Shown here one piece after another: positions 1 through 64,000 of a DNA stretch of 64,000 nucleotides. Below the pieces are notes generated by a model. It did not search any database. It had not been told where the DNA came from and was given only the letters and a program-made list of their open reading frames with translations. Positions within the stretch are counted from its first letter, which is position 1. Every line of letters starts with the position of its first letter. Source of the stretch: Thiomargarita sp. (GTDB lineage Bacteria; Pseudomonadota; Gammaproteobacteria; Beggiatoales; Beggiatoaceae); the NCBI GenBank assembly GCA_020721005.1, contig DYNP01000001.1, forward strand, positions 248,001 through 312,000, in the 5' to 3' direction. A program made the position numbers and the translations under genes.

Positions 1-25
1 AGTGAGTAACAAGCCACTTCCCCCC

Positions 26-724
26 ATGAAATCGCCCATCATTATTGCCTTGGACTTTGCAGACCCTCGCCAAGCTTATACATTTGCCCAACAATTTCAA
101 GGCCAACCCTGCCATTTAAAAGTGGGTAAAGAACTATTTACCCGGGGTGGACCGGATTTAGTTAACTCCCTAATTCAACTCGGATTTAATCTATTTCTGG
201 ATCTCAAGTACCATGACATTCCCAACACTGTTGCCAAAGCCTGTGTGGCAGCTGCCGACTTGGGCGTTTGGATGTTGACCGTCCATGCCTTAGGGGGACG
301 AGCCATGCTGTCGGCTGCCCGGACCGCCTTGGACACCCACCCCACCCCCCCTTTAATCGTGGCAGTTACTTTATTAACCAGCTTAGAAAATTCTGACTTA
401 CCAGACATCGGGCTCTCCGGTCAAATTGAAGACAACGTAGTGCGTCTGGCCACCTTAGCCCATGACTGTCAACTGGATGGCATTGTCTGTTCCCCTCAGG
501 AAATTACTTTAATTCGTAATCACTTAGGCAATTCATTTACACTCATCACCCCCGGCATTCGTCCTGCAACCACTGCCCATGAAGACCAAAAACGGGTATT
601 AACTCCCCACCAAGCCATCTTGTTGGGAACAGACTATTTGGTCATTGGCCGACCCATTACGGCTGCCCCAAACCCACTCGCCAGTTTCTTGGCCATACAA
701 CACTCACTATTTCAACCAGAATAA
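26..724 (+). CDS. pyrF: orotidine 5'-phosphate decarboxylase (PyrF)
   Basis: Decarboxylates OMP to UMP, the last step of de novo pyrimidine synthesis, in the cytoplasm. Counting from the ATG at 26 (232 residues, normal for the bacterial type), the substrate-binding DFADP lies at the N-terminus, the catalytic D-x-K-x-x-D set is D59, K61 and D64 in LDLKYHDIPNT, and the phosphate-binding parts are TPGIRP and VIGRPIT near the C-terminus. The reading frame extends to a GTG at 2, right at the window edge, so the start is not certain; ATG 26 puts the protein beginning directly before the first strand. It leads a same-strand run with ruvX, pyrR and pyrB, so two pyrimidine enzymes and a pyrimidine regulator are grouped here. 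Confidence 0.95.
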   Translation: MKSPIIIALDFADPRQAYTFAQQFQGQPCHLKVGKELFTRGGPDLVNSLIQLGFNLFLDLKYHDIPNTVAKACVAAADLGVWMLTVHALGGRAMLSAARTALDTHPTPPLIVAVTLLTSLENSDLPDIGLSGQIEDNVVRLATLAHDCQLDGIVCSPQEITLIRNHLGNSFTLITPGIRPATTAHEDQKRVLTPHQAILLGTDYLVIGRPITAAPNPLASFLAIQHSLFQPE

Positions 725-814
725 CTTGGACAATATTACCCCCCCAAACACCTGCCATTGTCACTTTCTAGAAGCCGTGCAATCTCCTCTCACTTTACCC
801 ACTCTAACAACAAC

Positions 815-1255
815 ATGATTATTCAAACTCTGCTTGGCTTTGACTATGGAAGTAAAAAGATTGGCATTGCCACTGGCCAAACGTTGACCAATACCGCAAC
901 TCCTTTAACTACCTTAAAAATTCCAAGCACTCATTTTCCGTGGCTACAAATCACCACCATTGTTGAAGACTGGCGTCCTAACCTATTGATCTTAGGTTGG
1001 CCAGACACTCCAAATTCCCAACTTACTGCCCTACAAAAAGCCATTCTCCAATTCAAAAAGGAATTGGAAACCCGGTATCAATTGCCCACTCAAATGGCTG
1101 ATGAGCGCTTGTCTTCAGTCGCTGCTCAACATCAAATTGAAGCCCTGTATACTAAAAAACAAGCGCGACAACGCGCCGTTAAAGAGCAACTTGATGCAGT
1201 GGCAGCCCAAATCATCTTAGAAACCTGGTTATCTGCCCAACCTCAAACTTTATAA
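815..1255 (+). CDS. ruvX: RuvX/YqgF-family Holliday junction resolvase-like nuclease
   Basis: RNase H-fold nuclease of the YqgF/RuvX family; in E. coli it is needed for 16S rRNA 5'-end processing and has been assigned Holliday junction cleavage. From ATG 815 the protein has 146 residues, the family norm, and begins with the hallmark LGFDYGSKKIGIATG strand carrying catalytic Asp10. The second conserved block is MADERLSS and the third the KEQLDAVAAQIILETWL helix with a conserved Asp. A TTG 57 bases upstream would add 19 residues unlike the family, so it was not used. It lies between pyrF and pyrR; ruvX directly before pyrR-pyrB is a usual gammaproteobacterial order. Confidence 0.93.
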   Translation: MIIQTLLGFDYGSKKIGIATGQTLTNTATPLTTLKIPSTHFPWLQITTIVEDWRPNLLILGWPDTPNSQLTALQKAILQFKKELETRYQLPTQMADERLSSVAAQHQIEALYTKKQARQRAVKEQLDAVAAQIILETWLSAQPQTL

Positions 1256-1343
1256 CAATTCGACAATTTTTCCCATCATAACCCACTGACATTCCAACCA
1301 ACACCCTACTGAAAAAAATCATCATTTACACCCAATTATTCCC

Positions 1344-1865
1344 ATGTCTATCAACTACATTGATATGCTCCTGCTCAGTCTCAGCGATCGCCTCAACCTC
1401 TGCTTCTCACCCACCCAACGCCAGGACTTGGGCATGATCGGCATTCACACAGGCGGAGTGTGGGTCGCTGAACGTTTGCACCATTTACTCAAACTGCCTC
1501 AACCCTTGGGACAATTAAATATTGCTTTTTACCGCGACGATTTTACCCGAATCGGTCTCCATCCTCATGTCACTCCGACCACATTGCCCTTTTCGGTGGA
1601 AAATCGCCCCATTATTCTGGTAGACGACGTCATTTACAGCGGACGCACCATTCGGGCAGCTCTCAATGAAATTTTCGACTATGGACGCCCAGCCAGCATT
1701 AGCTTGGCCGTCCTGATTGATCGCAATGGTCGAGAATTGCCCATTCAACCTGACTTTATTGGCTGCTCTTTGGCTTTGGCCAGTAACAAACACATTAAAC
1801 TGTGTGGACCTCATCCTCTTTTCCTAGACATTCGCACCCTACACAATGAACACGATACAACTTGA
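1344..1865 (+). CDS. pyrR: PyrR bifunctional pyrimidine regulator / uracil phosphoribosyltransferase
   Basis: PyrR-family type I phosphoribosyltransferase of 173 residues. The PRPP-binding loop is clear in [17 protein letters not shown], with an acidic pair followed by the S-G-R-T turn, and the [13 protein letters not shown] segment fits the start of the core fold. In Bacillus PyrR binds RNA and attenuates pyr operons; many proteobacterial PyrR proteins sit next to pyrB without an obvious attenuator, and none is visible in the 88 bases before this gene. The end overlaps the start of pyrB by 20 bases, which implies translational coupling. Confidence 0.92.
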
Positions 1866-2805
1866 CAATCAAGGCCGTCTCAAACATTTTTTGGGTATAG
1901 AAGGACTTCGTAGAGACCTGCTGTTAAGCATTCTCAACGTGGCAAAATCTTTCATCACTGTGGATGCCCAAGTGGTTAAAAAAGTACCTTTATTACGTGG
2001 TAAAACCATTGTCAACCTCTTTTTTGAACCCAGCACCCGCACCCGCACCACCTTTGAACTGGCTGCCAAACGTCTTTCAGCCGATGTGCTCAACTTCAAT
2101 ATCAGCACCTCATCGACCAGTAAGGGAGAAACTCTCATTGATATGCTGCGCAATCTGGAAGCTATGCACTGTGACACCTTTGTAGTGCGTCATGAAGCGG
2201 CTGGGGCAGTACATTTTATAGCCCAACACGTTTCTCCTTCCATTCACATCATCAATGCAGGCGATGGTTGGCATGAGCATCCCACTCAAGCCATGTTGGA
2301 CATGTACACCATTCTCCAATGCAAAGGAAAATTTAACCATTTGAAGGTAGCCATTGTTGGCGATATTCTCCATTCCCGAGTGGCCCGTTCAGACATTCAT
2401 GCCCTGTCCATTTTAGGAGTATCAGAAATTCGGGTCATTGCCCCCAAAACTTTATTGCCTTTTGGAGTGGAACATTTAGGAGTCAAAGTATTCAATCACT
2501 TACGAACCGGTTTAACTGATGTAGACGTGGTCATTATGCTGCGTTTGCAACGCGAAAGAATGCAAAGTGCTCTATTGCCCAGTGCACATGAATATTTCCA
2601 ATATTATGGACTGACTGAAGAAATGTTAGAAGTTATTGATTCATCAGCCATTATCATGCACCCAGGTCCCATCAATCGTGGAGTGGAAATTGCCTCAGAA
2701 GTTGCCGATGGGTCTCGATCAGTCATTCTACAACAAGTCACCAATGGCATTGCCGTGCGCATGGCGATCATGGCGATGACCTTAGGCGTAATTGGTGAAG
2801 GATAA
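1846..2805 (+). CDS. pyrB: aspartate carbamoyltransferase catalytic subunit (PyrB)
   Basis: Joins carbamoyl phosphate and aspartate, the first committed pyrimidine step. The 319-residue length is that of the catalytic chain. The carbamoyl-phosphate signature [15 protein letters not shown] is intact, followed by the SxxKGET loop ([12 protein letters not shown]), the HPTQAMLDM motif and the C-terminal [11 protein letters not shown] aspartate-binding segment. It starts inside the end of pyrR (20-base overlap). The pyrC-like (often inactive) dihydroorotase gene that commonly follows pyrB in Pseudomonas-like operons is absent; a response regulator gene begins 99 bases later. Confidence 0.96.
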
Positions 2806-2904
2806 TTGGGACCCAACCCTCATCTTATCCATTGACCTATCCAGCCTATCAATTCCCTCATGTAATCAACCATTTCGTAACCCCAAAATAACTCTTACCT
2901 ACCC

Positions 2905-4326
2905 ATGAAAGTTGACTCACCCACCAGTTTACTCATTGTTGAAGACAATCTTGCTTTAACCGTGGCTTACCGGGAATATTTGCATCATGAACCCTGTAAT
3001 GTCTGCTATGTTGACACTGGAGAAGCGGCTTTGGAACACCTGCAGAGAAAAGTCCCAGACGCCATGTTATTGGATTTAAGTTTGCCCGACATGAATGGCA
3101 TGGACATTTTAAAACACGTTTATGAAGCCCAACTGCCCTGTGCAGTCGTTATTGTCACTGGCCATGGTTCCATCAACCTTGCAGTAGAGGCTATGCGTTA
3201 CAAAGCCTTTGATTTTATAGAAAAACCCTTTGATGGACAACGTTTACTAATTACCTTGCGCAACGCCTTACGTTATCAAAAACTCAGTCGTACCCTACAA
3301 ATTTATCGTGAACAATTTGAAAGAGAACAATATTATGATTTGATCGGTGCTTCTCCTCCCATGCAGACTATTTACCGCATTATTGAAAACGCTGCCTCCA
3401 GCAAAGCCACTGTGTTTATCACCGGAGAAAGTGGGACAGGTAAAGAATTATGTGCCGAAGCTATTCATAAAAAAAGTCCTCGTTTTGGAAAACCGTTTAT
3501 AGCCCTCAACTGTGCCGCAATTCCCAGGGAATTGATGGAAAGTGAAATTTTTGGCCATGTTAAAGGTGCATTTACTGGCGCTTTGAAGGAGAGGGAAGGT
3601 GCAGCTTTGCAAGCCGATGGAGGCACTTTATTCTTGGATGAAATTGGCGATATGGACCTGGATTTACAAAGCAAATTGTTGCGTTTTATACAAACCGGAG
3701 TGGTACAAAAAGTAGGGACCAGTCGACCGCAAGAAGTTGATGTGCGTTTCATCTGCGCCACCAATCATGATCCTTTGATCGATGTACAACAAGGTCGATT
3801 TCGTGAAGATCTGTATTATCGTCTGCATGTGATTCCCTTAGTCTTGCCTCCGTTGCGAGAAAGGGAGGGGGATATCTTATTGATTGCTCGGAAATTTTTA
3901 GAGAGATTTTCACAACAGGAACATAAGTCCTTTCAAAGTTTTGCCCCGGAAACTGAAGAAATTTTTCTGCGTTACGATTGGCCTGGCAATGTGCGTCAGT
4001 TACAAAATGTAATTCACAACATTGTTGTTCTCAATGAAGGTGACAGGATAACGCCCGACATGTTGCCTTCCCCTTTAAAGGAAATGATCGATGCCCATGC
4101 TTCTAGGAGAATGTTCCATTTTCCAGACAAAACTGCACCTATTTCCTCCACCAAGTCTACTTCCCTGATTTCTATTCGGCCATTGCGATTGGTTGAAAAG
4201 GAAGCGATTGAGCAAGCAATTGAATTATGTGAGGGGAATATTCCCAAGGCGGCTGCCTTGTTAGAAGTCAGCCCTTCTACCATTTATCGTAAGCGTCAAA
4301 GTTGGGAAGGTGAAAAAAAGACTTGA
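2905..4326 (+). CDS. sigma-54-dependent response regulator (NtrC/LuxO type)
   Basis: A two-component transcription activator that would remodel sigma-54 RNA polymerase at its target promoters. Receiver domain: residues 8-125, with the acidic pocket VEDN and the phosphoacceptor Asp57 in LLDLSLPD. AAA+ domain: about 147-380, with Walker A GESGTGKE (174-181), the sigma-54-contacting loop GAFTGA at 221-226 and Walker B GGTLFLDEIGD. A Fis-type helix-turn-helix ends the protein (NIPKAAALLEVSPSTIYRKR). The intact GAFTGA indicates a true sigma-54 activator. No histidine kinase gene is adjacent, so its partner is unknown. The length of 473 residues is typical. The beta-carbonic anhydrase gene follows after 64 bases, though a functional link is only a guess. 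Confidence 0.93.
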   Translation: MKVDSPTSLLIVEDNLALTVAYREYLHHEPCNVCYVDTGEAALEHLQRKVPDAMLLDLSLPDMNGMDILKHVYEAQLPCAVVIVTGHGSINLAVEAMRYKAFDFIEKPFDGQRLLITLRNALRYQKLSRTLQIYREQFEREQYYDLIGASPPMQTIYRIIENAASSKATVFITGESGTGKELCAEAIHKKSPRFGKPFIALNCAAIPRELMESEIFGHVKGAFTGALKEREGAALQADGGTLFLDEIGDMDLDLQSKLLRFIQTGVVQKVGTSRPQEVDVRFICATNHDPLIDVQQGRFREDLYYRLHVIPLVLPPLREREGDILLIARKFLERFSQQEHKSFQSFAPETEEIFLRYDWPGNVRQLQNVIHNIVVLNEGDRITPDMLPSPLKEMIDAHASRRMFHFPDKTAPISSTKSTSLISIRPLRLVEKEAIEQAIELCEGNIPKAAALLEVSPSTIYRKRQSWEGEKKT

Positions 4327-4390
4327 GAAACTGTATGGTTGAGGGGGAGAAACTATTTTTTTAAAACCAGTATAGGATATTGATAATCTC

Positions 4391-4939
4391 ATGAATCGAT
4401 TGACCGAAGTGACTAAATCTGAAGACATTTTTCCTGAATATCGGGAAACGCCCATTGGGCTGTTATTAGAATTTCAAAATTTAAATAAGCCATTGGACGA
4501 AATTGCCTATAGCCAAGCTCAACTGTTGATAGGCATGTGTATGGACAACCGTAAGCACTTGCATATTCCCGATAACTTTGCCTATATTATTCGGGCTGGG
4601 GGCGCAAATTTGAGATACAGCGAGTTTAAGGTCTCTTATGCCATTGCAGTTGGGAATATTCGGCATATTGTACTGATTGCTCACAATAATTGCGGCATGG
4701 TCAATTTAATAGCGCGGAAAGAGCAATTTGTCAATGGGTTAGTGACCAAAGCAGGTTGGGACAAGGAATGGGCAGAAGAGCATTTTATGCACTTTGCGCC
4801 CATGTTTGAGATTGGGAATGAGATTGATTTTGTGATCAGTGAAGCCAAGCGATTGCGGTTACGATACCCTCGGATGACTGTAGCGCCGTTGTTTTATAAA
4901 GTGGAAGACAATCGTCTGTATTTGGTAAATGAGCAGTAA
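4391..4939 (+). CDS. beta-class carbonic anhydrase-like protein
   Basis: Predicted cytoplasmic zinc enzyme interconverting CO2 and bicarbonate. The three expected zinc ligands and the Asp-Arg pair of beta carbonic anhydrases are all present: C50, D52 and R54 in CMDNR, then H98 and C101 in AHNNCGM. The RAGGAN segment at about 69-73 matches the conserved turn after the first metal-binding strand. At 182 residues it is on the short side of the family. In an autotrophic sulfur oxidiser such an enzyme would feed carbon fixation; this is inference. Its gene ends 26 bases before a 28-bp tandem repeat array that separates it from a convergent transporter gene. Confidence 0.82.
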   Translation: MNRLTEVTKSEDIFPEYRETPIGLLLEFQNLNKPLDEIAYSQAQLLIGMCMDNRKHLHIPDNFAYIIRAGGANLRYSEFKVSYAIAVGNIRHIVLIAHNNCGMVNLIARKEQFVNGLVTKAGWDKEWAEEHFMHFAPMFEIGNEIDFVISEAKRLRLRYPRMTVAPLFYKVEDNRLYLVNEQ

Positions 4940-4965
4940 ACTCATGGTAAGGGCGCAATCGTATT

Positions 4966-5329
4966 GGAATCGAGGCTTCAGCCGGCCAGTCCTGGACTCG
5001 AGGCTTCAGCCGGCCAGTCCTGGAGTCAAGGCTTCAGCCGGCCAGTCCTGGAGTCGAGGCTTCAGCCGGCCAGTCCTGGAATCGAGGCTTCAGCCGGCCA
5101 GTCCTGGAGTCGAGGCTTCAGCCGGCCAGTCCTGGAATCGAGGCTTCAGCCGGCCAGTCCTGGAATCGAGGCTTCAGCCGGCCAGTCCTGGAATCGAGGC
5201 TTCAGCCGGCCAGTCCTGGAATCGAGGCTTCAGCCGGCCAGTCCTGGAATCGAGGCTTCAGCCGGCCAGTCCTGGAATCGAGGCTTCAGCCGGCCAGTCC
5301 TGGAATCGAGGCTTCAGCCGGCCAGTCTT
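4966..5329. repeat. 28-bp tandem repeat array, 13 units
   Basis: Thirteen head-to-tail 28-base units fill 4966-5329 exactly (364 bases) with no spacers. Each unit is GGAnTCgAGGCTTCAGCC followed by GGCCAGTCCT; variation is almost confined to base 4 (A, C or G) and one G-to-A change in unit 3, and the last seven units are identical apart from one C-to-T at the very end. Because 28 is not divisible by three, all frames through the array stay open, which creates spurious reading frames. The unit contains the self-complementary GCCGGC and a GGCT/AGCC pair. The array lies between two convergent genes and ends 5 bases before the symporter stop codon. Confidence 0.97.
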
Positions 5330-5334
5330 GGCCG

Positions 5335-7437
5335 TTATTTGGAGGGGGGAGAAATTTGTTCTTGTCGGCGAAAGTCTTCCAATTCTTGATCGGACAGGGT
5401 GGAGAATTTTAGGTAGTAGGCTAAGAATGCCATCATGCCGACGCCAAACACCCACCAAACGGCCTGCCAGGCCCAGATGGGAAGTATTCCAAAAAACCAC
5501 CAGCTGTGGGGTTCGTTGGGGTTGCCAAAAAAGTCATTGCCTAAAATTACACCCGGTCCAATGGCAAAGGTGAACCAGAGTATAACTAGGAGCCAGCCGA
5601 TGAAGCCTGCGGTTTTTTTCGATTCGGGAAGGCTGTCATAAGTGCGTAGAAATTTGTGGTAACGCATTCGGTGTGACCGTTCTTGGAGATCTTGGGTGAG
5701 TAGGGAGATGAGGAGGGCGACCAGGATATTGGCGAACAGTCCCCAGCCTGCTGAGTGAATGGTGAGCGGATAACGCCAGTCAATACCAAATCCGGAGAAT
5801 AGGTTGTTGGGGTTGTCGGTTAAGAATACGACCAGCAGTCCAACCCAGATTCCCCAAAATATGCCTTTGCGGGTTAGGAAGGGCCACCAGCAGATTCCCC
5901 ACAGGGCGGGCAACATCTGCAGGCCACAGGCCACGGCCAGTCCGCCCAATAGGGCAATTGCTGATCCCTTAAATAGGATGGCAAGTATCAAGGCCATGAC
6001 AACAATGCCAACGCCAAACCAGCGCGCCAGTTTGATTTGAGTGTGGTCATTCCCAGGCTCGCTTAGGAAGCCGCGGGCAAAGTCTCGGGTGATGATGCTG
6101 CCAAAGGTGGAGATGTAGGAGGCAGCGGTGGATTGGAGGGCAGCGAGGGCGGTAATGGCGAAGAAAGCAATCAACAGGTTAAAAAAAATCATCTTACCGT
6201 CAACGGCGTCGAGTTTTTGAATGGACAGTATCAGATTGGGAATTAAGCGATCGGTTTCCAATACTTCCTTGATTTCCTTGATTTCCTTTGTTCCTTCTTT
6301 TTTCTGACACTCAATCTGTTTTACGGGAAGAGGGTCCACAATGGTTTTTTCCGGGGTAACTTGTTCTGGATAGGCTTTGGCAAATTCGGGATTGGCGCCG
6401 AGAAAGTGGGGACCTATGCCTTGCAGGGTGGTGAAAATCAGCATGACGAATCCAATGATCAGGGAGGAGGCTATCACTTGTTGATGGGCAAAGGCTTTGG
6501 GGTGTTGGTTAGAAAAGGCCCACATGGTGAAAGCCGGTGAGGTTTGAATGCCCATCAGAGCCAGCATAAAAGTGAGCAACATCATACCGGTCCACCCGTC
6601 ATTTTGGGTATCACACTTGAAATCCCAAACGTTCGATTGTATACTGCCAGGAACTGCAAAATAATGGCTGTAGTTTTCTGTGTGCGGGGCTCGCTGATAG
6701 TCAAAATCAGTCAGGTAAGTCATGCCCGTTTTCAGCTGTTCCCAGCCACCCACCTGAACCAGTACAATGATGCCCAAACCTATCATGCCGGTCAGCAGTA
6801 GCAAAAATTGCAGTTGGTCAATATAGGCGACGCGTCGGATTCCTTTGGGCAGGACATAGCCCAGCAGAAACATCGCCAAGATCACCATGATCAGTTTTTC
6901 AGCATTTTCTTCAGAAAATCCAGTCAGCTCAGAAAATCCAGTCAGCTTCCCTATTAGGTAACCGGAGGCCCGCAATTGCACTGCCACATACAGCAGGGAA
7001 AACAGCAGGGCCACCACACTGATCAGGATTTTTAATCCATCAAATCGGGGAATTGGTTTTCCCTCTCTTAGGTATTCTGCCGATTGATAATAGGTCGAGA
7101 ACATATCGCCGGGGGTGACAAATTGATAACGTTGTCCCAACAGCCATTGTCGTTTTAAGAATAAGACGCCACTGAAAGCGATGGTGATGGCATAGAATGA
7201 GATCAGAGAGGCTTGGAAACCGTCAGAGAAAATGAGCCCTGGATGACTGATAAAGGTCCAGCCAGAAAAGGAAGTGGCGGTGGCAGCAAGTATATACCAT
7301 TGGGGAGGTATGCCGCGATTGGCAATGAAATAGTCGACAGCGGTGGTGGGACGGGGAGTTTGTTTTTGGCCAGAAAATATACAATACATCCAATACAAGC
7401 CTACGGCTATGAGGATGTAAACCACAGGTGCATTCAT
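5335..7437 (-). CDS. sodium:solute symporter (SSS) family transporter
   Basis: Multispan inner-membrane carrier of the SSS family (pfam SSF), expected to couple sodium entry to solute uptake; the substrate cannot be told from sequence. From the chosen ATG at 7437 the protein has 700 residues and opens with a membrane helix (VVYILIAVGLYWMYCIF), then the family-like region ATATSFSGWTFISHPGLIF and about a dozen further hydrophobic helices. A charged insert at roughly 345-375 (rich in K and E, with KEIKEIKE) separates two helices. ATG 7437 is preceded by GGAG at suitable spacing; an upstream start at 7488 would overlap the divergent gene at 7477. The C-terminus abuts the 28-bp repeat array. Confidence 0.9.
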   Translation of the reverse strand: MNAPVVYILIAVGLYWMYCIFSGQKQTPRPTTAVDYFIANRGIPPQWYILAATATSFSGWTFISHPGLIFSDGFQASLISFYAITIAFSGVLFLKRQWLLGQRYQFVTPGDMFSTYYQSAEYLREGKPIPRFDGLKILISVVALLFSLLYVAVQLRASGYLIGKLTGFSELTGFSEENAEKLIMVILAMFLLGYVLPKGIRRVAYIDQLQFLLLLTGMIGLGIIVLVQVGGWEQLKTGMTYLTDFDYQRAPHTENYSHYFAVPGSIQSNVWDFKCDTQNDGWTGMMLLTFMLALMGIQTSPAFTMWAFSNQHPKAFAHQQVIASSLIIGFVMLIFTTLQGIGPHFLGANPEFAKAYPEQVTPEKTIVDPLPVKQIECQKKEGTKEIKEIKEVLETDRLIPNLILSIQKLDAVDGKMIFFNLLIAFFAITALAALQSTAASYISTFGSIITRDFARGFLSEPGNDHTQIKLARWFGVGIVVMALILAILFKGSAIALLGGLAVACGLQMLPALWGICWWPFLTRKGIFWGIWVGLLVVFLTDNPNNLFSGFGIDWRYPLTIHSAGWGLFANILVALLISLLTQDLQERSHRMRYHKFLRTYDSLPESKKTAGFIGWLLVILWFTFAIGPGVILGNDFFGNPNEPHSWWFFGILPIWAWQAVWWVFGVGMMAFLAYYLKFSTLSDQELEDFRRQEQISPPSK

Positions 7438-7476
7438 GATGGGCTCCATTGTGAGTGAGTTAAGCGGAGAATAGAC

Positions 7477-8652
7477 ATGTTCAAACAAATTGGGCTGTTA
7501 TGGATTGTTGCAATGGTTGGGTCAACTGGCGGACAAGCCGCAGGGCCCTCCACTCATTTTATGCTTAAAGAGGACGCTTATTTTCATACCGAAATTCCTT
7601 TGACAAAAGAGTATGACAAAGAGTATGCCAAGGACGAACAACCGTTTACTAGGGACTTCCTTCTTCCCAAGGGAGAGAAGGTTCAGGAAATGCCCAAAGA
7701 TAAGCACGGTGCTTATTCCCATTTTGCCTGCAAACGGGAAGGCAAGTTTGGTTTTCAAGTGAATTATGACTGGTCTTGGGTCAGAAGTTGGGCCTGCGTG
7801 GACAGAATTTCAAAACCCACTGCGTTTACTCCTCCTGTTTCAGAGGATAATTCTCCCTTAATTTTTTACACCCAAGACTTTCCCCCCTACAGTTTTTTGG
7901 AGGGTCAGGCAGCGGTAGGTCCTGGAGTTGCGCTGGTCAAATGGGGGTGCCAACAGGCCAAGTTGAGCAATTGTAAGATTACATTGGCCCAGGACCAGAC
8001 GGAGATTGAAGCAGCAGTGAACAAGGGCCAGGCGCATGGACTGTTTTTTGTCAGCAAGGATGAGAATCTACCCGGATTCGCACTGTCTCAACCCTTGATA
8101 GAAGGAGAATCTGGGTTCTTTGTGCACAAGGATCCGCAGTCACCACGATTCCACAATCCTAAGGATCTGGGGGGGAAAAAGATGGGGGTTTACGGTCCCT
8201 CAGCCACACAGACTGCGGCTGAACAATTGATCACAGCATTGGGCAAGGCTGGAATTTGGCTGACGCTCTGCCCTTTTTCAGAAAAAGAAAACGCTTTTAT
8301 ATGTAAGCTGGACAACAAGTCAGACACTTCGCAAGCTTTTACAACCTTATGTAAACCGGACAATAAGCCAGAGGACAATTGTGTGGACTTTGTTTACTCT
8401 AACAAGGCAGTAGGCGAGCGCATAGCTGACCAATTTGCGGCAAAATATGTGGGTCAACACAGGGGCTTTGGTTACCACATTGCTCTTAAAGAGGATTATC
8501 CCCCGGCTCAACTCTTCCTGCAAGCAATACGCCATATCCAAAATGAGGAGTTAAAGGCAATCCTGAGCAACTACGAGCAGGAAAAATTGCCTCTCGGCCA
8601 ATACCGGGAGGTTGGGTGGGTGTACAGGCCTATGCTCAATTCTGATCCTTGA
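7477..8652 (+). CDS. periplasmic solute-binding protein, SBP_bac_3-like
   Basis: Predicted exported protein of 391 residues with a signal peptide (positive start, hydrophobic core, cleavage after about GGQAA). Residues about 30-110 form a segment rich in aromatic and charged residues that I do not recognise. From about 125 onward it resembles family 3 binding proteins: PLIFYTQDFPPYSFLEG, then GPGVALVKW, and PKDLGGKKMGVYGPSATQTAAEQL where these proteins bind their ligand and hinge. Its start is 39 bases from the divergent symporter start, so the two may share a control region. The 3' end overlaps the last 17 bases of a convergent gene. No permease or ATPase partner is near, so a sensor-like or orphan role is possible. 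Confidence 0.75.
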   Translation: MFKQIGLLWIVAMVGSTGGQAAGPSTHFMLKEDAYFHTEIPLTKEYDKEYAKDEQPFTRDFLLPKGEKVQEMPKDKHGAYSHFACKREGKFGFQVNYDWSWVRSWACVDRISKPTAFTPPVSEDNSPLIFYTQDFPPYSFLEGQAAVGPGVALVKWGCQQAKLSNCKITLAQDQTEIEAAVNKGQAHGLFFVSKDENLPGFALSQPLIEGESGFFVHKDPQSPRFHNPKDLGGKKMGVYGPSATQTAAEQLITALGKAGIWLTLCPFSEKENAFICKLDNKSDTSQAFTTLCKPDNKPEDNCVDFVYSNKAVGERIADQFAAKYVGQHRGFGYHIALKEDYPPAQLFLQAIRHIQNEELKAILSNYEQEKLPLGQYREVGWVYRPMLNSDP

Positions 8653-9655
8653 ATTCACAGGGCACCCGCTCTCCCTGTCCTTGAGTAGGATTTTCAATCA
8701 GCAATTCCCAGCCGGGTTGCAACGTCGTTGTCCAATTCCCAGGGGAGACCAGTTGTTTCTTGCGCCTGTCATACACCCCCTCCCCTCCTCTGCCATCGTT
8801 GCGGAGACTGTCCTGTTGGATGGAGTCGAGTACTTGTCGACTGCTAGACCCATAAAATCGTTGGGCTATTGTCGACAACCCTCCCTTATCTTTTTTATCC
8901 ACCACGTAGCAACGTGGCTCCACAGCAGCTTGATCTGCCTTCTTATTTTCTTCAGGAGAGTTCTGCGGCAACTCCTTAACAATACTTCGTTCCTGCAGCA
9001 ATAGCCAGGCGGGATTGTCTCTGGGTCTCACTTCCGCCTGTTTCCAGTCCTCTGCCAACTTTTCAAGCCCATCAAGCTCAGACTGGTTTTTAATAATTGC
9101 CTCGACCTTCTGCAGACGCTCTTCATACTGTTCCAATCCCGATTGTTGAAGGACTATGATGAGGCCAACGAGGGTCCCCAATGCCATCAGCGAGCCCAGG
9201 CGCATGGGATCAAGATCAATCACAGCGGACAGCAGAGTACTCAAAGAAGCGAGCCAAGGGGGATCATGGGCAACAACTGGAGACTCCTGTTGGGTACTGT
9301 GGATGGCAGCACGGGTGGTCACACAGACTGTCAACCCGATGTTTTCATAAAATTGGGCAGATTTGGCATCCCAATGCTCCAAAATCTCCTCTTTTAAGGG
9401 TTTGGATTCAATCCGTATACTTTCCCAATTCACATCGGGATAGTTATCCGTCAGTCTTTTAAGAACGGACTGTTCCCAGGCTGCAGGCATAAAATAAATC
9501 TGCTCCTCATCTGGGCTGAGCGGCAGGGTCAATGGAGTTGAGCCGAACTCCACTTTTGGAGAAAAAATCTGGGCCCGACTGTCCCCCGCTATCCACCACG
9601 AGGGCTCAGTGTCATTGGGAAGTGAGGGACCGGTTTGATAGAAATAAATACGCAT
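8636..9655 (-). CDS. single-span protein with C-terminal LysM-like domain (ATPase cluster gene 6)
   Basis: Not a named family that I recognise. The 339-residue protein has an N-terminal region of about 150 residues predicted to be cytoplasmic, one membrane helix (LGSLMALGTLVGLIIVLQ), a helical charged stretch (YEERLQKVEAIIKNQSELDGLEKL) and an end that reads like LysM: GGLSTIAQRFYG, an SRQVLDSI helix and PGWELLIE. The C-terminal part would then lie outside the membrane. The ATG at 9655 is preceded by AGGTGA at good spacing; a GTG at 9664 overlapping the upstream stop codon is the alternative. It is the last gene of a six-gene minus-strand set, and contact or overlap with the ParA-like gene suggests co-translation. 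Confidence 0.72.
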   Translation of the reverse strand: MRIYFYQTGPSLPNDTEPSWWIAGDSRAQIFSPKVEFGSTPLTLPLSPDEEQIYFMPAAWEQSVLKRLTDNYPDVNWESIRIESKPLKEEILEHWDAKSAQFYENIGLTVCVTTRAAIHSTQQESPVVAHDPPWLASLSTLLSAVIDLDPMRLGSLMALGTLVGLIIVLQQSGLEQYEERLQKVEAIIKNQSELDGLEKLAEDWKQAEVRPRDNPAWLLLQERSIVKELPQNSPEENKKADQAAVEPRCYVVDKKDKGGLSTIAQRFYGSSSRQVLDSIQQDSLRNDGRGGEGVYDRRKKQLVSPGNWTTTLQPGWELLIENPTQGQGERVPCEFKDQN

Positions 9656-9660
9656 CTTGA

Positions 9661-10743
9661 TCACCTGAGCAAGGTTGACAAGTTATGATAAATTTTCAGT
9701 TTTCTTAAACGACTCACCGGATCCACCCGTTGCTTATCCGTATAACTGCGCAGGCTGCTTTGATAAACTGAAATCGGAATGATGTTTTTGGGGCGATGCC
9801 CTAAAGTGGCCAAGGCGGTCCTGATCACCTCGGGAAACAATTCGGCAGGCTCTAGATTTCTATCCGCTATTCTAGGGATGATATAAGTGGCATGCAGGGC
9901 TTGTAGCCAAGCGTCAAACGACAAACCCGCCTGCTCCGGAAACTGCTCCGGATTCTCCAATGCCTGAAATTCGGGCACCACATAATCCCCCCGATTGCCA
10001 GCCGACCGTAACCAACGATTCAATAGGCCCTCATCAGGAGCCGGGCTTGTCATCACGGGGCTGAACACATGCAAGAAGGGGCTACTGCCCGGACAATAGG
10101 ATCCCTTTATTGGCACATTTTCCAAAGTCCCTGCAGTCTCACGAATGATGGCGGCCTCAGTGGTGTTGCTCAGCAGTTTTTCCAACTGGCGATACACCCA
10201 CAAAAACCAAATATTGATCTGCTCCTGCCCCAGCTTTCCAGAATCTCGATAAGCCGCATAAACTGGAGACTCAGACCCCTGCGCAAAGAGATTGCAAAAA
10301 TGATAATTGCTGTCAATGATCACGGTCCTCAAAGGCGCAGACAATCGCAGTCCCTGCTCAATATCACTGACTCGAGTGGTTAAGGTGCACAGCAGATCAG
10401 CAAACAGCCGAGGATTCATCAGGCTAAAAGGATCCTGAGTCCAACCCACTGCATATTGACAGGCTTCCTCCCCTTCGCCGGTGCTGACGGTTTGGAACCG
10501 GAGACTGTGCTCAGCCCTGCGAAAATAGGGCTCTGTGGTTTCTATGTTTAAGGGGTATTCGCGTTGAAACTGTTGCCTATAAAGCAACAAAGCAGCAGAA
10601 TCGGTGTTCATGCCATTCAGATCCAAAATCAGAGTGCTGCCCCGCTGTTTTTTGGGCGCAGCCGTATTATTTGCCAACAACAACAGTGACAACAAGGTTT
10701 TACCCACCCCTCCCCTGCTACCAGTGACAATATGCCATTCCAT
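9661..10743 (-). CDS. ParA/MinD-like P-loop ATPase (ATPase cluster gene 5)
   Basis: A 360-residue protein beginning MEWHIVTGSRGGVGKTLLS, a Walker A loop of the SIMIBI (ParA/MinD/CobQ) type, followed by TLILDLNGMNTDSAALL, the switch I/Walker A' strand. In classical ParA/MinD the loop starts with a signature lysine; here it is arginine (S-R-GGVGKT), so dimer-dependent chemistry could be altered. The rest, including TVIIDSNYHFCNLF, fits a Walker B region but otherwise matches nothing I can name. The ATG at 10743 has AGGAG six bases upstream; a TTG six bases earlier is less likely. It lies between a membrane-protein gene and a LysM-like gene, which suggests the ATPase positions or gates a membrane assembly; that is inference. 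Confidence 0.75.
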   Translation of the reverse strand: MEWHIVTGSRGGVGKTLLSLLLLANNTAAPKKQRGSTLILDLNGMNTDSAALLLYRQQFQREYPLNIETTEPYFRRAEHSLRFQTVSTGEGEEACQYAVGWTQDPFSLMNPRLFADLLCTLTTRVSDIEQGLRLSAPLRTVIIDSNYHFCNLFAQGSESPVYAAYRDSGKLGQEQINIWFLWVYRQLEKLLSNTTEAAIIRETAGTLENVPIKGSYCPGSSPFLHVFSPVMTSPAPDEGLLNRWLRSAGNRGDYVVPEFQALENPEQFPEQAGLSFDAWLQALHATYIIPRIADRNLEPAELFPEVIRTALATLGHRPKNIIPISVYQSSLRSYTDKQRVDPVSRLRKLKIYHNLSTLLR

Positions 10744-10773
10744 TTTCAACTCCTGTCGTTGAAATATATTTAA

Positions 10774-11445
10774 TCAAGAATAAATGACAACCAACAGTCC
10801 AGCCAACATCACCCCGCTGATCAAAACTGCCAATGCCGCATCCAACACCACCACCCCCAGCAAGCCAGGCTGTAGGTCTCGCATTGAACTTAAATCAATG
10901 GGGTATAAACCCAAAAAACAGCCCATTCCAAACAGACTGAGTGCATAGCCCACGCTGAACAGCCAAAATGGTGTCATGAAATAGGGATTCACTTCCTTTG
11001 CCCAATTTAAAAAGCTCAGCTCCACCGTCGCCACCAGCACCATCAGCACCCAAATTGGGTAGTGAGTCAATAACTGCCATGACAACCGTCGATACTCCCT
11101 CATTGCCACCATGGTCTCACGCAGAAATAACAGTCCGAAGAAATTCAATGGCAGCATCAGCCCCACTGCAAGCAGTCCCGTCCGCCAATCCCACCCTCCG
11201 GACAATCCGCCCATCAGAGCAGCGGTTATGCCCACCAACAGCCCATACATCAACAATTGAGTGCGCATAGTTGGGATAATCACCGGGGGCAGTGATGCCC
11301 GTTGAGGAATTGCCCATTGAGGAATCTCTTGCTGAGAATCGTGTTGTTGAGAGAGATGTTGGAACAGACGATTGCGCATCCCTCCCAGTCCCCAGCTGAG
11401 CAGCAGCAAAGCACCGGCCATCCACGCAAACTCAATAACGTTCAT
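10774..11445 (-). CDS. six-helix membrane protein (ATPase cluster gene 4)
   Basis: Unrecognised integral membrane protein of 223 residues. Six hydrophobic segments are visible: about 5-22, 62-84, 87-109, 128-146, 156-182 and 193-222, with a polar loop of 35 residues after the first (QHLSQQHDSQQEIPQW). No catalytic motif is seen. The start overlaps the end of the large ATPase gene by 14 bases, so the two are probably translated together and their products likely interact. The gene ends 30 bases before the ParA-like gene. Confidence 0.72.
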   Translation of the reverse strand: MNVIEFAWMAGALLLLSWGLGGMRNRLFQHLSQQHDSQQEIPQWAIPQRASLPPVIIPTMRTQLLMYGLLVGITAALMGGLSGGWDWRTGLLAVGLMLPLNFFGLLFLRETMVAMREYRRLSWQLLTHYPIWVLMVLVATVELSFLNWAKEVNPYFMTPFWLFSVGYALSLFGMGCFLGLYPIDLSSMRDLQPGLLGVVVLDAALAVLISGVMLAGLLVVIYS

Positions 11446-13531
11446 CTCTTTCTACACTCCTTAAACCTTGTATCATGAGAACCAAGATTATTTCCAGTCC
11501 CCAAATCAGCAGCGCCCAGCCCAACCAAGGCAGATTTCTAAACACCTGAAGAAAACCTGCCCCTTTGATCTCACAGGGCACCGCTGCTTTTTGCTCGCTT
11601 AAAGCAGTACAATTAAATTGTGGGACAGATTCACTCGGTTGTGACAATTCCAACTGCCACTCAAATTTGAACTCATGGGTCTTGTCTGGATACGCAAAAG
11701 AAGGCTGATCGGGCCAGGCCCGTTGCAACAAATCCTTGGTAAAGGTAAAACTTGAAGGGGACATTGTACTCAGCGTCAATTTGCGATCATCGTAGTGCAA
11801 CTCTACGCTTTTCAGTAGGGAGGGCAGCAATTCCAGCTTCACTTCGTCTAAATGCAGCGAGGGAGTGGAGGAAGGTATGGACTTTAAGATATAGCGTGTT
11901 TCTGTCTCTTTCGCAAATTCAAATACCATATTTTCTGGAAACGCTGATCGGTCCAAACCATAGGCAAGGACCAAGGCAATCAGGGCCATTATTCCAAGGG
12001 AAAGTGGCCAAAAAAACTGTTGCCAGAAATGGTTGAGCTGCCACTCCCAATGACGTTCGGCACGTTGTTTGTTCAACTGTTGTTTGCCCGCGTGAGCCTG
12101 CGCATTTTGAGGATCCAACTGCAACACCCGCTCATACAAAGCCCGCTGCTCAGCCTCTTGTTTGGAACGTTGGGAATATTGGCGAGAACCTTGAGGAGGA
12201 GGATGATCTCGCATAACCTGGGCTTGAGCCAGCAATACTCTTATCAAGTCGTCCTGGACGTTTAAAATGCCTTCCTGATGCAATTCTTCCAACTTCTGCC
12301 GAGCCTTGGCCAGTTGCCGTTGTTCTTCCCACACTCTGGCCAACAAACGCCGGGCTGCAAAATGGTGAGGACTGAGGATCAACACCTGCTCCAGCAATTG
12401 TTCTGCAACCTTGGCATAAACAGTAGGCTGCAGCTTTTCCGCCACCTCATAGATGGTTTGGGCCGCTGGCACCAATTTGTCCAATCCAGTTTGATAATCG
12501 GCACCGTGGTTCTCTACTATCCAGCAGCGGATAATCTCTACTCGAAACTGATAGGAGGGAGCAGGGGCAACCAGCTGCCAACGGATGAGGGAATCGCGGG
12601 CTCTTTCCAGCTCATGGACAACCGGCAGTGTCCGCGGTGCAACTTTATCCCATGTTTTCCCTTGAGCCAACCCCACAGCCACCACTTGTTCAGCAGTTGA
12701 CAGTGAGTCCCAAAATGCCAATAAAATGCTGTCGGCGCTTCTCAAACTGTGTTTAAAAGACTGCTCGACGTCTGAAGGACGAATATCTACTGCAGGACTT
12801 GCCTGACTGTGCTGCCAAATGTCAGAACACAGGGACTGCGTAAAATAGGGATGACCCGCCGTTTTTTGCCAAAGCCGTTGTTTTCCCTCTTCTGACCACT
12901 GCACAGGTTTGGAAAGCTCAATCAGCGCAGTGATGTCTTCTTGTTCCAAGTAACCGACCCGACGGCTTTCCATGTGCCCAAAAAATGCTCTGGACTCCTT
13001 GGGCAGCGAGTCAAGGTGACAGCCAATGGCAAATACCCACTTTATACGCGCCGGATTGGTGGGCAATAACTGCATTAAACATTTCAGGATCTCGCGCTTC
13101 TGTGGTGGGTCCCCAGTGGCAATCACCTCAAACTCATCTTCCAAAAACAGCAGGTGAGCAGAGCTTTGCGCCAAGTGCGCTGTCCACCAATCCCAAAATT
13201 GGGGCCACACCCCAATTCCCCAATCTGGACTGCTGATCTCCAATTCCAGGCTGATCATGGTGGCTAATTCCTTTAACACCTCATCTAAAGTGAATTCTGC
13301 CCTGGATTGCCAATCGAGATCGATGATCAGCCAGTGATTTTCAGCCTGCAATTGGGACTGTAAATGCTGTAGCACCGAACTTTTGCCCATGCGTCGTTGT
13401 CCCCACAGCAACAGGGCATGACGTTGCTCATCAGCCAGCATGGACTGAAGGGGTCCCAACAAATCTTGACGACCCACAAAAGAAGGAGTCCCTCCAACAG
13501 GTCCCCCAACTCGATAAGGATTAGTGGACAT
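11432..13531 (-). CDS. STAND/AAA-type ATPase with helical repeats and two membrane spans (ATPase cluster gene 3)
   Basis: A 699-residue protein. It opens with NPYRVGGPV followed by SFVGRQDLL, then Walker A GQRRMGKSS at about 44-52, a Walker B-like strand ending LLFLEDEFE, and the GHPYFTQSLC motif that marks this ATPase group in the helical lid. Residues about 350-490 look like TPR-type helical repeats (LLEQVLILSPHHFAARRLLARVW; YERVLQLDPQNAQAHAG). A membrane span follows at about 505-530, then a beta-rich domain of 130 residues and a last span near the C-terminus, so the beta-rich part should be outside the membrane. The architecture (ATPase sensor plus repeats plus membrane anchor) suggests signal-gated assembly. 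Its product is a paralogue of the 394-residue ATPase four kilobases upstream. Confidence 0.8.
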   Translation of the reverse strand: MSTNPYRVGGPVGGTPSFVGRQDLLGPLQSMLADEQRHALLLWGQRRMGKSSVLQHLQSQLQAENHWLIIDLDWQSRAEFTLDEVLKELATMISLELEISSPDWGIGVWPQFWDWWTAHLAQSSAHLLFLEDEFEVIATGDPPQKREILKCLMQLLPTNPARIKWVFAIGCHLDSLPKESRAFFGHMESRRVGYLEQEDITALIELSKPVQWSEEGKQRLWQKTAGHPYFTQSLCSDIWQHSQASPAVDIRPSDVEQSFKHSLRSADSILLAFWDSLSTAEQVVAVGLAQGKTWDKVAPRTLPVVHELERARDSLIRWQLVAPAPSYQFRVEIIRCWIVENHGADYQTGLDKLVPAAQTIYEVAEKLQPTVYAKVAEQLLEQVLILSPHHFAARRLLARVWEEQRQLAKARQKLEELHQEGILNVQDDLIRVLLAQAQVMRDHPPPQGSRQYSQRSKQEAEQRALYERVLQLDPQNAQAHAGKQQLNKQRAERHWEWQLNHFWQQFFWPLSLGIMALIALVLAYGLDRSAFPENMVFEFAKETETRYILKSIPSSTPSLHLDEVKLELLPSLLKSVELHYDDRKLTLSTMSPSSFTFTKDLLQRAWPDQPSFAYPDKTHEFKFEWQLELSQPSESVPQFNCTALSEQKAAVPCEIKGAGFLQVFRNLPWLGWALLIWGLEIILVLMIQGLRSVERDERY

Positions 13532-13565
13532 AACAAATTACCCTTGGAAATTGAAAATAAAGAGC

Positions 13566-14210
13566 CTAATTAGAGTCCTTTCTGATCACATCATTAAGGA
13601 GATCCAGATCTGCTTCATTGGATTCTTTTTTAACCGGCATCTGGTCAGTTTTACTGATGGTATAAGTAGAACCAATTTCAGCATCTTGCCTCAGTGTAGA
13701 AAGAAAACCAATAGAGACAATAGAAATACCAGCAAAGGCAATATAAATTTCAACTCCAGACATGAATTGTATGAGATCAAGATCATAAGCTGCACACGCT
13801 ATCAGCGACAGTCCTGTTGGGATTGCGCTGGCGCTCAATGAGCCTATCAACACTTCTATCAATGCTTGGGACTGATACGTTTTAGGGTTTGAGCTTACAC
13901 TACTACTTTCTAAAGCACGAATCCATCTTATTAACAGAAAAATAAAAGTCACTACCATAAGAACAATGGTAGTTTCACTGGTGTATTTTACCAACACATA
14001 AAATATCCTTAACCAGAAATCAGAGTGTTTTTCTTCGCCACCCCTAGATATTGCTTGTTTTACCTCTTCCATAGGAAGTAAATCTGTCGAACAGCATACA
14101 ATAAATAATTCAATAACCAGGACAATCAATAGGGTTACAGACACAAAGAGGAACAAGCTATTACCGAGAAACAAATATTTTCCAAATTTTGGATTTGAGA
14201 ACAATTTCAT
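13566..14210 (-). CDS. four-helix membrane protein (ATPase cluster gene 2)
   Basis: Unrecognised 214-residue membrane protein. Four hydrophobic stretches are visible: about 12-40, 74-96, 115-141 and 151-170, with polar, acidic loops (LLPMEEVKQAISRGGEEKHSD) and a hydrophilic acidic tail (SNEADLDLLNDVIRKDSN). The gene is AT-richer than its neighbours, which may point to a separate origin. It sits between the two ATPase genes of the cluster with gaps of only 34 and 36 bases. No known family or enzymatic motif is recognisable; a membrane partner or effector of the adjacent ATPases is a possibility only. Confidence 0.68.
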   Translation of the reverse strand: MKLFSNPKFGKYLFLGNSLFLFVSVTLLIVLVIELFIVCCSTDLLPMEEVKQAISRGGEEKHSDFWLRIFYVLVKYTSETTIVLMVVTFIFLLIRWIRALESSSVSSNPKTYQSQALIEVLIGSLSASAIPTGLSLIACAAYDLDLIQFMSGVEIYIAFAGISIVSIGFLSTLRQDAEIGSTYTISKTDQMPVKKESNEADLDLLNDVIRKDSN

Positions 14211-14246
14211 TTCAACTTACCAATGATAGGGAGATTAAACAACATT

Positions 14247-15431
14247 TTAAATTGAGAAAGTTTCCCAAATTTCTGAGGGAAGTTTATCCCGATATTTCGA
14301 TTCTAACTGCTTGTCGATCATGAAATACAAGAAAATTTTGGGAGATATCCGCCATCCTCCCACAACCTGGCCATCTTCTGCCACCAAGCCCTGTTGCTTA
14401 AGCCCCTCCAACTTGGATCGCTGTTGCAGAATGTCTTGACCCAACTTGTCTATCTCAAAACCCAGTCTGATCAAAACGGCCTTCAACTTTTCCACCTGCA
14501 TCAAAGCAATGGTTAGTGTGAGTTTTTGAATCTCGAGGGGCCAACTCTGCCATATTCTCTCCAATTGAGCAGTCACCTTGGAATAAAATACCTGCAAAGC
14601 CTGTTGTTGTCGCAGCTGCACTGCCAGTCCTCGATCTTCCTGATGGGATTCCCACAAACAATTGCCCAAGGTTTGCACCAAATAAGGATGACCTCCCGCC
14701 ATGTCAGCAATGCGCTGGATATCTTCTGCGGACAACACCGACCGGGCTGGAGTTAACACATCCTCAAAATCCGAGTGCGACCAGGGCGGTAAAACCTCTT
14801 CCGTCATGTAATTAAAGTAGGGAGAACCCGTTTTTGTTGCCTTTCCCACGGTATTACCCAAATGGTTCAAGGTCCAACCGCTGCTCAGTACTACACTCAG
14901 CGCACCCTGGCTACGGGTGGCTATACTTCTTATCCCGCCAAAAAACTGCGCGCTTCCCTTCAAAAAGGGAATCCGTAACACCGTTTCAAAATCATCGATC
15001 ACCAGCACCAAAGGACAATTCTTATCCTTTAACTTTCCAATAAATCTCTCCACCACATAATTGCCAAACCCATTGTCCACACACACTTGATAATACTTCA
15101 GCAGCTCAGTCTCTGCCAGCTGCTCTATTCTCTCTCGCAGCGGAATAAATGCCTGCCGCCAAAACTCCTCCCAAGTAAAATCCTGTCCCCAACAAGCCGC
15201 CTCCAAGCGACTGAATACCAACTGATTCGCCCGATTACCGTATAAATTCAAATGTTGCGGCGCCAATAAATACTCCAAAAATGAAGTTTTCCCACCTCCC
15301 GCTGGACCAATCACAGCCACCGACTGACCGGTGGCAATTCTGTCCACTACTCTTCGTACTTCCTCAGAACGACCCTTAAACTTCTCAACAGGCACTGGAC
15401 CTGCATGCCAAAATGGATTTCCAGTCGACAT
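14247..15431 (-). CDS. STAND/AAA-type ATPase (ATPase cluster gene 1)
   Basis: A 394-residue cytoplasmic ATPase, probably the first gene of the six-gene cluster. It starts NPFWHAGPVP then KFKGRSEEVRR, with Walker A GPAGGGKTS at about 42-50, Walker B VLVIDDFETVL and the lid motif GHPYLVQTLGNCLW. Order and spacing of these blocks match the 699-residue ATPase downstream, so the two are paralogues, but this one lacks helical repeats and membrane spans and ends with a short winged-helix-like tail (LEGLKQQGLVAEDGQVVGGWRI). The ATG at 15431 is used; a GTG two codons earlier overlaps the GAGGTG Shine-Dalgarno sequence. Proteins of this type are common in cyanobacteria and filamentous bacteria and usually lack assigned roles. 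Confidence 0.8.
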   Translation of the reverse strand: MSTGNPFWHAGPVPVEKFKGRSEEVRRVVDRIATGQSVAVIGPAGGGKTSFLEYLLAPQHLNLYGNRANQLVFSRLEAACWGQDFTWEEFWRQAFIPLRERIEQLAETELLKYYQVCVDNGFGNYVVERFIGKLKDKNCPLVLVIDDFETVLRIPFLKGSAQFFGGIRSIATRSQGALSVVLSSGWTLNHLGNTVGKATKTGSPYFNYMTEEVLPPWSHSDFEDVLTPARSVLSAEDIQRIADMAGGHPYLVQTLGNCLWESHQEDRGLAVQLRQQQALQVFYSKVTAQLERIWQSWPLEIQKLTLTIALMQVEKLKAVLIRLGFEIDKLGQDILQQRSKLEGLKQQGLVAEDGQVVGGWRISPKIFLYFMIDKQLESKYRDKLPSEIWETFSI

Positions 15432-15538
15432 GTGCACCTCGCATTAAATTGACATAAAAATTGATATTGACCTAACCTTAAATGGTATAACTCGCTTAGT
15501 ATAACTGATGGCTTCACTGACGACAAGCCCCTTTCCAC

Positions 15539-18500
15539 TCACTCTTTTTCCCCCTGCACCAACTCTTCCCATAACTTCTGCACCTTAGCCACTGACACTG
15601 GACACGCGGTTTTCAACTCCTGTGCAAACAATGACACTCGCAATTCCTCCAACAACCAACGATAAGTCTCTTTCTCTGCACTGGGTCTCAAAGTTGCCTG
15701 TTTCTGCCAATAATCCTCCCACAATGGCTGCAACTGACTGGCCTTTTTAACATCTTTGTGAGGCGCATATTCCCAACGTTCCAAACGAATTCTCACTGCC
15801 TTCAAATATCGAGGAAACTGCTTTAACTGTACCAACGAAACCTCTTTCACAAATCCCTCATACACCAATCGCTGCAAATGTTGCCGAATTTCAACCAACA
15901 CAGCCTGCTTAGCATTCCCCAAAGCCAATTTTTGAGTCAACGCATGATATTCCTCCAAAATCGGCACCAAATGCTCCACATACTCATAAGCCATAGGCAA
16001 TAAACGCTGCTGACCTGTCGCCAACCGCTGCTCAAATTCCTGTTGGCGAACTGGTAACGGTGCTGCCAAAAAAATACCTTCTATCAAAGTATTCAACATA
16101 TCCACCTTCAACTGTTCACAATCTCCAATCTTCAAATATTGCAAACACAGGCGCGGCGAAAATGGCAACTGTTTCAACCACTTCTTAATCGGCAAACTCA
16201 ACCAAAACAAACGACTCAACCCCAATCGATATTCCTGCTGAGCCAACTTGGGATTGTCAAAAATCTTCAAACTGACATGATCTCCCCGATCCAACAAAGT
16301 CGGAAACCCCTGCACCTTAACCCCATTGATCACCAAACTGACCTGCTCAGGCAAATCCCCAAAATTCCAAGTAGTTAAATGTTCCCTTTCATAACTGGAC
16401 ACTGGCAACGCTCGATTCTCAACCCGTTGTGTATACACGGTCTCCATCGCCAATTGACATTGCTCACTGGCATATGCACCCCATTTTTTCTGCAATTCCT
16501 CAAAATTTCGACTGTTCCCCAAATAATGCCCCTCATTGTCCACCAATTGAAAATTCATCAACAAATGCGGGGGCAAACTCTCCACCTGCCAACTTTTCTC
16601 TGACAACACCTGACCCAATCGCCGCTGACACACTTTGGCCAACACTGTGTACAAAGACTCGGCACTGGCTTCCAAAAAACTGCCCCCTTCTCGAAAACTG
16701 ACCTTGGGCTGTGGCAACCCTTCCATAATTTCCTTAGCCACATCTGGCACGGGCACAAACGCTTTGCGAATATTTTTCGGCAAACTGCGCAACAACGCAA
16801 TAACTTTTTCCTCCAACAATCCGGGCACCCCCCATTCAAATGGCTCCGGGTGTAACTGATTCAACAAAGGCAAGGGAATAGTAACCGTCACCCCATCCTG
16901 CTCATGACCGGGCTCAAATCGATAAGCCAACGCCAAATCCACTTCTGCATTGACCAAAAAATGATCTGGAAAAGCCTGAGCAGTAATACTGTCCCCGGCA
17001 TGTTTCATCAAATCTTCTCGTTTCAAAAATAACAATTGTGGATCAGACAGTTGCTTTAACCACTGCTCAAAAGTTTTGCCACTGTACACCCCCTCTGGAA
17101 TCCGTTGATCATAAAAATTAAAAATCTGCAGATCGTCCACCAAAATATCTTGACGCCGCGATTTATGCTCCAAAGCCTCAATTTCATTGATCAATTCTTG
17201 ATTATGGGTGAAAAAAGCAAATTTACAATGATATTCTCGATTCACCAAAGCCTCTTGAATAAAAATTGTGCGAGCCAATTTGGGATCCAGCGGCCCATAA
17301 TTTACCTTGCGTTTGGGCACAATCGTCAACCCATACAAAGTAACCTTTTCATAAGCGCCGACTTGAGTACTGGTCTTTTCCCAATGCGGTTCAAAATAAT
17401 GATGTTGACACAAATGCCCAGCCAATTGCTCCACCCATTCGGGGGCAATTTTAGCCGCACAACGGGCATACAAACGGGCAGTCTCCACCAACTCGGCAGC
17501 CATCACCCATTTGGGAGATTTTTTAAATAAACCTGATCCTGGAAACAGGTAAAATTTAAGATTACGCGCCCCCAAATACTGTTCAGATTCCGTTTTAAAA
17601 CCAATATTGCCCAATAAACCACTTAACAACGCCCGATGAATTTGTTCAAAAGTAGCGGGCTCTTCATTCAAACGCCAACCCAATTCTTTCAATTGAATGG
17701 TCAGTTGATGATGAATATCTTGCCATTCTCGTATTCTCAAATAGGACAAAAAGTGCTCATGACATTTTTGACGAAATTTGTTATTAGAGAGGTGTTTAGC
17801 CTGCTCTTGGAGAAAATTCCATAATTTTACATAACTCAAAAAATCAGATTGCTCATCTAAAAAAATTTGTTGAGCAAGATCAGCGGCCTGTTGAGCCTCC
17901 AACGGTCGTTCCCTGGGGTCTTGAATGCTGAGCGCACTGGCAATGACCAGCACTTCTTGTAAGCAGCCTTCTTGTTGGGCAGCGATGATCATGCGGCCCA
18001 ATTTGGGATCGATGGGTAATCTTGCCAATTGTCTACCAAGTTCAGTGAGTTGGCGCCGAGAATCCACTGCACCCAGTTCCAATAACAGGGCAAAACCATC
18101 GTTGATCAATTTGGGACTGGGCGCGTCGAGGAAAGGGAATTGATAGATGTCGCCAAGCCGCAACGCCAGCATTTGCAGGATAACGGTGGCCAATGAAGTG
18201 CGCAAAATTTCTGGATCGGTAAATTCTGGTCTCAAACTGTAATCTTCACCTGAATAAAGACGAATACACAGTCCCGGGGCCACGCGGCCACATCGCCCCT
18301 TACGTTGATCAGCACTGGAACGGGCAATGGGCTCAATTGGCAAGCGTTGAATTTTGTGACGCAGGCTATAACGACTGATTCTGGCCAGTCCCGGATCAAT
18401 CACGGCCTTGATTTTAGGGACAGTTAAGGAGGTTTCGGCCACATTGGTCGCCAAAATAATTCTCCGATAGGGACTGTCCATAAATACTCGATTTTGTTCT

Positions 18501-19489
18501 GTTGTGGAGAGTCGAGAATAGAGGGGCAAAATTTCAGTGTGAGGCAAGCGGTGTTTGTGCAAGGCTTCGGTGGTGTCCCGAATATCACGTTCTCCAGGCA
18601 GAAAAATCAGGGTGTCAGCCTGTCGATCGTGGGCAGTGATTTCGTCAACAGCGTCTAAAATGCCTTGAATTAGGTTGCGATCCTGTTCATCTTGTTCGCT
18701 TACCAAAGGGCGATAGCGAACTTCCACGGGGTAGGTTCTGCCGGAAATTTGGAGGACCGGCGCTTGATTAAAATGTTGGGAAAAACGTTGGGTATCAATG
18801 GTGGCTGAGGTGATGATGAGTTTTAAGTCGGGTCGCTTGGGCAACAGTTGTTTGAGATAGCCGATTAAAAAATCAATGTTGAGACTGCGTTCATGGGCTT
18901 CATCGATGATCAAGGTGTCATAAGCTTCTAAAAAACGGTCACTTTGGGTTTCCGCAAGCAAAATGCCATCGGTCATGAATTTGATATAGGTGTCGGGACT
19001 GAGACGATCGCTGAAACGCACTTTGTAGCCAACAATATGACCCAAGGGACTGGTGAGTTCGTTGGCAACTCGTTGAGCCACGGTGCGCGCGGCAATGCGT
19101 CTGGGCTGGGTGCAGCCAATGAGACCAGAGATGCCGCGTCCCAAAGTCAGGCAGATTTTGGGAATTTGGGTGGTTTTTCCTGATCCGGTCTCTCCAGCCA
19201 CAATAACAACGGGATGTTGGGCGATCAGGGCAGCCAAATCGGCTCGTTTTTCACTGACCGGCAGGTCTTCTGGAAAGAAGGGTTGAGGCAGGTTGATTGC
19301 ACGTTGCTGGCGTTTTTTGAGGGACTGTTCCAGGTCCAACATCCACTGTTGAATGGTTGTGGGATCGGCAGTGTTGCCGGCTTTCAACAGGACGCGGAGA
19401 CGTTTTTGGAGTGAATATTGGTCACAACGCATGGCATCTTGGCAGAGATTTGCGCATTTCTTGAGTTCTTTAAGGTCTGGAGTGGTCAT
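15539..19489 (-). CDS. hrpA: ATP-dependent RNA helicase HrpA
   Basis: DEAH-box RNA helicase of 1316 residues, the full length of HrpA (about 1300 in E. coli). Walker A GETGSGKT is at 99-106, the DEAH box in LIIDEAHERSLN, motif III SAT in LIITSATI, and the QRxGRxGR-like arginine motif in SSADQRKGRCGRVAPG. The long C-terminal half with the OB-like and DUF3418 regions is present. HrpA resolves stalled or collided ribosomes and acts in mRNA processing in E. coli. It is a single gene with its own start; the next gene upstream on this strand (sulfate-binding protein) is 270 bases away across a repeat-bearing gap. Confidence 0.96.
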   Translation of the reverse strand: MTTPDLKELKKCANLCQDAMRCDQYSLQKRLRVLLKAGNTADPTTIQQWMLDLEQSLKKRQQRAINLPQPFFPEDLPVSEKRADLAALIAQHPVVIVAGETGSGKTTQIPKICLTLGRGISGLIGCTQPRRIAARTVAQRVANELTSPLGHIVGYKVRFSDRLSPDTYIKFMTDGILLAETQSDRFLEAYDTLIIDEAHERSLNIDFLIGYLKQLLPKRPDLKLIITSATIDTQRFSQHFNQAPVLQISGRTYPVEVRYRPLVSEQDEQDRNLIQGILDAVDEITAHDRQADTLIFLPGERDIRDTTEALHKHRLPHTEILPLYSRLSTTEQNRVFMDSPYRRIILATNVAETSLTVPKIKAVIDPGLARISRYSLRHKIQRLPIEPIARSSADQRKGRCGRVAPGLCIRLYSGEDYSLRPEFTDPEILRTSLATVILQMLALRLGDIYQFPFLDAPSPKLINDGFALLLELGAVDSRRQLTELGRQLARLPIDPKLGRMIIAAQQEGCLQEVLVIASALSIQDPRERPLEAQQAADLAQQIFLDEQSDFLSYVKLWNFLQEQAKHLSNNKFRQKCHEHFLSYLRIREWQDIHHQLTIQLKELGWRLNEEPATFEQIHRALLSGLLGNIGFKTESEQYLGARNLKFYLFPGSGLFKKSPKWVMAAELVETARLYARCAAKIAPEWVEQLAGHLCQHHYFEPHWEKTSTQVGAYEKVTLYGLTIVPKRKVNYGPLDPKLARTIFIQEALVNREYHCKFAFFTHNQELINEIEALEHKSRRQDILVDDLQIFNFYDQRIPEGVYSGKTFEQWLKQLSDPQLLFLKREDLMKHAGDSITAQAFPDHFLVNAEVDLALAYRFEPGHEQDGVTVTIPLPLLNQLHPEPFEWGVPGLLEEKVIALLRSLPKNIRKAFVPVPDVAKEIMEGLPQPKVSFREGGSFLEASAESLYTVLAKVCQRRLGQVLSEKSWQVESLPPHLLMNFQLVDNEGHYLGNSRNFEELQKKWGAYASEQCQLAMETVYTQRVENRALPVSSYEREHLTTWNFGDLPEQVSLVINGVKVQGFPTLLDRGDHVSLKIFDNPKLAQQEYRLGLSRLFWLSLPIKKWLKQLPFSPRLCLQYLKIGDCEQLKVDMLNTLIEGIFLAAPLPVRQQEFEQRLATGQQRLLPMAYEYVEHLVPILEEYHALTQKLALGNAKQAVLVEIRQHLQRLVYEGFVKEVSLVQLKQFPRYLKAVRIRLERWEYAPHKDVKKASQLQPLWEDYWQKQATLRPSAEKETYRWLLEELRVSLFAQELKTACPVSVAKVQKLWEELVQGEKE

Positions 19490-19564
19490 GAGAATTGAGC
19501 CATTTTAAATGGTTAAGGAGGAGACAGACAGATGCGCTTTGCAAACAATGCTCAGCACATACCT

Positions 19565-19690
19565 ACACAGGATGCACGGAATATCCAGAATTTACAAAAT
19601 GGTCTGCATCAGGATTGTTGGGATGTTTGGGATTTACAGAATGGGGCAGGGGGTCTGAATCAGGATCAAAATGTTCAGAATGGGACAGAT
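19565..19690. repeat. degenerate direct repeats (TTTACArAATGG ... GGTCTGnATCAGGAT)
   Basis: Two imperfect copies lie 43-51 bases apart in the gap between hrpA and the sulfate-binding protein gene: TTTACAAAATGG at 19591-19602 and TTTACAGAATGG at 19634-19645, followed respectively by GGTCTGCATCAGGAT at 19601-19615 and GGTCTGAATCAGGAT at 19652-19666. Further CAGAATGG pieces are scattered to 19690. An apparent reading frame over this stretch is a product of the repeats. They resemble the low-complexity ATCAGGAT-type intergenic repeats of many proteobacterial genomes, in a decayed form. Confidence 0.6.
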
Positions 19691-19697
19691 GGATGGA

Positions 19698-19723
19698 GTG
19701 GGCAACTTGTTTGCGTTGCCCAC
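19698..19723. repeat. hairpin element GTGGGCAAC-8-GTTGCCCAC
   Basis: A perfect 9-base inverted repeat (GTGGGCAAC at 19698-19706 and GTTGCCCAC at 19715-19723) with an 8-base loop. There is no T-run on either side, so it is not a typical intrinsic terminator, although it lies 38 bases past the end of the sulfate-binding protein gene on the minus strand. A related arm (GGTGGG ... TGCCCACC) occurs at 31058-31087, which supports a dispersed element. Confidence 0.7.
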
Positions 19724-19761
19724 CATTGTTAGGAAAAATTGGACAAGGTCACAATTTTAAG

Positions 19762-20787
19762 TTATTGACCTTGAGGCAGGTAGATTTGGTCAAATAGTCC
19801 CCCATCGTTAAAATGGATTTGTTGGGCTTGTTCCCAACTTCCAAACAGTTCAGAGATACTGAATAGGTGTAAGGTGGGGAATTGGTCGGCAAATTTTTTG
19901 GCCACCGATTCCCAACGAGGACGATAGTAGTTTTTGGCCGCAATGGTTTGGCCAATTTCTGAGTAAAGGTGATCTAAATAGGCTTTGGCCAAGTCAAGGT
20001 TGCCGTGTTTTTCTGCCATTTTGGTGACAATGGCCACTGAGGGTTCGGCTAAAATGCTGATCGAGGGGGTTACAATTTCAAATTGCCCTTTGCCGATTTT
20101 GTTGACGACTAAAAAGGCTTCGTTTTCCCAGGAAATGAAGACGTCACCAATGCCACGTTGTACAAAAGTGGTGGTGGCCGCCCGGGCTCCAGAATCTAAT
20201 ACGGGAACATTTTTGAAGATTTGGGTGACCAGCTCCTTGGCTTTTTCGGGAGTTCCTCCTGGTTGACGAAGTGCATAGCCCCAGGCGGCCAGGTAATTCC
20301 AGCGAGCGCCCCCGGAAGTTTTGGGATTGGGGGTGATGACTGAAATGCCCGGTTTTGCCAAGTCATTCCAGTCTCTAATTTGTTTGGGATTGCCTTTGCG
20401 TACTAGAAATACAATGGTTGAGGTGTAAGGCGTACTGTTATAGGGTAAGGAATTTTGCCAATCAGCCGGCAGTAAATCGGCTTTTTGGCGAATTGCGTCA
20501 ATATCATACGCCAAAGCTAAGGTGACAATATCGGCCTGTAATCCGTCAATAACAGCTCTGGCTTGTTTACCCGATCCGCCATGAGATTGTTGAATTTGCA
20601 CCGTTTCGCCTGTTTTTTGTTGCCAGTGCTGGATAAAGGAGTGGTTAAATTCTTGGTACAGTTCTCGAGTCGGATCATAGGAGACGTTGAGTAGTATTCT
20701 TTCTGCCTGGGCTGGAGTAATCAAGCTTGTAAAAAGCAGGAGTCCCCAAACAGTGCGCAAAAATGGGTGGGTCCATGTTGAGTTCAA
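19762..20787 (-). CDS. sbp: sulfate ABC transporter periplasmic binding protein
   Basis: Periplasmic sulfate/thiosulfate-binding protein of 341 residues. The signal peptide ends after ITPAQA, and the mature protein starts [20 protein letters not shown], the family beginning. [16 protein letters not shown], the anion-binding region, and the C-terminal LYLPQG-like end (QIYLPQ) are also typical. The start appears to be TTG at 20787, preceded by AGAGG at good distance; no in-frame ATG lies early enough to keep the signal peptide. No permease (cysT, cysW) or ATPase (cysA) gene is adjacent, so these are encoded elsewhere or this is an orphan binding protein. Confidence 0.93.
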
Positions 20788-21122
20788 ATGAATATCCTCT
20801 TAAAGTAAAAACAGGGTAATTATCCCTTTAATGAAGTTGAATTATTGGGGTTCTAACAGGTGAGAAGTATTCAGATACCCCAAAAAAGAATAAAGATTTC
20901 ACTGCTCAAAGTCAAGTCTATTAGGAAAAAATCAGCAATTGGGCTAAAATTAAACAAGTATTAGAAGAAAATCATTCTCCTCTCTCCTTTTTTATAAAAA
21001 AGGGGAGGTATACTGGTCTCTCATTAACTTAAGAAACAGTTAAAAAGTTGGCATGAAATCAGCTAGGGAAATGCACAATGCCATTCATTCATCGATTATT
21101 ACGTCATATTTAAGGAAATTTT
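20788..21122. other. gene-free region upstream of the binding protein and lipoprotein genes
   Basis: The region separates divergent genes and must hold both promoters. The only clear structure is an AT-rich palindrome at 20986-21003 (CCTTTTTT, centre AT, AAAAAAGG), with imperfect arms out to 20982-21007. Having T- and A-runs on both sides, it could act as a weak bidirectional terminator or a protein-binding site; neither can be decided here. Confidence 0.5.
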
Positions 21123-21578
21123 ATGAAAAAACCATTGATTTTACTCACTACTGCCACTTTAATTTTAGTTTCCGCGTGTGCCACCCCGACTTCTAAGCAG
21201 ACCGGCGGAGCCGTGATCGGTGGCTTAGCAGGAGGAGTATTGGGTTCGCAAGTTGGTAAAGGCAAGGGTCGAGATGCGGCCATGGTGGTCGGTACTTTAT
21301 TGGGTGCAGCGTTGGGCGGAGCAATTGGTCGCACTATGGATGAGACCGATGTTTGGCAAACGCAACGCACGCTTGAGAATACTCAAACTGGACAAAGAGT
21401 ATCATGGACCAACCCAGACACTCAAGTCAATTATGAGGTTACCCCCACCAAAACTTATGACACTCCAACTGGTCCCTGCCGAGAATATGAAACGGTGGCT
21501 ATTATCGATGGCAAAAGAGAAGTATTATACGGTGAGGCTTGCAGACAGCCTGATGGGACTTGGAAATCCTCCCGATAA
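21123..21578 (+). CDS. glycine-zipper outer-membrane lipoprotein (17-kDa antigen family)
   Basis: Lipoprotein of 151 residues. The signal peptide ends in the lipobox LVSAC, with the lipidated Cys at residue 19. Residues about 28-66 form a glycine-zipper pair of helices (GGAVIGGLAGGVLGSQVGKGKG, then GTLLGAALGGAIG), and the C-terminal beta region (CREYETVAIIDGKREVLYGEAC) matches the Rickettsia 17-kDa surface-antigen type. Such proteins sit in the outer membrane and contribute to envelope integrity. The start ATG follows AAGGAA at good spacing. It is a single gene, convergent with nudB. Confidence 0.88.
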   Translation: MKKPLILLTTATLILVSACATPTSKQTGGAVIGGLAGGVLGSQVGKGKGRDAAMVVGTLLGAALGGAIGRTMDETDVWQTQRTLENTQTGQRVSWTNPDTQVNYEVTPTKTYDTPTGPCREYETVAIIDGKREVLYGEACRQPDGTWKSSR

Positions 21579-21649
21579 GCTGTTCCCAATATTCCCCCCT
21601 TCTCTTTTTGGCAAGGAGGAGGTGGGGCAGGTTTTTTGTCAATTCCCAT

Positions 21650-22072
21650 CTACACCCACCTGACAATGGCATCCCGATTGGTGTAAGAGGTGGCCAATAA
21701 AATGGCCCGTTCCTTGGGCAACCATTGGTAATTAAGGTGCTCATGCCCATTCAATTGAATGGGCACTGCCTGAGACAGACGCAGAGTAAACACATGTTCC
21801 ACATTGTGAGTTACCTCTGGAGCATAACGAGCTCGCCAAGGGGGAACAATGGCGAACCGATTCTGTTGCCAACAATCATAAGGTGCACAGTCAACCAAAC
21901 CGGTCTCCTCAAAAACTTCCCGAATTGCAGCTTCTAAAGGCGTTTCGGTCTCTCGCAAACTGCCAGTCACCGACTGCCAAAAATCGGTCACATCTCGACG
22001 CTGCAATAACAGTACCTGAGCAGAAACAGTCGCAATAATCACCAACACTGATTCCGGACGTTTGTAAATCAT
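21650..22072 (-). CDS. nudB: dihydroneopterin triphosphate diphosphatase (NudB)
   Basis: Nudix hydrolase that removes pyrophosphate from dihydroneopterin triphosphate in folate synthesis. The Nudix box spans 37-59 with G37 and the REVFEETG core at 51-58. Several stretches follow the NudB subfamily rather than Nudix proteins in general: the YKRPESVLVII start, RRDVTDFWQSVTGSL, RYAPEVTHNVEHVF, HLNYQWL and TNRDAI near the end. Length 140 residues against about 150 in E. coli. It lies just downstream (13 bases) of the large WD40 gene on the same strand, where it could be read through, but a shared function is not expected. Confidence 0.92.
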   Translation of the reverse strand: MIYKRPESVLVIIATVSAQVLLLQRRDVTDFWQSVTGSLRETETPLEAAIREVFEETGLVDCAPYDCWQQNRFAIVPPWRARYAPEVTHNVEHVFTLRLSQAVPIQLNGHEHLNYQWLPKERAILLATSYTNRDAIVRWV

Positions 22073-22084
22073 AACATTAAATTC

Positions 22085-25000
22085 TCAATTGGATACAAGA
22101 GATTGATTTGCATCGATTTGATACACTACCATACGTTTATCTGCCAATGGGACTGCCAACCAGCAGATCTTTTGAGTTGACACACAACTCCAAGCCAATT
22201 CTCCAGTCAAAGGAGATTTGTCCGGTTGTGGCAAACGTAAGGAAAACAGTATTTCTCCCCGCACCATATCCCAAAATTTCAATTCTCCAGTTTGTTCTAA
22301 AATGATGACTTGTTGATTGTCAGGGGAAAAAACAGTCTTCAACACCCTTTGATCAAGTTCCAAAGAAAACTGTCTCTTGCCATCTTGACGACTGTAAACG
22401 CCAATAAAAGGCTGCTCTTTCCGCAACAAAATACTTTCCCAATCGACCTCTCTCTTGGCAGTGGGTAGCCAAGACATATTGGGAGAAAAAGGCTTGAGAT
22501 TCTCATTCGACTCACTTAAAATACCTTGCTGTCCAAATAAAGCCAATTGTTGGCCTTCTTGAGTCCATGCAATTCCCTGCACAATTTCCCGAGGATTCAT
22601 CGTAAACTCTTGCTCTAAACGAGGGGGAGTGCTGGTCAAGTCCCAAAGTTTAATTGGTCCCTTATTTCCAGCACTCGCCAAACTGAGACCTGCACGATCA
22701 AATTGCAAGGCAGTAATTTTGCCCAAATGAGCCTGAAAAACCTGACTGTTTCCCTTCTCATACAAGTAAACTTGGCCCCCCTCATCTCCAATTGCAAAAA
22801 ACTGTGCTTCAGGAGACAAAGCAACTGTTGTGGTATCAGCACCCAAATCATTTAAAGTTTGCAAATGCCGCAACCGACCCGGTTCAACTGACCACAATTG
22901 TCCCACATGATCAGCCCCCAAAGAAGCCAACCAAGTCCCGGTGGTGTCCAAAGTCAACTGTTGAATGGCCGCCTGATGCGCCTGTTTTACTTCTCCTTTT
23001 AACTCCAAATTGGGCAATTGATACAGTGCCAAATCCCCTTGTGCAAACCCCACCACCATCTGTTGCCCCTCTGGATCAATAGCCATGGCTGTGGCCAAAT
23101 TGGGCAAAGTGAGCAATTGTTGCCCTGGCAATTGGAGTGACCAACGCAGGATTTCAGCTCGTGAACTGACACTGAATATCTGTTCTCCCTGCACTGTCAG
23201 ATTAGAAATTCCAACCCGATGCCCCTGCAAAATCCGCAAAGTTACTCCACTTTCGCAGTCCCAAATACGTAAGTCCTTGTCAGAACTGCCAGAAACCAAA
23301 TAATTTGTGTTGGGAATAAAACGCAGTCCCCACACCTTATCTCGGTGACCTTTTAACACCTGCCACAATTGACCAGTTTCCACTTCCCACAATCGAATGT
23401 GATTGTCCACATGACTGGTGGCCACATGACGACCGTCTGGACTGAAAGTAATTCCCAACAATTTACCTGAGGAAGGATCAGCCTGCAGGATTGTGTGAAG
23501 TTCTCCAGTATCCACTTGCCAAATACGAGCCGTCTGATCATAAGCCGCACTGGCCAACCATTCTCCAGAGGGACTAAAGGCCAAACCATCGGTGGAAATC
23601 GCCCCAGTATGTCCCTTTAATATCCGAACATTGGGACGCTCTAAATTCCCCAACTCCCATAAACTGATGTCATGCGTGCTGCCTGCTCCTGCCAACAATT
23701 CCCCTTGCGGATTGATAGCCAATGCATTGATTTTACCTTCAGTTTTCCAAACTTTCAACTGACGCCCACTGGGCAATTCCCAAAAAATAATTCGCTGATC
23801 ATCGCCACCACTGATCAACCAACGTCCCTGAGGATCGAAGATCAAAGCTTGCACATGAGGATGTTCTAAAACCTGTGACAATTCCCCTGACCCCATCTTA
23901 AACAGTAAAATAGATTGCTTGCTAGATCCATTGCTCCCAACTGCCAACCACTGTCCATCGGGACTGCTGGCTACAGTTGATAAACTGATTTTGTGAGCAT
24001 GCTTGATTGGTATAGGCTCATGATCAGTCATTAAGCGATTAAACCAATCCAACCAATCGCGACTGCTTTTTTGAAATGGAGTTATTTCAGCATCCAAGGC
24101 ATGGCTGTTCTCAAGTTCCGTTCGAGCCAACGCATAATCTTCCATTCGAGTGCGCTCAATCGCATTCCCCACATGAAAGTCAAACAATTTTTCAGCCCGT
24201 TGCTGAGCAGAAATCGCCACCTGTTGCAACTGTTCAACCTGCTGCTTGGCTTGCAACGCCTGTTGTTCCAACTTTTGAGCCCGTCTTCCTTCCTCCTCAG
24301 CCCGTTTTTGAGCAGCAATTGCATCTTGCTTAGCCAATTCCGCCTGTTGCTTGCCATCCAAGGCTTGTTGCGCTGAAATCTTAGCTTGTCGTGCCGAAAC
24401 CTCAGCTTGTTGCTGAGCCACCACAGCATCCTGCTTGGCCAGCAAGGCTCGGTGACGTTCCCAATATCCCCATACAGCCAAGCCAGAAGCCATCAATAAT
24501 CCAAAAACAGCCCACAATACCTGTTTACGAACCCTTTCCAATTCCCGAAGCCGTTCCCGCTTCGCTCGTTGCTGTTCAAGTCGTTGAGCCTCCTCACTGG
24601 CAGTTAAAAATTGCACTGTCAACTCGAAATGTTGACCATAACGACGTGCCCATGCTGAAGTCGGATGTGCCCGCGATCGCCAAGCCAATGCCAGTTCCAA
24701 TTCCGGAGTTCTCCACAGGGCTGCCTTGCCTTCTTTCCACAAACGGGCACTGTGTTCCAAACGCTGATAAAATTCAGCAAATTCAGCCTCTTGCTCACTC
24801 CATTTTTTCAAACGTTGCCATTGTCGAATCAAACTTTCATGACTGATATCAAGCATGGTGTCAGCAGACAGAACACGCTGAATGGGTGGCATTAAAAAGC
24901 TGCGGTCTTCTCTCCGAAAGGCATTAACTACGCTGGCAACCGCTTGCCAAGGCACTTGAGCCAATTCAGCCACTTCTCCCAAACGCACAGGTCGACGCGT

Positions 25001-25990
25001 GTCCAAATGGTTGGGGGCTCGTTGGGTCAAATTACGAAATAGAATTTTGGCAATGTTTTGTTGTTCGGGAGACAATTCCCGATAAGCCTCATCGGCATGT
25101 TGAGACAGGGCTTGGCTAAAACCACCAATTTCCCGGTAATGTGCCAAGGTTAGAGTAATTTGGGGAGTAGGATGTGTATTAGCCAGCAACCACAATCGCA
25201 TGAGCACATGTTGTAAAACCGGCAGTTGATCAGGATCATTCCCAACATCATTTAACAAGGTATTAACCAAGGCGGGCTCTATGTGCCCACTCACCACTTT
25301 GATAGGATTCTCAATTGCAGATTGTAATTGGGCACGAGTGAGACGAGGGGTTAAAAACAAGCCTTGACTGATGGCTTCGGGCAACTGGTGGAACAGGGCA
25401 CATTCTCCCAAAAAATCGGAACGCAGGGTCAATACGATGTCGATATTGGGCAGTTGGCGACTGGTCAATAACCAATCCACAAAGGCCGCGCTTTCATCCA
25501 AAGCTTGGGAATGTTGAGAATAGTAACGAAATAATTCTTCAAATTGGTCGACCACTAAAAGTAAACGAGTTTGAGCAGGCAGGGGATAGAGTTTAAGGAG
25601 TTCGGATAGGCTTAAGGGACCGCGTCGCAATGCAGCGGCTAAAAAATTTATGGCTTCTAAGGGGGTGGAAAATTGGGCCGCATAGTCTGGACCTAAGACT
25701 TGAGCCGCCAAGCAGGCTTCTGCCAAGCGTTCAAAAGGGGCATTGCCGGGTCGCAACTCTGCGATTCTCCAGTCTATGCCGGGTTGACCAGAAAAACCGG
25801 CTTCTAAACCGGCCAAGAGACCGGTTTTAACCAGGGAGGATTTGCCACAACCGGAGGGACCAACGACGGCTATGAAATGGGTGTGAGTCAAATAGTTAAG
25901 TAATTGATCGGTATGCTCTTCACGCCCAAAAAAAATGTCAGTTTCATGGCGTTCAAAAGGGCGTAATCCTGGGTAAGGGAAAGCAGTCAT
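22085..25990 (-). CDS. nSTAND1 NTPase - coiled coil - WD40 repeat protein
   Basis: A 1301-residue regulatory ATPase. The start PYPGLRPFERHETDIFFGREEH is the hallmark of the nSTAND1 family; Walker A is GPSGCGKSS at 44-52 and Walker B lies in LLLVVDQFEELFR. A helical region follows to about 480, then one membrane helix (VLWAVFGLLMASGLAVWGYW, about 486-506), a strong Ala/Gln-rich coiled coil (AKQDAVVAQQQAEVSARQA and on, about 510-610) and WD40 repeats filling about 650-1290 (for example LIFDPQGRWLISGGDDQRII, LAFSPSGEWLASAAYDQTARIW). STAND NTPases oligomerise when their repeats sense a ligand. The start ATG overlaps the TIR gene stop as ATGA, so the two are co-translated and probably act together. 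Confidence 0.92.
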   Translation of the reverse strand: MTAFPYPGLRPFERHETDIFFGREEHTDQLLNYLTHTHFIAVVGPSGCGKSSLVKTGLLAGLEAGFSGQPGIDWRIAELRPGNAPFERLAEACLAAQVLGPDYAAQFSTPLEAINFLAAALRRGPLSLSELLKLYPLPAQTRLLLVVDQFEELFRYYSQHSQALDESAAFVDWLLTSRQLPNIDIVLTLRSDFLGECALFHQLPEAISQGLFLTPRLTRAQLQSAIENPIKVVSGHIEPALVNTLLNDVGNDPDQLPVLQHVLMRLWLLANTHPTPQITLTLAHYREIGGFSQALSQHADEAYRELSPEQQNIAKILFRNLTQRAPNHLDTRRPVRLGEVAELAQVPWQAVASVVNAFRREDRSFLMPPIQRVLSADTMLDISHESLIRQWQRLKKWSEQEAEFAEFYQRLEHSARLWKEGKAALWRTPELELALAWRSRAHPTSAWARRYGQHFELTVQFLTASEEAQRLEQQRAKRERLRELERVRKQVLWAVFGLLMASGLAVWGYWERHRALLAKQDAVVAQQQAEVSARQAKISAQQALDGKQQAELAKQDAIAAQKRAEEEGRRAQKLEQQALQAKQQVEQLQQVAISAQQRAEKLFDFHVGNAIERTRMEDYALARTELENSHALDAEITPFQKSSRDWLDWFNRLMTDHEPIPIKHAHKISLSTVASSPDGQWLAVGSNGSSKQSILLFKMGSGELSQVLEHPHVQALIFDPQGRWLISGGDDQRIIFWELPSGRQLKVWKTEGKINALAINPQGELLAGAGSTHDISLWELGNLERPNVRILKGHTGAISTDGLAFSPSGEWLASAAYDQTARIWQVDTGELHTILQADPSSGKLLGITFSPDGRHVATSHVDNHIRLWEVETGQLWQVLKGHRDKVWGLRFIPNTNYLVSGSSDKDLRIWDCESGVTLRILQGHRVGISNLTVQGEQIFSVSSRAEILRWSLQLPGQQLLTLPNLATAMAIDPEGQQMVVGFAQGDLALYQLPNLELKGEVKQAHQAAIQQLTLDTTGTWLASLGADHVGQLWSVEPGRLRHLQTLNDLGADTTTVALSPEAQFFAIGDEGGQVYLYEKGNSQVFQAHLGKITALQFDRAGLSLASAGNKGPIKLWDLTSTPPRLEQEFTMNPREIVQGIAWTQEGQQLALFGQQGILSESNENLKPFSPNMSWLPTAKREVDWESILLRKEQPFIGVYSRQDGKRQFSLELDQRVLKTVFSPDNQQVIILEQTGELKFWDMVRGEILFSLRLPQPDKSPLTGELAWSCVSTQKICWLAVPLADKRMVVYQIDANQSLVSN

Positions 25991-27390
25991 ACAGTTGGGG
26001 AATGCAAAAGGTTAAGGAGTAATTCGGGTTGTAATTCGGCACTTTCTAGCAGGCGTAAATTGGGTAAGTTCATATTCAAGGGCAATTTGGAAGGGGAAGA
26101 GAGTTGATTGTAGACGAGAATGAGTTTGAGGGGTACCGAGCGTTGCCCTTGCATTCTTCGACAATAACGCAATTGTTCTCGCACCCAAACTACAGAGGTT
26201 TGTCCATAGAGAATAATGACTGCATCACAATAAAGTAAATTCTCTTCTAAATCTTGACGCAATTCAGTGGGGGTGGTGTTTGTGGAAGGAATGAGGGGTA
26301 AACTGTAGGCAATTTCTTGATTTTCAAGGACATTCTCAATTTGTTGGGACAGTTCCTTGTCTAAGGGCGAAGCGTTGAGAAATACCCAGGTGCCTGTCAA
26401 TTTAGGAGGAGAGGGAAGGGAGGGTTGAGGATGTAAATAGTGGGCAATTTGGGTTTGAAATTCGACTAAACTGCTGGCAATTACGGTGGGACTTTCCAAT
26501 AATTTTCTTTGACTTTCTAGTTCAATGTTGTTAAGATTAAGAGTCAGTTCTCGCCATTGTAAAATGGGAAGTCCCAACGCTTTGGCTCGATCGTATTGGA
26601 ATTGGGGATAGCCTTGGGCATGTTGTCCACTTAACAGTTGAATAAAAAGGGTGCAGTGTTGTAAATCTTCATCCAATTCAGCTTGTAAGTTGGTTGGGGA
26701 ATATCTTCGATTGGGTAAAATGGGAATATTGTGTTGATCCAGATAACGTTTCAGTTGGTAACGGCGTTCATCAAGATCAGTGCTGACTTCGGCAAGGAAA
26801 ATAGTGGGGAACGTGGTTGATTGAAGAGGGATAGAAATTGAAGGAGAATCGGTTTGTTTCAGGTGTTGTAACTTGCCAGCCAATTCCCTGGCTAAATCAT
26901 CGACGCGCCGATAATATTCGGGTTCATTGGGTTGGGGACAAGGCACGGCCAAGGTGCGCGGATTTTCACGCTCATCCAAGGTCCAAAATGGATAGCCAAG
27001 CAGATCGCCAAGTTCTGGGGGACGTTCCAAGCGATTTTTTTCGATCATGAACACTCGTCCGGAATTTTTACCCGCTTTGGTGAGAAAGGTGGTGAGTTCA
27101 TAACGGCACCAGCGGGAAGCTAAATAGCCCGGGGACAGGATGAGCAGCAACAAGGCAGAGTTGTGCAGTTGTTCATCAATGTCGGGGGTTACTGATTCGT
27201 TCCCACGCAGTTTGTAATCCATCCACAGAGTGAAGGCGTCTGCCCTTCCAAGTTGTTGTTTCAGGAGAATTTTAATTTGACTGATCAAGGTGGTTACCCA
27301 TCCTTTATCTGTTCCCACCCAAGGTTCATTGTCCACGTGGGCATAGCTTACGAAAATGTCATTTTTATAGTTTGGCACATAAACTGGCAT
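25987..27390 (-). CDS. TIR-domain protein with three TIR-like modules
   Basis: A 467-residue cytoplasmic protein. Module 1 (about 8-150) is a canonical bacterial TIR: DIFVSYAHVD strand, a WMDYKLRG BB-loop region, and SRWCRYELTTF carrying E98, the position of the catalytic glutamate of NAD-cleaving TIRs. Module 2 (about 190-310, TIFLAEVSTDLDERRYQL to RAKALGLPIL) and module 3 (about 330-460, TWVFLNASPLDKELSQQ to WVREQLRYCRRM) have the same strand-helix rhythm but lack that glutamate context, so they look like sensing or scaffold copies. The 4-base overlap with the nSTAND1-WD40 gene indicates a sensor-effector pair, perhaps an abortive-infection or signalling system; that role is inferred. Confidence 0.88.
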   Translation of the reverse strand: MPVYVPNYKNDIFVSYAHVDNEPWVGTDKGWVTTLISQIKILLKQQLGRADAFTLWMDYKLRGNESVTPDIDEQLHNSALLLLILSPGYLASRWCRYELTTFLTKAGKNSGRVFMIEKNRLERPPELGDLLGYPFWTLDERENPRTLAVPCPQPNEPEYYRRVDDLARELAGKLQHLKQTDSPSISIPLQSTTFPTIFLAEVSTDLDERRYQLKRYLDQHNIPILPNRRYSPTNLQAELDEDLQHCTLFIQLLSGQHAQGYPQFQYDRAKALGLPILQWRELTLNLNNIELESQRKLLESPTVIASSLVEFQTQIAHYLHPQPSLPSPPKLTGTWVFLNASPLDKELSQQIENVLENQEIAYSLPLIPSTNTTPTELRQDLEENLLYCDAVIILYGQTSVVWVREQLRYCRRMQGQRSVPLKLILVYNQLSSPSKLPLNMNLPNLRLLESAELQPELLLNLLHSPTV

Positions 27391-27561
27391 AGTTTTATAG
27401 CGGTTAGGTGTAGGAAAATTACAGGGCTGAGTAACAGTCTCCTAAAATCAATGGTCCTGTTTTCAGGGATTTTTTGGAAAACAAACTGGTGGAATGACTT
27501 GACAAGTCAATGCCTAAGTTTGCATAATAGTCTATCAAATTATACTAAAGATGTCTTGATT

Positions 27562-27927
27562 ATGCAAACTATTACTGTTCAAGTGGATGAAGAGGTATTG
27601 CAACTTGTTGAATTATATGCTATTCAACACAGTACTACTGTGTCTAAATTGCTGCAACATTATTTGGAAGATTTAAGTCAAACGGTAGAGCCGTGGAGTG
27701 CAAGGGATGAAGTGAGTAGTCCAACACACTCGGTTGAGTCAGCAGTTGATACGGCAGCAACTTTCAGAATTTTAGAGACTGACCAGAGTTTTCAGTCCAA
27801 ACAGTCAAAAGAGTCTATGAATCAGTCTACAGAGATGCCCTTGTTTGAGCCGGAGTTGTCGGCAGATAAGGTCAGTGAAAAAATGGCTGAGTTGTTTAAC
27901 TTGATATTAAATAAGGATAAAAGTTGA
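27562..27927 (+). CDS. small ribbon-helix-helix-like protein
   Basis: A 121-residue protein with an N-terminal ribbon-helix-helix pattern: MQTITVQVDEEVLQLVELYA, then the helix HSTTVSKLLQHYLEDL, as in antitoxin-type DNA-binding proteins. The rest is polar, Ser/Thr/Glu-rich and probably disordered, and ends in a helix (VSEKMAELFNLILNKDKS). The ATG at 27562 is the first plausible start; a longer open frame upstream from 27253 is antisense to the TIR gene and not believable. The gene is divergent from the TIR operon, separated by 171 bases with no other feature seen, so it could control it, but no toxin gene is next to it. Confidence 0.62.
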   Translation: MQTITVQVDEEVLQLVELYAIQHSTTVSKLLQHYLEDLSQTVEPWSARDEVSSPTHSVESAVDTAATFRILETDQSFQSKQSKESMNQSTEMPLFEPELSADKVSEKMAELFNLILNKDKS

Positions 27928-27990
27928 GGATGGTTGGGGTTGAGATTAACTTTTGGACTGAGAAAATCTCCCTCTAAAAGGAGGTAGGAA

Positions 27991-29100
27991 ATGAATTGGA
28001 GAGTCAAGGTCATCTCCGCGATAGCGGGAATAACTTTTGTGGGCGTGATCCAGTATGAAGTGTGGTTTATGCTTCATAAACGCATTAATGGAGTTGAGCA
28101 GCAATTGCTGCCTTTGTCATCAAATTTAACCAATTTGACCACACAATTGCAACAATTGTCTTCTCAAACTGCCCAGTTGTCTGAACAGGTGACCCAGTTA
28201 CAGGGGGTTGTTTGGCCCAGTCAGGCTGTGAGCGTGGAAGAAGTGAATGCAATTTATGAGGAGTTGAGAGCAACGTTGTCGGTGTCCAATCAATTGCGAG
28301 TGGAGCAGGAAGAGTTTTTGGCAGAGCAGATTGCCAATGCTCATGATTATATTAATGAAATCAATCGCAATGTCAAGGAACAAGTGGCTGATGTATTGCA
28401 GGTTCATACGAATCGTTATCAGCAGGTTTACACGCAAACTCAAAGCACCCAGCAGTCTATTCAGACCTTGTTGGAGACTCTCAAACAGGCTCAATCAACC
28501 AAACATTGGGTGGCCGGTACGGTATTGTCTTTTGCGGGACCAGTGACCTTGGAGGTGCAGCAACAGTTGGAGACTGCGGGATGGTTGATTTGTGATGGAC
28601 GAGAGGTGGCTATTGAAAGTTATCCTGCCCTTTACCAAGTTATTCGGGAAATTTATGGAACTGGATCAACTGGAAATTTTAAGCTGCCTGATTTCAGAGG
28701 CGTGTTTTTACGTGGTTTGGATGCAGGTAAGCAATTGGATATTGAACGAATTTTGGGCAGTTATCAGGCAGACTCCTATCAGGCCCATATTCATGGGACT
28801 GAAATGGAAGAGGCTGGAGACCATACTCATCAGTCCTCTTTGGGACTGGCTGGCAAGCATGATCATCGGTTGGAAGCGAAGGGATATTGGTTTACGTCTA
28901 AGCAACGCAATGAGCGCCCGGCCATGACCAATGCAGTTGATGACAATCAGGATTATCGCACGACCCAAACAGGTGAGCACACTCATTCTGTTGAAATTGC
29001 CGCCGCTGGAAAACATCAGCATCTGTTGCACATGTCAGAAAGTGGAGGAGCAGAGACGCGTCCCAAAAATTATCCAGTCACTTATATCATCCGATTTTGA
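27991..29100 (+). CDS. membrane-anchored coiled-coil protein with phage tail-collar domain
   Basis: A 369-residue protein starting with one membrane helix (VISAIAGITFVGVIQYEVWFML, about 7-28), then a long coiled coil to about 170 (LPLSSNLTNLTTQLQQLSSQ and on), then a tail-collar-type domain: GWLICDGREV, SYPALYQVIREIYGTG, FKLPDFRGVFLRG. The C-terminal part carries four paired-histidine motifs (DHTHQ, KHDHR, EHTHS, KHQHL), as found in phage fibre tips where such pairs bind metal. A strong AAGGAGGT precedes the ATG. No phage genes lie near, so this is likely a host protein that has taken over a fibre-like tip for display outside the inner membrane. Confidence 0.85.
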   Translation: MNWRVKVISAIAGITFVGVIQYEVWFMLHKRINGVEQQLLPLSSNLTNLTTQLQQLSSQTAQLSEQVTQLQGVVWPSQAVSVEEVNAIYEELRATLSVSNQLRVEQEEFLAEQIANAHDYINEINRNVKEQVADVLQVHTNRYQQVYTQTQSTQQSIQTLLETLKQAQSTKHWVAGTVLSFAGPVTLEVQQQLETAGWLICDGREVAIESYPALYQVIREIYGTGSTGNFKLPDFRGVFLRGLDAGKQLDIERILGSYQADSYQAHIHGTEMEEAGDHTHQSSLGLAGKHDHRLEAKGYWFTSKQRNERPAMTNAVDDNQDYRTTQTGEHTHSVEIAAAGKHQHLLHMSESGGAETRPKNYPVTYIIRF

Positions 29101-29189
29101 CTATAAGTCTCAAAGAGACTGAAAATTCGGAATAGATACAATTATCGATTTTATCATTTCACTTTAATCACTTAAGAGAGGTAAACGCT

Positions 29190-29687
29190 ATGGGTTTATT
29201 TGACATGTTCAAGGGAGACAGCCAGGAAATGACGCCTCATTTGGCTTTCGCTATTTCATTGGTCTATATGATAAGTTCGGATGGAAATATTGCCAATGAA
29301 GAAGTGGGCCAATTGTTGGCTGTGTTGGGCGGAGAAGAAAAAGATGGGGTAATTGGAGTGGGTGCTAATAATCGTCAACTGCTTGATCGGGCAGTTAAAT
29401 ACACTCGCAATCATTCTCCCACCCAGTTTTTGGAAGAAGCTGCCCCAATTTTGACTGATGCTCAAAAAATTTGTATCTTGACCAATATGCTAGATTCCTC
29501 TTTGGCAGACGGTCAAGCCGCAGGTTCGGAACAAGCGCTTTTCAATCAGTTCCTGACCGCATTTGGTATTTCAGAGACCCGCTTCAAACCTTATTTTGAA
29601 GTGTTGGTCTTGAAAAGTGATCATTCTGTATTCACCAATGCCAATCATCCCAAAAATCAGGTGGAAAAAGTGCAACTGATTTTGTAA
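29190..29687 (+). CDS. TerB-like tellurite-resistance family protein
   Basis: A 165-residue soluble helical protein of the TerB/DjlA-N type. The paired acidic metal-binding motifs are present: SSDGNIANEE at about 30-39 and LADGQAAGSEQ at about 107-117. The start MGLFDMFKG is common for these proteins. TerB-like modules bind calcium-like ions and appear in stress and phage-response complexes. It is the first of four closely spaced plus-strand genes with rtcB, though there are 118 bases between its end and the rtcB start. Confidence 0.75.
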   Translation: MGLFDMFKGDSQEMTPHLAFAISLVYMISSDGNIANEEVGQLLAVLGGEEKDGVIGVGANNRQLLDRAVKYTRNHSPTQFLEEAAPILTDAQKICILTNMLDSSLADGQAAGSEQALFNQFLTAFGISETRFKPYFEVLVLKSDHSVFTNANHPKNQVEKVQLIL

Positions 29688-29805
29688 GATAGGGCATGCA
29701 ATTTATCCCTGGCAACGATTGCAGGTTGAGCATGATTCCCGATTCCTAAAATATTTGGAAGCAATTGCTCAGCCCAATCGTTGCTTGGGCTATGAAGGAC
29801 AAAAT

Positions 29806-31002
29806 ATGCCAGTTAAAATGTTGTTAGATAAGGGTAATGTTCCTATTAAAATTTACACAGAGGAAATTGAATCCAGTGCCCTTGACCAGTTAAAACAAAT
29901 TGCCCAATTGCCATTTATTCACAGCCATATCGCCGCCATGCCAGACGTTCATACTGGAATTGGAGCTACGGTGGGCTCTGTCATTCCCACCAAGGGAGCA
30001 ATTATTCCCTCGGCAGTGGGAGTGGATATTGGATGTGGCATGAATGCGTTACGTTTATCGCTGTCTGCTTCCCAATTGCCTGACAATTTGAAAGCCGTCC
30101 GCTTGGCAATTGAAGAAGTGGTCCCCGTGGGTTTTGATATGCACCGTGCTCCTCAGGCTCAACGGTCCACTGTGCAAAGTTTAAATCAGGGGTTGGAAAA
30201 GATTTTGGAAAAGCACCCTGCAATTGTCAAGATGATCAAACGCATATATGAAACTTGGACTCAGCAATTGGGAACTTTGGGAGGCGGGAATCATTTTATC
30301 GAAGTGTGTTTGGATGAGCAACAGGCCGTTTGGATCATGTTGCATTCTGGCAGCCGAGGAATAGGGAATGTGATGGGACGTTACTTTATTGACTTGGCAA
30401 AACAGGAGGCAGAGCAACAAGGAATCGTGTTACCCAATCGAGATTTGGCTTATTTTAGAGAGGGGGCTCAACATTTTGAAGATTATGTGGAGGCAGTGCA
30501 GTGGGCTCAAGATTATGCTTTGTCCAATCGTCGAGAAATGATGAGACTGATTTTGGCTGCTTTGCGCAAGGTATTCCCACATTTTGAAGTGACTAAAGAG
30601 GCCATCAATTGTCATCACAATTACGTGGCCATCGAGCAGCACTTTGGGGAACAGGTGTATTTAACGCGCAAAGGAGCTATCAGTGCTCGTGAAGGGGAAT
30701 TGGGAATTATTCCTGGCAGCATGGGAGCAAAATCCTATATTGTGCGAGGCAAAGGGAATGCAGAGTCCTTTTGTTCTTGCAGTCATGGGGCAGGTAGACG
30801 TATGAGCCGCACTCAGGCTAAAAAGCAATTTAATCAAGAAGATATGCTGCTACAGACTCAGGGAGTTGAGTGTCGCAAAGACAGTGGAGTTATCGATGAG
30901 ATTCCACAAGCCTACAAGGATATTGATGAGGTCATGGCCAATCAGGTGGATTTGGTGGAAGTGGTGCATACTTTAAAGCAAGTGATTTGTGTGAAGGGTT
31001 AA
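29806..31002 (+). CDS. rtcB: RNA-splicing ligase RtcB
   Basis: GTP- and manganese-dependent ligase that seals 2',3'-cyclic phosphate and 5'-OH RNA ends in tRNA splicing or RNA repair. The metal- and GTP-binding motifs are all present: MPDVHTGIGATVGSVIP, GVDIGCGMNALR, LGGGNHFIEV, LHSGSRGIGN, NCHHNYV and the guanylylated histidine in FCSCSHGAGRRMSR. The overall match to the E. coli protein is very close, including the ends (LRQVVCVKG there, LKQVICVKG here). The ATG at 29806 follows GAAGGAC at proper distance and gives 398 residues against 408 in E. coli; an upstream TTG at 29719 would add 29 unlikely residues. Neither rtcA nor rtcR is nearby. Confidence 0.96.
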   Translation: MPVKMLLDKGNVPIKIYTEEIESSALDQLKQIAQLPFIHSHIAAMPDVHTGIGATVGSVIPTKGAIIPSAVGVDIGCGMNALRLSLSASQLPDNLKAVRLAIEEVVPVGFDMHRAPQAQRSTVQSLNQGLEKILEKHPAIVKMIKRIYETWTQQLGTLGGGNHFIEVCLDEQQAVWIMLHSGSRGIGNVMGRYFIDLAKQEAEQQGIVLPNRDLAYFREGAQHFEDYVEAVQWAQDYALSNRREMMRLILAALRKVFPHFEVTKEAINCHHNYVAIEQHFGEQVYLTRKGAISAREGELGIIPGSMGAKSYIVRGKGNAESFCSCSHGAGRRMSRTQAKKQFNQEDMLLQTQGVECRKDSGVIDEIPQAYKDIDEVMANQVDLVEVVHTLKQVICVKG

Positions 31003-31057
31003 CTGGGAATTGACCCTGTCCTGGCTTTGATTCAAATCAGAATTTACAATTGTGTAA

Positions 31058-31087
31058 GGTGGGTAAAACGTTTTTGTGTTGCCCACC
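31058..31087. repeat. hairpin element GGTGGG ... CCCACC
   Basis: Imperfect inverted repeat between rtcB and the SRPBCC gene: GGTGGGtaaaac against gtgttGCCCACC around a T-rich loop. It resembles the GTGGGCAAC hairpin at 19698-19723 and is probably another member of the same dispersed intergenic family. It has no terminator-like T-run after it. Confidence 0.55.
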
Positions 31088-31144
31088 ATTTACCCTAATT
31101 TGCAGTGGAATCATTTTCTTTCAACCTTAACAATCAACATTATC

Positions 31145-31534
31145 ATGAAATCTTATACCCAAGCAATAACTATTCAAGTTTCCCCCAATAAATTGTACCA
31201 TTTTTTATCCAATCCAGCCAATTTACCGCAATGGGCAGTTTTTTGCCATGGCATTTCTTTGCAAGGTGCTGATTGGATTACTCAAACTGATTTTGGTCCC
31301 GCCAAAATTAGATTTGATACCCATGAAAATTTAGGTATTGTCGATTTTTACTTGTCAGTCACCCCGGGCCTTGAAATGCCTTCTTATTCTCGCATTTTAC
31401 CAAATGAGAATGGTGCAGAATATTTATTTACTCACTTGCAACCCACTGATATTTCTGATGAAGATTATGCCAAAATTGTGGCTACCATCGATCAGGAATT
31501 GCTCCAACTTAAACAACTCATGGAGCAGAATTGA
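31145..31534 (+). CDS. SRPBCC (START-like) family protein
   Basis: A 129-residue protein with the small START/polyketide-cyclase fold pattern: a first strand KSYTQAITIQVSPNKLYHFLSNPANLPQWA, in which a strand is followed by a helix and the usual LPQW turn, then alternating strands and a long C-terminal helix (DYAKIVATIDQELLQLKQLM). The family binds hydrophobic ligands, but the ligand is unknown. The ATG at 31145 is used because a longer frame from 31076 shows no family features. The methyltransferase gene starts one base after its stop codon, so they form a coupled pair. Confidence 0.7.
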   Translation: MKSYTQAITIQVSPNKLYHFLSNPANLPQWAVFCHGISLQGADWITQTDFGPAKIRFDTHENLGIVDFYLSVTPGLEMPSYSRILPNENGAEYLFTHLQPTDISDEDYAKIVATIDQELLQLKQLMEQN

Positions 31535-31535
31535 T

Positions 31536-32297
31536 ATGTCCACGGTGGATGCTCAATGGTATAAACGGATTTGGACTTTGGCGATGAAGGATGAGACTTG
31601 GGTTGAACAAACGGAAGCCGAAATTAGTTTTATTGCCAATGTTCTTCAATTGACTGGTCAGGAACGCATTTTGGATTTGGCTTGTGGCTTTGGGCGACAT
31701 GCTTTGGCTTTGGCGCAACGAGGACATTCCGTGGTGGGTGTGGATATTATGCCGATTTATGTGGAAGAAGGTCGGCGACTGGCGATGGAAAAACAGCAGT
31801 CGGTGGAATTTGTATGTGCCGATATTCGTGAGTTGTCATTTGCCGGGGAATTTGATGTGGTTCTCAATTTAGGTGACGGGGCTATCGGTTATTTGGAAAA
31901 TGATGCCGAGAATTTGAAAATTTTTGAGCGCATTGCCCAAGCCCTTAAGCCAGGGGGAAAACATTTGATGAGTGTGCCCAGTGCGGCTTATGCTCGGAAA
32001 CATTTTCCACGTCGGTTTTGGGATATGGGCAGTCATTCTATTTTATTGGCAGAGTTTGATTGGGATGAGAGTTCCCGGCGCAATTTGTACACGGGTTATA
32101 CTTTCAAATTTGGGGAAGTGCTTGCCAAACCGGCATCGGTAAATCCTATTTCTTCCACGCGTTTGTATACCATTGATGAATTGAAAGAAATTCTAAAAAT
32201 TCAGCATCTTGAAGTTCAGAAAGTTTATGGTGGATATGCCGATATTCCACCTTCGGAACATCAGTTTACCCAAGTGATTTATTCCCAAAAGCAATAG
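31536..32297 (+). CDS. class I SAM-dependent methyltransferase
   Basis: A 253-residue Rossmann-fold methyltransferase. Motif I is ILDLACGFGRHALALA, followed by the acidic end of strand 2 (VVGVDIMP), motif II VEFVCADIRELSF and motif IV FDVVLNLGDGAIGYL; a post-motif LKPGGKHLMSVPS is also typical. The substrate is not identifiable, since the C-terminal half is family-specific (SHSILLAEFDWDESSRRN). It follows the SRPBCC gene with one base between, and is the last of the plus-strand set that includes rtcB. RNA or small-molecule methylation are both possible. Confidence 0.88.
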   Translation: MSTVDAQWYKRIWTLAMKDETWVEQTEAEISFIANVLQLTGQERILDLACGFGRHALALAQRGHSVVGVDIMPIYVEEGRRLAMEKQQSVEFVCADIRELSFAGEFDVVLNLGDGAIGYLENDAENLKIFERIAQALKPGGKHLMSVPSAAYARKHFPRRFWDMGSHSILLAEFDWDESSRRNLYTGYTFKFGEVLAKPASVNPISSTRLYTIDELKEILKIQHLEVQKVYGGYADIPPSEHQFTQVIYSQKQ

Positions 32298-32346
32298 AGG
32301 TGGTCCGCTTCCCTTTGACAAAAAAGAGTTGAGGGGAATTGGAAAA

Positions 32347-33375
32347 TCAGGGAACGATTGAGTTTTGAAGTTTGCGGGTCAGTCCATAAATCAATCCGGT
32401 GTAAATCAGTGCCCAAGTGCCAAACAGCAAGGGTAGCTGGGAAGGGAACAGTGAGGTGATCACTACGGCAGAGAGGCTGCACAGGGCCATCAGAGTGTAT
32501 TCCCACAATACTGTTTTTTTATGTCCCCAACCACTTTGTACCAGACGTTGGTAGTAGTGAGATTTGTGTGCCAACCAAATTTTTTCTCTTCTGAACAGGC
32601 GATAGAATAGGGTTAAGGTGGCGTCGAGAATGAAAGGGGAGAAGATGAGCAGGGCAATTTCTAAGGGGAAAATGCCCAGTTGGTTGCCCCATAAACTGAG
32701 GGTGGCGGCTAGAAATCCCAAGGTTGAGGCGCCGGTGTCTCCCATGAAAATTTTTGCCGGGGGAAAGTTGAACAGTAAGAATCCAGTGGTGGCACTGGCA
32801 ATGATCAAGTTGATGAGTGTGTAGGTCAATTCGCCTGTCACACTGCCCAAGATGGCGAGGCTGCCAAATCCAAATAGGGCCATGCCGGCTGCAAATCCAT
32901 CCATACCGTCCATAAAATTGTAAAGGTTGATCATCCAAACGATAAACAGGAGGGTTAAGCTGAAGGACAGGGGTTGGGAATGATTTAATTCAATGGGTAG
33001 AAGGGAGAAATTTACCGTTAAATCCGTGTTATTAAGTAAAATGAAACTGGCGATGAAATGGGCAAGGAGCCGGTATCCAGCTGACAGTGTTCGCCAGTCG
33101 TCCAGAAAGGAGATGGCAGCAATCAAGGAGGCTGTGATATAGGTCCAGAGTAATATTTCTGGACAGGGAATTAGAATGTGGGTGAGGGAAAGGGTGATGA
33201 GACCACTGCCAAACAGTGCCAAGCCTCCGGTAACTGGGGTGGGGTGAGTGTGTAGGGAGCGTGCATTGGGATGGTCCACAATGCGCAAAAAATGGTGAAA
33301 TTTGGCCAGATAATAGGTTAGGACAGCAGCAATGCTCAGCGCCAAACTGGCAGTAATAATCAGTAAACTGGTCAT
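32347..33375 (-). CDS. WecA/WbpL-type polyprenyl-phosphate sugar-1-phosphate transferase
   Basis: Integral membrane enzyme of the glycosyltransferase-4 (MraY/WecA) family that starts a polysaccharide on the undecaprenyl phosphate carrier. It has 342 residues and around ten membrane helices. Motifs: the DD pair at 92-93 in FLDDWRTL, NFMDGMDG at 153-160, FMGDTGAS at 210-217 (catalytic Asp region), and the cytoplasmic HxSH loop LAHKSHYYQRL at about 269. The missing C-terminal extension makes it closer to WecA/WbpL than MraY. The epimerase/dehydratase gene next to it (16 bases away) is the usual partner in O-antigen or surface-glycan starter units, giving N-acetylfucosamine- or quinovosamine-type sugars in Pseudomonas; that precise sugar is inference. 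Confidence 0.92.
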   Translation of the reverse strand: MTSLLIITASLALSIAAVLTYYLAKFHHFLRIVDHPNARSLHTHPTPVTGGLALFGSGLITLSLTHILIPCPEILLWTYITASLIAAISFLDDWRTLSAGYRLLAHFIASFILLNNTDLTVNFSLLPIELNHSQPLSFSLTLLFIVWMINLYNFMDGMDGFAAGMALFGFGSLAILGSVTGELTYTLINLIIASATTGFLLFNFPPAKIFMGDTGASTLGFLAATLSLWGNQLGIFPLEIALLIFSPFILDATLTLFYRLFRREKIWLAHKSHYYQRLVQSGWGHKKTVLWEYTLMALCSLSAVVITSLFPSQLPLLFGTWALIYTGLIYGLTRKLQNSIVP

Positions 33376-33391
33376 ATCGGGTCAATTCATA

Positions 33392-34282
33392 TCAGGAAGG
33401 GAATAAGGTGAAGGATCGAGGATTGTATCCAAAATCTTGGGAGGCGGGACTGTGATCAAATTGCAGGTCTTGTTCCATGCGAGCCAGCATGCTGGGGGTG
33501 ATGGCAGAGAAGTAGGGTAGCCAACGCAAAGTCAGTAGTATTCCCGTGAGAATGGAGAGGGGAATGGGAAGGAAATGGGGTTTTTTGTCCAGGCGTTGAA
33601 AGATGGTGGTGACCATTTCTCGGTAAGTTAAAGTTTGCCCTCCGCTGAGTTGATAAATTTGTTGGTAAGTGGCTTCACAGTTGTAACTTTGTAAACAGGC
33701 CAGAGCCAGGTCTTGGGCATGGACAGGTTGTCGCAACCCTTGACCTTTTCCAACTAAGGGGAAGAAGCCAAAACGTTCGATAAATTGGCTGATGAGGGTG
33801 ATGTTGCGGTCTCGTCCCGCACCATAGATGAGAGTGGGTCGAAACAAGGTGTATTGACAGTGGCGAAGTTGACTGTATTGGATCAGTTTTTGTTCAGCTT
33901 GTGAGAGTTGTTGAGCCAGTTCCCGCTCTTTGGGATCTTGGGAATGTCGTTTGGTCAGGCAACTGGTGGAGCTGAAGGCGATAATCCGATTGAGACTGGC
34001 CGGTAGGTAAGGTAATAAGTTGGACAGTAAGGGTAAAGGGGCAAGGTGAAAGAGAATGCGGTGGGAAGTCAGTTCCGGCCAGGCAATGGAAGTGGGTTGG
34101 TTAAGGTCCACGGTTTGCCAAGTGAGACCTTCTGTATTGGGATGGGACTGGCGACTGAAGGCAGTAATGGCAAATTGTTGTGCTCGCAGCAATGGGAGCA
34201 GATACAGGCCAATTTGATTACTTGCTCCAGTGACCAGTATTTGAGTAGATGGAGAGTAAGCCTCAGCAGGTAATTGGGTCAT
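33392..34282 (-). CDS. NAD-dependent sugar epimerase/dehydratase (extended SDR)
   Basis: A 296-residue Rossmann-fold protein. The dinucleotide-binding loop is TGASNQIGLYLLPLL at about 18-32, matching TGAxGxxG with Gln/Asn replacing one glycine. The SSTSC segment (IAFSSTSCLTKRHS) holds the active-site serine and threonine, but the YxxxK pair is not obvious, since QKLIQYSQLRHCQYTLFRP gives KxxxxY spacing; this suggests a divergent or non-canonical member. RPTLIYGAGRDRN is the usual substrate-binding strand. It lies directly upstream of the WbpL/WecA-type transferase on the same strand and probably prepares its nucleotide sugar. Confidence 0.82.
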   Translation of the reverse strand: MTQLPAEAYSPSTQILVTGASNQIGLYLLPLLRAQQFAITAFSRQSHPNTEGLTWQTVDLNQPTSIAWPELTSHRILFHLAPLPLLSNLLPYLPASLNRIIAFSSTSCLTKRHSQDPKERELAQQLSQAEQKLIQYSQLRHCQYTLFRPTLIYGAGRDRNITLISQFIERFGFFPLVGKGQGLRQPVHAQDLALACLQSYNCEATYQQIYQLSGGQTLTYREMVTTIFQRLDKKPHFLPIPLSILTGILLTLRWLPYFSAITPSMLARMEQDLQFDHSPASQDFGYNPRSFTLFPS

Positions 34283-34356
34283 AGGGTAATTTAAGGTAAG
34301 GTGAATGAGGGTGATACACTTTTTAAGTGGAGTTTACAATCAATGGGGAATAGGGC

Positions 34357-35745
34357 ATGTCAGCGTTTTTAATTGCAGCCGCTCGTAAATCATCTGGGAA
34401 AACCACGGTCAGCCTGGGTCTCTGTGCCGCTTTAACTGCTATGGGCTTACGGGTGCAGCCTTTTAAAAAGGGACCGGATTATATTGATCCTCTGTGGTTA
34501 AGCCAAGCGGCAGGTCGCCCTTGTCACAATTTGGATTTTTACACGATGAGCCCAGATGAAATTGTGCGCAGCGTGGCCACTCATGCCCACGGAGTTGATG
34601 TAACAGTCATTGAAGGTAATAAGGGACTGTTTGATGGTTTGGATGTGCAAGGCACTCAGAGCAATGCGGCGCTTGCCCAGCTACTCAATTGTCCGGTGGT
34701 ATTGGTATTGGACACGCAAGGTATGACTCGCGGAATAGCCCCACTTATTTTGGGCTATCAAGCGTTTGAGCCCCATCTGTCCATCATTGGCGTGATTTTA
34801 AATCAGGTGGGTGGGAGTCGCCATGAAGGTAAATTGCGCGCTGCTATTGACTATTATACCAATTTACCGGTGTTAGGTGCCGTACAAAAAGATCGCCAAC
34901 TGTCGATCACTGAACGACATTTGGGGTTGATGCCCAGTAATGAACTGGCACAGGCTCAACTTAAAATTCAACACATTGCGGAAAAAATAGCTGCCCAAGT
35001 AGACCTGCCGCAACTTTTGAATATTCTGTCTCAATATCCTCCCCTGTCCTTACCTCCCCCTACCCCCCCTATCATTTCTAAAACACCTGATATAAAATTG
35101 GGCATTCTTCGAGACGCGGCTTTTGGCTTCTATTACCCAGGCGACCTGTGGGCGTTGGAAACTGCTGGAGCGGAATTGGTGTTCATTGACGCTTTGCAGG
35201 ATCAACAGTTACCAGAAATAGACGGACTGTTCATTGGAGGCGGTTTTCCAGAAACCCAAGCGGCTGCGCTGATGGCCAATCAGTCCCTGCGTTATGCAAT
35301 TCGACACCGCATTGAGCAAGGTTTGCCCGTATATGCAGAATGTGGTGGGCTCATGTACCTGTCTCAAAAATTAGTTTGGCAAGCCTCCAGTTGGGAAATG
35401 GTGGGTGCCTTGCCTTGCACTGCGATCATGGAAGATCATCCCCAAGGGCGAGGTTATGTGCACCTGCGAGAAACTGGGCAAGGATTATGGCCCCTGCCCA
35501 GTGAGAATGGTACAGCCGCTGAATTTCGAGCCCATGAATTTCATTACTCGAGAATTATTGATTTGCCAACTGACAGCGTATTTGCCTACCAAGTGTTGCG
35601 GGGTACTGGAATCACGGGTGAACAAGACGGTCTCGTATACAAACGGGTGCTGGCCAGTTACACTCATTTAAGAAGCGTGCAAAGTAATCCCTGGCCCCAA
35701 CGTTTTCTGGAATTCATTCGTCGTTGCAAACTCAATTCATTGTAG
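34357..35745 (+). CDS. dsrN: cobyrinate a,c-diamide synthase family amidotransferase, probable DsrN
   Basis: ATP-dependent glutamine amidotransferase of 462 residues. The N-terminal P-loop domain starts AAARKSSGKTTVSLGL (Walker A near 10-17) with KKGPDYIDP (substrate tetrapyrrole region). The C-terminal class I-like glutaminase domain carries the nucleophile C329 in AECGGLMYLS and His393 in RAHEFHYS. The same family covers CbiA/CobB (cobalamin synthesis) and DsrN, which amidates sirohaem for dissimilatory sulfite reductase. I prefer DsrN because the next gene encodes a DsrR-like protein, the known neighbour of dsrN in purple sulfur bacteria. No other cobalamin genes are nearby. The CobB reading cannot be excluded by sequence alone. 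Confidence 0.85.
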   Translation: MSAFLIAAARKSSGKTTVSLGLCAALTAMGLRVQPFKKGPDYIDPLWLSQAAGRPCHNLDFYTMSPDEIVRSVATHAHGVDVTVIEGNKGLFDGLDVQGTQSNAALAQLLNCPVVLVLDTQGMTRGIAPLILGYQAFEPHLSIIGVILNQVGGSRHEGKLRAAIDYYTNLPVLGAVQKDRQLSITERHLGLMPSNELAQAQLKIQHIAEKIAAQVDLPQLLNILSQYPPLSLPPPTPPIISKTPDIKLGILRDAAFGFYYPGDLWALETAGAELVFIDALQDQQLPEIDGLFIGGGFPETQAAALMANQSLRYAIRHRIEQGLPVYAECGGLMYLSQKLVWQASSWEMVGALPCTAIMEDHPQGRGYVHLRETGQGLWPLPSENGTAAEFRAHEFHYSRIIDLPTDSVFAYQVLRGTGITGEQDGLVYKRVLASYTHLRSVQSNPWPQRFLEFIRRCKLNSL

Positions 35746-35806
35746 GGACCACCACTCCTAAATAAATTTCCTTTCAGAATACCCATCTGATTTTTAGAGG
35801 ACACTC

Positions 35807-36133
35807 ATGTTTAAAATCACCGAAGCTGCGGCCCAACAAATTCTCAAAGCTGCTCAACAAAATGAAATGACCCACTGGTCCCTACGATTGGCTGCCCAAC
35901 GCACTCCTGATGGCAGCATCGACTATGGCATGGGCTTTGATGAGAAACACGAGGAAGACATTGCGATCATATCCAGAGAAGTGGAAATTATTTTTCACCC
36001 CAACTATCAAGAATTATTGCAAGGTGCCATGATGGACTTTGTAGAATTGACTGAAGGGGACTATCGCTTTATCTTCCTCAATCCCAACGACCCCCATTAT
36101 ATTCCCCCCAACTCTGGTGGAGAATCTGCTTAA
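35807..36133 (+). CDS. dsrR: DsrR, cysteine-less IscA-like protein
   Basis: A 108-residue protein of the A-type (IscA/HesB) fold: MFKITEAAAQQILKAA, LRLAAQRTPDGSIDYGMGFDE, then the acidic GDYRFIFLNPNDP end. It contains no cysteine at all, so the three iron-sulfur ligands of IscA are missing. This is exactly the feature of DsrR in Allochromatium vinosum, where the protein lacks cluster-binding residues and acts after transcription on Dsr protein levels. It follows dsrN by 61 bases. Together the pair argues that the organism oxidises stored sulfur by the reverse dissimilatory sulfite reductase pathway, with the rest of the dsr genes outside this window. Confidence 0.88.
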   Translation: MFKITEAAAQQILKAAQQNEMTHWSLRLAAQRTPDGSIDYGMGFDEKHEEDIAIISREVEIIFHPNYQELLQGAMMDFVELTEGDYRFIFLNPNDPHYIPPNSGGESA

Positions 36134-36195
36134 CTCTCCCCTGCCCAAACTCCACCAACATGAGTCACCATTCCCACTCACTCGACACTGACCCC

Positions 36196-37752
36196 ATGAC
36201 TTTAATTGCTTATCTATTGCTCATGATCGGGTTACTGAGTGCCTGTGCCCCCCAACCCCCAATATCTTCACCAGGGCATATTCAACACACGGAAAAATCT
36301 GCCTCCAAAGAAGACATTCCTCCCATTGCCCAACACACCCCCTATCTCCCCGTTCCCAAACCCACAGTTCCCTTAGAAACTTATACCGTGGTAGTCAGTG
36401 GGGTGCCGGTGGACAAACTGCTATTTGCTCTGGGACGAGATGCGGGACTGAATATCGACATTCATCCCGGTATCAAAGGCAATTTAACTCTCAATGCAGT
36501 CAATCAAACCCTGCCACAACTGCTCGAAAGAATTGCCCAACAAATTGAATTGCGCTATCGGCTAGAAGGCAATCACGTTATCATCACCCCAGATTTGCCT
36601 TACACTCAAATTTACAAAATCAGCTATCTCAATCTGAGTCGAGACAGTCGCAGTGAAATGAGTATTTCCACACAAATCATCAGCGACACCAGCCAAATTG
36701 GAGGAGGCAGTGGAGGAAAAAGTGGAGGAGAAAATAACTCTACCACCACTATCAGCACAATATCTAATCACCAATTCTGGGCAAACCTAGAAAAAAATAT
36801 CCTTGCCATTCTCGCCAATCACAGCCAAATAGCCCTGTCTGCTCAATCCGTTATTGTCAACCCGGAAACAGGAATTCTCACCATTCATGCCACTGAAAAA
36901 CAACATAAAGCCGTTCAACACTTTATCGATCAAGTTCTCAGCATTGCCCAACAGCAGGTACTGATTGAAGCCACCATTGTCGAAGTCAGTCTCAGCGACC
37001 GTTATCAAGCTGGAATCGATTGGCAACGCCTACATGGTGATTTTTCCTACATCCAAGCCCTCAGCGGTGGCAACTTGGGCAGTGCCCCTTTTTACTCATT
37101 TGAGTACAATAATCCCAACAGCAAATTGGGCGATGTATCTGCCACGGTGCGATTTCTCGAAGAATTTGGGAACATCAAAGTGCTTTCCAGTCCCAAGATT
37201 ATAGCCCTGAACAATCAGACCGCTATTCTGAAAGTCGTTGATAACATTGTCTATTTCACCACTCAAGTCGATGTCAATGAAACTGAAACTCGCACTCGAG
37301 AAACTTACACCACTGAAATCAATACAGTACCGGTGGGACTGGTCATCACTATCATTCCCCAAATTAATGAAAACGGGAATGTGAACTTAAACATTCGGCC
37401 CACAGTCTCGCGAATTATACGATACAAAACCGATCCCAATCCAGCACTTGCTCAAGCTGGGACTCTTAACCAAATCCCAGAAATCCAAATTCGCGAAATG
37501 GAAACTTTGCTCAGAATTAATGACGGTGAAATTGCGGTAATTGGTGGTCTGATGCAAGATATTACTGAACAAGACAAAACTGGCATTCCCGTCCTGTCTC
37601 AACTGCCTATTTTAGGTGATCTATTCAGCTATCGTGATGATCACTATGAAAAAACTGAACTGGTCATATTTTTACGGCCCAGAATTCTCAAAGGCAGTCA
37701 TGTGGAGGGCAACCCAGTTTATCAGCACTATCTGTCACCTCAAAATCAATAG
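36196..37752 (+). CDS. mshL: MSHA-type secretin lipoprotein (MshL)
   Basis: Outer-membrane secretin of type IV pilus-like secretion, 518 residues from ATG 36196 (an ATG at 36160 would add 12 residues before the signal). The lipobox is LLSAC, giving a lipid anchor at the Cys. It has an STN-like N domain (VDKLLFALGRDAGLNIDIHPGIKGNLTL), a secretin N domain with a Gly/Ser-rich loop (GGGSGGKSGGE) near residue 180, and the C-terminal secretin channel (PVGLVITIIPQINENG, GEIAVIGGLMQDITEQDKTGIPVLSQLP). The domain order and YKISYLNLSRDSRSEM follow the MshL subfamily rather than PilQ. Other msh genes are not in the window on this strand. Confidence 0.87.
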   Translation: MTLIAYLLLMIGLLSACAPQPPISSPGHIQHTEKSASKEDIPPIAQHTPYLPVPKPTVPLETYTVVVSGVPVDKLLFALGRDAGLNIDIHPGIKGNLTLNAVNQTLPQLLERIAQQIELRYRLEGNHVIITPDLPYTQIYKISYLNLSRDSRSEMSISTQIISDTSQIGGGSGGKSGGENNSTTTISTISNHQFWANLEKNILAILANHSQIALSAQSVIVNPETGILTIHATEKQHKAVQHFIDQVLSIAQQQVLIEATIVEVSLSDRYQAGIDWQRLHGDFSYIQALSGGNLGSAPFYSFEYNNPNSKLGDVSATVRFLEEFGNIKVLSSPKIIALNNQTAILKVVDNIVYFTTQVDVNETETRTRETYTTEINTVPVGLVITIIPQINENGNVNLNIRPTVSRIIRYKTDPNPALAQAGTLNQIPEIQIREMETLLRINDGEIAVIGGLMQDITEQDKTGIPVLSQLPILGDLFSYRDDHYEKTELVIFLRPRILKGSHVEGNPVYQHYLSPQNQ

Positions 37753-37756
37753 ATGA

Positions 37757-38908
37757 TTATAAAAATAAAGTCAGAATTCCCGTGTAGCCATACAGACGTT
37801 GATGATAAATCTCCCCATTGGCAAAAAAACCCACCAAGGGGAAATCTCCCAAAGTGTTTTGAATGATCTTTAACTCTTGGGAATCATTTCCAAACAAATT
37901 CTTACCTCGTCCCAGACAAGAATAATAAATGCCCCCTTTGGGCGGTTTGTGAATGCGAGACCTTAAATGGTTAAGCATTCTCACCAAATCCTCACTGGCA
38001 CTTTCAATATCGCGACGCGTGAATAAAATGGACATCCCTGGCTGCACATTGTCCCCAATAGCCAACAACTTATGTTGAGGATCAATTCCAATCAAAGTGC
38101 GAACCAAATAATCTCCCAAATCCGAACCTGCAACGGGTAAAGCCGCAAAAATATACCCTCCTACCTTACCCAAATCACTCGCCAATTCTTCCCCAATATC
38201 CTGATTGAACACATCTAAAGCAGGCAAATTATCCAAGCGAATGATGATATTATGACTACAATCGGTGATTTGATGTCGGGGACCAATGGCAGTGCATCCC
38301 TGACTTAATTGAGTGACCACCTGCACCTCTTTTGAGAATAACACCCCGGATAAGCCACCTTCGGTAATTTTATTGGCAATTTGCAAATAATTATCCCGGG
38401 AACTGGTCAATCCCCCCACCAAAAAACATTCGTTCAACTGTTCACTTAATCGTTGAATCATCTCAATAATTCTTATATTGCGTGGATCCCCATGCACCAC
38501 CGCAAACATGGGTTGCTGATCATCATACCAATCCTCATCCAACAAAGAAACTAACTCCTTATCTGAGGCACTGAATACCTTAAACGATTGAGGAGGAAAC
38601 TGAGCCACCATCACTGCCATGGCTGGTTTGTCAAAATATTCAATTCCCGAACTGCAAATACCAATACCTGTCGTGCCCACCCAATCTTGAATACCGGTGG
38701 TCTCCTTAAAAAAAGCCACAATATCAATTAAATCCTTGAGAAATAAATCAGTCAGGTATAAAAATCCCAAGTTAGCTCCAGCCACCTGGCCCAACTGTTC
38801 CAAACACTCTTTGGCTGCAATCTCCCACTGTTCCGCCGTGGCATGTCCCACCTTAAACTGTTGCATACTATTGGCTTGAAAAGACCCTGCCAACTTATTG
38901 TCATACAT
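37757..38908 (-). CDS. FIST-domain sensor protein
   Basis: A 383-residue cytoplasmic protein composed of FIST N and FIST C domains, which in signalling proteins bind small ligands such as amino acids. The N half (MQQFKVGHATAEQWEIAAKECLEQLG, WVGTTGIGICSSG, FLVGGLTSSRDNY) and the C half (AGSDLGDYLVRTLIGIDPQ, GMSILFTRRDIESASEDLVRML, GIYYSCLGRGKNLFGNDSQE, PLVGFFANGEI) are complete. No kinase, cyclase or chemoreceptor domain is attached and no such gene is next to it, so the partner is unknown. Its end is 5 bases from the convergent mshL stop. Confidence 0.85.
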   Translation of the reverse strand: MYDNKLAGSFQANSMQQFKVGHATAEQWEIAAKECLEQLGQVAGANLGFLYLTDLFLKDLIDIVAFFKETTGIQDWVGTTGIGICSSGIEYFDKPAMAVMVAQFPPQSFKVFSASDKELVSLLDEDWYDDQQPMFAVVHGDPRNIRIIEMIQRLSEQLNECFLVGGLTSSRDNYLQIANKITEGGLSGVLFSKEVQVVTQLSQGCTAIGPRHQITDCSHNIIIRLDNLPALDVFNQDIGEELASDLGKVGGYIFAALPVAGSDLGDYLVRTLIGIDPQHKLLAIGDNVQPGMSILFTRRDIESASEDLVRMLNHLRSRIHKPPKGGIYYSCLGRGKNLFGNDSQELKIIQNTLGDFPLVGFFANGEIYHQRLYGYTGILTLFL

Positions 38909-38951
38909 GATACTTCTCCCAAAAATTTCATAAATTAATGCGGCTAATAAT

Positions 38952-38977
38952 GTTGGGTTACGCTCCGCTAACCCAAC
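38952..38977. repeat. hairpin element GTTGGGTTA-8-TAACCCAAC
   Basis: A perfect 9-base inverted repeat with loop CGCTCCGC, followed by CTAC, in the 96-base gap between the FIST gene and the NHL/caspase-like gene. Sequences of the form GTTGGGTTACGC...TAACCCAAC are a well-known dispersed intergenic hairpin in many bacterial genomes, so this is one copy of such an element rather than a gene-specific terminator. Confidence 0.8.
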
Positions 38978-39004
38978 CTACTTTTCTAGTTCTAAATCAA
39001 TGAG

Positions 39005-41452
39005 TTACTTAACCTCAAAACTTTTTTGAATCAAAGTTTGAGAAGGTAATAAGGAATTGCGAAAGGGCAAATCTTCAGTGGGACTGTGCAACAGAAAAAC
39101 TTTATACTGACCCTTTTTAAGTATTTCTTTACCCACTGCCCCTTCAAACACTAATTCCCCAGCAGATGGCGGCCACAGAGGAAAATTATACGGATCATCA
39201 GTTATTGCAAAGGGTGAAAATTGATTCAGTCCCTTGGCTGCAAACAGTTTTTTATCGGGCAACATTATCACCACTGCTTGGGACCAATCTTCATCAACCA
39301 ACTGGGGAACTCGAATTTTCACCGTTTCTCCCTCTGAATAGCTGGGCTGGGATATCTCCGGCTCATTCCCCAACAAAGGTTCCTCCACAGTTGCTATAAC
39401 CATGCCCGAACCAATGTAGTAGTCTTTATAAGGTTCCACAGATTTATCAGATAAAACCAATTGTTCCTCAGTACCCCAAAAGAAAAGAGGCAGTTGTTCT
39501 GAGGGTATGTCCAGGTCCAGGTATTCATTCTGCGACTTTATTTTTAAGAGTGCTTCCGAAACCTGGCCTCCCCAATTCATGAGATTGCCCCACAATACCC
39601 AAGAAAGTGAAGTTTTTTTGTCAGGACTGAAAGGGCTGCCTATGAAAATCCGCAATCTCCCCTCAGGTATTTTCAAGGATTGTAAAGCTGAATACAATTC
39701 ATTGGAAGAAGGTCGATCGTCGATGATCAACATATTTCCCAAACTGTTGCTTTCAGCTTGTTTTATCCAATTAAGAACGGATTTAGTAGAAAAGGGACCG
39801 CGTTCATCGCCCACCCAATAGATCAGCCAGTCTTGGGTCTTTTCTTGTCCCCATTCAGTAAATGCAAAATCAAGATTCTTGCGGTTGAGTGAAGCAGTTA
39901 CTCCTTGACTTGGATGATTGCTCAAGTAATAAATATCTTCACTTTGATAACCTAAAGAGCGGAGAACCTGATAAGCTTTATCAGCCATCGGCACAGCATT
40001 TTTGGATTTGGAAGTGACCACCAATACAGCCCGATCTCGATAAGGATGGTTAATTTGTACAGACACAGTTTTCGGTCGCGCAATATTCCTCGATTGATCT
40101 TGAGCATAAATTACCAAGGAATAAGTGCCCGCTTCTTTAAAGGGAATGGAGCTGGTGTAGCGTTGCTCTTCCCCCCTCTCTCTTTCGCCAGTGGGAAGCA
40201 ACTCAAAACTGGGCATTTTTACCAAAGTCCCACTTGGAGAATAAGGAGATACTCCTGATTCTGGACGAATTTCTGCCCACACTTTGGCCACCGGCGAGTC
40301 TGAGATTTTGACATTGACTTCCATATCAACTTGTAAAGCATCTGTATCGATTTTCTCTGGAGAAACTGAAATGATTTCAGGGAGTTGATGATCAGTGGGG
40401 GTGTTGAGATTGCCAATCCAATAATTTTGAGCCAGTTGATGATCAGTTTCGGAATTCCCCTCGTGATCCCCAGTTGTTTCTAATTGGGGAGTTTGCTCAG
40501 ACTTGCCGGCAAGGACATGATCATAAGCCAAGGTAAATGCTTCTCCAATATTTGCGCCATATAGGATTGAATTCCAAAAGAAATACGAAAATGAAATTCC
40601 CGTATTGTGTATTTTGGCAGTTTCTTCCTTGTCAGCACTGGTAACTATGAGGCGCTTGGGTTTGGCCAAGGGCTTTATAAAACTGCCGGAGTAGCAGGCT
40701 TCGTAAATCAATTTGACAGTGCCATTCCCAGTTGCTTGAAATTCATCCAACCACTGGCTTAAATCAGTCACCTGCAACCTTTCACTGTCACTGTCACTTA
40801 AAACAAAGGCACCCTCTATTCCATGATCAACCAAATATAAGGTCAAATGACCTTGGGGATTGTCGGCCTTGGCCCATTCTGTAATTGCTTTTCTTATATT
40901 TTCCTGGGTGGGAGGACCATCTATGTCATCTGCTTTACCATTGCCATCCACGTCAGAACTCTCTTTCTTTACATTGTCATCTTGTTTATTATTGTTATCC
41001 GACTGATCAGAATTCTCTGCGGCCTTTTCATCCATCAAATAATGGATGTTTTGTTTGGTAAAACCTTGATAAATCAAGGTAAAATAAGCAAAATTACTAA
41101 GAAGTTGGGAGGCTTCCCAAAGTTTATCGCTTTCACCTTTTCTTCCCACCACGATAATGGCTTTTCCATCTTCAAATTGTTTGGGGGTGAATAGTTGAAT
41201 TCGATTGTGACCTGGGTCGGTTACATAGGCGATCCCTTGTGGGTCCACTGCAATTCCAATGGGTTGGTTAAATTGACCTGGGAATACTCCAAATTCTCCC
41301 CATTTGCTAACGAATTCAAAGGATTCTGAAAATTTTAGGATACGGGCATTGTTGGAATCGACCACATACAAGTTATTGTGTTGGTCAGCAAAAATACCAG
41401 CCAAGCGACTGAATTGGGTATTACACTCTTCTTTGGGATTGTAGGAATCCAA
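39005..41452 (-). CDS. caspase-like (clan CD) protein with NHL repeats; 3' part of a probably frameshifted gene
   Basis: An 815-residue frame starting TTG. Residues 1-95 hold two NHL propeller repeats (RLAGIFADQHNNLYVVDSNNARILKFSE; PIGIAVDPQGIAYVTDPGHNRIQLF). Residues about 95-330 form a caspase/legumain-like peptidase domain with catalytic H210 in LVDHGIEG and C253 in YEACYSGSF, interrupted by an Asp/Asn/Lys-rich insert at about 150-180. An Ig-like region follows (400-465), then a second domain of the same fold (RDRAVLVVTSKSKNA on) in which the His and Cys positions read WVGDERG and IIDDRPSS, so it is inactive. It has no signal peptide of its own and overlaps the preceding exported NHL protein by 32 bases in another frame; see the finding on the split gene. 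Confidence 0.83.
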   Translation of the reverse strand: MDSYNPKEECNTQFSRLAGIFADQHNNLYVVDSNNARILKFSESFEFVSKWGEFGVFPGQFNQPIGIAVDPQGIAYVTDPGHNRIQLFTPKQFEDGKAIIVVGRKGESDKLWEASQLLSNFAYFTLIYQGFTKQNIHYLMDEKAAENSDQSDNNNKQDDNVKKESSDVDGNGKADDIDGPPTQENIRKAITEWAKADNPQGHLTLYLVDHGIEGAFVLSDSDSERLQVTDLSQWLDEFQATGNGTVKLIYEACYSGSFIKPLAKPKRLIVTSADKEETAKIHNTGISFSYFFWNSILYGANIGEAFTLAYDHVLAGKSEQTPQLETTGDHEGNSETDHQLAQNYWIGNLNTPTDHQLPEIISVSPEKIDTDALQVDMEVNVKISDSPVAKVWAEIRPESGVSPYSPSGTLVKMPSFELLPTGERERGEEQRYTSSIPFKEAGTYSLVIYAQDQSRNIARPKTVSVQINHPYRDRAVLVVTSKSKNAVPMADKAYQVLRSLGYQSEDIYYLSNHPSQGVTASLNRKNLDFAFTEWGQEKTQDWLIYWVGDERGPFSTKSVLNWIKQAESNSLGNMLIIDDRPSSNELYSALQSLKIPEGRLRIFIGSPFSPDKKTSLSWVLWGNLMNWGGQVSEALLKIKSQNEYLDLDIPSEQLPLFFWGTEEQLVLSDKSVEPYKDYYIGSGMVIATVEEPLLGNEPEISQPSYSEGETVKIRVPQLVDEDWSQAVVIMLPDKKLFAAKGLNQFSPFAITDDPYNFPLWPPSAGELVFEGAVGKEILKKGQYKVFLLHSPTEDLPFRNSLLPSQTLIQKSFEVK

Positions 41453-43430
41453 ACACTCTACCGGGATTTAATTTCTTATATTGTCCATATTTTTCAATCA
41501 GTTTCCCCGTAAGATCAAATTTGACAATGTGGGGACCAACCAGTTTTTCTTCTGAGTTTACGTGAATATAGGTGTCGGTTACGTAAACGGCTTGGTCAGT
41601 GACTGCAATCCCAAAGGGAGCATTTAATTCTTCTCGACCCCCAAACTGATTTTGTAAATTGCCATTGGAATCATAGTGATAGATTCGTTTGCCCAGGCCG
41701 TCAACCACATAGATCTGGTCATTGCGATCTGCGGTAATATTGATGGGCACAATCAAATTGTTCAGCAATTCATTAACCGCTGAAATCAGTCCCCCATCGC
41801 CTAGAAATAAGAAAGGAGAGGTAAACGAGGAGGAAGGGGAGGATAAAGAGTTGAGAACATCACCGAAATTGTGCCAAGAGACCATTTCTTGTTGACATTC
41901 TTCATCCAATCGGTAAATTTGTAAATTTAAAGCATCTACCACGTAGACTCGTCCCTGACTGTCTACAGTTACGCTGATGGGTAATAAAAATTGTGCCTGT
42001 CCACAGGTGCTGTTTTGCCACTCAAGATCCAATTCCCAATCAGGTTTAAATTTCATGATTCGATGACGAAGTGCATCAGCCACATAAATAGCATTGGTGC
42101 GTGGACTGACAGCAATTCCCAAAGGTGCTGCTATTTTTTTGTTTTGACTTTGCTGATTTGACCAACGGGATCCAGGTTGTCCATTGGGAAAATAGTGTTG
42201 GATAGCGGATTCTGGGAATAGATAAGTTACATACAGATTGCCTTTATTGTCTTTACCCAGTCCACTGGGCACTGAAAATTTAACATTTCGTTCTTTAAAA
42301 TCATTGATCAGACTCAAAATGGCAGTCAATCCGTCTTCTACGTTGATTGAGCGCTCATGATTGGCAAATATTTTGAGAATTTCATTGCCAGTGACTTTCA
42401 TTTCTGAAGGGACGACAGGGGTGGCCGCTATTTGTTGTTGAATGAATTGAACTAATACTGAATTGAACCAGGCTTTGGGATCTCGCATTTTTTTCAGTAT
42501 TATTTCCAATGAAATTCCCTGGGCATCTCCCCATTCATCAACCAATTTTCCGTCTAGAGTAAATTTTTGGAGGCGGCTATTGCCTCGGTCAGCCACATAC
42601 AGATAATCGCCTATAACTTCAATATCTGCGGGGAATTTTAATTGTCCAGGCTCGCTGCCAAATTTGCCCCATTGAGTCAATAATTTGCCCTGAGCATCGT
42701 ATTTCCCAATGCAATGTTTATTTTCTTCAGAAATATAGAAATTTCCATAATCATCAAGAGCGAGGTGTAAGGTGTTAAAATGAGAGGCTTCTTCCTTCTC
42801 TGATTCCGAGTCTTGACAAACTTCTGAAATCAACCAACGTTGTATCAATTTGCCATTGGGATCAAATTTAGACAGGCTGCGTTGTTGGGCCAGATTGTTG
42901 GCTGCCACATACAAATTATCTTCCCGATCAATAACTAAGCTGTCTGCACCGTCTAGGCCATTGGTTTGTATATTTGCCACGGTTTGCTTTTTTTCCAGTT
43001 GCCATTCTTTAACATGTTGGCCTGCGGGCGTGAATTTTTGCACCACGATACCATCGATGATCCCAAATTCTGGGGGTCTCTCCTCTGTATAGGGATCATA
43101 ATCGGCTTCGGATTGGGTAAATCGATACAATACAAAGATAGATCCTTCACTGTCTACGGCCAATTTTCTGGGCACTATTTTCTTGTTCTCATGCCATTTC
43201 CAAGAGTCAATCAGGTGACCAGTAGAGGTGAGTTTTCGAATGAGAATATTGTCAGAATCGGTAACGTAGAAATTGCCTTGTTGATCTTCCACAATGTCCA
43301 AAGGTTGGGTAAAATACCAAGGTTGGGATAATAATGGCCAAAATTGCTTAAATTGATAGGTTTCTGTGGCAGCCAGGGGAAAATGGAATAAATAGAGGAG
43401 CAGAGTTAGGAAAACAAGGGGTATTTTCAT
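41421..43430 (-). CDS. exported NHL-repeat beta-propeller protein; 5' part of a probably frameshifted gene
   Basis: A 669-residue protein with a signal peptide (MKIPLVFLTLLLYLFHFPLA) and at least nine NHL-type repeats with the usual pattern, such as PLDIVEDQQGNFYVTDSDNILIRKL, KFPADIEVIGDYLYVADRGNSRLQKF, APLGIAVSPRTNAIYVADALRHRIMKF and APFGIAVTDQAVYVTDTYIH. Such propellers bind proteins or glycans. It ends abruptly (NPGRVFGFLQSQRRV) in the middle of a propeller blade, while the next frame downstream continues the blade. The ATG at 43430 has AAGGA at correct distance; a further-upstream start at 43589 would give an N-terminus lacking a signal. The gene is intact apart from this end. Confidence 0.85.
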   Translation of the reverse strand: MKIPLVFLTLLLYLFHFPLAATETYQFKQFWPLLSQPWYFTQPLDIVEDQQGNFYVTDSDNILIRKLTSTGHLIDSWKWHENKKIVPRKLAVDSEGSIFVLYRFTQSEADYDPYTEERPPEFGIIDGIVVQKFTPAGQHVKEWQLEKKQTVANIQTNGLDGADSLVIDREDNLYVAANNLAQQRSLSKFDPNGKLIQRWLISEVCQDSESEKEEASHFNTLHLALDDYGNFYISEENKHCIGKYDAQGKLLTQWGKFGSEPGQLKFPADIEVIGDYLYVADRGNSRLQKFTLDGKLVDEWGDAQGISLEIILKKMRDPKAWFNSVLVQFIQQQIAATPVVPSEMKVTGNEILKIFANHERSINVEDGLTAILSLINDFKERNVKFSVPSGLGKDNKGNLYVTYLFPESAIQHYFPNGQPGSRWSNQQSQNKKIAAPLGIAVSPRTNAIYVADALRHRIMKFKPDWELDLEWQNSTCGQAQFLLPISVTVDSQGRVYVVDALNLQIYRLDEECQQEMVSWHNFGDVLNSLSSPSSSFTSPFLFLGDGGLISAVNELLNNLIVPINITADRNDQIYVVDGLGKRIYHYDSNGNLQNQFGGREELNAPFGIAVTDQAVYVTDTYIHVNSEEKLVGPHIVKFDLTGKLIEKYGQYKKLNPGRVFGFLQSQRRV

Positions 43431-43749
43431 AATTGGTCCTTTATGAAACGGTGAGGAGAATAATATTGTGGGTGAATAATACAGAAACCTGCACCACAGT
43501 TCAACGGAAGTGTGATTGTTGAAGTTTATACTATTTAAATATGTGATTGGCTCATCGTCGTTATCGTTTAAAAGTACTATTATACACAAATTTCAGGTCA
43601 TGCCAAATGGATTGGTGGGATTTTAGGGTTATGGGAAGCCCATTGACATAATTGTACTTGTTTATGAGGTACTGGTGAGGAAAATCAGGGCCAAAAAAAA
43701 GGAGGGAGTTTGACTCCCTCCTAAAAGTGCCTAGTTACTTAGCAACTGG
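43431..43749. other. gene-free region upstream of the NHL gene
   Basis: Contains the promoter region of the NHL gene and, at its far end, the terminator of the choice-of-anchor-D gene described separately. AT-rich around 43510-43550 (TATACTATTTAAATATG). No reading frame or repeat supported otherwise. Confidence 0.5.
43693..43721 (-). terminator. rho-independent terminator of the choice-of-anchor-D gene
   Basis: Read on the minus strand it is a perfect 9-base stem, GGAGGGAGT and ACTCCCTCC with a 3-base loop (43701-43721), followed immediately by a run of eight T (43700 to 43693). It lies 29 bases past the stop codon at 43750, which places it for the gene that ends there and keeps its transcript from entering the NHL gene. 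Confidence 0.92.
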
Positions 43750-46700
43750 TTAGTTGGTGGGGGTAGGTAAGATGGTCACATCGATGGGGTCGACGCTCAT
43801 CACTACTTTGCCCGTGCTCTGTACTCGATAACCAAACCAAATCTTTAACGGACCTGGGTAGACAAAGTTGCCTGAATACATGTAGACCGTGTAGTAAGCG
43901 GGCAGACTGTCGACGGTTTCTAAGGCCGCAGCTTCAGTTAAGTTAGGCGCTTCGGTCGCAGGATCGAAGGGCAGAATCCCAATGGTCCATCCTAAGGGAC
44001 TTTGTGGATAGGCCATCATCATGTACCAAGCCATACCTTCTGGATACATATCCCAATCGTGCCGACCGATGACCAGAATATCAGCAGCTTGACCGATGTC
44101 AGCTGTGTCTACTCGGATAGCGCCAGCGGTTTTGATCGGATCGATCAGGGTGACTGTATCTTGTTGCTTGTACACACCGTTGAATTTAGAGATACCCATC
44201 CGCATGGCTGCAGTGCCTGGGTTGCCAGTGCTGCTTTCAGCGGTGCTGAGTGTTGCCGCTTCGCATTTATCACCGCCCATCAAGACACCTAAGCCTTGTT
44301 CAAAGCAATCGCCTTCGATGGAAGGAATGTTTTTGAAGACTGCTTGGCAACTGAGGGGTGTGGTGCTGACGGTAAGGGTGGCTGGATTGCCTTGACCTGC
44401 GCAATCTCCTGTCCAACTGTCAAATTGAGCGGATGCTGAGTTGGCAGTTAAGGTGAGGGTTTCGCCCACTGTATAGCTGGCTGAGCACAGGTTGCCGCAA
44501 TCAATTTTACCATCGGCAGTGCTGAGAGTCCCATTGTCAGGTTTGGTGACGCTGACAGCCACACTTTCAGGCGCTGTGGAGGCGAAAGTGGCTGCGCATT
44601 CCAGAGTTTCAGTTAAAGTCAAGTTGATGGGGTTGGTGGCGCCATGACCGCTGCAATCTCCACTCCAAGCTGAGAATGTATAGCCATCAGCAGCAGTGGC
44701 AGTGACAGTGACCCGATCGCCTGAGGCAAACGTGGCCGTGCAAGCGCTGCCGCAATCGATGCCGCCCACATCAGTGATGACTGTACCATTTTGGGGGGCA
44801 GTGAAGGTTAAGTTCACTTGTTGCACGGGCACAAAGAAGGTGGCTGTGCAAGTTTTTGCCGCGTCAACAGTGACGATCACTGGATTTTCAGTCCCAGTGC
44901 ATCCACCGGTCCAATCTTTAAATTCACTGCCAGCATCTGGAGTGGCAGTTAAAGTGACTGCGGTCCCAAGAGTGTAAGTGTATTCGCATTGGGCTGCATT
45001 TGTTCCGCAACTGAGTTGTCCATCGGCGCTTTCCACAAGGCCATTGCCATTCCGAGAAATGGTGAGGGCTGCCACGTCAACTGGAGGATCAACCACTGGA
45101 TTCCCCACTTTACCGGTCAATGGGAAGTCATAAGGAGTTTCGTCCACATCGCTGTTGAACAATTCCAGACTGCCTTCATACACGCCATCAGTGGTGCCAT
45201 TGAGAATCACATCAAAGCTGACTTGTTGTTGAGGCGCCACGGTGGATAAAGTGACTCCTTTTTGCAGTTCATAACCCACTGGCAATCTTAAGCTGTACAA
45301 AGTCAGGACTTCGCTGCCCAAGTTTTTCACTGTGAAAGTTTGGATGCTGGGCGTGCCCACTGGAGTGGTCCCAAAATCAACTTTATTGGTGTCGCCATCG
45401 GGAATTTGAATGGCAGTGCCGGCAGTGATGTCAGCGGGGGAACCATCCCACACTTCAATTTCTTCAGTGGTGGGCGGTGTGCTGTCCACAGTCCCTGACA
45501 CTGGGAAGGTGTATGGATTCTCATCTTTGTCATCGTTGCCAAAAGTCACCGTGCCTGTGTAAGTGCCGGCAGTGCTGGCATTTAAAGTTACAGTGAAGGA
45601 AGTGAAGCCGCCTTTGGCCACGGGACCTGGGTTAAAGGAATTGATGGTAAAGCCCGTGCCGCCCTCTTTGAAACTGGCTGGGGTGGTCAGATTCAGATCA
45701 GCTTCGCCAATGTTTTTAATGGTGAAAATTTTGGACACCGAGTTGCCAATTCCAGTGGGACCGAAGGTCACGGGAACTGCAGTGCCATTGGCCACAGAGA
45801 TAGTACCGTCTAAGACATCGATTTCTGGGGCAGGCACATCCACGCTGGCACCAATTGGGAAGCTGAACGGGTTTTCATCTACGTCCGTGCTGTAGAATTC
45901 CAAAGTACCACCGTAGTTAGCCACGGCGCTGGTATCCAGTTTGATTTGAAAATCCACGGTTTGACCGGGCAGCACTTTGGTTGGGAACACACCCACCAGA
46001 CTGAAGCCTTTGGGCAGAGGAGATAGAGCAGTCAGATCCAGGGCCACACCGCCAATATTTTTGACTTTGAAGGTTTTGGTGACTGGAGTGTTGATCGCAG
46101 CGCTGAAATCCACAATATCGGTTTGCTCATCAAAGATTTCATCTAAACTGGCATCGTCCAAAACTTCCCACACCGTTACTTCAGGAGTAGTCAGACTGCT
46201 GAGAATTGTACCAGTCACGACAAAAGTAAATGGATTTTCATCCGTGTCATCGTTGGCAATAGAGACTGTGCCCGTAAATTCGCCAGCAGTGGCCGCTTCT
46301 AAGGTCACGGTAAACTCGACCTTGTCTTTAGCACCGCCAGCAGCATCCAAAGTGGTCGCAGCCAAACTGCTCAGTTTTAGACCAGTCCCACCCGTGCTGA
46401 ATTGCAGACTGTCAATTTTCAGAGCAGTGCCGCCAATGTTTTGAATGGTAAAAGTCTTGGTGATAGGCGTGCCGACAACGCCACCAGGTGCAGTGGTGAG
46501 GTTAATCGTCGTGCCTTTCGCAATGTTCACCGTCCCATCAAATACTTCGATTTCCTTGGTGGCAGACATGGCAGTGCCGCTTAAGAGAATATCAAAGGGA
46601 TTTTCATTGTTGAGAATGGAGTTGTTAAAGATTTGCAGATAAGCATTGTAACCGCCAACAGCCGGTGGGGTGAAAGTGACTTTGAAAGTGGCTGTGGCAC

Positions 46701-48213
46701 TGGGGGCCAGAAAGTCTGGGAATGGAGAAGTGACTGGCGCCCAACTGAAGTTGGAAGCATTGAGTCCGCCAATACTCAGCGCATTCAGATCCAAATCTGC
46801 AGTACCAATATTGGTGATCACAAAGTTACGAGAGACTGGAGTACCGGCAAAAGTCATAGGGAATGGCGTCGTGGGTGCTACACCGTCAAAAACTTCAATA
46901 GTCCCAAGGGTTTCTTCCCAAACTTGAATGTCGGCAGCAGGACCAACCCCTGTTACAGTGATTGAGACAGGGAAATTAAAGGGGTTTTCAATACCTTCTT
47001 GGAAAGCGGAGTCTGTACTGTCAATAACAACTTCAGTATCATATACTCCAGGTTGAGCACTGGCTGGATCAAAACGAATTGTAAAGGTTGCGCTTCCTCC
47101 AGCAGGAACCATACTAGGATAAGGGTCAACTCTCATAAAGTACGGAGAAGCTGGGGAAAATGTCAAACTGGTTACTGATAAATCACCTGTGCCCGGGTTT
47201 TGAATGGTGAAGATTTTTTCCACCATAGTTCCTCCAGCTGTTGCATCAGGTAGAATTATTGCAGTAGCGGTATTGTCTACCAATTCCGTTGTTCCATCAA
47301 GCACATCAATTTCAGCTTGACCTGCTGGAGGAGCAGCTAAAACAATTCCTCTCACCGCAAAATCAAAAGAAACTGGCGGAGCTCCTAAAATATTGGTAGC
47401 ACTGCTGGTAATATTCAGTACACAATCGTAGTTACCTGCTGGTGTACCTACTGGAGGTAGAAATTGAACTTGAAAGTCAGAGCTTCCATTGGCTGGTATT
47501 GTGAATGCCGCTGATGTGAAGTCTGGAGCAGCAGTCAAGTCAGGATCAACTATGGTAAATTTAGGTTCAACTGCTCCCCCCACTGTGCAACTAATTGCAG
47601 TGGTTGCAGGGGCAAGTGGTGTAAATACCAACGGAGAACTGCCAGTATTCTTGACCGTAAGAGTTTTTAAAACTGCAGTACCCGCAACAGTTTCGCCAAT
47701 TAATTTGGGTTGAGTTTCGCCGTCGTTGATCAAAGTCCCTGCATCAGACACTTCAATAGACCCACTGCTCGCTGTGGCAAGACCCCCAGAGACAAGGGCA
47801 GTAAATGTTGCTGTATTTGAGGGAATGGCATTGGCAGTGACTATGAAAGTTTCGGCTGCTACAGAACCAACAAGAGTGTCAACAGCCAGCACATGGCCTG
47901 TTCCAGCCACTGTTGTTGCAAAAGGGGCAGCAGGAGCTGTGTAAGAAGTGCCAGATACTGCTGTTCCAGTCAATGTGTAAGTGATTGTATCTCCGATCAC
48001 AGAAGGAGTGTTCAACTCGAAAATGACTTGTATTCCCCCTGCCGTTGCTGTAGCTGCAAGAGGGGTTGACGGCATAACACTGACCTTAGTCACGTTTGCT
48101 GTCACATCAGCCGCCCACGATACCGCGGGTCCTGTCAATAAAGCCAGCCCCATTCCTGCGGCTAGCCACCAGCGCGAACGCCGGTAATGTTGATTAAAAT
48201 AACGGTCTTTCAT
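43750..48213 (-). CDS. giant exported choice-of-anchor-D / cysteine-repeat protein
   Basis: A 1487-residue secreted protein. The signal peptide is MKDRYFNQHYRRSRWWLAAG to about SWA. It has an N-terminal Calx-like region, then a series of roughly eight Ig-like choice-of-anchor-D/HYDIN-type repeats (each about 110-130 residues with KTFTIQNIGGTALKIDSL, EFTVTLEAATAGEFTGTVSI and DENPFTFVVTG-like cores) and three repeats of about 70 residues (near 1085-1300) with exactly four cysteines each, the pairs lying in DCG..C and GDC/C..F. A unique C-terminal domain of about 170 residues follows. No sortase or lipid anchor is seen, so the protein is probably adhesive or a surface or sheath component. Start ATG 48213 follows AAGAGG. 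Its terminator is at 43693. Confidence 0.87.
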   Translation of the reverse strand: MKDRYFNQHYRRSRWWLAAGMGLALLTGPAVSWAADVTANVTKVSVMPSTPLAATATAGGIQVIFELNTPSVIGDTITYTLTGTAVSGTSYTAPAAPFATTVAGTGHVLAVDTLVGSVAAETFIVTANAIPSNTATFTALVSGGLATASSGSIEVSDAGTLINDGETQPKLIGETVAGTAVLKTLTVKNTGSSPLVFTPLAPATTAISCTVGGAVEPKFTIVDPDLTAAPDFTSAAFTIPANGSSDFQVQFLPPVGTPAGNYDCVLNITSSATNILGAPPVSFDFAVRGIVLAAPPAGQAEIDVLDGTTELVDNTATAIILPDATAGGTMVEKIFTIQNPGTGDLSVTSLTFSPASPYFMRVDPYPSMVPAGGSATFTIRFDPASAQPGVYDTEVVIDSTDSAFQEGIENPFNFPVSITVTGVGPAADIQVWEETLGTIEVFDGVAPTTPFPMTFAGTPVSRNFVITNIGTADLDLNALSIGGLNASNFSWAPVTSPFPDFLAPSATATFKVTFTPPAVGGYNAYLQIFNNSILNNENPFDILLSGTAMSATKEIEVFDGTVNIAKGTTINLTTAPGGVVGTPITKTFTIQNIGGTALKIDSLQFSTGGTGLKLSSLAATTLDAAGGAKDKVEFTVTLEAATAGEFTGTVSIANDDTDENPFTFVVTGTILSSLTTPEVTVWEVLDDASLDEIFDEQTDIVDFSAAINTPVTKTFKVKNIGGVALDLTALSPLPKGFSLVGVFPTKVLPGQTVDFQIKLDTSAVANYGGTLEFYSTDVDENPFSFPIGASVDVPAPEIDVLDGTISVANGTAVPVTFGPTGIGNSVSKIFTIKNIGEADLNLTTPASFKEGGTGFTINSFNPGPVAKGGFTSFTVTLNASTAGTYTGTVTFGNDDKDENPYTFPVSGTVDSTPPTTEEIEVWDGSPADITAGTAIQIPDGDTNKVDFGTTPVGTPSIQTFTVKNLGSEVLTLYSLRLPVGYELQKGVTLSTVAPQQQVSFDVILNGTTDGVYEGSLELFNSDVDETPYDFPLTGKVGNPVVDPPVDVAALTISRNGNGLVESADGQLSCGTNAAQCEYTYTLGTAVTLTATPDAGSEFKDWTGGCTGTENPVIVTVDAAKTCTATFFVPVQQVNLTFTAPQNGTVITDVGGIDCGSACTATFASGDRVTVTATAADGYTFSAWSGDCSGHGATNPINLTLTETLECAATFASTAPESVAVSVTKPDNGTLSTADGKIDCGNLCSASYTVGETLTLTANSASAQFDSWTGDCAGQGNPATLTVSTTPLSCQAVFKNIPSIEGDCFEQGLGVLMGGDKCEAATLSTAESSTGNPGTAAMRMGISKFNGVYKQQDTVTLIDPIKTAGAIRVDTADIGQAADILVIGRHDWDMYPEGMAWYMMMAYPQSPLGWTIGILPFDPATEAPNLTEAAALETVDSLPAYYTVYMYSGNFVYPGPLKIWFGYRVQSTGKVVMSVDPIDVTILPTPTN

Positions 48214-48530
48214 AATGAGTAAACCTCTTAAAAGTAAAATGATTAAAAAGCAACCTACAAAACTCATGCCATCTTCCTAAAATGGTGATGCCAGCCCCTG
48301 TTTACAAGCCATTCAGTGGGCCTCCTCAAAATTGAATGTCCAAAAACTGACTCCTGAGTTTACGGTTACACTCATTAATTTTAACATACACTAACCCAAA
48401 ATAGCCACAATCTGAGTTATTTTGCAGTGTTAGAAAATCAACAGGGGGGTGTTGTAAAAACAACAATCCCATTTTGACTGACTGTCCCTCAATCCTCGAA
48501 AGCGATATAATAAAACTTCCTCTGCTCTTT

Positions 48531-48786
48531 TTTCAACACGTAAGGCATAATACACCTCAAATGGAGTGCAAACCTTGGTTTGCACATTCTCATTCAAATG
48601 CAAATCAAGATTTGCACTCCAGAACATTCAAATGCAAATCAAGATTTGCACTCCAAAACATTCAAATGGTTTGCACATTAAATGGAGTGCAAACCTTGGT
48701 TTGCACAAATGAACGTTCACGGGGCGTTGCCGCAGATTCCACCGGTATCTTTATAATGTTTCAACACGTAAGGCATAATACACCTC
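48531..48786. repeat. palindrome cluster between 28-base direct repeats
   Basis: A 28-base sequence starting TTTCAACACGTAAGG occurs at 48531-48558 and, without a mismatch, at 48759-48786. Between them lie four perfect palindromic units: GTGCAAACC-TT-GGTTTGCAC at 48566-48585 and again at 48687-48706, and TGCAAATC-AA-GATTTGCA at 48599-48616 and 48633-48650, flanked by GGA or TCC. The two types run in opposite orientation relative to the GGAGTGCAAA end. This is a duplicated small mobile or regulatory element, not a coding sequence. Confidence 0.85.
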
Positions 48787-48872
48787 TTGCAAAAGTAAAT
48801 GATGCAATAAGGATAAAATATGAAAAAATAAAGGGGAAATCCCCGTTAGAGTGGAGGCTTTAGCCGGCCATT

Positions 48873-48952
48873 GGAATGGAGGCTTTAGCCGGCCGGCGGT
48901 AAACCCTTGAAATTTGTGATTCCTACCACTGACCGGCTAAAGCCTCAACTCC
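48873..48952. repeat. 80-bp fold-back element, copy 1
   Basis: A fold-back unit whose ends, GGAATGGAGGCTTTAGCC and its near-complement GGCTAAAGCCTCAACTCC, flank a loop of about 40 bases with CGGCGGTAAACCC and GATTCCTACCACTGA. An almost identical copy follows at 48994-49073 (two differences seen). The end sequence is the same GAGGCTTyAGCCGGC core as the 28-bp array at 4966-5329. Additional half copies of the core lie at 48853-48868, 48963-48983 and 49083-49128. Confidence 0.85.
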
Positions 48953-48993
48953 AATTAAGAGCGCCGGCTAAAGCCTCGACTCCAAAAACCCTT

Positions 48994-49073
48994 GGAATGG
49001 AGGCTTTAGCCGGCCGGCGGTAAACCCTTGGAATTTGTGATTCCTACCACTGACCGGCTAAAGCCTCTACTCC
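48994..49073. repeat. 80-bp fold-back element, copy 2
   Basis: Second near-identical copy of the 80-base unit at 48873-48952, differing at one base of the loop (CTTGG against CTTGA) and one at the right end (CTACTCC against CAACTCC). Flanking half-cores (ACCGGCTAAAGCCTCTACTCC) repeat twice after it, with AAGTAAGAAG between them, which suggests tandem growth of the right end. Confidence 0.85.
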
Positions 49074-49135
49074 AAGTAAGAAGACCGGCTAAAGCCTCTA
49101 CTCCAAGTAAGAAGACCGGCTAAAGTCTAATATAG

Positions 49136-49162
49136 GGCGCAATACGCTAAAGCTATTGCGCC
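49136..49162. repeat. GGCGCAAT-ATTGCGCC hairpin, copy 1
   Basis: Inverted repeat of 8-base arms (GGCGCAAT, ATTGCGCC) around an 11-base centre, preceded by TAATATAG. It lies next to the stop codon of the alpha-2-macroglobulin gene on the minus strand, without a T-run. Copies 2 and 3 form the ends of the element at 60734-60901. Confidence 0.85.
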
Positions 49163-49168
49163 GACTTA

Positions 49169-52100
49169 TTAACGAGTCACTTTCAAATGCTTGGGCACTG
49201 ATTTTCCATACACTTCAGGCTCATACATCTCTTCAACATGAGTGGGCATAACTTTAAACTGACCTGGGGCTATGACCTGAGCCGTGTAGCTTAAATGATA
49301 ATTCCCAGCCGGTAGATAATCGGCAAAGAAGCGCGCAGCTTGGTGACGCAATTCCCGATGATAAAAATAATCATTCCCCAACTCGGCATCTTGCCAACCG
49401 GCTTGACTGAGCAGAATGGATTCTGAAGCATAATCCCCATCCTTTGCATCAAAGCCCAATTTCGCACTGGTTGCCAAATCTCGATTTACAGGCTCTATTC
49501 CCCCCGGCACTGGATCATCCACAACTACAAAATATCGTGGAGCTGGAGTGCTGACATACAAATCCACGCGCACCAATTCCCCAGTCTTCACCTGCCAAGG
49601 CGCTTGCAATAATACCCATTTTTCCTGCCGCTTCACATGATATTCCCGTTGCACTTCAAAACCAGCATCCACTGCTTCTGCCTGTTCATCAGTGGGACTG
49701 TAAGATAAACGCACGCTGTAATACAAACGCCCTTGACCCTCTCGAGTCAATTTAACAGTGGCGGCTCGCCCAGGATCCTTGGCAGTTAAAGCCCGTTCAA
49801 ACAACACGGGCGCCTCACTCAAAGTCTTAAACTGACTGTTCCCTAAAACCTCTTCATCCAACCAGCCAGCCACTGACAAATTGGGTGCCTGATTCTCATA
49901 CACTTTAGCATACTTTGCCAAAGCCTGCAAACAAAACAGATTCTCCTGAGTATTACCCCAGTGTTCACCACGCCGCGCTTGGGCAATGTGACGCGCTAAA
50001 TGTAAGGGCAAATCCCCAGTTATCCCTTTCTTATCCTTAGCTTGATAGCCCACTAAGCTGCTGAGAATGGCACATTGAGTGCGCAATGGAGAAGACAACA
50101 AATGTTTATGCTCAGTGTCCAGAGTTTCCTGAAATACAACCTTCCCAGCCGTTTGTTGAGCCCGAGACAGTAAACGTTTCACCACATCTTTTTGGATATC
50201 AGCGGTCTTTTCCACCTGCAAAGCAGCCTCCAAAAACAAGGCTTTACTGAACAAATCCATATTGTCTAAATGAGTGCGATAACGCTTGATATCATTGTAA
50301 CTGATCTTGGCATGAGGGGCTAAAGCAGCCAAAGCTACGGCGCGCACGCTGGAAGCCATTTCCCGGGAATAGGCTTGTGGCAAGGTGTTATTACGACGCA
50401 ACAAGGTAAGCAAATAATCATGCAAAGCGGTCTCCACTGTAGCCGGTGGAGCATATCCATCTGCCCGTAACCAATTGAATGCCAAGGCTGTGTAAGCACT
50501 TAAATAGGGACTGACATAATCATCTTGAGGCAGCCAAAACGTCATGCCCCCATTAGGTGCTTGATAATTGGCAGTTTCCGCCAAGGTCTCGGTGATCAAA
50601 GTTTCCGCCTGTTCCCAGCTAAAACTGTCAGGTAAATAGGCGCTGAGAGTTCGAGAATGTGCCGCCATCATGCCCTTGGTCAACTTTTGTTCCCAACATT
50701 GATAGGGATAGTCCCGAATGTAACGGAAAGCACCTTCCAAATCACTGAGAATGGTGGATGAAGTCACCACGGTCACTCCCCCCACTTCTGGTTGCATGGC
50801 AGTTGGGAATTGCAATTCTTCAGTAACTACTTCTTTCAGGGTACTACCATGCGTGGCTACGGTCTCCAGAGCACGAGGAGGCTGCACTTCCAAACGGCTG
50901 GCCAAGGCATCGTGCTCTTGCGCATCCTGAGCGGTGGCCTTGAACTCAATCGTGCCCAATCCGGTAGTTTTTAACGGCAACCACAAGGTGTAACGTTTAA
51001 ACGGGGCCACCTTAATTTGCCGTTGCAATTGTTCAGTGGCAATTTCCGCAATGGGACCTTTGACTTCCAATTCCACACTCAGATCGCGCTCCTGATCTGT
51101 TCGATTCAACACGCTGAATCCAGCTTGAAATTCATCCCCTTGTATAATTTGATTGGGTAAAATGGCTCTAATTTCAACAGGTTGATTGACTTTAAACGTA
51201 ATATCTCCCAATCCCAATTTGTCTTCTGGAGTGACCGCCAAAGCCAGCACGCGCCAAGCTGTCAAATTGTCGGGAACTGTAAATTGGATCCGCGCATTCC
51301 CTTGCTTATCGGTGGGTAAATCTGGATTCCAATAGCTGACATATTTAAATAGGGAACGCATGTCCAAGCCCGCCAATCCTCCATCTCCTCCAGGGGTAGC
51401 CCCTTTCTTTTCAAACTTTTGGCGCCCAACCAAACGCATCAAGAGACTGTAATTGCTGACATCCAAACTGTCCAAGGTGTAAAAACCGGCATAGGGATCA
51501 AAATAAGCTCGCCCCTGAGTGAGCAGATCAAACACGGCTTCATCCAATACCGTGACAGTTAACTCAATAGGAGGAGATTTTTTCATCTGTTCCCCAGTGG
51601 ATTTTTCGGAGAGAACAGTTGCTGATTTTGCGAGTTTTACCGGTGGTGCAGGGGGGGTCAGGAGGGCCACCATAGGATCATCACTTAACAATTCGGCAAG
51701 GATCGTAGGAACTGATTCGGGAACGGTTACTGATTTGGAAATGGCAGAATCAGTTTTGGGAATTGTGGGTAAAGGCCGCGGCACAACCTGCAGATTTAAG
51801 GTGACTTTTTCTCCTGGTTTGTAGCTGGGTTTGTCCGTTTGAATACTCACCTGTAACTCTTTGTAAGGATCTTTAACCCTGGTTTTGACATAACCCATCC
51901 GAAATGCAGGTTTACCCAAGTCGACACTGTCAGCCCCCACCGGTTTTTCCACTCGCGGTGAGACCACGGTAACCGAGATAAAAAAGCCAGGCAGATGATC
52001 GGGCTCAATGGGAATTTCAACAATTTCTAAACTGTGGTTAAAAGTTTCCACCCGACTCTCCAGCATTCCAAAACGTTCCACTGTGATCAATGCTTGACTG

Positions 52101-55100
52101 TTAGGGAATGGATTTTTAACGAGATAACGAGCAGTCTCCCCAATTGCATATTGTTCTTGTTCAGGCTTGATTTCCAAGGCATTTCCTGGAGTAGTTTCCC
52201 AGACCACTTGGTCTTTACCCAAAGCCCATTGATAGAGTTGTGTGGAATGGGCACGACCTTGACTGTCCTGAATGCTGGCAGTAACTTGATAATCTCCCGA
52301 TTTGGGCGGCACAAATTCGCAAGGTGTGCCTTCCAAAGAGGAGGTTATTTGACATTGGGCAACTGTTTGCCATTCGTGCTGATATTGGGTCAAATAGGCG
52401 TTGCCAGCTCCTTTGACTTGAGCCGCTTTGGTCACTTTATGAGCAATTTTGACTTGAATGGGAATGTCCTTGAGGGGTTGACCGTTGGCATCGACTACCA
52501 TGGTGAGAATCTTGGCATTTTGTTGAGCGGTGAGCAACCAACTGGTTTCTTTAAGTCCCACAAAACGATCTCTTCCCACATAGTTGGCTGTGACCCGGTT
52601 GGCCACATCTTTGCCGCGTTCGTCTCGCACTGTGCTTTCTACAATTAGTTGACCATACAAGACTTTAGATTTGGCAGGCAAGGTAAATTCTGTCAATAAT
52701 TTGCCTTGATCATCATTGTTTTTTTCGGTGGAATGAACAGTCTCATCATTGGCTTTTTCCACAAAAACGTCAAAACTAAATCCTTTAGCCTTGGCAGGTT
52801 GCAAAGGATATTGTTGCAAAACAGCCTGTACCTTGTTGTGTGCATCTGTGTAGGGACCACCAGCATGTAAGGTGGCTAGGGTTTCCACTTTGACGGTTTG
52901 ACCTTGATGAAAGAGAGTGCCATTGAGTTGAGTTTGCACCTTAAAAGGAGAAGGGGTGAAATCACTGATCAGCACTTGCATGGGCTGCCAAGTTTCTTCT
53001 GTAAAATCAGCAGATAACTGAAATTGATACCAGCCCACTGCAGCGGTTTTGGGCAAGGTAAATTCACCAGAGAGACCACCAAATTCCGAGAGGGTCAGGT
53101 TGGCTTTTTGATGAACCACTTGGTCTTTGGGATCAATGATTTTTAGGGTGTAAGATTTGCGAGGAGCGGAAATAAAGTGACGATGACCTTGGTCCCGAAC
53201 CCAGAGTTTGTATTGCAAGGTGTCGCCGACTTTATAGAGGCCTTGAGCGGTCGTTCCCCAAGTGTGTATATGTCCATATTGGGAACGAGTATAAGGGTAA
53301 AGTTCGTAGTCTCCCTGGACAATGTCACTCATATTGACTTGGAAGTTATAGTCTAAAGGCAATAGCACAACAGCGTCTTCTTTTTGACAACGGATAGAAA
53401 AATGAGGTTTATCTTTGTCGTAGGATTCAAGGACTTCCAGTTTGGGATCAAATTGCTGAGTGCCGGGCAAATAGGCTAGACCTTGTGCATCGGTAGTGAC
53501 AGTCTCTAAAACTTTAGGAGTGTATTTTTTGGTTTGATAGCTATTTTTTTGGAGAGTACATTGAGCATTGGGAACGGGTTGACCTTGGGCTAAATCGGTG
53601 AGCCAAAGCAGGGTGTTGTGATGACCGACTTTGGCTTGTATTTGAAAGGGTGTCACTTGAGCCCAAAACCAATTTTGTTCGGGAGCTTCGGCATTGTTAA
53701 GGTTGGGTTGGGTGGTAAAATAGCCTTGGATCACGCCATTTTTGGTGGGTAGCAGTTCTCGGATTCTCAAGGGCATGCGGAAAGTAATATCTTGTACTTT
53801 GGGAATTTTGAGGGTTTTGCGTTTTGCGGCAGACCAGTTTTGAGGGCCGAGCAGATGATAATTTAGGGTAAGTTCAGTAAGGTTGGTAATATAAATCGGC
53901 AATTCGCTGTCCACGCCTTGTTCCAAAATGGAGAATTCGTGTTCAAATTGGTGACGAGGGGCTCTGTGATCGGTGGCAAATTGAAAGTTGATGGGTTGAG
54001 TGAGGGAACGCCCAAATTGGTCTTGAAAAGCGGTTAGGTTATCAGCTTGCAGTTGGTAGATTTGATAGGCTTTTAAGACTTCAGGTAACCAAATCCGATA
54101 ATTTTCTTCTTTGTCGTAGTAACGGTCCAGATAGTTGTGACGAGTATATCCTTCCCAGGGGTCATAGTCATGGCGCCCCCCGGCTAAATCAGGGGTGATA
54201 CGCAGGTGTTGTTTGATCATGTCTAAAGAGACTGGAGAAGAGAATATCAAATAGACACCTTGTACTGGATCGCAACGATGGGAACTGGTTTTTTGTTGCA
54301 AGGAGAATGTAATTTCTTCATCTTTGAGGTTGGTGCAACGTACTCCCAGGAAGGTAAATTCTGGGAATGTATCTAACTTGGTTTCTTCTCGATCTTCAGT
54401 GCCCAGCAATTCTCCATAGGGACTTTGTAAACCAGGTTCGACTTTGAGTGTGACAGTGGTATTGAGTGGCAATTCTTGTTGGGGAGAGATCAGCCAAACA
54501 GAGGCCAGAGTGGGGTCTTTAGGAGGTGGGGTACCTTCTTCTTGCAGTTGTTCAATTTGCAGTGCCACCCGGTTTCCATCGGGTTGGGTAAAGTAAAGGT
54601 GTTTGGCGACCGAATCTTGAAAAATGGGTTGGTTAAAATGCACTTGGAGCACCGGAGTACCTGGAGTGTGCCACACTTGGAACATGCTAAAAGCCAGTTT
54701 GGGTCTTTGGGTTTCAAAGTGATGGGTGATGGGTTTGGTGAGTTGTAATTTTTTGGCCGCATTCCAAATATGGGGGGAGATTGTGATTTGGTAACGAGTG
54801 GCTAATTTCAGAGCATGCTCATCTCCCAATTGGCAGGCCAAAGTGGTGGTGTTGAGCCAACGCCATTGGCACTTTAGGTTGGGACTAACAGTGATCGGAA
54901 TGTTTTTAGGGGAACGAGTCATGTTTCCCAAGGGAACTACAGGTTGATTAAAAGTAAAGGTGAGTTGGCGCTCTTCTTCAACATCTTCGCCATCAGGGGT
55001 TATTCTTAACAGTTCCAAAGGGGTGGGTGTTTGTAGGGAGGAAGTATCGGTAGGCGAGGAGTTTTCCTCAGCTCTACTGGGGATAATAAGTCCCTGGTAG

Positions 55101-55132
55101 AGGAGGAAAGTGAGGAGTAGGAAGTATCGCAT
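49169..55132 (-). CDS. bacterial alpha-2-macroglobulin with thioester motif
   Basis: A 1987-residue periplasmic protease trap. The signal peptide is MRYFLLLTFLLYQGLIIPSRA; no lipobox Cys follows, so it is soluble or held by other means, unlike lipidated E. coli YfhM. Macroglobulin domains fill the N-terminal 1200 residues, with a MG/bait-like region around 1150-1220 (KSKVLY to RDERGKDVANRV and prolines later). The thioester motif is intact: C1479 in QCWEQK, the C-x-E-Q needed to trap a protease covalently. The end has the complement-like C domain (GELVRVDLYVSTP, PVPGGIEPVN). ATG 55132 has AGGA upstream. Its usual partner pbpC (penicillin-binding protein 1C) is not adjacent. Confidence 0.94.
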   Translation of the reverse strand: MRYFLLLTFLLYQGLIIPSRAEENSSPTDTSSLQTPTPLELLRITPDGEDVEEERQLTFTFNQPVVPLGNMTRSPKNIPITVSPNLKCQWRWLNTTTLACQLGDEHALKLATRYQITISPHIWNAAKKLQLTKPITHHFETQRPKLAFSMFQVWHTPGTPVLQVHFNQPIFQDSVAKHLYFTQPDGNRVALQIEQLQEEGTPPPKDPTLASVWLISPQQELPLNTTVTLKVEPGLQSPYGELLGTEDREETKLDTFPEFTFLGVRCTNLKDEEITFSLQQKTSSHRCDPVQGVYLIFSSPVSLDMIKQHLRITPDLAGGRHDYDPWEGYTRHNYLDRYYDKEENYRIWLPEVLKAYQIYQLQADNLTAFQDQFGRSLTQPINFQFATDHRAPRHQFEHEFSILEQGVDSELPIYITNLTELTLNYHLLGPQNWSAAKRKTLKIPKVQDITFRMPLRIRELLPTKNGVIQGYFTTQPNLNNAEAPEQNWFWAQVTPFQIQAKVGHHNTLLWLTDLAQGQPVPNAQCTLQKNSYQTKKYTPKVLETVTTDAQGLAYLPGTQQFDPKLEVLESYDKDKPHFSIRCQKEDAVVLLPLDYNFQVNMSDIVQGDYELYPYTRSQYGHIHTWGTTAQGLYKVGDTLQYKLWVRDQGHRHFISAPRKSYTLKIIDPKDQVVHQKANLTLSEFGGLSGEFTLPKTAAVGWYQFQLSADFTEETWQPMQVLISDFTPSPFKVQTQLNGTLFHQGQTVKVETLATLHAGGPYTDAHNKVQAVLQQYPLQPAKAKGFSFDVFVEKANDETVHSTEKNNDDQGKLLTEFTLPAKSKVLYGQLIVESTVRDERGKDVANRVTANYVGRDRFVGLKETSWLLTAQQNAKILTMVVDANGQPLKDIPIQVKIAHKVTKAAQVKGAGNAYLTQYQHEWQTVAQCQITSSLEGTPCEFVPPKSGDYQVTASIQDSQGRAHSTQLYQWALGKDQVVWETTPGNALEIKPEQEQYAIGETARYLVKNPFPNSQALITVERFGMLESRVETFNHSLEIVEIPIEPDHLPGFFISVTVVSPRVEKPVGADSVDLGKPAFRMGYVKTRVKDPYKELQVSIQTDKPSYKPGEKVTLNLQVVPRPLPTIPKTDSAISKSVTVPESVPTILAELLSDDPMVALLTPPAPPVKLAKSATVLSEKSTGEQMKKSPPIELTVTVLDEAVFDLLTQGRAYFDPYAGFYTLDSLDVSNYSLLMRLVGRQKFEKKGATPGGDGGLAGLDMRSLFKYVSYWNPDLPTDKQGNARIQFTVPDNLTAWRVLALAVTPEDKLGLGDITFKVNQPVEIRAILPNQIIQGDEFQAGFSVLNRTDQERDLSVELEVKGPIAEIATEQLQRQIKVAPFKRYTLWLPLKTTGLGTIEFKATAQDAQEHDALASRLEVQPPRALETVATHGSTLKEVVTEELQFPTAMQPEVGGVTVVTSSTILSDLEGAFRYIRDYPYQCWEQKLTKGMMAAHSRTLSAYLPDSFSWEQAETLITETLAETANYQAPNGGMTFWLPQDDYVSPYLSAYTALAFNWLRADGYAPPATVETALHDYLLTLLRRNNTLPQAYSREMASSVRAVALAALAPHAKISYNDIKRYRTHLDNMDLFSKALFLEAALQVEKTADIQKDVVKRLLSRAQQTAGKVVFQETLDTEHKHLLSSPLRTQCAILSSLVGYQAKDKKGITGDLPLHLARHIAQARRGEHWGNTQENLFCLQALAKYAKVYENQAPNLSVAGWLDEEVLGNSQFKTLSEAPVLFERALTAKDPGRAATVKLTREGQGRLYYSVRLSYSPTDEQAEAVDAGFEVQREYHVKRQEKWVLLQAPWQVKTGELVRVDLYVSTPAPRYFVVVDDPVPGGIEPVNRDLATSAKLGFDAKDGDYASESILLSQAGWQDAELGNDYFYHRELRHQAARFFADYLPAGNYHLSYTAQVIAPGQFKVMPTHVEEMYEPEVYGKSVPKHLKVTR

Positions 55133-55269
55133 AAGGTGATTCCTAAGGTATTTATAAGAGGGAAAAGGCAATTTTGAGTGATTGCCAAAGTGGTTGCTCA
55201 TACTCTTTTAAAAGAGTTTAGCAGGGAAAATGGTCAAAAGATAGGGACAATACCTATTTTGGAACCTAT

Positions 55270-55335
55270 CAGTTTAATTCTTTTGGACAACCAGTTTAGT
55301 CCTTTTAGGTAGTAGACAAACCATTTTATTCTGAT
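55270..55335. promoter_or_regulatory. imperfect CAGTTTAnTyCTTTTrGG repeats
   Basis: CAGTTTAATTCTTTTGG at 55270-55286 and CAGTTTAGTCCTTTTAGG at 55292-55309, each followed by an ACAA-type end, then CCATTTTATTCTGAT further on. Spacing of about two helical turns and position 140-180 bases before the macroglobulin start suggest a binding-site cluster, but no regulator can be named. Confidence 0.35.
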
Positions 55336-55404
55336 ATTCTTAATAATATACGAAAGGGCAAATTAAGAGATCATTGGTTTTATCTGAAGTCCTTTTGGGG
55401 GTTA

Positions 55405-55437
55405 CCCTGCTAGCTTAGGAGTTAGCGGGGTTTTTTT
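55405..55437 (+). terminator. orphan rho-independent terminator
   Basis: Stem of CCCTGCTA(gc) and (gt)TAGCGGGG around loop TTAGGA, followed by seven T (55431-55437), on the plus strand. No plus-strand gene ends here: the neighbouring genes on both sides run leftward. A small untranslated RNA starting some 50-100 bases upstream is one explanation; see findings. Confidence 0.85.
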
Positions 55438-55623
55438 ATGGGCGTCATCTACGGATGTCAATGGTAGAAATTATACCAGACTTTCAGCAGACTGCGGGTT
55501 GAAATTGTGCATTGTTCAACAATATGGTCGATTCTCTATCTTGAGCAATCATAAAAAATCCTTTGTAAAGGCAGGGGCAAATAAAATGCCAATCATAAAT
55601 CGGCGGATAAACAACTTTTCTAG

Positions 55624-55644
55624 TTCCCACGCTCTGCATGGGAA
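55624..55644. repeat. TTCCCA hairpin, copy 1
   Basis: TTCCCA and TGGGAA arms with CGCTCTGCA between, in the gap upstream of the macroglobulin gene. The form GTTCCCACGCTCTGC-TGGGAA recurs as a dispersed intergenic hairpin in other genomes. A partner lies at 55733-55753. Confidence 0.6.
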
Positions 55645-55732
55645 TGCGTACAATGACACTCCGCATCATACAACAGGAAAAACTCTCTGTTCAACATTTA
55701 CCTACTCACATCGCATAGTTATGTCATACGTA

Positions 55733-55753
55733 TTCCCACACAGAATGTGGGAA
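55733..55753. repeat. TTCCCACA hairpin, copy 2
   Basis: TTCCCACA and TGTGGGAA arms around CAGAA. Together with the copy 89 bases upstream it may mark the two ends of one short degenerate element in the gap before the amidase gene end. Confidence 0.6.
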
Positions 55754-55822
55754 CGAGAGAGAGTCATTCTCAAACCAATTAGTGCGTTAGCTATAAAACC
55801 ACGTTTTTGGTTCACGGTTTAT

Positions 55823-58372
55823 TTACGGTTGACATTTAGCCTCCACTGTAGCAGATCTGCTCACCGGTTGTTGAAATCGTACTTGTATCAATTCCCAACC
55901 TCCCGGGCTCACTTGATTGCTGGGAATGGTAATAGGTAAAATTTGGTTGCGATAAGAAATAGCTTCCTCAAAAGATTCATTCCACGCTTTCACATTCACA
56001 TCCACCTTTTTTTCTGATTCTGACAAATCCGGTGCTGATAAGGTCAATTGGGAACAAATGGGATCAATTTGCCATTGAAAAAATACCATGGGTTTAGCAA
56101 GGGAGGGGTGTACAAAAGTCACATCTTGGAAAACTCCAAATGGCCAATCAATGCTGGTTGGGGTTTGTCCATATAAATGTTTAAACTGATGACTGATCAC
56201 AGAAGCATTGCCATGCCAAGTAAATTCTCCTTCCATCACTTGCGATTCTCCTCCCCCAACCTGATAAGTGCCAGTTGTTGGGGATTCTTCGGTACATAAG
56301 GCTTCTAACCGGGCTTTTCGAGTCAAAGGCTGTAAAAAAGCCACTTTCACGACCATCCAACTTCCATCCAATAGAGAAAACTGAGTATTCTGTTCCCCTA
56401 ATACAAAAGGCAGAGTCACCTTGCTAAAAGTAATATCAGTTTCTCGCAGATCCCAATTCCCAATTGTAATATCAACTCCCCTTTCTTTAATATCTAAGGC
56501 AGGTGCAGTCAATTTCAGTCGAGTGCATCCATTTTTGCCAATTTGCCATTGAAACAGGGCTACCGGTTTTTCAGTGTTCACCGCATGCAATTGCACTGTA
56601 TCTTGAGTGATCCCAAATGGCCAATCAGTGCCTCGGTTGGCCTCAGTTAGCAGTTGTCCATGATGGCTGAGCACGGAACCATTGCCATGCCATACAAAGG
56701 TTTGAATGGAGGTGACTGTCGATAAAGGGGCTAACACTTTGATCGTTTGTTCAGCATAACTTTTCCAAGTTCCCCCTATCAATGCATTGGCCCGCAGTGT
56801 GTAATTCCCCGCAGTTCGAATGGTGGCTGTGGCAAATTCAAACCAGTAATTTTGCCCAGGGGCCAAAGTTAAATTATCAACATATTTTGGGGTGCTGGTA
56901 TTGGCCCAGTTGAGATCTGTTATAAATTCGCCATTCTCATTATAGAGACCAAGGCTCAAACGTTGTATGATAATCGGTTGATTGCCCGCGTTTTTGATCT
57001 TAAATTGGGCATCAAAATTGACCTGAGTGCCGGGGGCAGGCACGGCATGGATTGGATCTGCTTTTTTCCAAAAATCATAGACATTCAAACCTTGATCCAA
57101 ATAATTTAACCATTTTTCCCAAGGCAGGGTACCAGGACAAGTGGTGGTTTTAATTTCATTATGACCCAGGATACCTGGGGCTTTAGAACGCACTTTGGGA
57201 ATTGAATATTGGGCCATGAAATAACTGGCCATTTTGGCAGAAGCTTCTAACAGCGCCGGTTGCCATGTGGTATTCCAACCGTTGGGATTGCTTAAAGTGA
57301 CTTCATGTTCAACGCCAATAGAGCGTTGATTATAGCTCCACACTCCGGCATGCCAGGCGATGTGTTTGACTGGGACCACTTGGGTAATTTCCCCAGTGGC
57401 AGAAACGATGAAGTGAGCACTGGCTTTGGCTTGGCAGTTTTGAAACCAAGAAATGGCGCCGGCATAGGTGCCTTGACCGATCCAGTGATTGACCCAGGTG
57501 TCAATATTGCGATTGGCTTCGGTGGTATAATTACAAGAGGTTAAACGACTGGCTGCCGGGGAATAATCGGCACTTCGAATTGCTCGAGACCCGGAACGTT
57601 GGTGTTCCAAGTTTACCTTAGGGTAACTGGGTAATAGAAGGGTTTCTTCCCATAAAGTTGATGATTTTGCCCCAGTTTGCAAAATTTGATAATAACGTTG
57701 AGTTTGTAGGTCTCGTAAGGAGGCGCTGATCAGGCCAGTCAGATGGGCAACGGCTGGCCACCAGTCGATCAAATCAGAGGGAATATAGTCAAGTTGAGCG
57801 GCTTGGTGGGCTAACAGAGCCGCTGCCCCTCTAATATTGGCTTGAGGGTGGTTTTTTAAAATTTCTGGTTGTAATTTCAACAGGTTAGCCGCTTCAGTCA
57901 GGGTGTCAGCATAGTTGTTGTGGACCAGGTGCATGATGCCCCAACCTTGGTCAATGGAGGGACCAATTTGGGTCCAGTTGGTCTCTACAAAGGCAATGGC
58001 TTTGAGCAGCTCTGAAGGGACTTGAAATTCTTGGGCAGCTTGGTCAAAATAACGGTTGAGGGTGGCCACCGTGGGATGGGGACTTCGGAGATGTTGCCGC
58101 CAGTTTTGATAGTGTTCCCCATGACCGTGATGGTCATCATCAGTGTGTTGCGTAATGAAATCAATAATGGGATCTAGGTTGCGTTGTCGATAGTTTTCAC
58201 CGTCTATGGTTAAGGATGTGACTCCCATAATTTCATCAATTTTTTCAATGTCTAAGAGTAAAAATTGTTCCGCATCAGGGGGTGAAGATTCTGTTCCCAA
58301 TGGGTTAGCGAGGAGGGTTATGGGCAGCAGTAGGAATACGGACATGAGATAGGCCAAAATGGGTGCATACAT
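55823..58372 (-). CDS. lytic-transglycosylase-like / N-acetylmuramoyl-L-alanine amidase fusion
   Basis: An 849-residue exported cell-wall enzyme. After the signal peptide (MYAPILAYLMSVFLLLPITLLA), residues about 110-250 resemble an SLT-type lytic transglycosylase: VPSELLKAIAFVETNW puts a catalytic-type Glu at about 129, and DQGWGIMHL fits the GxGLMQ region. Residues about 290-430 form a zinc amidase_2: SAHFIVSATG (first His), IGVEHE, and GHNEIKTTTCPG (second His and Cys). The C-terminal 400 residues contain an FN3-like domain and two copies of a beta domain (SVLSHHGQLLTEANRGTDWPFGITQDTVQLH; SVISHQFKHLYGQTPTSIDWPFGVFQDVTFVH). ATG 58372 follows AGGAG. Its combined activities would cut both glycan and peptide bonds of murein. 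Confidence 0.88.
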   Translation of the reverse strand: MYAPILAYLMSVFLLLPITLLANPLGTESSPPDAEQFLLLDIEKIDEIMGVTSLTIDGENYRQRNLDPIIDFITQHTDDDHHGHGEHYQNWRQHLRSPHPTVATLNRYFDQAAQEFQVPSELLKAIAFVETNWTQIGPSIDQGWGIMHLVHNNYADTLTEAANLLKLQPEILKNHPQANIRGAAALLAHQAAQLDYIPSDLIDWWPAVAHLTGLISASLRDLQTQRYYQILQTGAKSSTLWEETLLLPSYPKVNLEHQRSGSRAIRSADYSPAASRLTSCNYTTEANRNIDTWVNHWIGQGTYAGAISWFQNCQAKASAHFIVSATGEITQVVPVKHIAWHAGVWSYNQRSIGVEHEVTLSNPNGWNTTWQPALLEASAKMASYFMAQYSIPKVRSKAPGILGHNEIKTTTCPGTLPWEKWLNYLDQGLNVYDFWKKADPIHAVPAPGTQVNFDAQFKIKNAGNQPIIIQRLSLGLYNENGEFITDLNWANTSTPKYVDNLTLAPGQNYWFEFATATIRTAGNYTLRANALIGGTWKSYAEQTIKVLAPLSTVTSIQTFVWHGNGSVLSHHGQLLTEANRGTDWPFGITQDTVQLHAVNTEKPVALFQWQIGKNGCTRLKLTAPALDIKERGVDITIGNWDLRETDITFSKVTLPFVLGEQNTQFSLLDGSWMVVKVAFLQPLTRKARLEALCTEESPTTGTYQVGGGESQVMEGEFTWHGNASVISHQFKHLYGQTPTSIDWPFGVFQDVTFVHPSLAKPMVFFQWQIDPICSQLTLSAPDLSESEKKVDVNVKAWNESFEEAISYRNQILPITIPSNQVSPGGWELIQVRFQQPVSRSATVEAKCQP

Positions 58373-58449
58373 GGTATAGACTCCTGGTTGAGAAGGGTGG
58401 CAGAAATTGAATTGGTGGGGAATGAGGTTTAGAGAGGATAGAACGTTAT

Positions 58450-58896
58450 TTAAAGGGGAAATAAGATTTTTTGTCCAATTCCCCACCAAAAAGCAATGCC
58501 CAGTTGGGCAATGACCGCAACTCCAATGGCAAATTGTCCAAGAATGGCAGCGGCGATACCAAATTGGTTGATACTGAGCACCCCGATGCCAAATTGGGCA
58601 ATGTTGATGAATCCCATTCCAAATTGAGCAATGGCAACGAAGCCTTTGGCATATTGACCAATGGCGAGAATGCCTTTGGCAATTCTTTGTTTTTGTTGTT
58701 TATCTTGCCCAAAGGCAATGTGAATGAGGGGCATTCCAAAGAGTTGGCGGGAGGATTTGTATTCATAGCCCCAACCGTTCCAGTTAGGATTGGCGGGTGC
58801 CGGGACTCCACAATGGGGACAGGTGGGTGCTTCTTGACTGACAGAGTGTTGACAGTGTCGACAGGGGATGAGGGAGGGCATGGAGTGGTTTGACAT
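58450..58896 (-). CDS. zinc-ribbon protein with membrane-like decapeptide repeats
   Basis: A 148-residue protein. The N-terminus holds a zinc ribbon, CRHCQHSVSQEAPTCPHCG (two CxxC pairs). After a short linker come repeats of ten residues: GQYAKGFVAI, AQFGMGFINI, AQFGIGVLSI, NQFGIAAAIL, GQFAIGVAVI, AQLGIAFWWG, preceded by the related ILAI. The repeat is glycine- and isoleucine-rich and could pack as a beta-helix or lie in a membrane. The ATG at 58896 has AAGGA upstream. The 30-base repeated DNA keeps two other frames open; this frame is chosen because only it has the zinc ribbon and regular peptide repeats. Its function is unknown. Confidence 0.75.
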   Translation of the reverse strand: MSNHSMPSLIPCRHCQHSVSQEAPTCPHCGVPAPANPNWNGWGYEYKSSRQLFGMPLIHIAFGQDKQQKQRIAKGILAIGQYAKGFVAIAQFGMGFINIAQFGIGVLSINQFGIAAAILGQFAIGVAVIAQLGIAFWWGIGQKILFPL

Positions 58897-59008
58897 GAGC
58901 ACATTCCTTATCATTTGGATTTAAGATTCCGATCCAATCGGGAACTGAGGATTTTGTAGGGATCAGCAGTCTCTTTTAAATCGGATTCTTTTTATTTTCA
59001 AGGATAAT

Positions 59009-60502
59009 TTAACTGGAGCGTTTGATTTCTCCTAGGGAATCTTTGGTGAGATGATCAAGTTGTTCCCCTTGGGCATTGATCAATTCCACAGATAAGGGCA
59101 TTTTTCCCAGGGCGTGAGTGGCGCAAGATAGGCAGGGGTCATAGGCGCGCACGGCGACTTCCAGGTGGTTGAGAAGACCTTCAGTTAAAGTTTGTCCTTC
59201 TAGATATTCGGCAGCGACTTGGCGAATGGCTTCATTCATGGCTTGGTTGTTATTGGTGGTGGAAACGATGAGATTGGCACGTTTGATTTTGTCGTCTTCG
59301 TCAATTTCATAGTGGTGGAATAGGGTGCCACGGGGGGCTTCGATGACACCAATACCTTCATTTCTGCGTTCCCGAGGAGCAACCAGGTCAGTGCCCAATG
59401 TGACTTGATCCAGGAGCAATTCTTTAATTCCTTCTGCAGAGTGTAGCAATTCGATCATGCGAGCCCAGTGGTAGGCGAGGCTGCTGTGGACAAAGCCACC
59501 TTCGGCTTGTTGCATGAATTCTTGACGTTCTTTTTCTGCCAATGGGGTTGGGATAAAGTCGCATAGGTTGATGCGGGCTAAAGGTCCCACTCGGTACCAG
59601 CCTTCTTCTTTGCCTTTGGAGACGATGAAGGGGAATTTCATATAGGACCAGGATTTGATTTCTTCGTGGAGGTAATCGCTGTATTGACAGTAATTGACAT
59701 GGTCAAAAATAGTTTGGCCTTGAGCATCTTTGGCTCGCAGCCCGCCATGGTATAGGTCGAGAGCGCCATCGGGACGAATGAGACTAAGCAGGTTGGAGCG
59801 AATGAAGCCAAATCGGTGGTGATAGTCAGCATTGGCTAGATAGACTTTTTTGATCAGATCAACTGCTCCTTGACTCCAAATGAGAATTTGATCAATCTCT
59901 TTGAGCAGAAATTCTCGATCTTGGGTTGTTAACGCTTTGTTGACTCCACCGGGAATGGCACAACTGCCATGGACTCGTTTACCTGAGACCACTCGGATCA
60001 CTTCCTGTCCGTATTTCCGTAATTTGACTCCTTGCACGCCAATTTCAGGGTAATCTGCCAATACGCCCACGATGTTGCGATGGGCCACGTCATCGTCAAA
60101 GCCAAACAGTAGATCGGGGGAGCAGAGGTGGAAAAAGTGCAGAGCGTGAGACTGTAACATTTGTCCCAAATGTAATAAACGACGGATGTTATCTGCAGTA
60201 GGGGGAAGATGTTCTGGAGTGACGCCAACCAGCATATCTACGGCTTTGGCTGCGGCCAGGTGATGACTGACTGGACAAATCCCACACAGACGTTGTACCA
60301 TGACTGGAATTTCCCAGTAGGGTCGTCCTTGAATGAATTTTTCAAAGCCGCGAAATTCCACAATATGCAAACGGGCTTGGTGAATGTGATGGTCCTCGTC
60401 CATTAACAGGGTGATTTTACCATGTCCTTCAACCCGACTAATGGGTTCAATAACTACTCTTTTTAAGTTTTCTGGATGGGCAGCAGTTTCCAGTGAATTC
60501 AT
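59009..60502 (-). CDS. hoxH: NiFe-hydrogenase large subunit, HoxH-like
   Basis: Large subunit of a cytoplasmic bidirectional (group 3) hydrogenase, 497 residues. L1: ISRVEGHGKI with R23/E25; L2: RLCGICPVSHH with C73 and C76; the C-terminal DPCLSCATH with C457 and C460 completes the NiFe ligands, and a 34-residue tail after His463 would be removed by a dedicated protease. The fit to HoxH (group 3d) is closer than to periplasmic uptake enzymes. No hoxY small subunit or hoxEFU diaphorase gene is on either side: downstream is the zinc-ribbon gene, upstream a gap of 514 bases and a divergent transporter. Whether the complex assembles here with distant partners is unknown. The start ATG follows AAGAGG. 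Confidence 0.93.
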   Translation of the reverse strand: MNSLETAAHPENLKRVVIEPISRVEGHGKITLLMDEDHHIHQARLHIVEFRGFEKFIQGRPYWEIPVMVQRLCGICPVSHHLAAAKAVDMLVGVTPEHLPPTADNIRRLLHLGQMLQSHALHFFHLCSPDLLFGFDDDVAHRNIVGVLADYPEIGVQGVKLRKYGQEVIRVVSGKRVHGSCAIPGGVNKALTTQDREFLLKEIDQILIWSQGAVDLIKKVYLANADYHHRFGFIRSNLLSLIRPDGALDLYHGGLRAKDAQGQTIFDHVNYCQYSDYLHEEIKSWSYMKFPFIVSKGKEEGWYRVGPLARINLCDFIPTPLAEKERQEFMQQAEGGFVHSSLAYHWARMIELLHSAEGIKELLLDQVTLGTDLVAPRERRNEGIGVIEAPRGTLFHHYEIDEDDKIKRANLIVSTTNNNQAMNEAIRQVAAEYLEGQTLTEGLLNHLEVAVRAYDPCLSCATHALGKMPLSVELINAQGEQLDHLTKDSLGEIKRSS

Positions 60503-60636
60503 AATGGGGCACCTCTTAAGAAAAAAAATGAATCAGTTCATTGATTTTTTACTACATTCCTTAGTTTAGCTGACTCCATTCTTCAAAAAAAGGGAGAAAG
60601 TGTGATAAATTGATATCTTGTTGATCTTGAAGTGAC

Positions 60637-60683
60637 CTAAAAAAAGGAAGTATAGTTAAAATTTCACGAATGTGAGTATATAT
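60637..60683. repeat. direct repeat upstream of the BCCT gene, copy 1
   Basis: About 47 bases beginning CTAAAAAAAGGAAGTATAG, then TTAAAATTTCACGAATGTG and AGTATATAT. The second copy at 60902-60947 has one A fewer in the run and a few substitutions (TTTTACAAACATGAGTATACAT). They flank the 168-base element. Confidence 0.85.
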
Positions 60684-60733
60684 AGCTAACGCACCATAAA
60701 AGGAGTCTTCATAATCCTGTGTAACGCGTAAGT

Positions 60734-60901
60734 TAATATAGGGCGCAATGGCTTTAGCGTATTGCGCCGCATGTTGGACTCAAATTTACAGTCACTCTCT
60801 TCATCTTGTTCACCCATAACAAAATCAAGGATTCGAGGGATTGCCTGGTCTATCGTGTTTTCATACGGCGCAATACGCTAACGTTATTGCGCCCTATATT
60901 A
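60734..60901. mobile_element. 168-bp MITE-like element with 16-bp terminal inverted repeats
   Basis: The left end TAATATAGGGCGCAAT (60734-60749) and right end ATTGCGCCCTATATTA (60886-60901) are perfect 16-base inverted repeats. Each end is itself a GGCGCAAT/ATTGCGCC hairpin (60742-60768 and 60867-60893), so the element has hairpins at both termini, with about 100 bases of unrelated sequence between. It has no coding capacity. A single hairpin of the same kind stands at 49136-49162. Confidence 0.85.
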
Positions 60902-60947
60902 CTAAAAAAGGAAGTATAGTTAAAATTTTACAAACATGAGTATACAT
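60902..60947. repeat. direct repeat upstream of the BCCT gene, copy 2
   Basis: Second copy of the 47-base repeat beginning CTAAAAAAGGAAGTATAG, starting at the base just after the terminal repeat of the MITE-like element and ending about 70 bases before the transporter start. Confidence 0.85.
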
Positions 60948-61016
60948 CATGGGCATTACCCCTCAAAACTCTTCTATTTTATTCGATTCTATCCGACCCT
61001 TAAAGGAAATGTGAGT

Positions 61017-62516
61017 ATGGATGTTAACCGACCTCAGCCTACCCCAAATCGTTTGGTCTTCATTGTTGCCCTACTGCTATGTGGAAGTATTGGTATATGG
61101 GGAATTTTTGCCCCCGATCACATGGCTGGTGCCGCCTTAGACATGACGGGATTTGCCCTAAAAACCTTCGACTGGTTTTTCCTGATCTTATGTACCGGAT
61201 TTTTAGTCCTATGTATCTACCTGATTTTTGGACCTTATCATGCCATTCGACTGGGACAAGACGACGATCGTCCTGAATTTTCAACCCCTTCTTGGCTAGC
61301 CATGCTATTTGCTGGAGGTATGGGCGCCGGATTAATCTTCTGGGGCGCAGCCGAACCTATTTTTCACTACCTCTCTCCACCCGGCATGAAGGGTAGTACA
61401 CCCGAAGCTGCCGAATTGGCCATGATCATCACCAACTTACATTGGGGACTGCATGCCTGGTCAATCTACGGAGTCTGCGCCCTGGTCATTGCCTATTTCG
61501 TATTTCGCAAAGGCACCTCTTCCCTCATTTCCAGCCCTATCCAAAAAGAATTCGGCTGTCCTCACAAGGGTCTATGGTGTCACACTGCAGATATCATAGG
61601 TGTATTGGCGGTAGTATTTGGATTAGCCGGCTCCCTGGCTATGGGCGTATTACAAGTGCGTGCCGGTTTGGAAGAAATATTTGCTATTCCAGGTACTGAC
61701 CTGATCAGCTTAATCATTTTAGCCCTCATGACTTTCCTCTTTGTCACCTCAGCTGCCACCGGTCTCAATAGAGGGATAAAAATCCTCAGTAATATCAATA
61801 TGGTTGCCGCAATATTACTATTATCTTTCATCTTATTCACAGGTCCCACCCAATTCTTACTCGAAGTGGCAGTCACTTCTTTAGGAGATTATTTCAGCCA
61901 TCTCATCACCATGTCCTTCAAATTATATCCTTACAAAGAACTCACCGCCTGGACCTCAGGCTGGACCTTGACCTACTTTATTTGGTGGCTGGCATGGGGT
62001 CCCTTCGTTGGTATTTTCATTGCGAGAATCAGTCGAGGACGCACGATTCGAGAATTCATCTTGGGCGTTGTATTCATTCCCACCCTCTTCTCCATTCTCT
62101 GGTTTGCCGTCTTGGGAGGCAGTGGTCTCTACATAGAAATGTTTGGCGGTGGGGGCCTCGCCGAACTTGTCCGAGAAGATGTCACCAAAGCCCTATTTGC
62201 CCTGTTCAGCTGGTTCCCACTCTCTGAACTGGTCAGCATTTTAGCCCTGTTTCTCATCTTTGTTTTCCTAGTCACCAGTGCAGATTCCGGCACCTTTGTG
62301 GTCAGCATGATGACTGACAATGGCAACCTCAACCCCTCGATCCGTTTCAAAATAATTTGGGGATTCATTATTGCCCTGATCACTGCCGGGACCCTATTCA
62401 CTGGCTCGGTAACCGTAGCCAAAGCCATGGCCATTGCTGGCGCCATTCCCTTCAGCCTCATTCTCATCATCCAAATCATTGCATTCCTAAGAAACATTCG
62501 CCGGGAATCCATCTAA
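61017..62516 (+). CDS. BCCT-family betaine/choline/carnitine transporter
   Basis: Inner-membrane secondary carrier for quaternary ammonium solutes, 499 residues with about twelve helices. The conserved region FAGGMGAGLIFWGAAEP (the sodium- and substrate-site glycine stretch of BetP-type carriers) and the signature GWTLTYFIWWLAWGPFVGIFIARISRGRTIREF are intact, as is TSADSGTFVVSMMT. The GAGLIFWG form is that of sodium-linked BetP-like carriers. The ATG at 61017 is preceded by AAAGGAA at good spacing. The binding lipoprotein for choline or betaine-type compounds starts 19 bases later, so both serve osmoprotection. Confidence 0.93.
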   Translation: MDVNRPQPTPNRLVFIVALLLCGSIGIWGIFAPDHMAGAALDMTGFALKTFDWFFLILCTGFLVLCIYLIFGPYHAIRLGQDDDRPEFSTPSWLAMLFAGGMGAGLIFWGAAEPIFHYLSPPGMKGSTPEAAELAMIITNLHWGLHAWSIYGVCALVIAYFVFRKGTSSLISSPIQKEFGCPHKGLWCHTADIIGVLAVVFGLAGSLAMGVLQVRAGLEEIFAIPGTDLISLIILALMTFLFVTSAATGLNRGIKILSNINMVAAILLLSFILFTGPTQFLLEVAVTSLGDYFSHLITMSFKLYPYKELTAWTSGWTLTYFIWWLAWGPFVGIFIARISRGRTIREFILGVVFIPTLFSILWFAVLGGSGLYIEMFGGGGLAELVREDVTKALFALFSWFPLSELVSILALFLIFVFLVTSADSGTFVVSMMTDNGNLNPSIRFKIIWGFIIALITAGTLFTGSVTVAKAMAIAGAIPFSLILIIQIIAFLRNIRRESI

Positions 62517-62535
62517 TACCAAAGAGAATTGCCTC

Positions 62536-64000
62536 ATGAAAAAATTCCTTATTTACTCAGGACTCCTCCTCCTCTTAATAAGCTGTAGCAAAACCAAGCC
62601 CCTCCACATTGGCGCCAAGGATTTTACCGAACAATTGATCCTAGCCGAAATCATCGCCCAACTCGCTGAATATCAAAAAATACCAGTCAAACGCTCCATT
62701 CCCTATGGAGACACTTTTTCCAATTTTGAAGCAGTTAAAAATGGTGACCTTGACCTCTATGTTGAATACAATGGCACCGGTCTCACTATGTTAGGACAAC
62801 CTCCCATTAACAATGGCGACAAATCTTTAATAGAAGTCAGGAGGCTTTTTCAACCTCTCAACCTAGAATGGCTAAATCGGCTGGGCTTTGCCAACAATTA
62901 CGTATTACTCATGCGCAAAGATCGAGCATTAAACTTAAAAATTGATAAAATCAGTGATCTCATCAAAATACAACCCACATTACGCATGGCCATGGAACCC
63001 GAATTTTTAGAACGACCCTTAGATGGACTTCCAGCTTTGCAAAGACGTTACGGTCTGAACAACATCATAGCCACAGTCATTGACAACGACAAATCCACCA
63101 TCTACCAAGCCCTATTGGATGACAAAGTCGATGTAGCCGAAGGTTTTTCCACAGAAGGGCGCATTGAAGACTTTGGACTGACCATTTTAGAAGACGATCT
63201 CAACTTCTTTCCGGTCTATGAACCTTCCCCATTGGTGCGCAATGACACTTTGGAACGCTTTCCTGAACTGCGCGGCACTTTAGAAAAATTAACCGGTCTC
63301 ATTGACACTAAAACTATGCGCCAAATGAATAGAGAAGTAGAATTAGAAGGACAAGACTATCAAATCGTAGCCCAAAACTTCCTCATGCAAAACGACCTCA
63401 TTCACAAAAAAGGTAAACTCTTGCAAAAAGAAGAATTAGTCATTGCGGCGGGACTGTTGGATGAACGCAGCAAAAGCATCAGCATTGCCTTACGCGCGGT
63501 GCGAAAAGTTTTCCCTGGACGCAGCGTGAAAGTTATCCAAATGCCCAACCCGGAACAAGCTATTTTAGAAGGTAAAGCCCGTTTAGCCATCTTAGGGGCC
63601 GAATCCTTTTTTACCCTGACCAATGACTTTTTACCAGAAACTCAACCGTTTATCGAAGCAGTTGGAGTCATAGGTACCAAAATGGTCCACCTGATCACCT
63701 TACAAAACAACACCCATATCACCTCTCTAAAAGACATGAAAAATTTGGGAGTTGGTGCCGAAAAGGGAGCTTCTGATCAAACTGCTGGGATGATTCTCAA
63801 TGCCATTTCCCTGCAAAATACTTTGCAACTCCATTATGATTCCCATCTGGAAAATCAGATCGCTGCTCTAAAAAAAGGACAATTGGATGGACTGCTGCTC
63901 ATTGCCTCCTTACACCATGAGCAAATCACAGCGGCCATGAATGAAGGGTTGTTCAAACTCATTTCCCTGAAAGAATGGCAGGAAGGCAACCACCTTATTC
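62536..64000 (+). CDS. OpuAC-type binding lipoprotein fused to a second binding module (incomplete)
   Basis: Open through the window end (488 codons, no stop). The signal peptide ends at the lipobox LISC, so it is a lipoprotein. Module 1 (about 25-270) is an OpuAC/OsmF-type quaternary-amine binding domain: LHIGAKDFTEQLILAEIIAQL, NGDLDLYVEYNGTG, and DDKVDVAEGFSTEGRIEDFGL. Module 2 begins near residue 290 and reads like a TAXI/NMT1-type binding protein: LVIAAGLLDERSKSISIALRAV, LEGKARLAILGAESFF, GVGAEKGASDQTAGMILNAI and LKKGQLDGLLLIA. The two modules in one chain are unusual. The start follows the BCCT gene by 19 bases; no permease or ATPase gene is seen before the window ends. Confidence 0.85.
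   Translation, partial: MKKFLIYSGLLLLLISCSKTKPLHIGAKDFTEQLILAEIIAQLAEYQKIPVKRSIPYGDTFSNFEAVKNGDLDLYVEYNGTGLTMLGQPPINNGDKSLIEVRRLFQPLNLEWLNRLGFANNYVLLMRKDRALNLKIDKISDLIKIQPTLRMAMEPEFLERPLDGLPALQRRYGLNNIIATVIDNDKSTIYQALLDDKVDVAEGFSTEGRIEDFGLTILEDDLNFFPVYEPSPLVRNDTLERFPELRGTLEKLTGLIDTKTMRQMNREVELEGQDYQIVAQNFLMQNDLIHKKGKLLQKEELVIAAGLLDERSKSISIALRAVRKVFPGRSVKVIQMPNPEQAILEGKARLAILGAESFFTLTNDFLPETQPFIEAVGVIGTKMVHLITLQNNTHITSLKDMKNLGVGAEKGASDQTAGMILNAISLQNTLQLHYDSHLENQIAALKKGQLDGLLLIASLHHEQITAAMNEGLFKLISLKEWQEGNHLI

Follow-up and report, generated by a model that had tools for sequence, protein, structure and literature searches.

The window, meaning the whole 64,000-nt stretch of Thiomargarita sp. 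DNA analysed here, carries on its minus strand two long open frames, hereafter frame A and frame B, which share 44 nt and stand one base out of phase with each other (Table 1). Frame A encodes a conserved 'WPLLxQPWYF' stretch, a first NHL propeller and four blades of a second propeller, and an AAGGA word was read in the sequence 7-11 bases 5' of its ATG. A promoter-like site lies further upstream; such sites number 22 in the region against 11.7 expected. Frame B encodes, in order, the last two blades, a C13 protease, an Ig-like part, a degenerate second C13-like part and a C-terminal beta part. The nearest in-frame stop upstream of frame B is at 41470-41468, and its first available start is the TTG at 41452. 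The initial annotation had described these frames as one split gene, and the coordinates, the overlap and the one-base offset were confirmed. The absence of a signal peptide from frame B and the position of its first start were likewise borne out by the frame translation. Reading through A and B gives about 1474 residues by a recount from the coordinates, in agreement with the ~1470 claimed earlier. The gene is single-copy in the window's own genome.

Table 1. Features of the propeller-protease locus, with window coordinates and the basis of each assignment.
Feature	Position	Strand	Basis or remark
Promoter-like TTGGCA-16-TATAAT upstream of frame A	43579..43606	minus	11/12 consensus match alone
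Frame A	43430-41421	minus	ATG 43430, stop 41423-41421, 669 aa
Signal-peptide-like N-terminus of frame A	43368..43430	minus	~21 residues, hydrophobic, limits estimated; similar starts in relatives
Second six-bladed NHL propeller (predicted)	41171..42158	minus	Read-through model residues 404-732; crosses the joint
A/B overlap	41424..41467	minus	Slip must fall inside; stops of each frame, codon-usage switch
Frame B	41467-39005	minus	Open for 820 codons up to the stop
TTG in frame B	41450..41452	minus	First possible start; judged unreal
Legumain-like C13 protease domain	40403..41176	minus	Pfam, model, alignment
Ig-like beta part between the protease-like parts	40052..40384	minus	Model; weak InlK_D3 match below cut-off
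Second protease-like part	39518..40039	minus	Helix/strand order as in the first (model); alignment

NHL repeats were detected by Pfam in both frames, at 87.5 bits in frame A and 40.8 bits in frame B, both above the cut-off of 20. To place the joint within the fold, we used a model of the read-through protein without its signal peptide, cut at 1060 residues and built from an alignment of 10 rows (mean pLDDT 69.4, pTM 0.71). By our own count of strands this model has twelve blades, and the strand list assigns four blades of the second propeller to the part before the joint and two to the part after it. Among solved structures, which were the scope of all fold comparisons, six-bladed propellers matched the second propeller well, including 7djl_B over residues 404-732 (Z 29.4, rmsd 2.9, 274 aligned) and 6g7w over residues 404-730 (Z 28.4, rmsd 2.7, 267 aligned). 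The best fold match overall was 6xg7 (Z 37.0, 273 aligned), which used the N-terminal strand as well. The fold is thus shared with the six-bladed NHL propellers of TRIM71, Thin, Brat and NHLRC2, whereas the window protein is predicted to differ from these in having two tandem propellers with helical inserts and in being an exported bacterial protein.

The joint falls at model residue 637, in a low-confidence loop between blades (631-649). The earlier statement that frame A ends mid-blade was therefore not upheld in the predicted model. A closed, six-bladed second propeller was obtained in the read-through protein only; A or B alone is short of blades in the model, and the split products would leave the second propeller open. 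With an alignment of 10 rows behind it and low confidence around the joint, the model fits the joining of the two frames without proving it.

The protease domain of frame B matched Pfam Peptidase_C13 at 40.0 bits (cut-off 22.8). His215 (codon 40825-40823) and Cys258 (codon 40696-40694) are invariant in 9/9 alignment rows, the window's own row included, and we take them to be the catalytic pair from legumain motifs and from the fold match. When frame B was modelled (mean pLDDT 71.4, pTM 0.47), the domain ranked closest to legumain (Z about 24), ahead of metacaspase (about 19.7), with caspases lower still (about 18). The initial annotation described this part as caspase-like; its fold similarity to caspases and metacaspases has Z of 18-20, and the domain is nearer to legumain of family C13. 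The six Pfam families listed for frame B, with E values no higher than 0.1, include no caspase family. Legumain, or asparaginyl endopeptidase (4n6o_A, Z 24.2, rmsd 2.7, 220 aligned), has the fold and the His/Cys pair in common with the window protease, which differs from it in that propellers and a dead second copy are fused to it. Bacterial metacaspases or orthocaspases (C14) also have the general caspase-like fold (8a53_D, Z 19.7) and the His/Cys pair in common with it, although their structural score is below that of legumain.

In the second C13-like part of the window gene both the His and the Cys are absent from the alignment. The locus thus has a tandem protease pair, with one active-looking and one degenerate copy. 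In one relative (P0008) the second C13-like part keeps the Cys without the His, and Pfam sees two C13 stretches. Three other C13 protease places were observed in the window's genome, all on one contig within ~16 kb (G000:C126:78280-94596).

To see how the gene is organized elsewhere, we searched 57 genomes, three of which had clear long relatives of frame B: Thiotrichaceae bacterium S06.Bin195, Ca. Parabeggiatoa 4572_84 and BB3. The open frames of these relatives have 1503 (S06.Bin195), 1517 (4572_84), and 1233 and 1601 (BB3) residues. A profile of four relatives aligned with frame A over its positions 1-606 and with frame B over its positions 625-1198, neighbouring on one contig, and in tblastn with the S06.Bin195 relative the match to frame A stopped at query residue 596 and that to frame B resumed at 600. 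Such adjacent matches indicate that the pairing of A and B is not due to chance.

Nine relatives were translated, one each from S06.Bin195, Parabeggiatoa and HSG1 and three each from BB3 and Desulfobacteraceae S08.Bin136. They come from loci L049-L055, with L052 and L054 holding two apiece; L056-L058 were left out of the comparison, as only the protease part matched and the joint was uncovered. All nine cross the joint in a single frame, the three Desulfobacteraceae copies among them. Full-length copies make up five of the nine (1488, 1505, 1600, 1636 and 1836 aa), and the other four are cut at contig or locus ends or, in P0011, have a late start near the contig end. The complete copies from S06.Bin195 (JAABRD010000013.1, 1488 aa) and Ca. 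Parabeggiatoa 4572_84 (NBMI01000184.1, 1505 aa), the latter genome being placed in Beggiatoaceae by PMC11172852, have the same part order as the window gene over the whole stretch between the conserved N-terminus and the second protease-like part. Unlike the window's copy, both have an uninterrupted frame; their identity to it is 27-29% before the joint and 40-42% after.

A profile search of 42 genomes of the family, the window's own included, gave at least 12 places, two of them the halves of the window gene, eight that span the joint and two that fall short of it (G311:C734 and G021:C82). In the 41 other genomes every place that covers the joint has one open frame (8/8), among the matches listed at a threshold of 1e-60 with at most 13 candidates scored in many genomes, so that remoter copies stand outside this count. 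The single TAG in the joint-covering rows (G021:C14) is the terminal stop by its coordinates. Two of these places (G310 and G021:C170) are known from the rows of this search alone, without translation, and six of the eight are probably among the nine translated copies. In the comparison with homologues that had been proposed at the outset, the copies were continuous, and two-gene encoding was seen in none of the relatives examined (nine translated; eight joint-covering family places).

We consider it very probable that A and B form one gene for one exported protein, split by a small non-programmed slip within the 44 nt of overlap. The earlier reading of the locus as one NHL-propeller/protease gene split by a frameshift is supported by the continuous relatives (9/9 translated; 8/8 joint-covering). 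Codon usage prefers frame A until about 41460 and has turned to frame B by about 41430, with the switch at ~41450. Two long open frames with a short overlap could also reflect a programmed +1 frameshift, by which ribosomes would yield a short propeller protein alongside the complete protease. This is extremely unlikely, as the split frame occurs in none of the relatives examined and as the stimulating signals looked for, which were of two types, are lacking: our reading of the sequence found no Shine-Dalgarno-like stimulator ahead of the overlap, and the RNA fold at the joint is no better than that of shuffled sequences (z +0.91; 164/200 shuffles equal or better). Moreover, codon usage switches ~30 nt before the stop of frame A and not at the stop, at the coarse resolution of this measure.

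Overlapping neighbours are common on the contig, which would fit two genuine genes produced by gene fission, the second starting from TTG 41452. We judge this very unlikely because 9/9 translated relatives are fused, and because frame B, without a signal peptide, would begin with two orphan blades. The entry for this gene in the contig codon-model scan has no Shine-Dalgarno-like word before the frame B starts near the joint. The read-through loop at the joint also contains two Cys residues, as it does in the three BB3 copies (3/9 relatives, from one genome), and the codon of the first directly precedes TTG 41452; a Cys codon in common just before the supposed start argues against a new gene beginning there. 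Both the programmed shift and the two genes were rejected on the continuous relatives and the lack of a start signal and of an RNA fold. There is a highly improbable further reading in which the slip is real and switchable, so that the propeller would be made with or without the protease through a lineage-specific ribosomal shift or through reversible indels in the population, in a genome whose lapB likewise has its frame broken by a tandem duplication. Since the relatives carry the gene whole, the split is most likely an ordinary one, caused by an error or a recent mutation.

Between the two causes of a single split gene, we give a sequencing or assembly error about an even chance, slightly likelier than a true recent mutation. 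The frame B identity to the three Desulfobacteraceae copies is 37.8, 35.2 and 39.3%, and that of the intact S06.Bin195 copy is 39.6, 36.8 and 39.6%; before the joint the window's protein is somewhat less close to them, at 29.7, 29.0 and 30.1% versus 33.3, 31.5 and 35.9% for S06.Bin195. Frame B, which would be the untranslated part of a split gene, has therefore remained as similar to these copies as S06.Bin195 has and is without decay, so that the slip is either a recent event or an artefact. Frame errors of sequencing are commonest in long homopolymers, and the joint lies outside any of these; direct repeats that could have caused a slip were not found at the joint. A precedent for frame-shift sequencing errors in the family comes from the PacBio genomes of Beggiatoa leptomitoformis, in which 65 (D-401) and 22 (D-402T) sites were corrected and pseudogenes were about halved (PMC7356093).

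That the sequence is correct and the strain has a true recent mutation, as a young pseudogene or a polymorphism, has somewhat less than an even chance, which is part of the probability given above to a single split gene. It would require a very recent mutation, given the 820 open codons of frame B and their lack of decay. In its favour, the contig also carries a lapB that is broken at a perfect 14-base tandem duplication, a kind of change that occurs in cells, and in Ca. Thiomargarita nelsonii, another member of the group, 1120 of the 7125 genes were annotated as disrupted, whether real or erroneous (PMC4853749).

The broken lapB frame lies 0.8 kb to the left of the window, with the duplication at about 247176-247204 of the contig (L077 7176-7204). 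The two halves lie in different frames and cover positions 1-161 and 156-385 of the LapB profile, and the genome has no other strong LapB match, four further profile matches being weak at 44-52 bits. LapB is essential in E. coli. A 14-base duplication is unlike a typical base-calling error and rather favours a true mutation at lapB; the break itself may be an error or a true mutation, and so may bear either way on the slip in the window gene.

Over 452,000 of the 454,268 bases of the contig, a scan with a codon model found 29 frame switches that are flanked on each side by 150 nt or more. Translations of seven of these were inspected, and profiles were run on four of those pairs and on the lapB pair. 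Homology shows two genes to be split, the window gene and lapB. Of the four pairs, one comprises members of two distinct families (RnfD type and FMN-binding), and in the other three no Pfam family was found for the second half. In the scan of the window only, eight switches were found, namely the window gene, four at neighbouring or overlapping genes and three opposite long minus-strand frames.

Read as one gene, the locus would encode a protein of ~1474 residues with a signal peptide, two six-bladed NHL propellers, a C13 protease, an Ig-like part and a dead C13-like part. Given the signal peptide, the whole protein is presumably exported. Binding of partners or polymers is the usual role of propellers, and those of the window protein would bind a partner or polymer beyond the inner membrane, where the active-looking C13 domain should cut protein substrates. 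The dead second C13-like copy may regulate the protease. If the sequence is taken literally, the products would be an exported propeller fragment minus two blades and the protease, with frame B hardly made.

A gene caller would annotate the locus as a truncated exported propeller and a signal-less protease, and the presence of a legumain-like protease that is exported would be missed. Together, the relatives define a little-described exported architecture of tandem NHL propellers, an active-looking C13 domain and a dead C13-like copy, which was found in Beggiatoaceae and in one Desulfobacteraceae genome. With mostly narrow queries of the open-licence literature, we found no description of NHL fusions with C13 or caspase, and the text of one survey (PMC3501461) mentions neither NHL nor propeller, Beggiatoa, C13 or legumain. 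The group is rich in caspase-like genes, with 59 metacaspases given for Ca. Thiomargarita nelsonii (PMC4853749).

Several observations were made on the surroundings of the gene. In three relatives a carboxypeptidase-regulatory-like exported protein is encoded beside the propeller-protease gene (L044 7476-8594; L053 3551-4654; L052 11648-12556), 3-4 nt downstream in two of them and upstream in L052, with the domain scoring above the cut-off in L044 only. The window's genome has one homologue of this neighbour, on another contig (C104:196508-197623). Upstream of the window gene, 43750-48267 encodes an exported-looking protein of 1505 aa that consists of HYDIN/ASH-like Ig repeats together with units resembling InlB B-repeats. 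A perfect inverted repeat, GTTGGGTTACGCTCCGCTAACCCAAC, is located at 38952-38977 between the propeller-protease gene and a FIST-domain gene; it was considered as a mobile element and rejected, as the genome holds only two copies, one of them mismatched. Elsewhere in the window, 4929-5573 is an open frame of near-identical ~28-residue peptide repeats ('GFSRPVLESRLQPASPG...'), partly opposite the 5335-7488 frame, and is probably not a gene but an array of DNA repeats.
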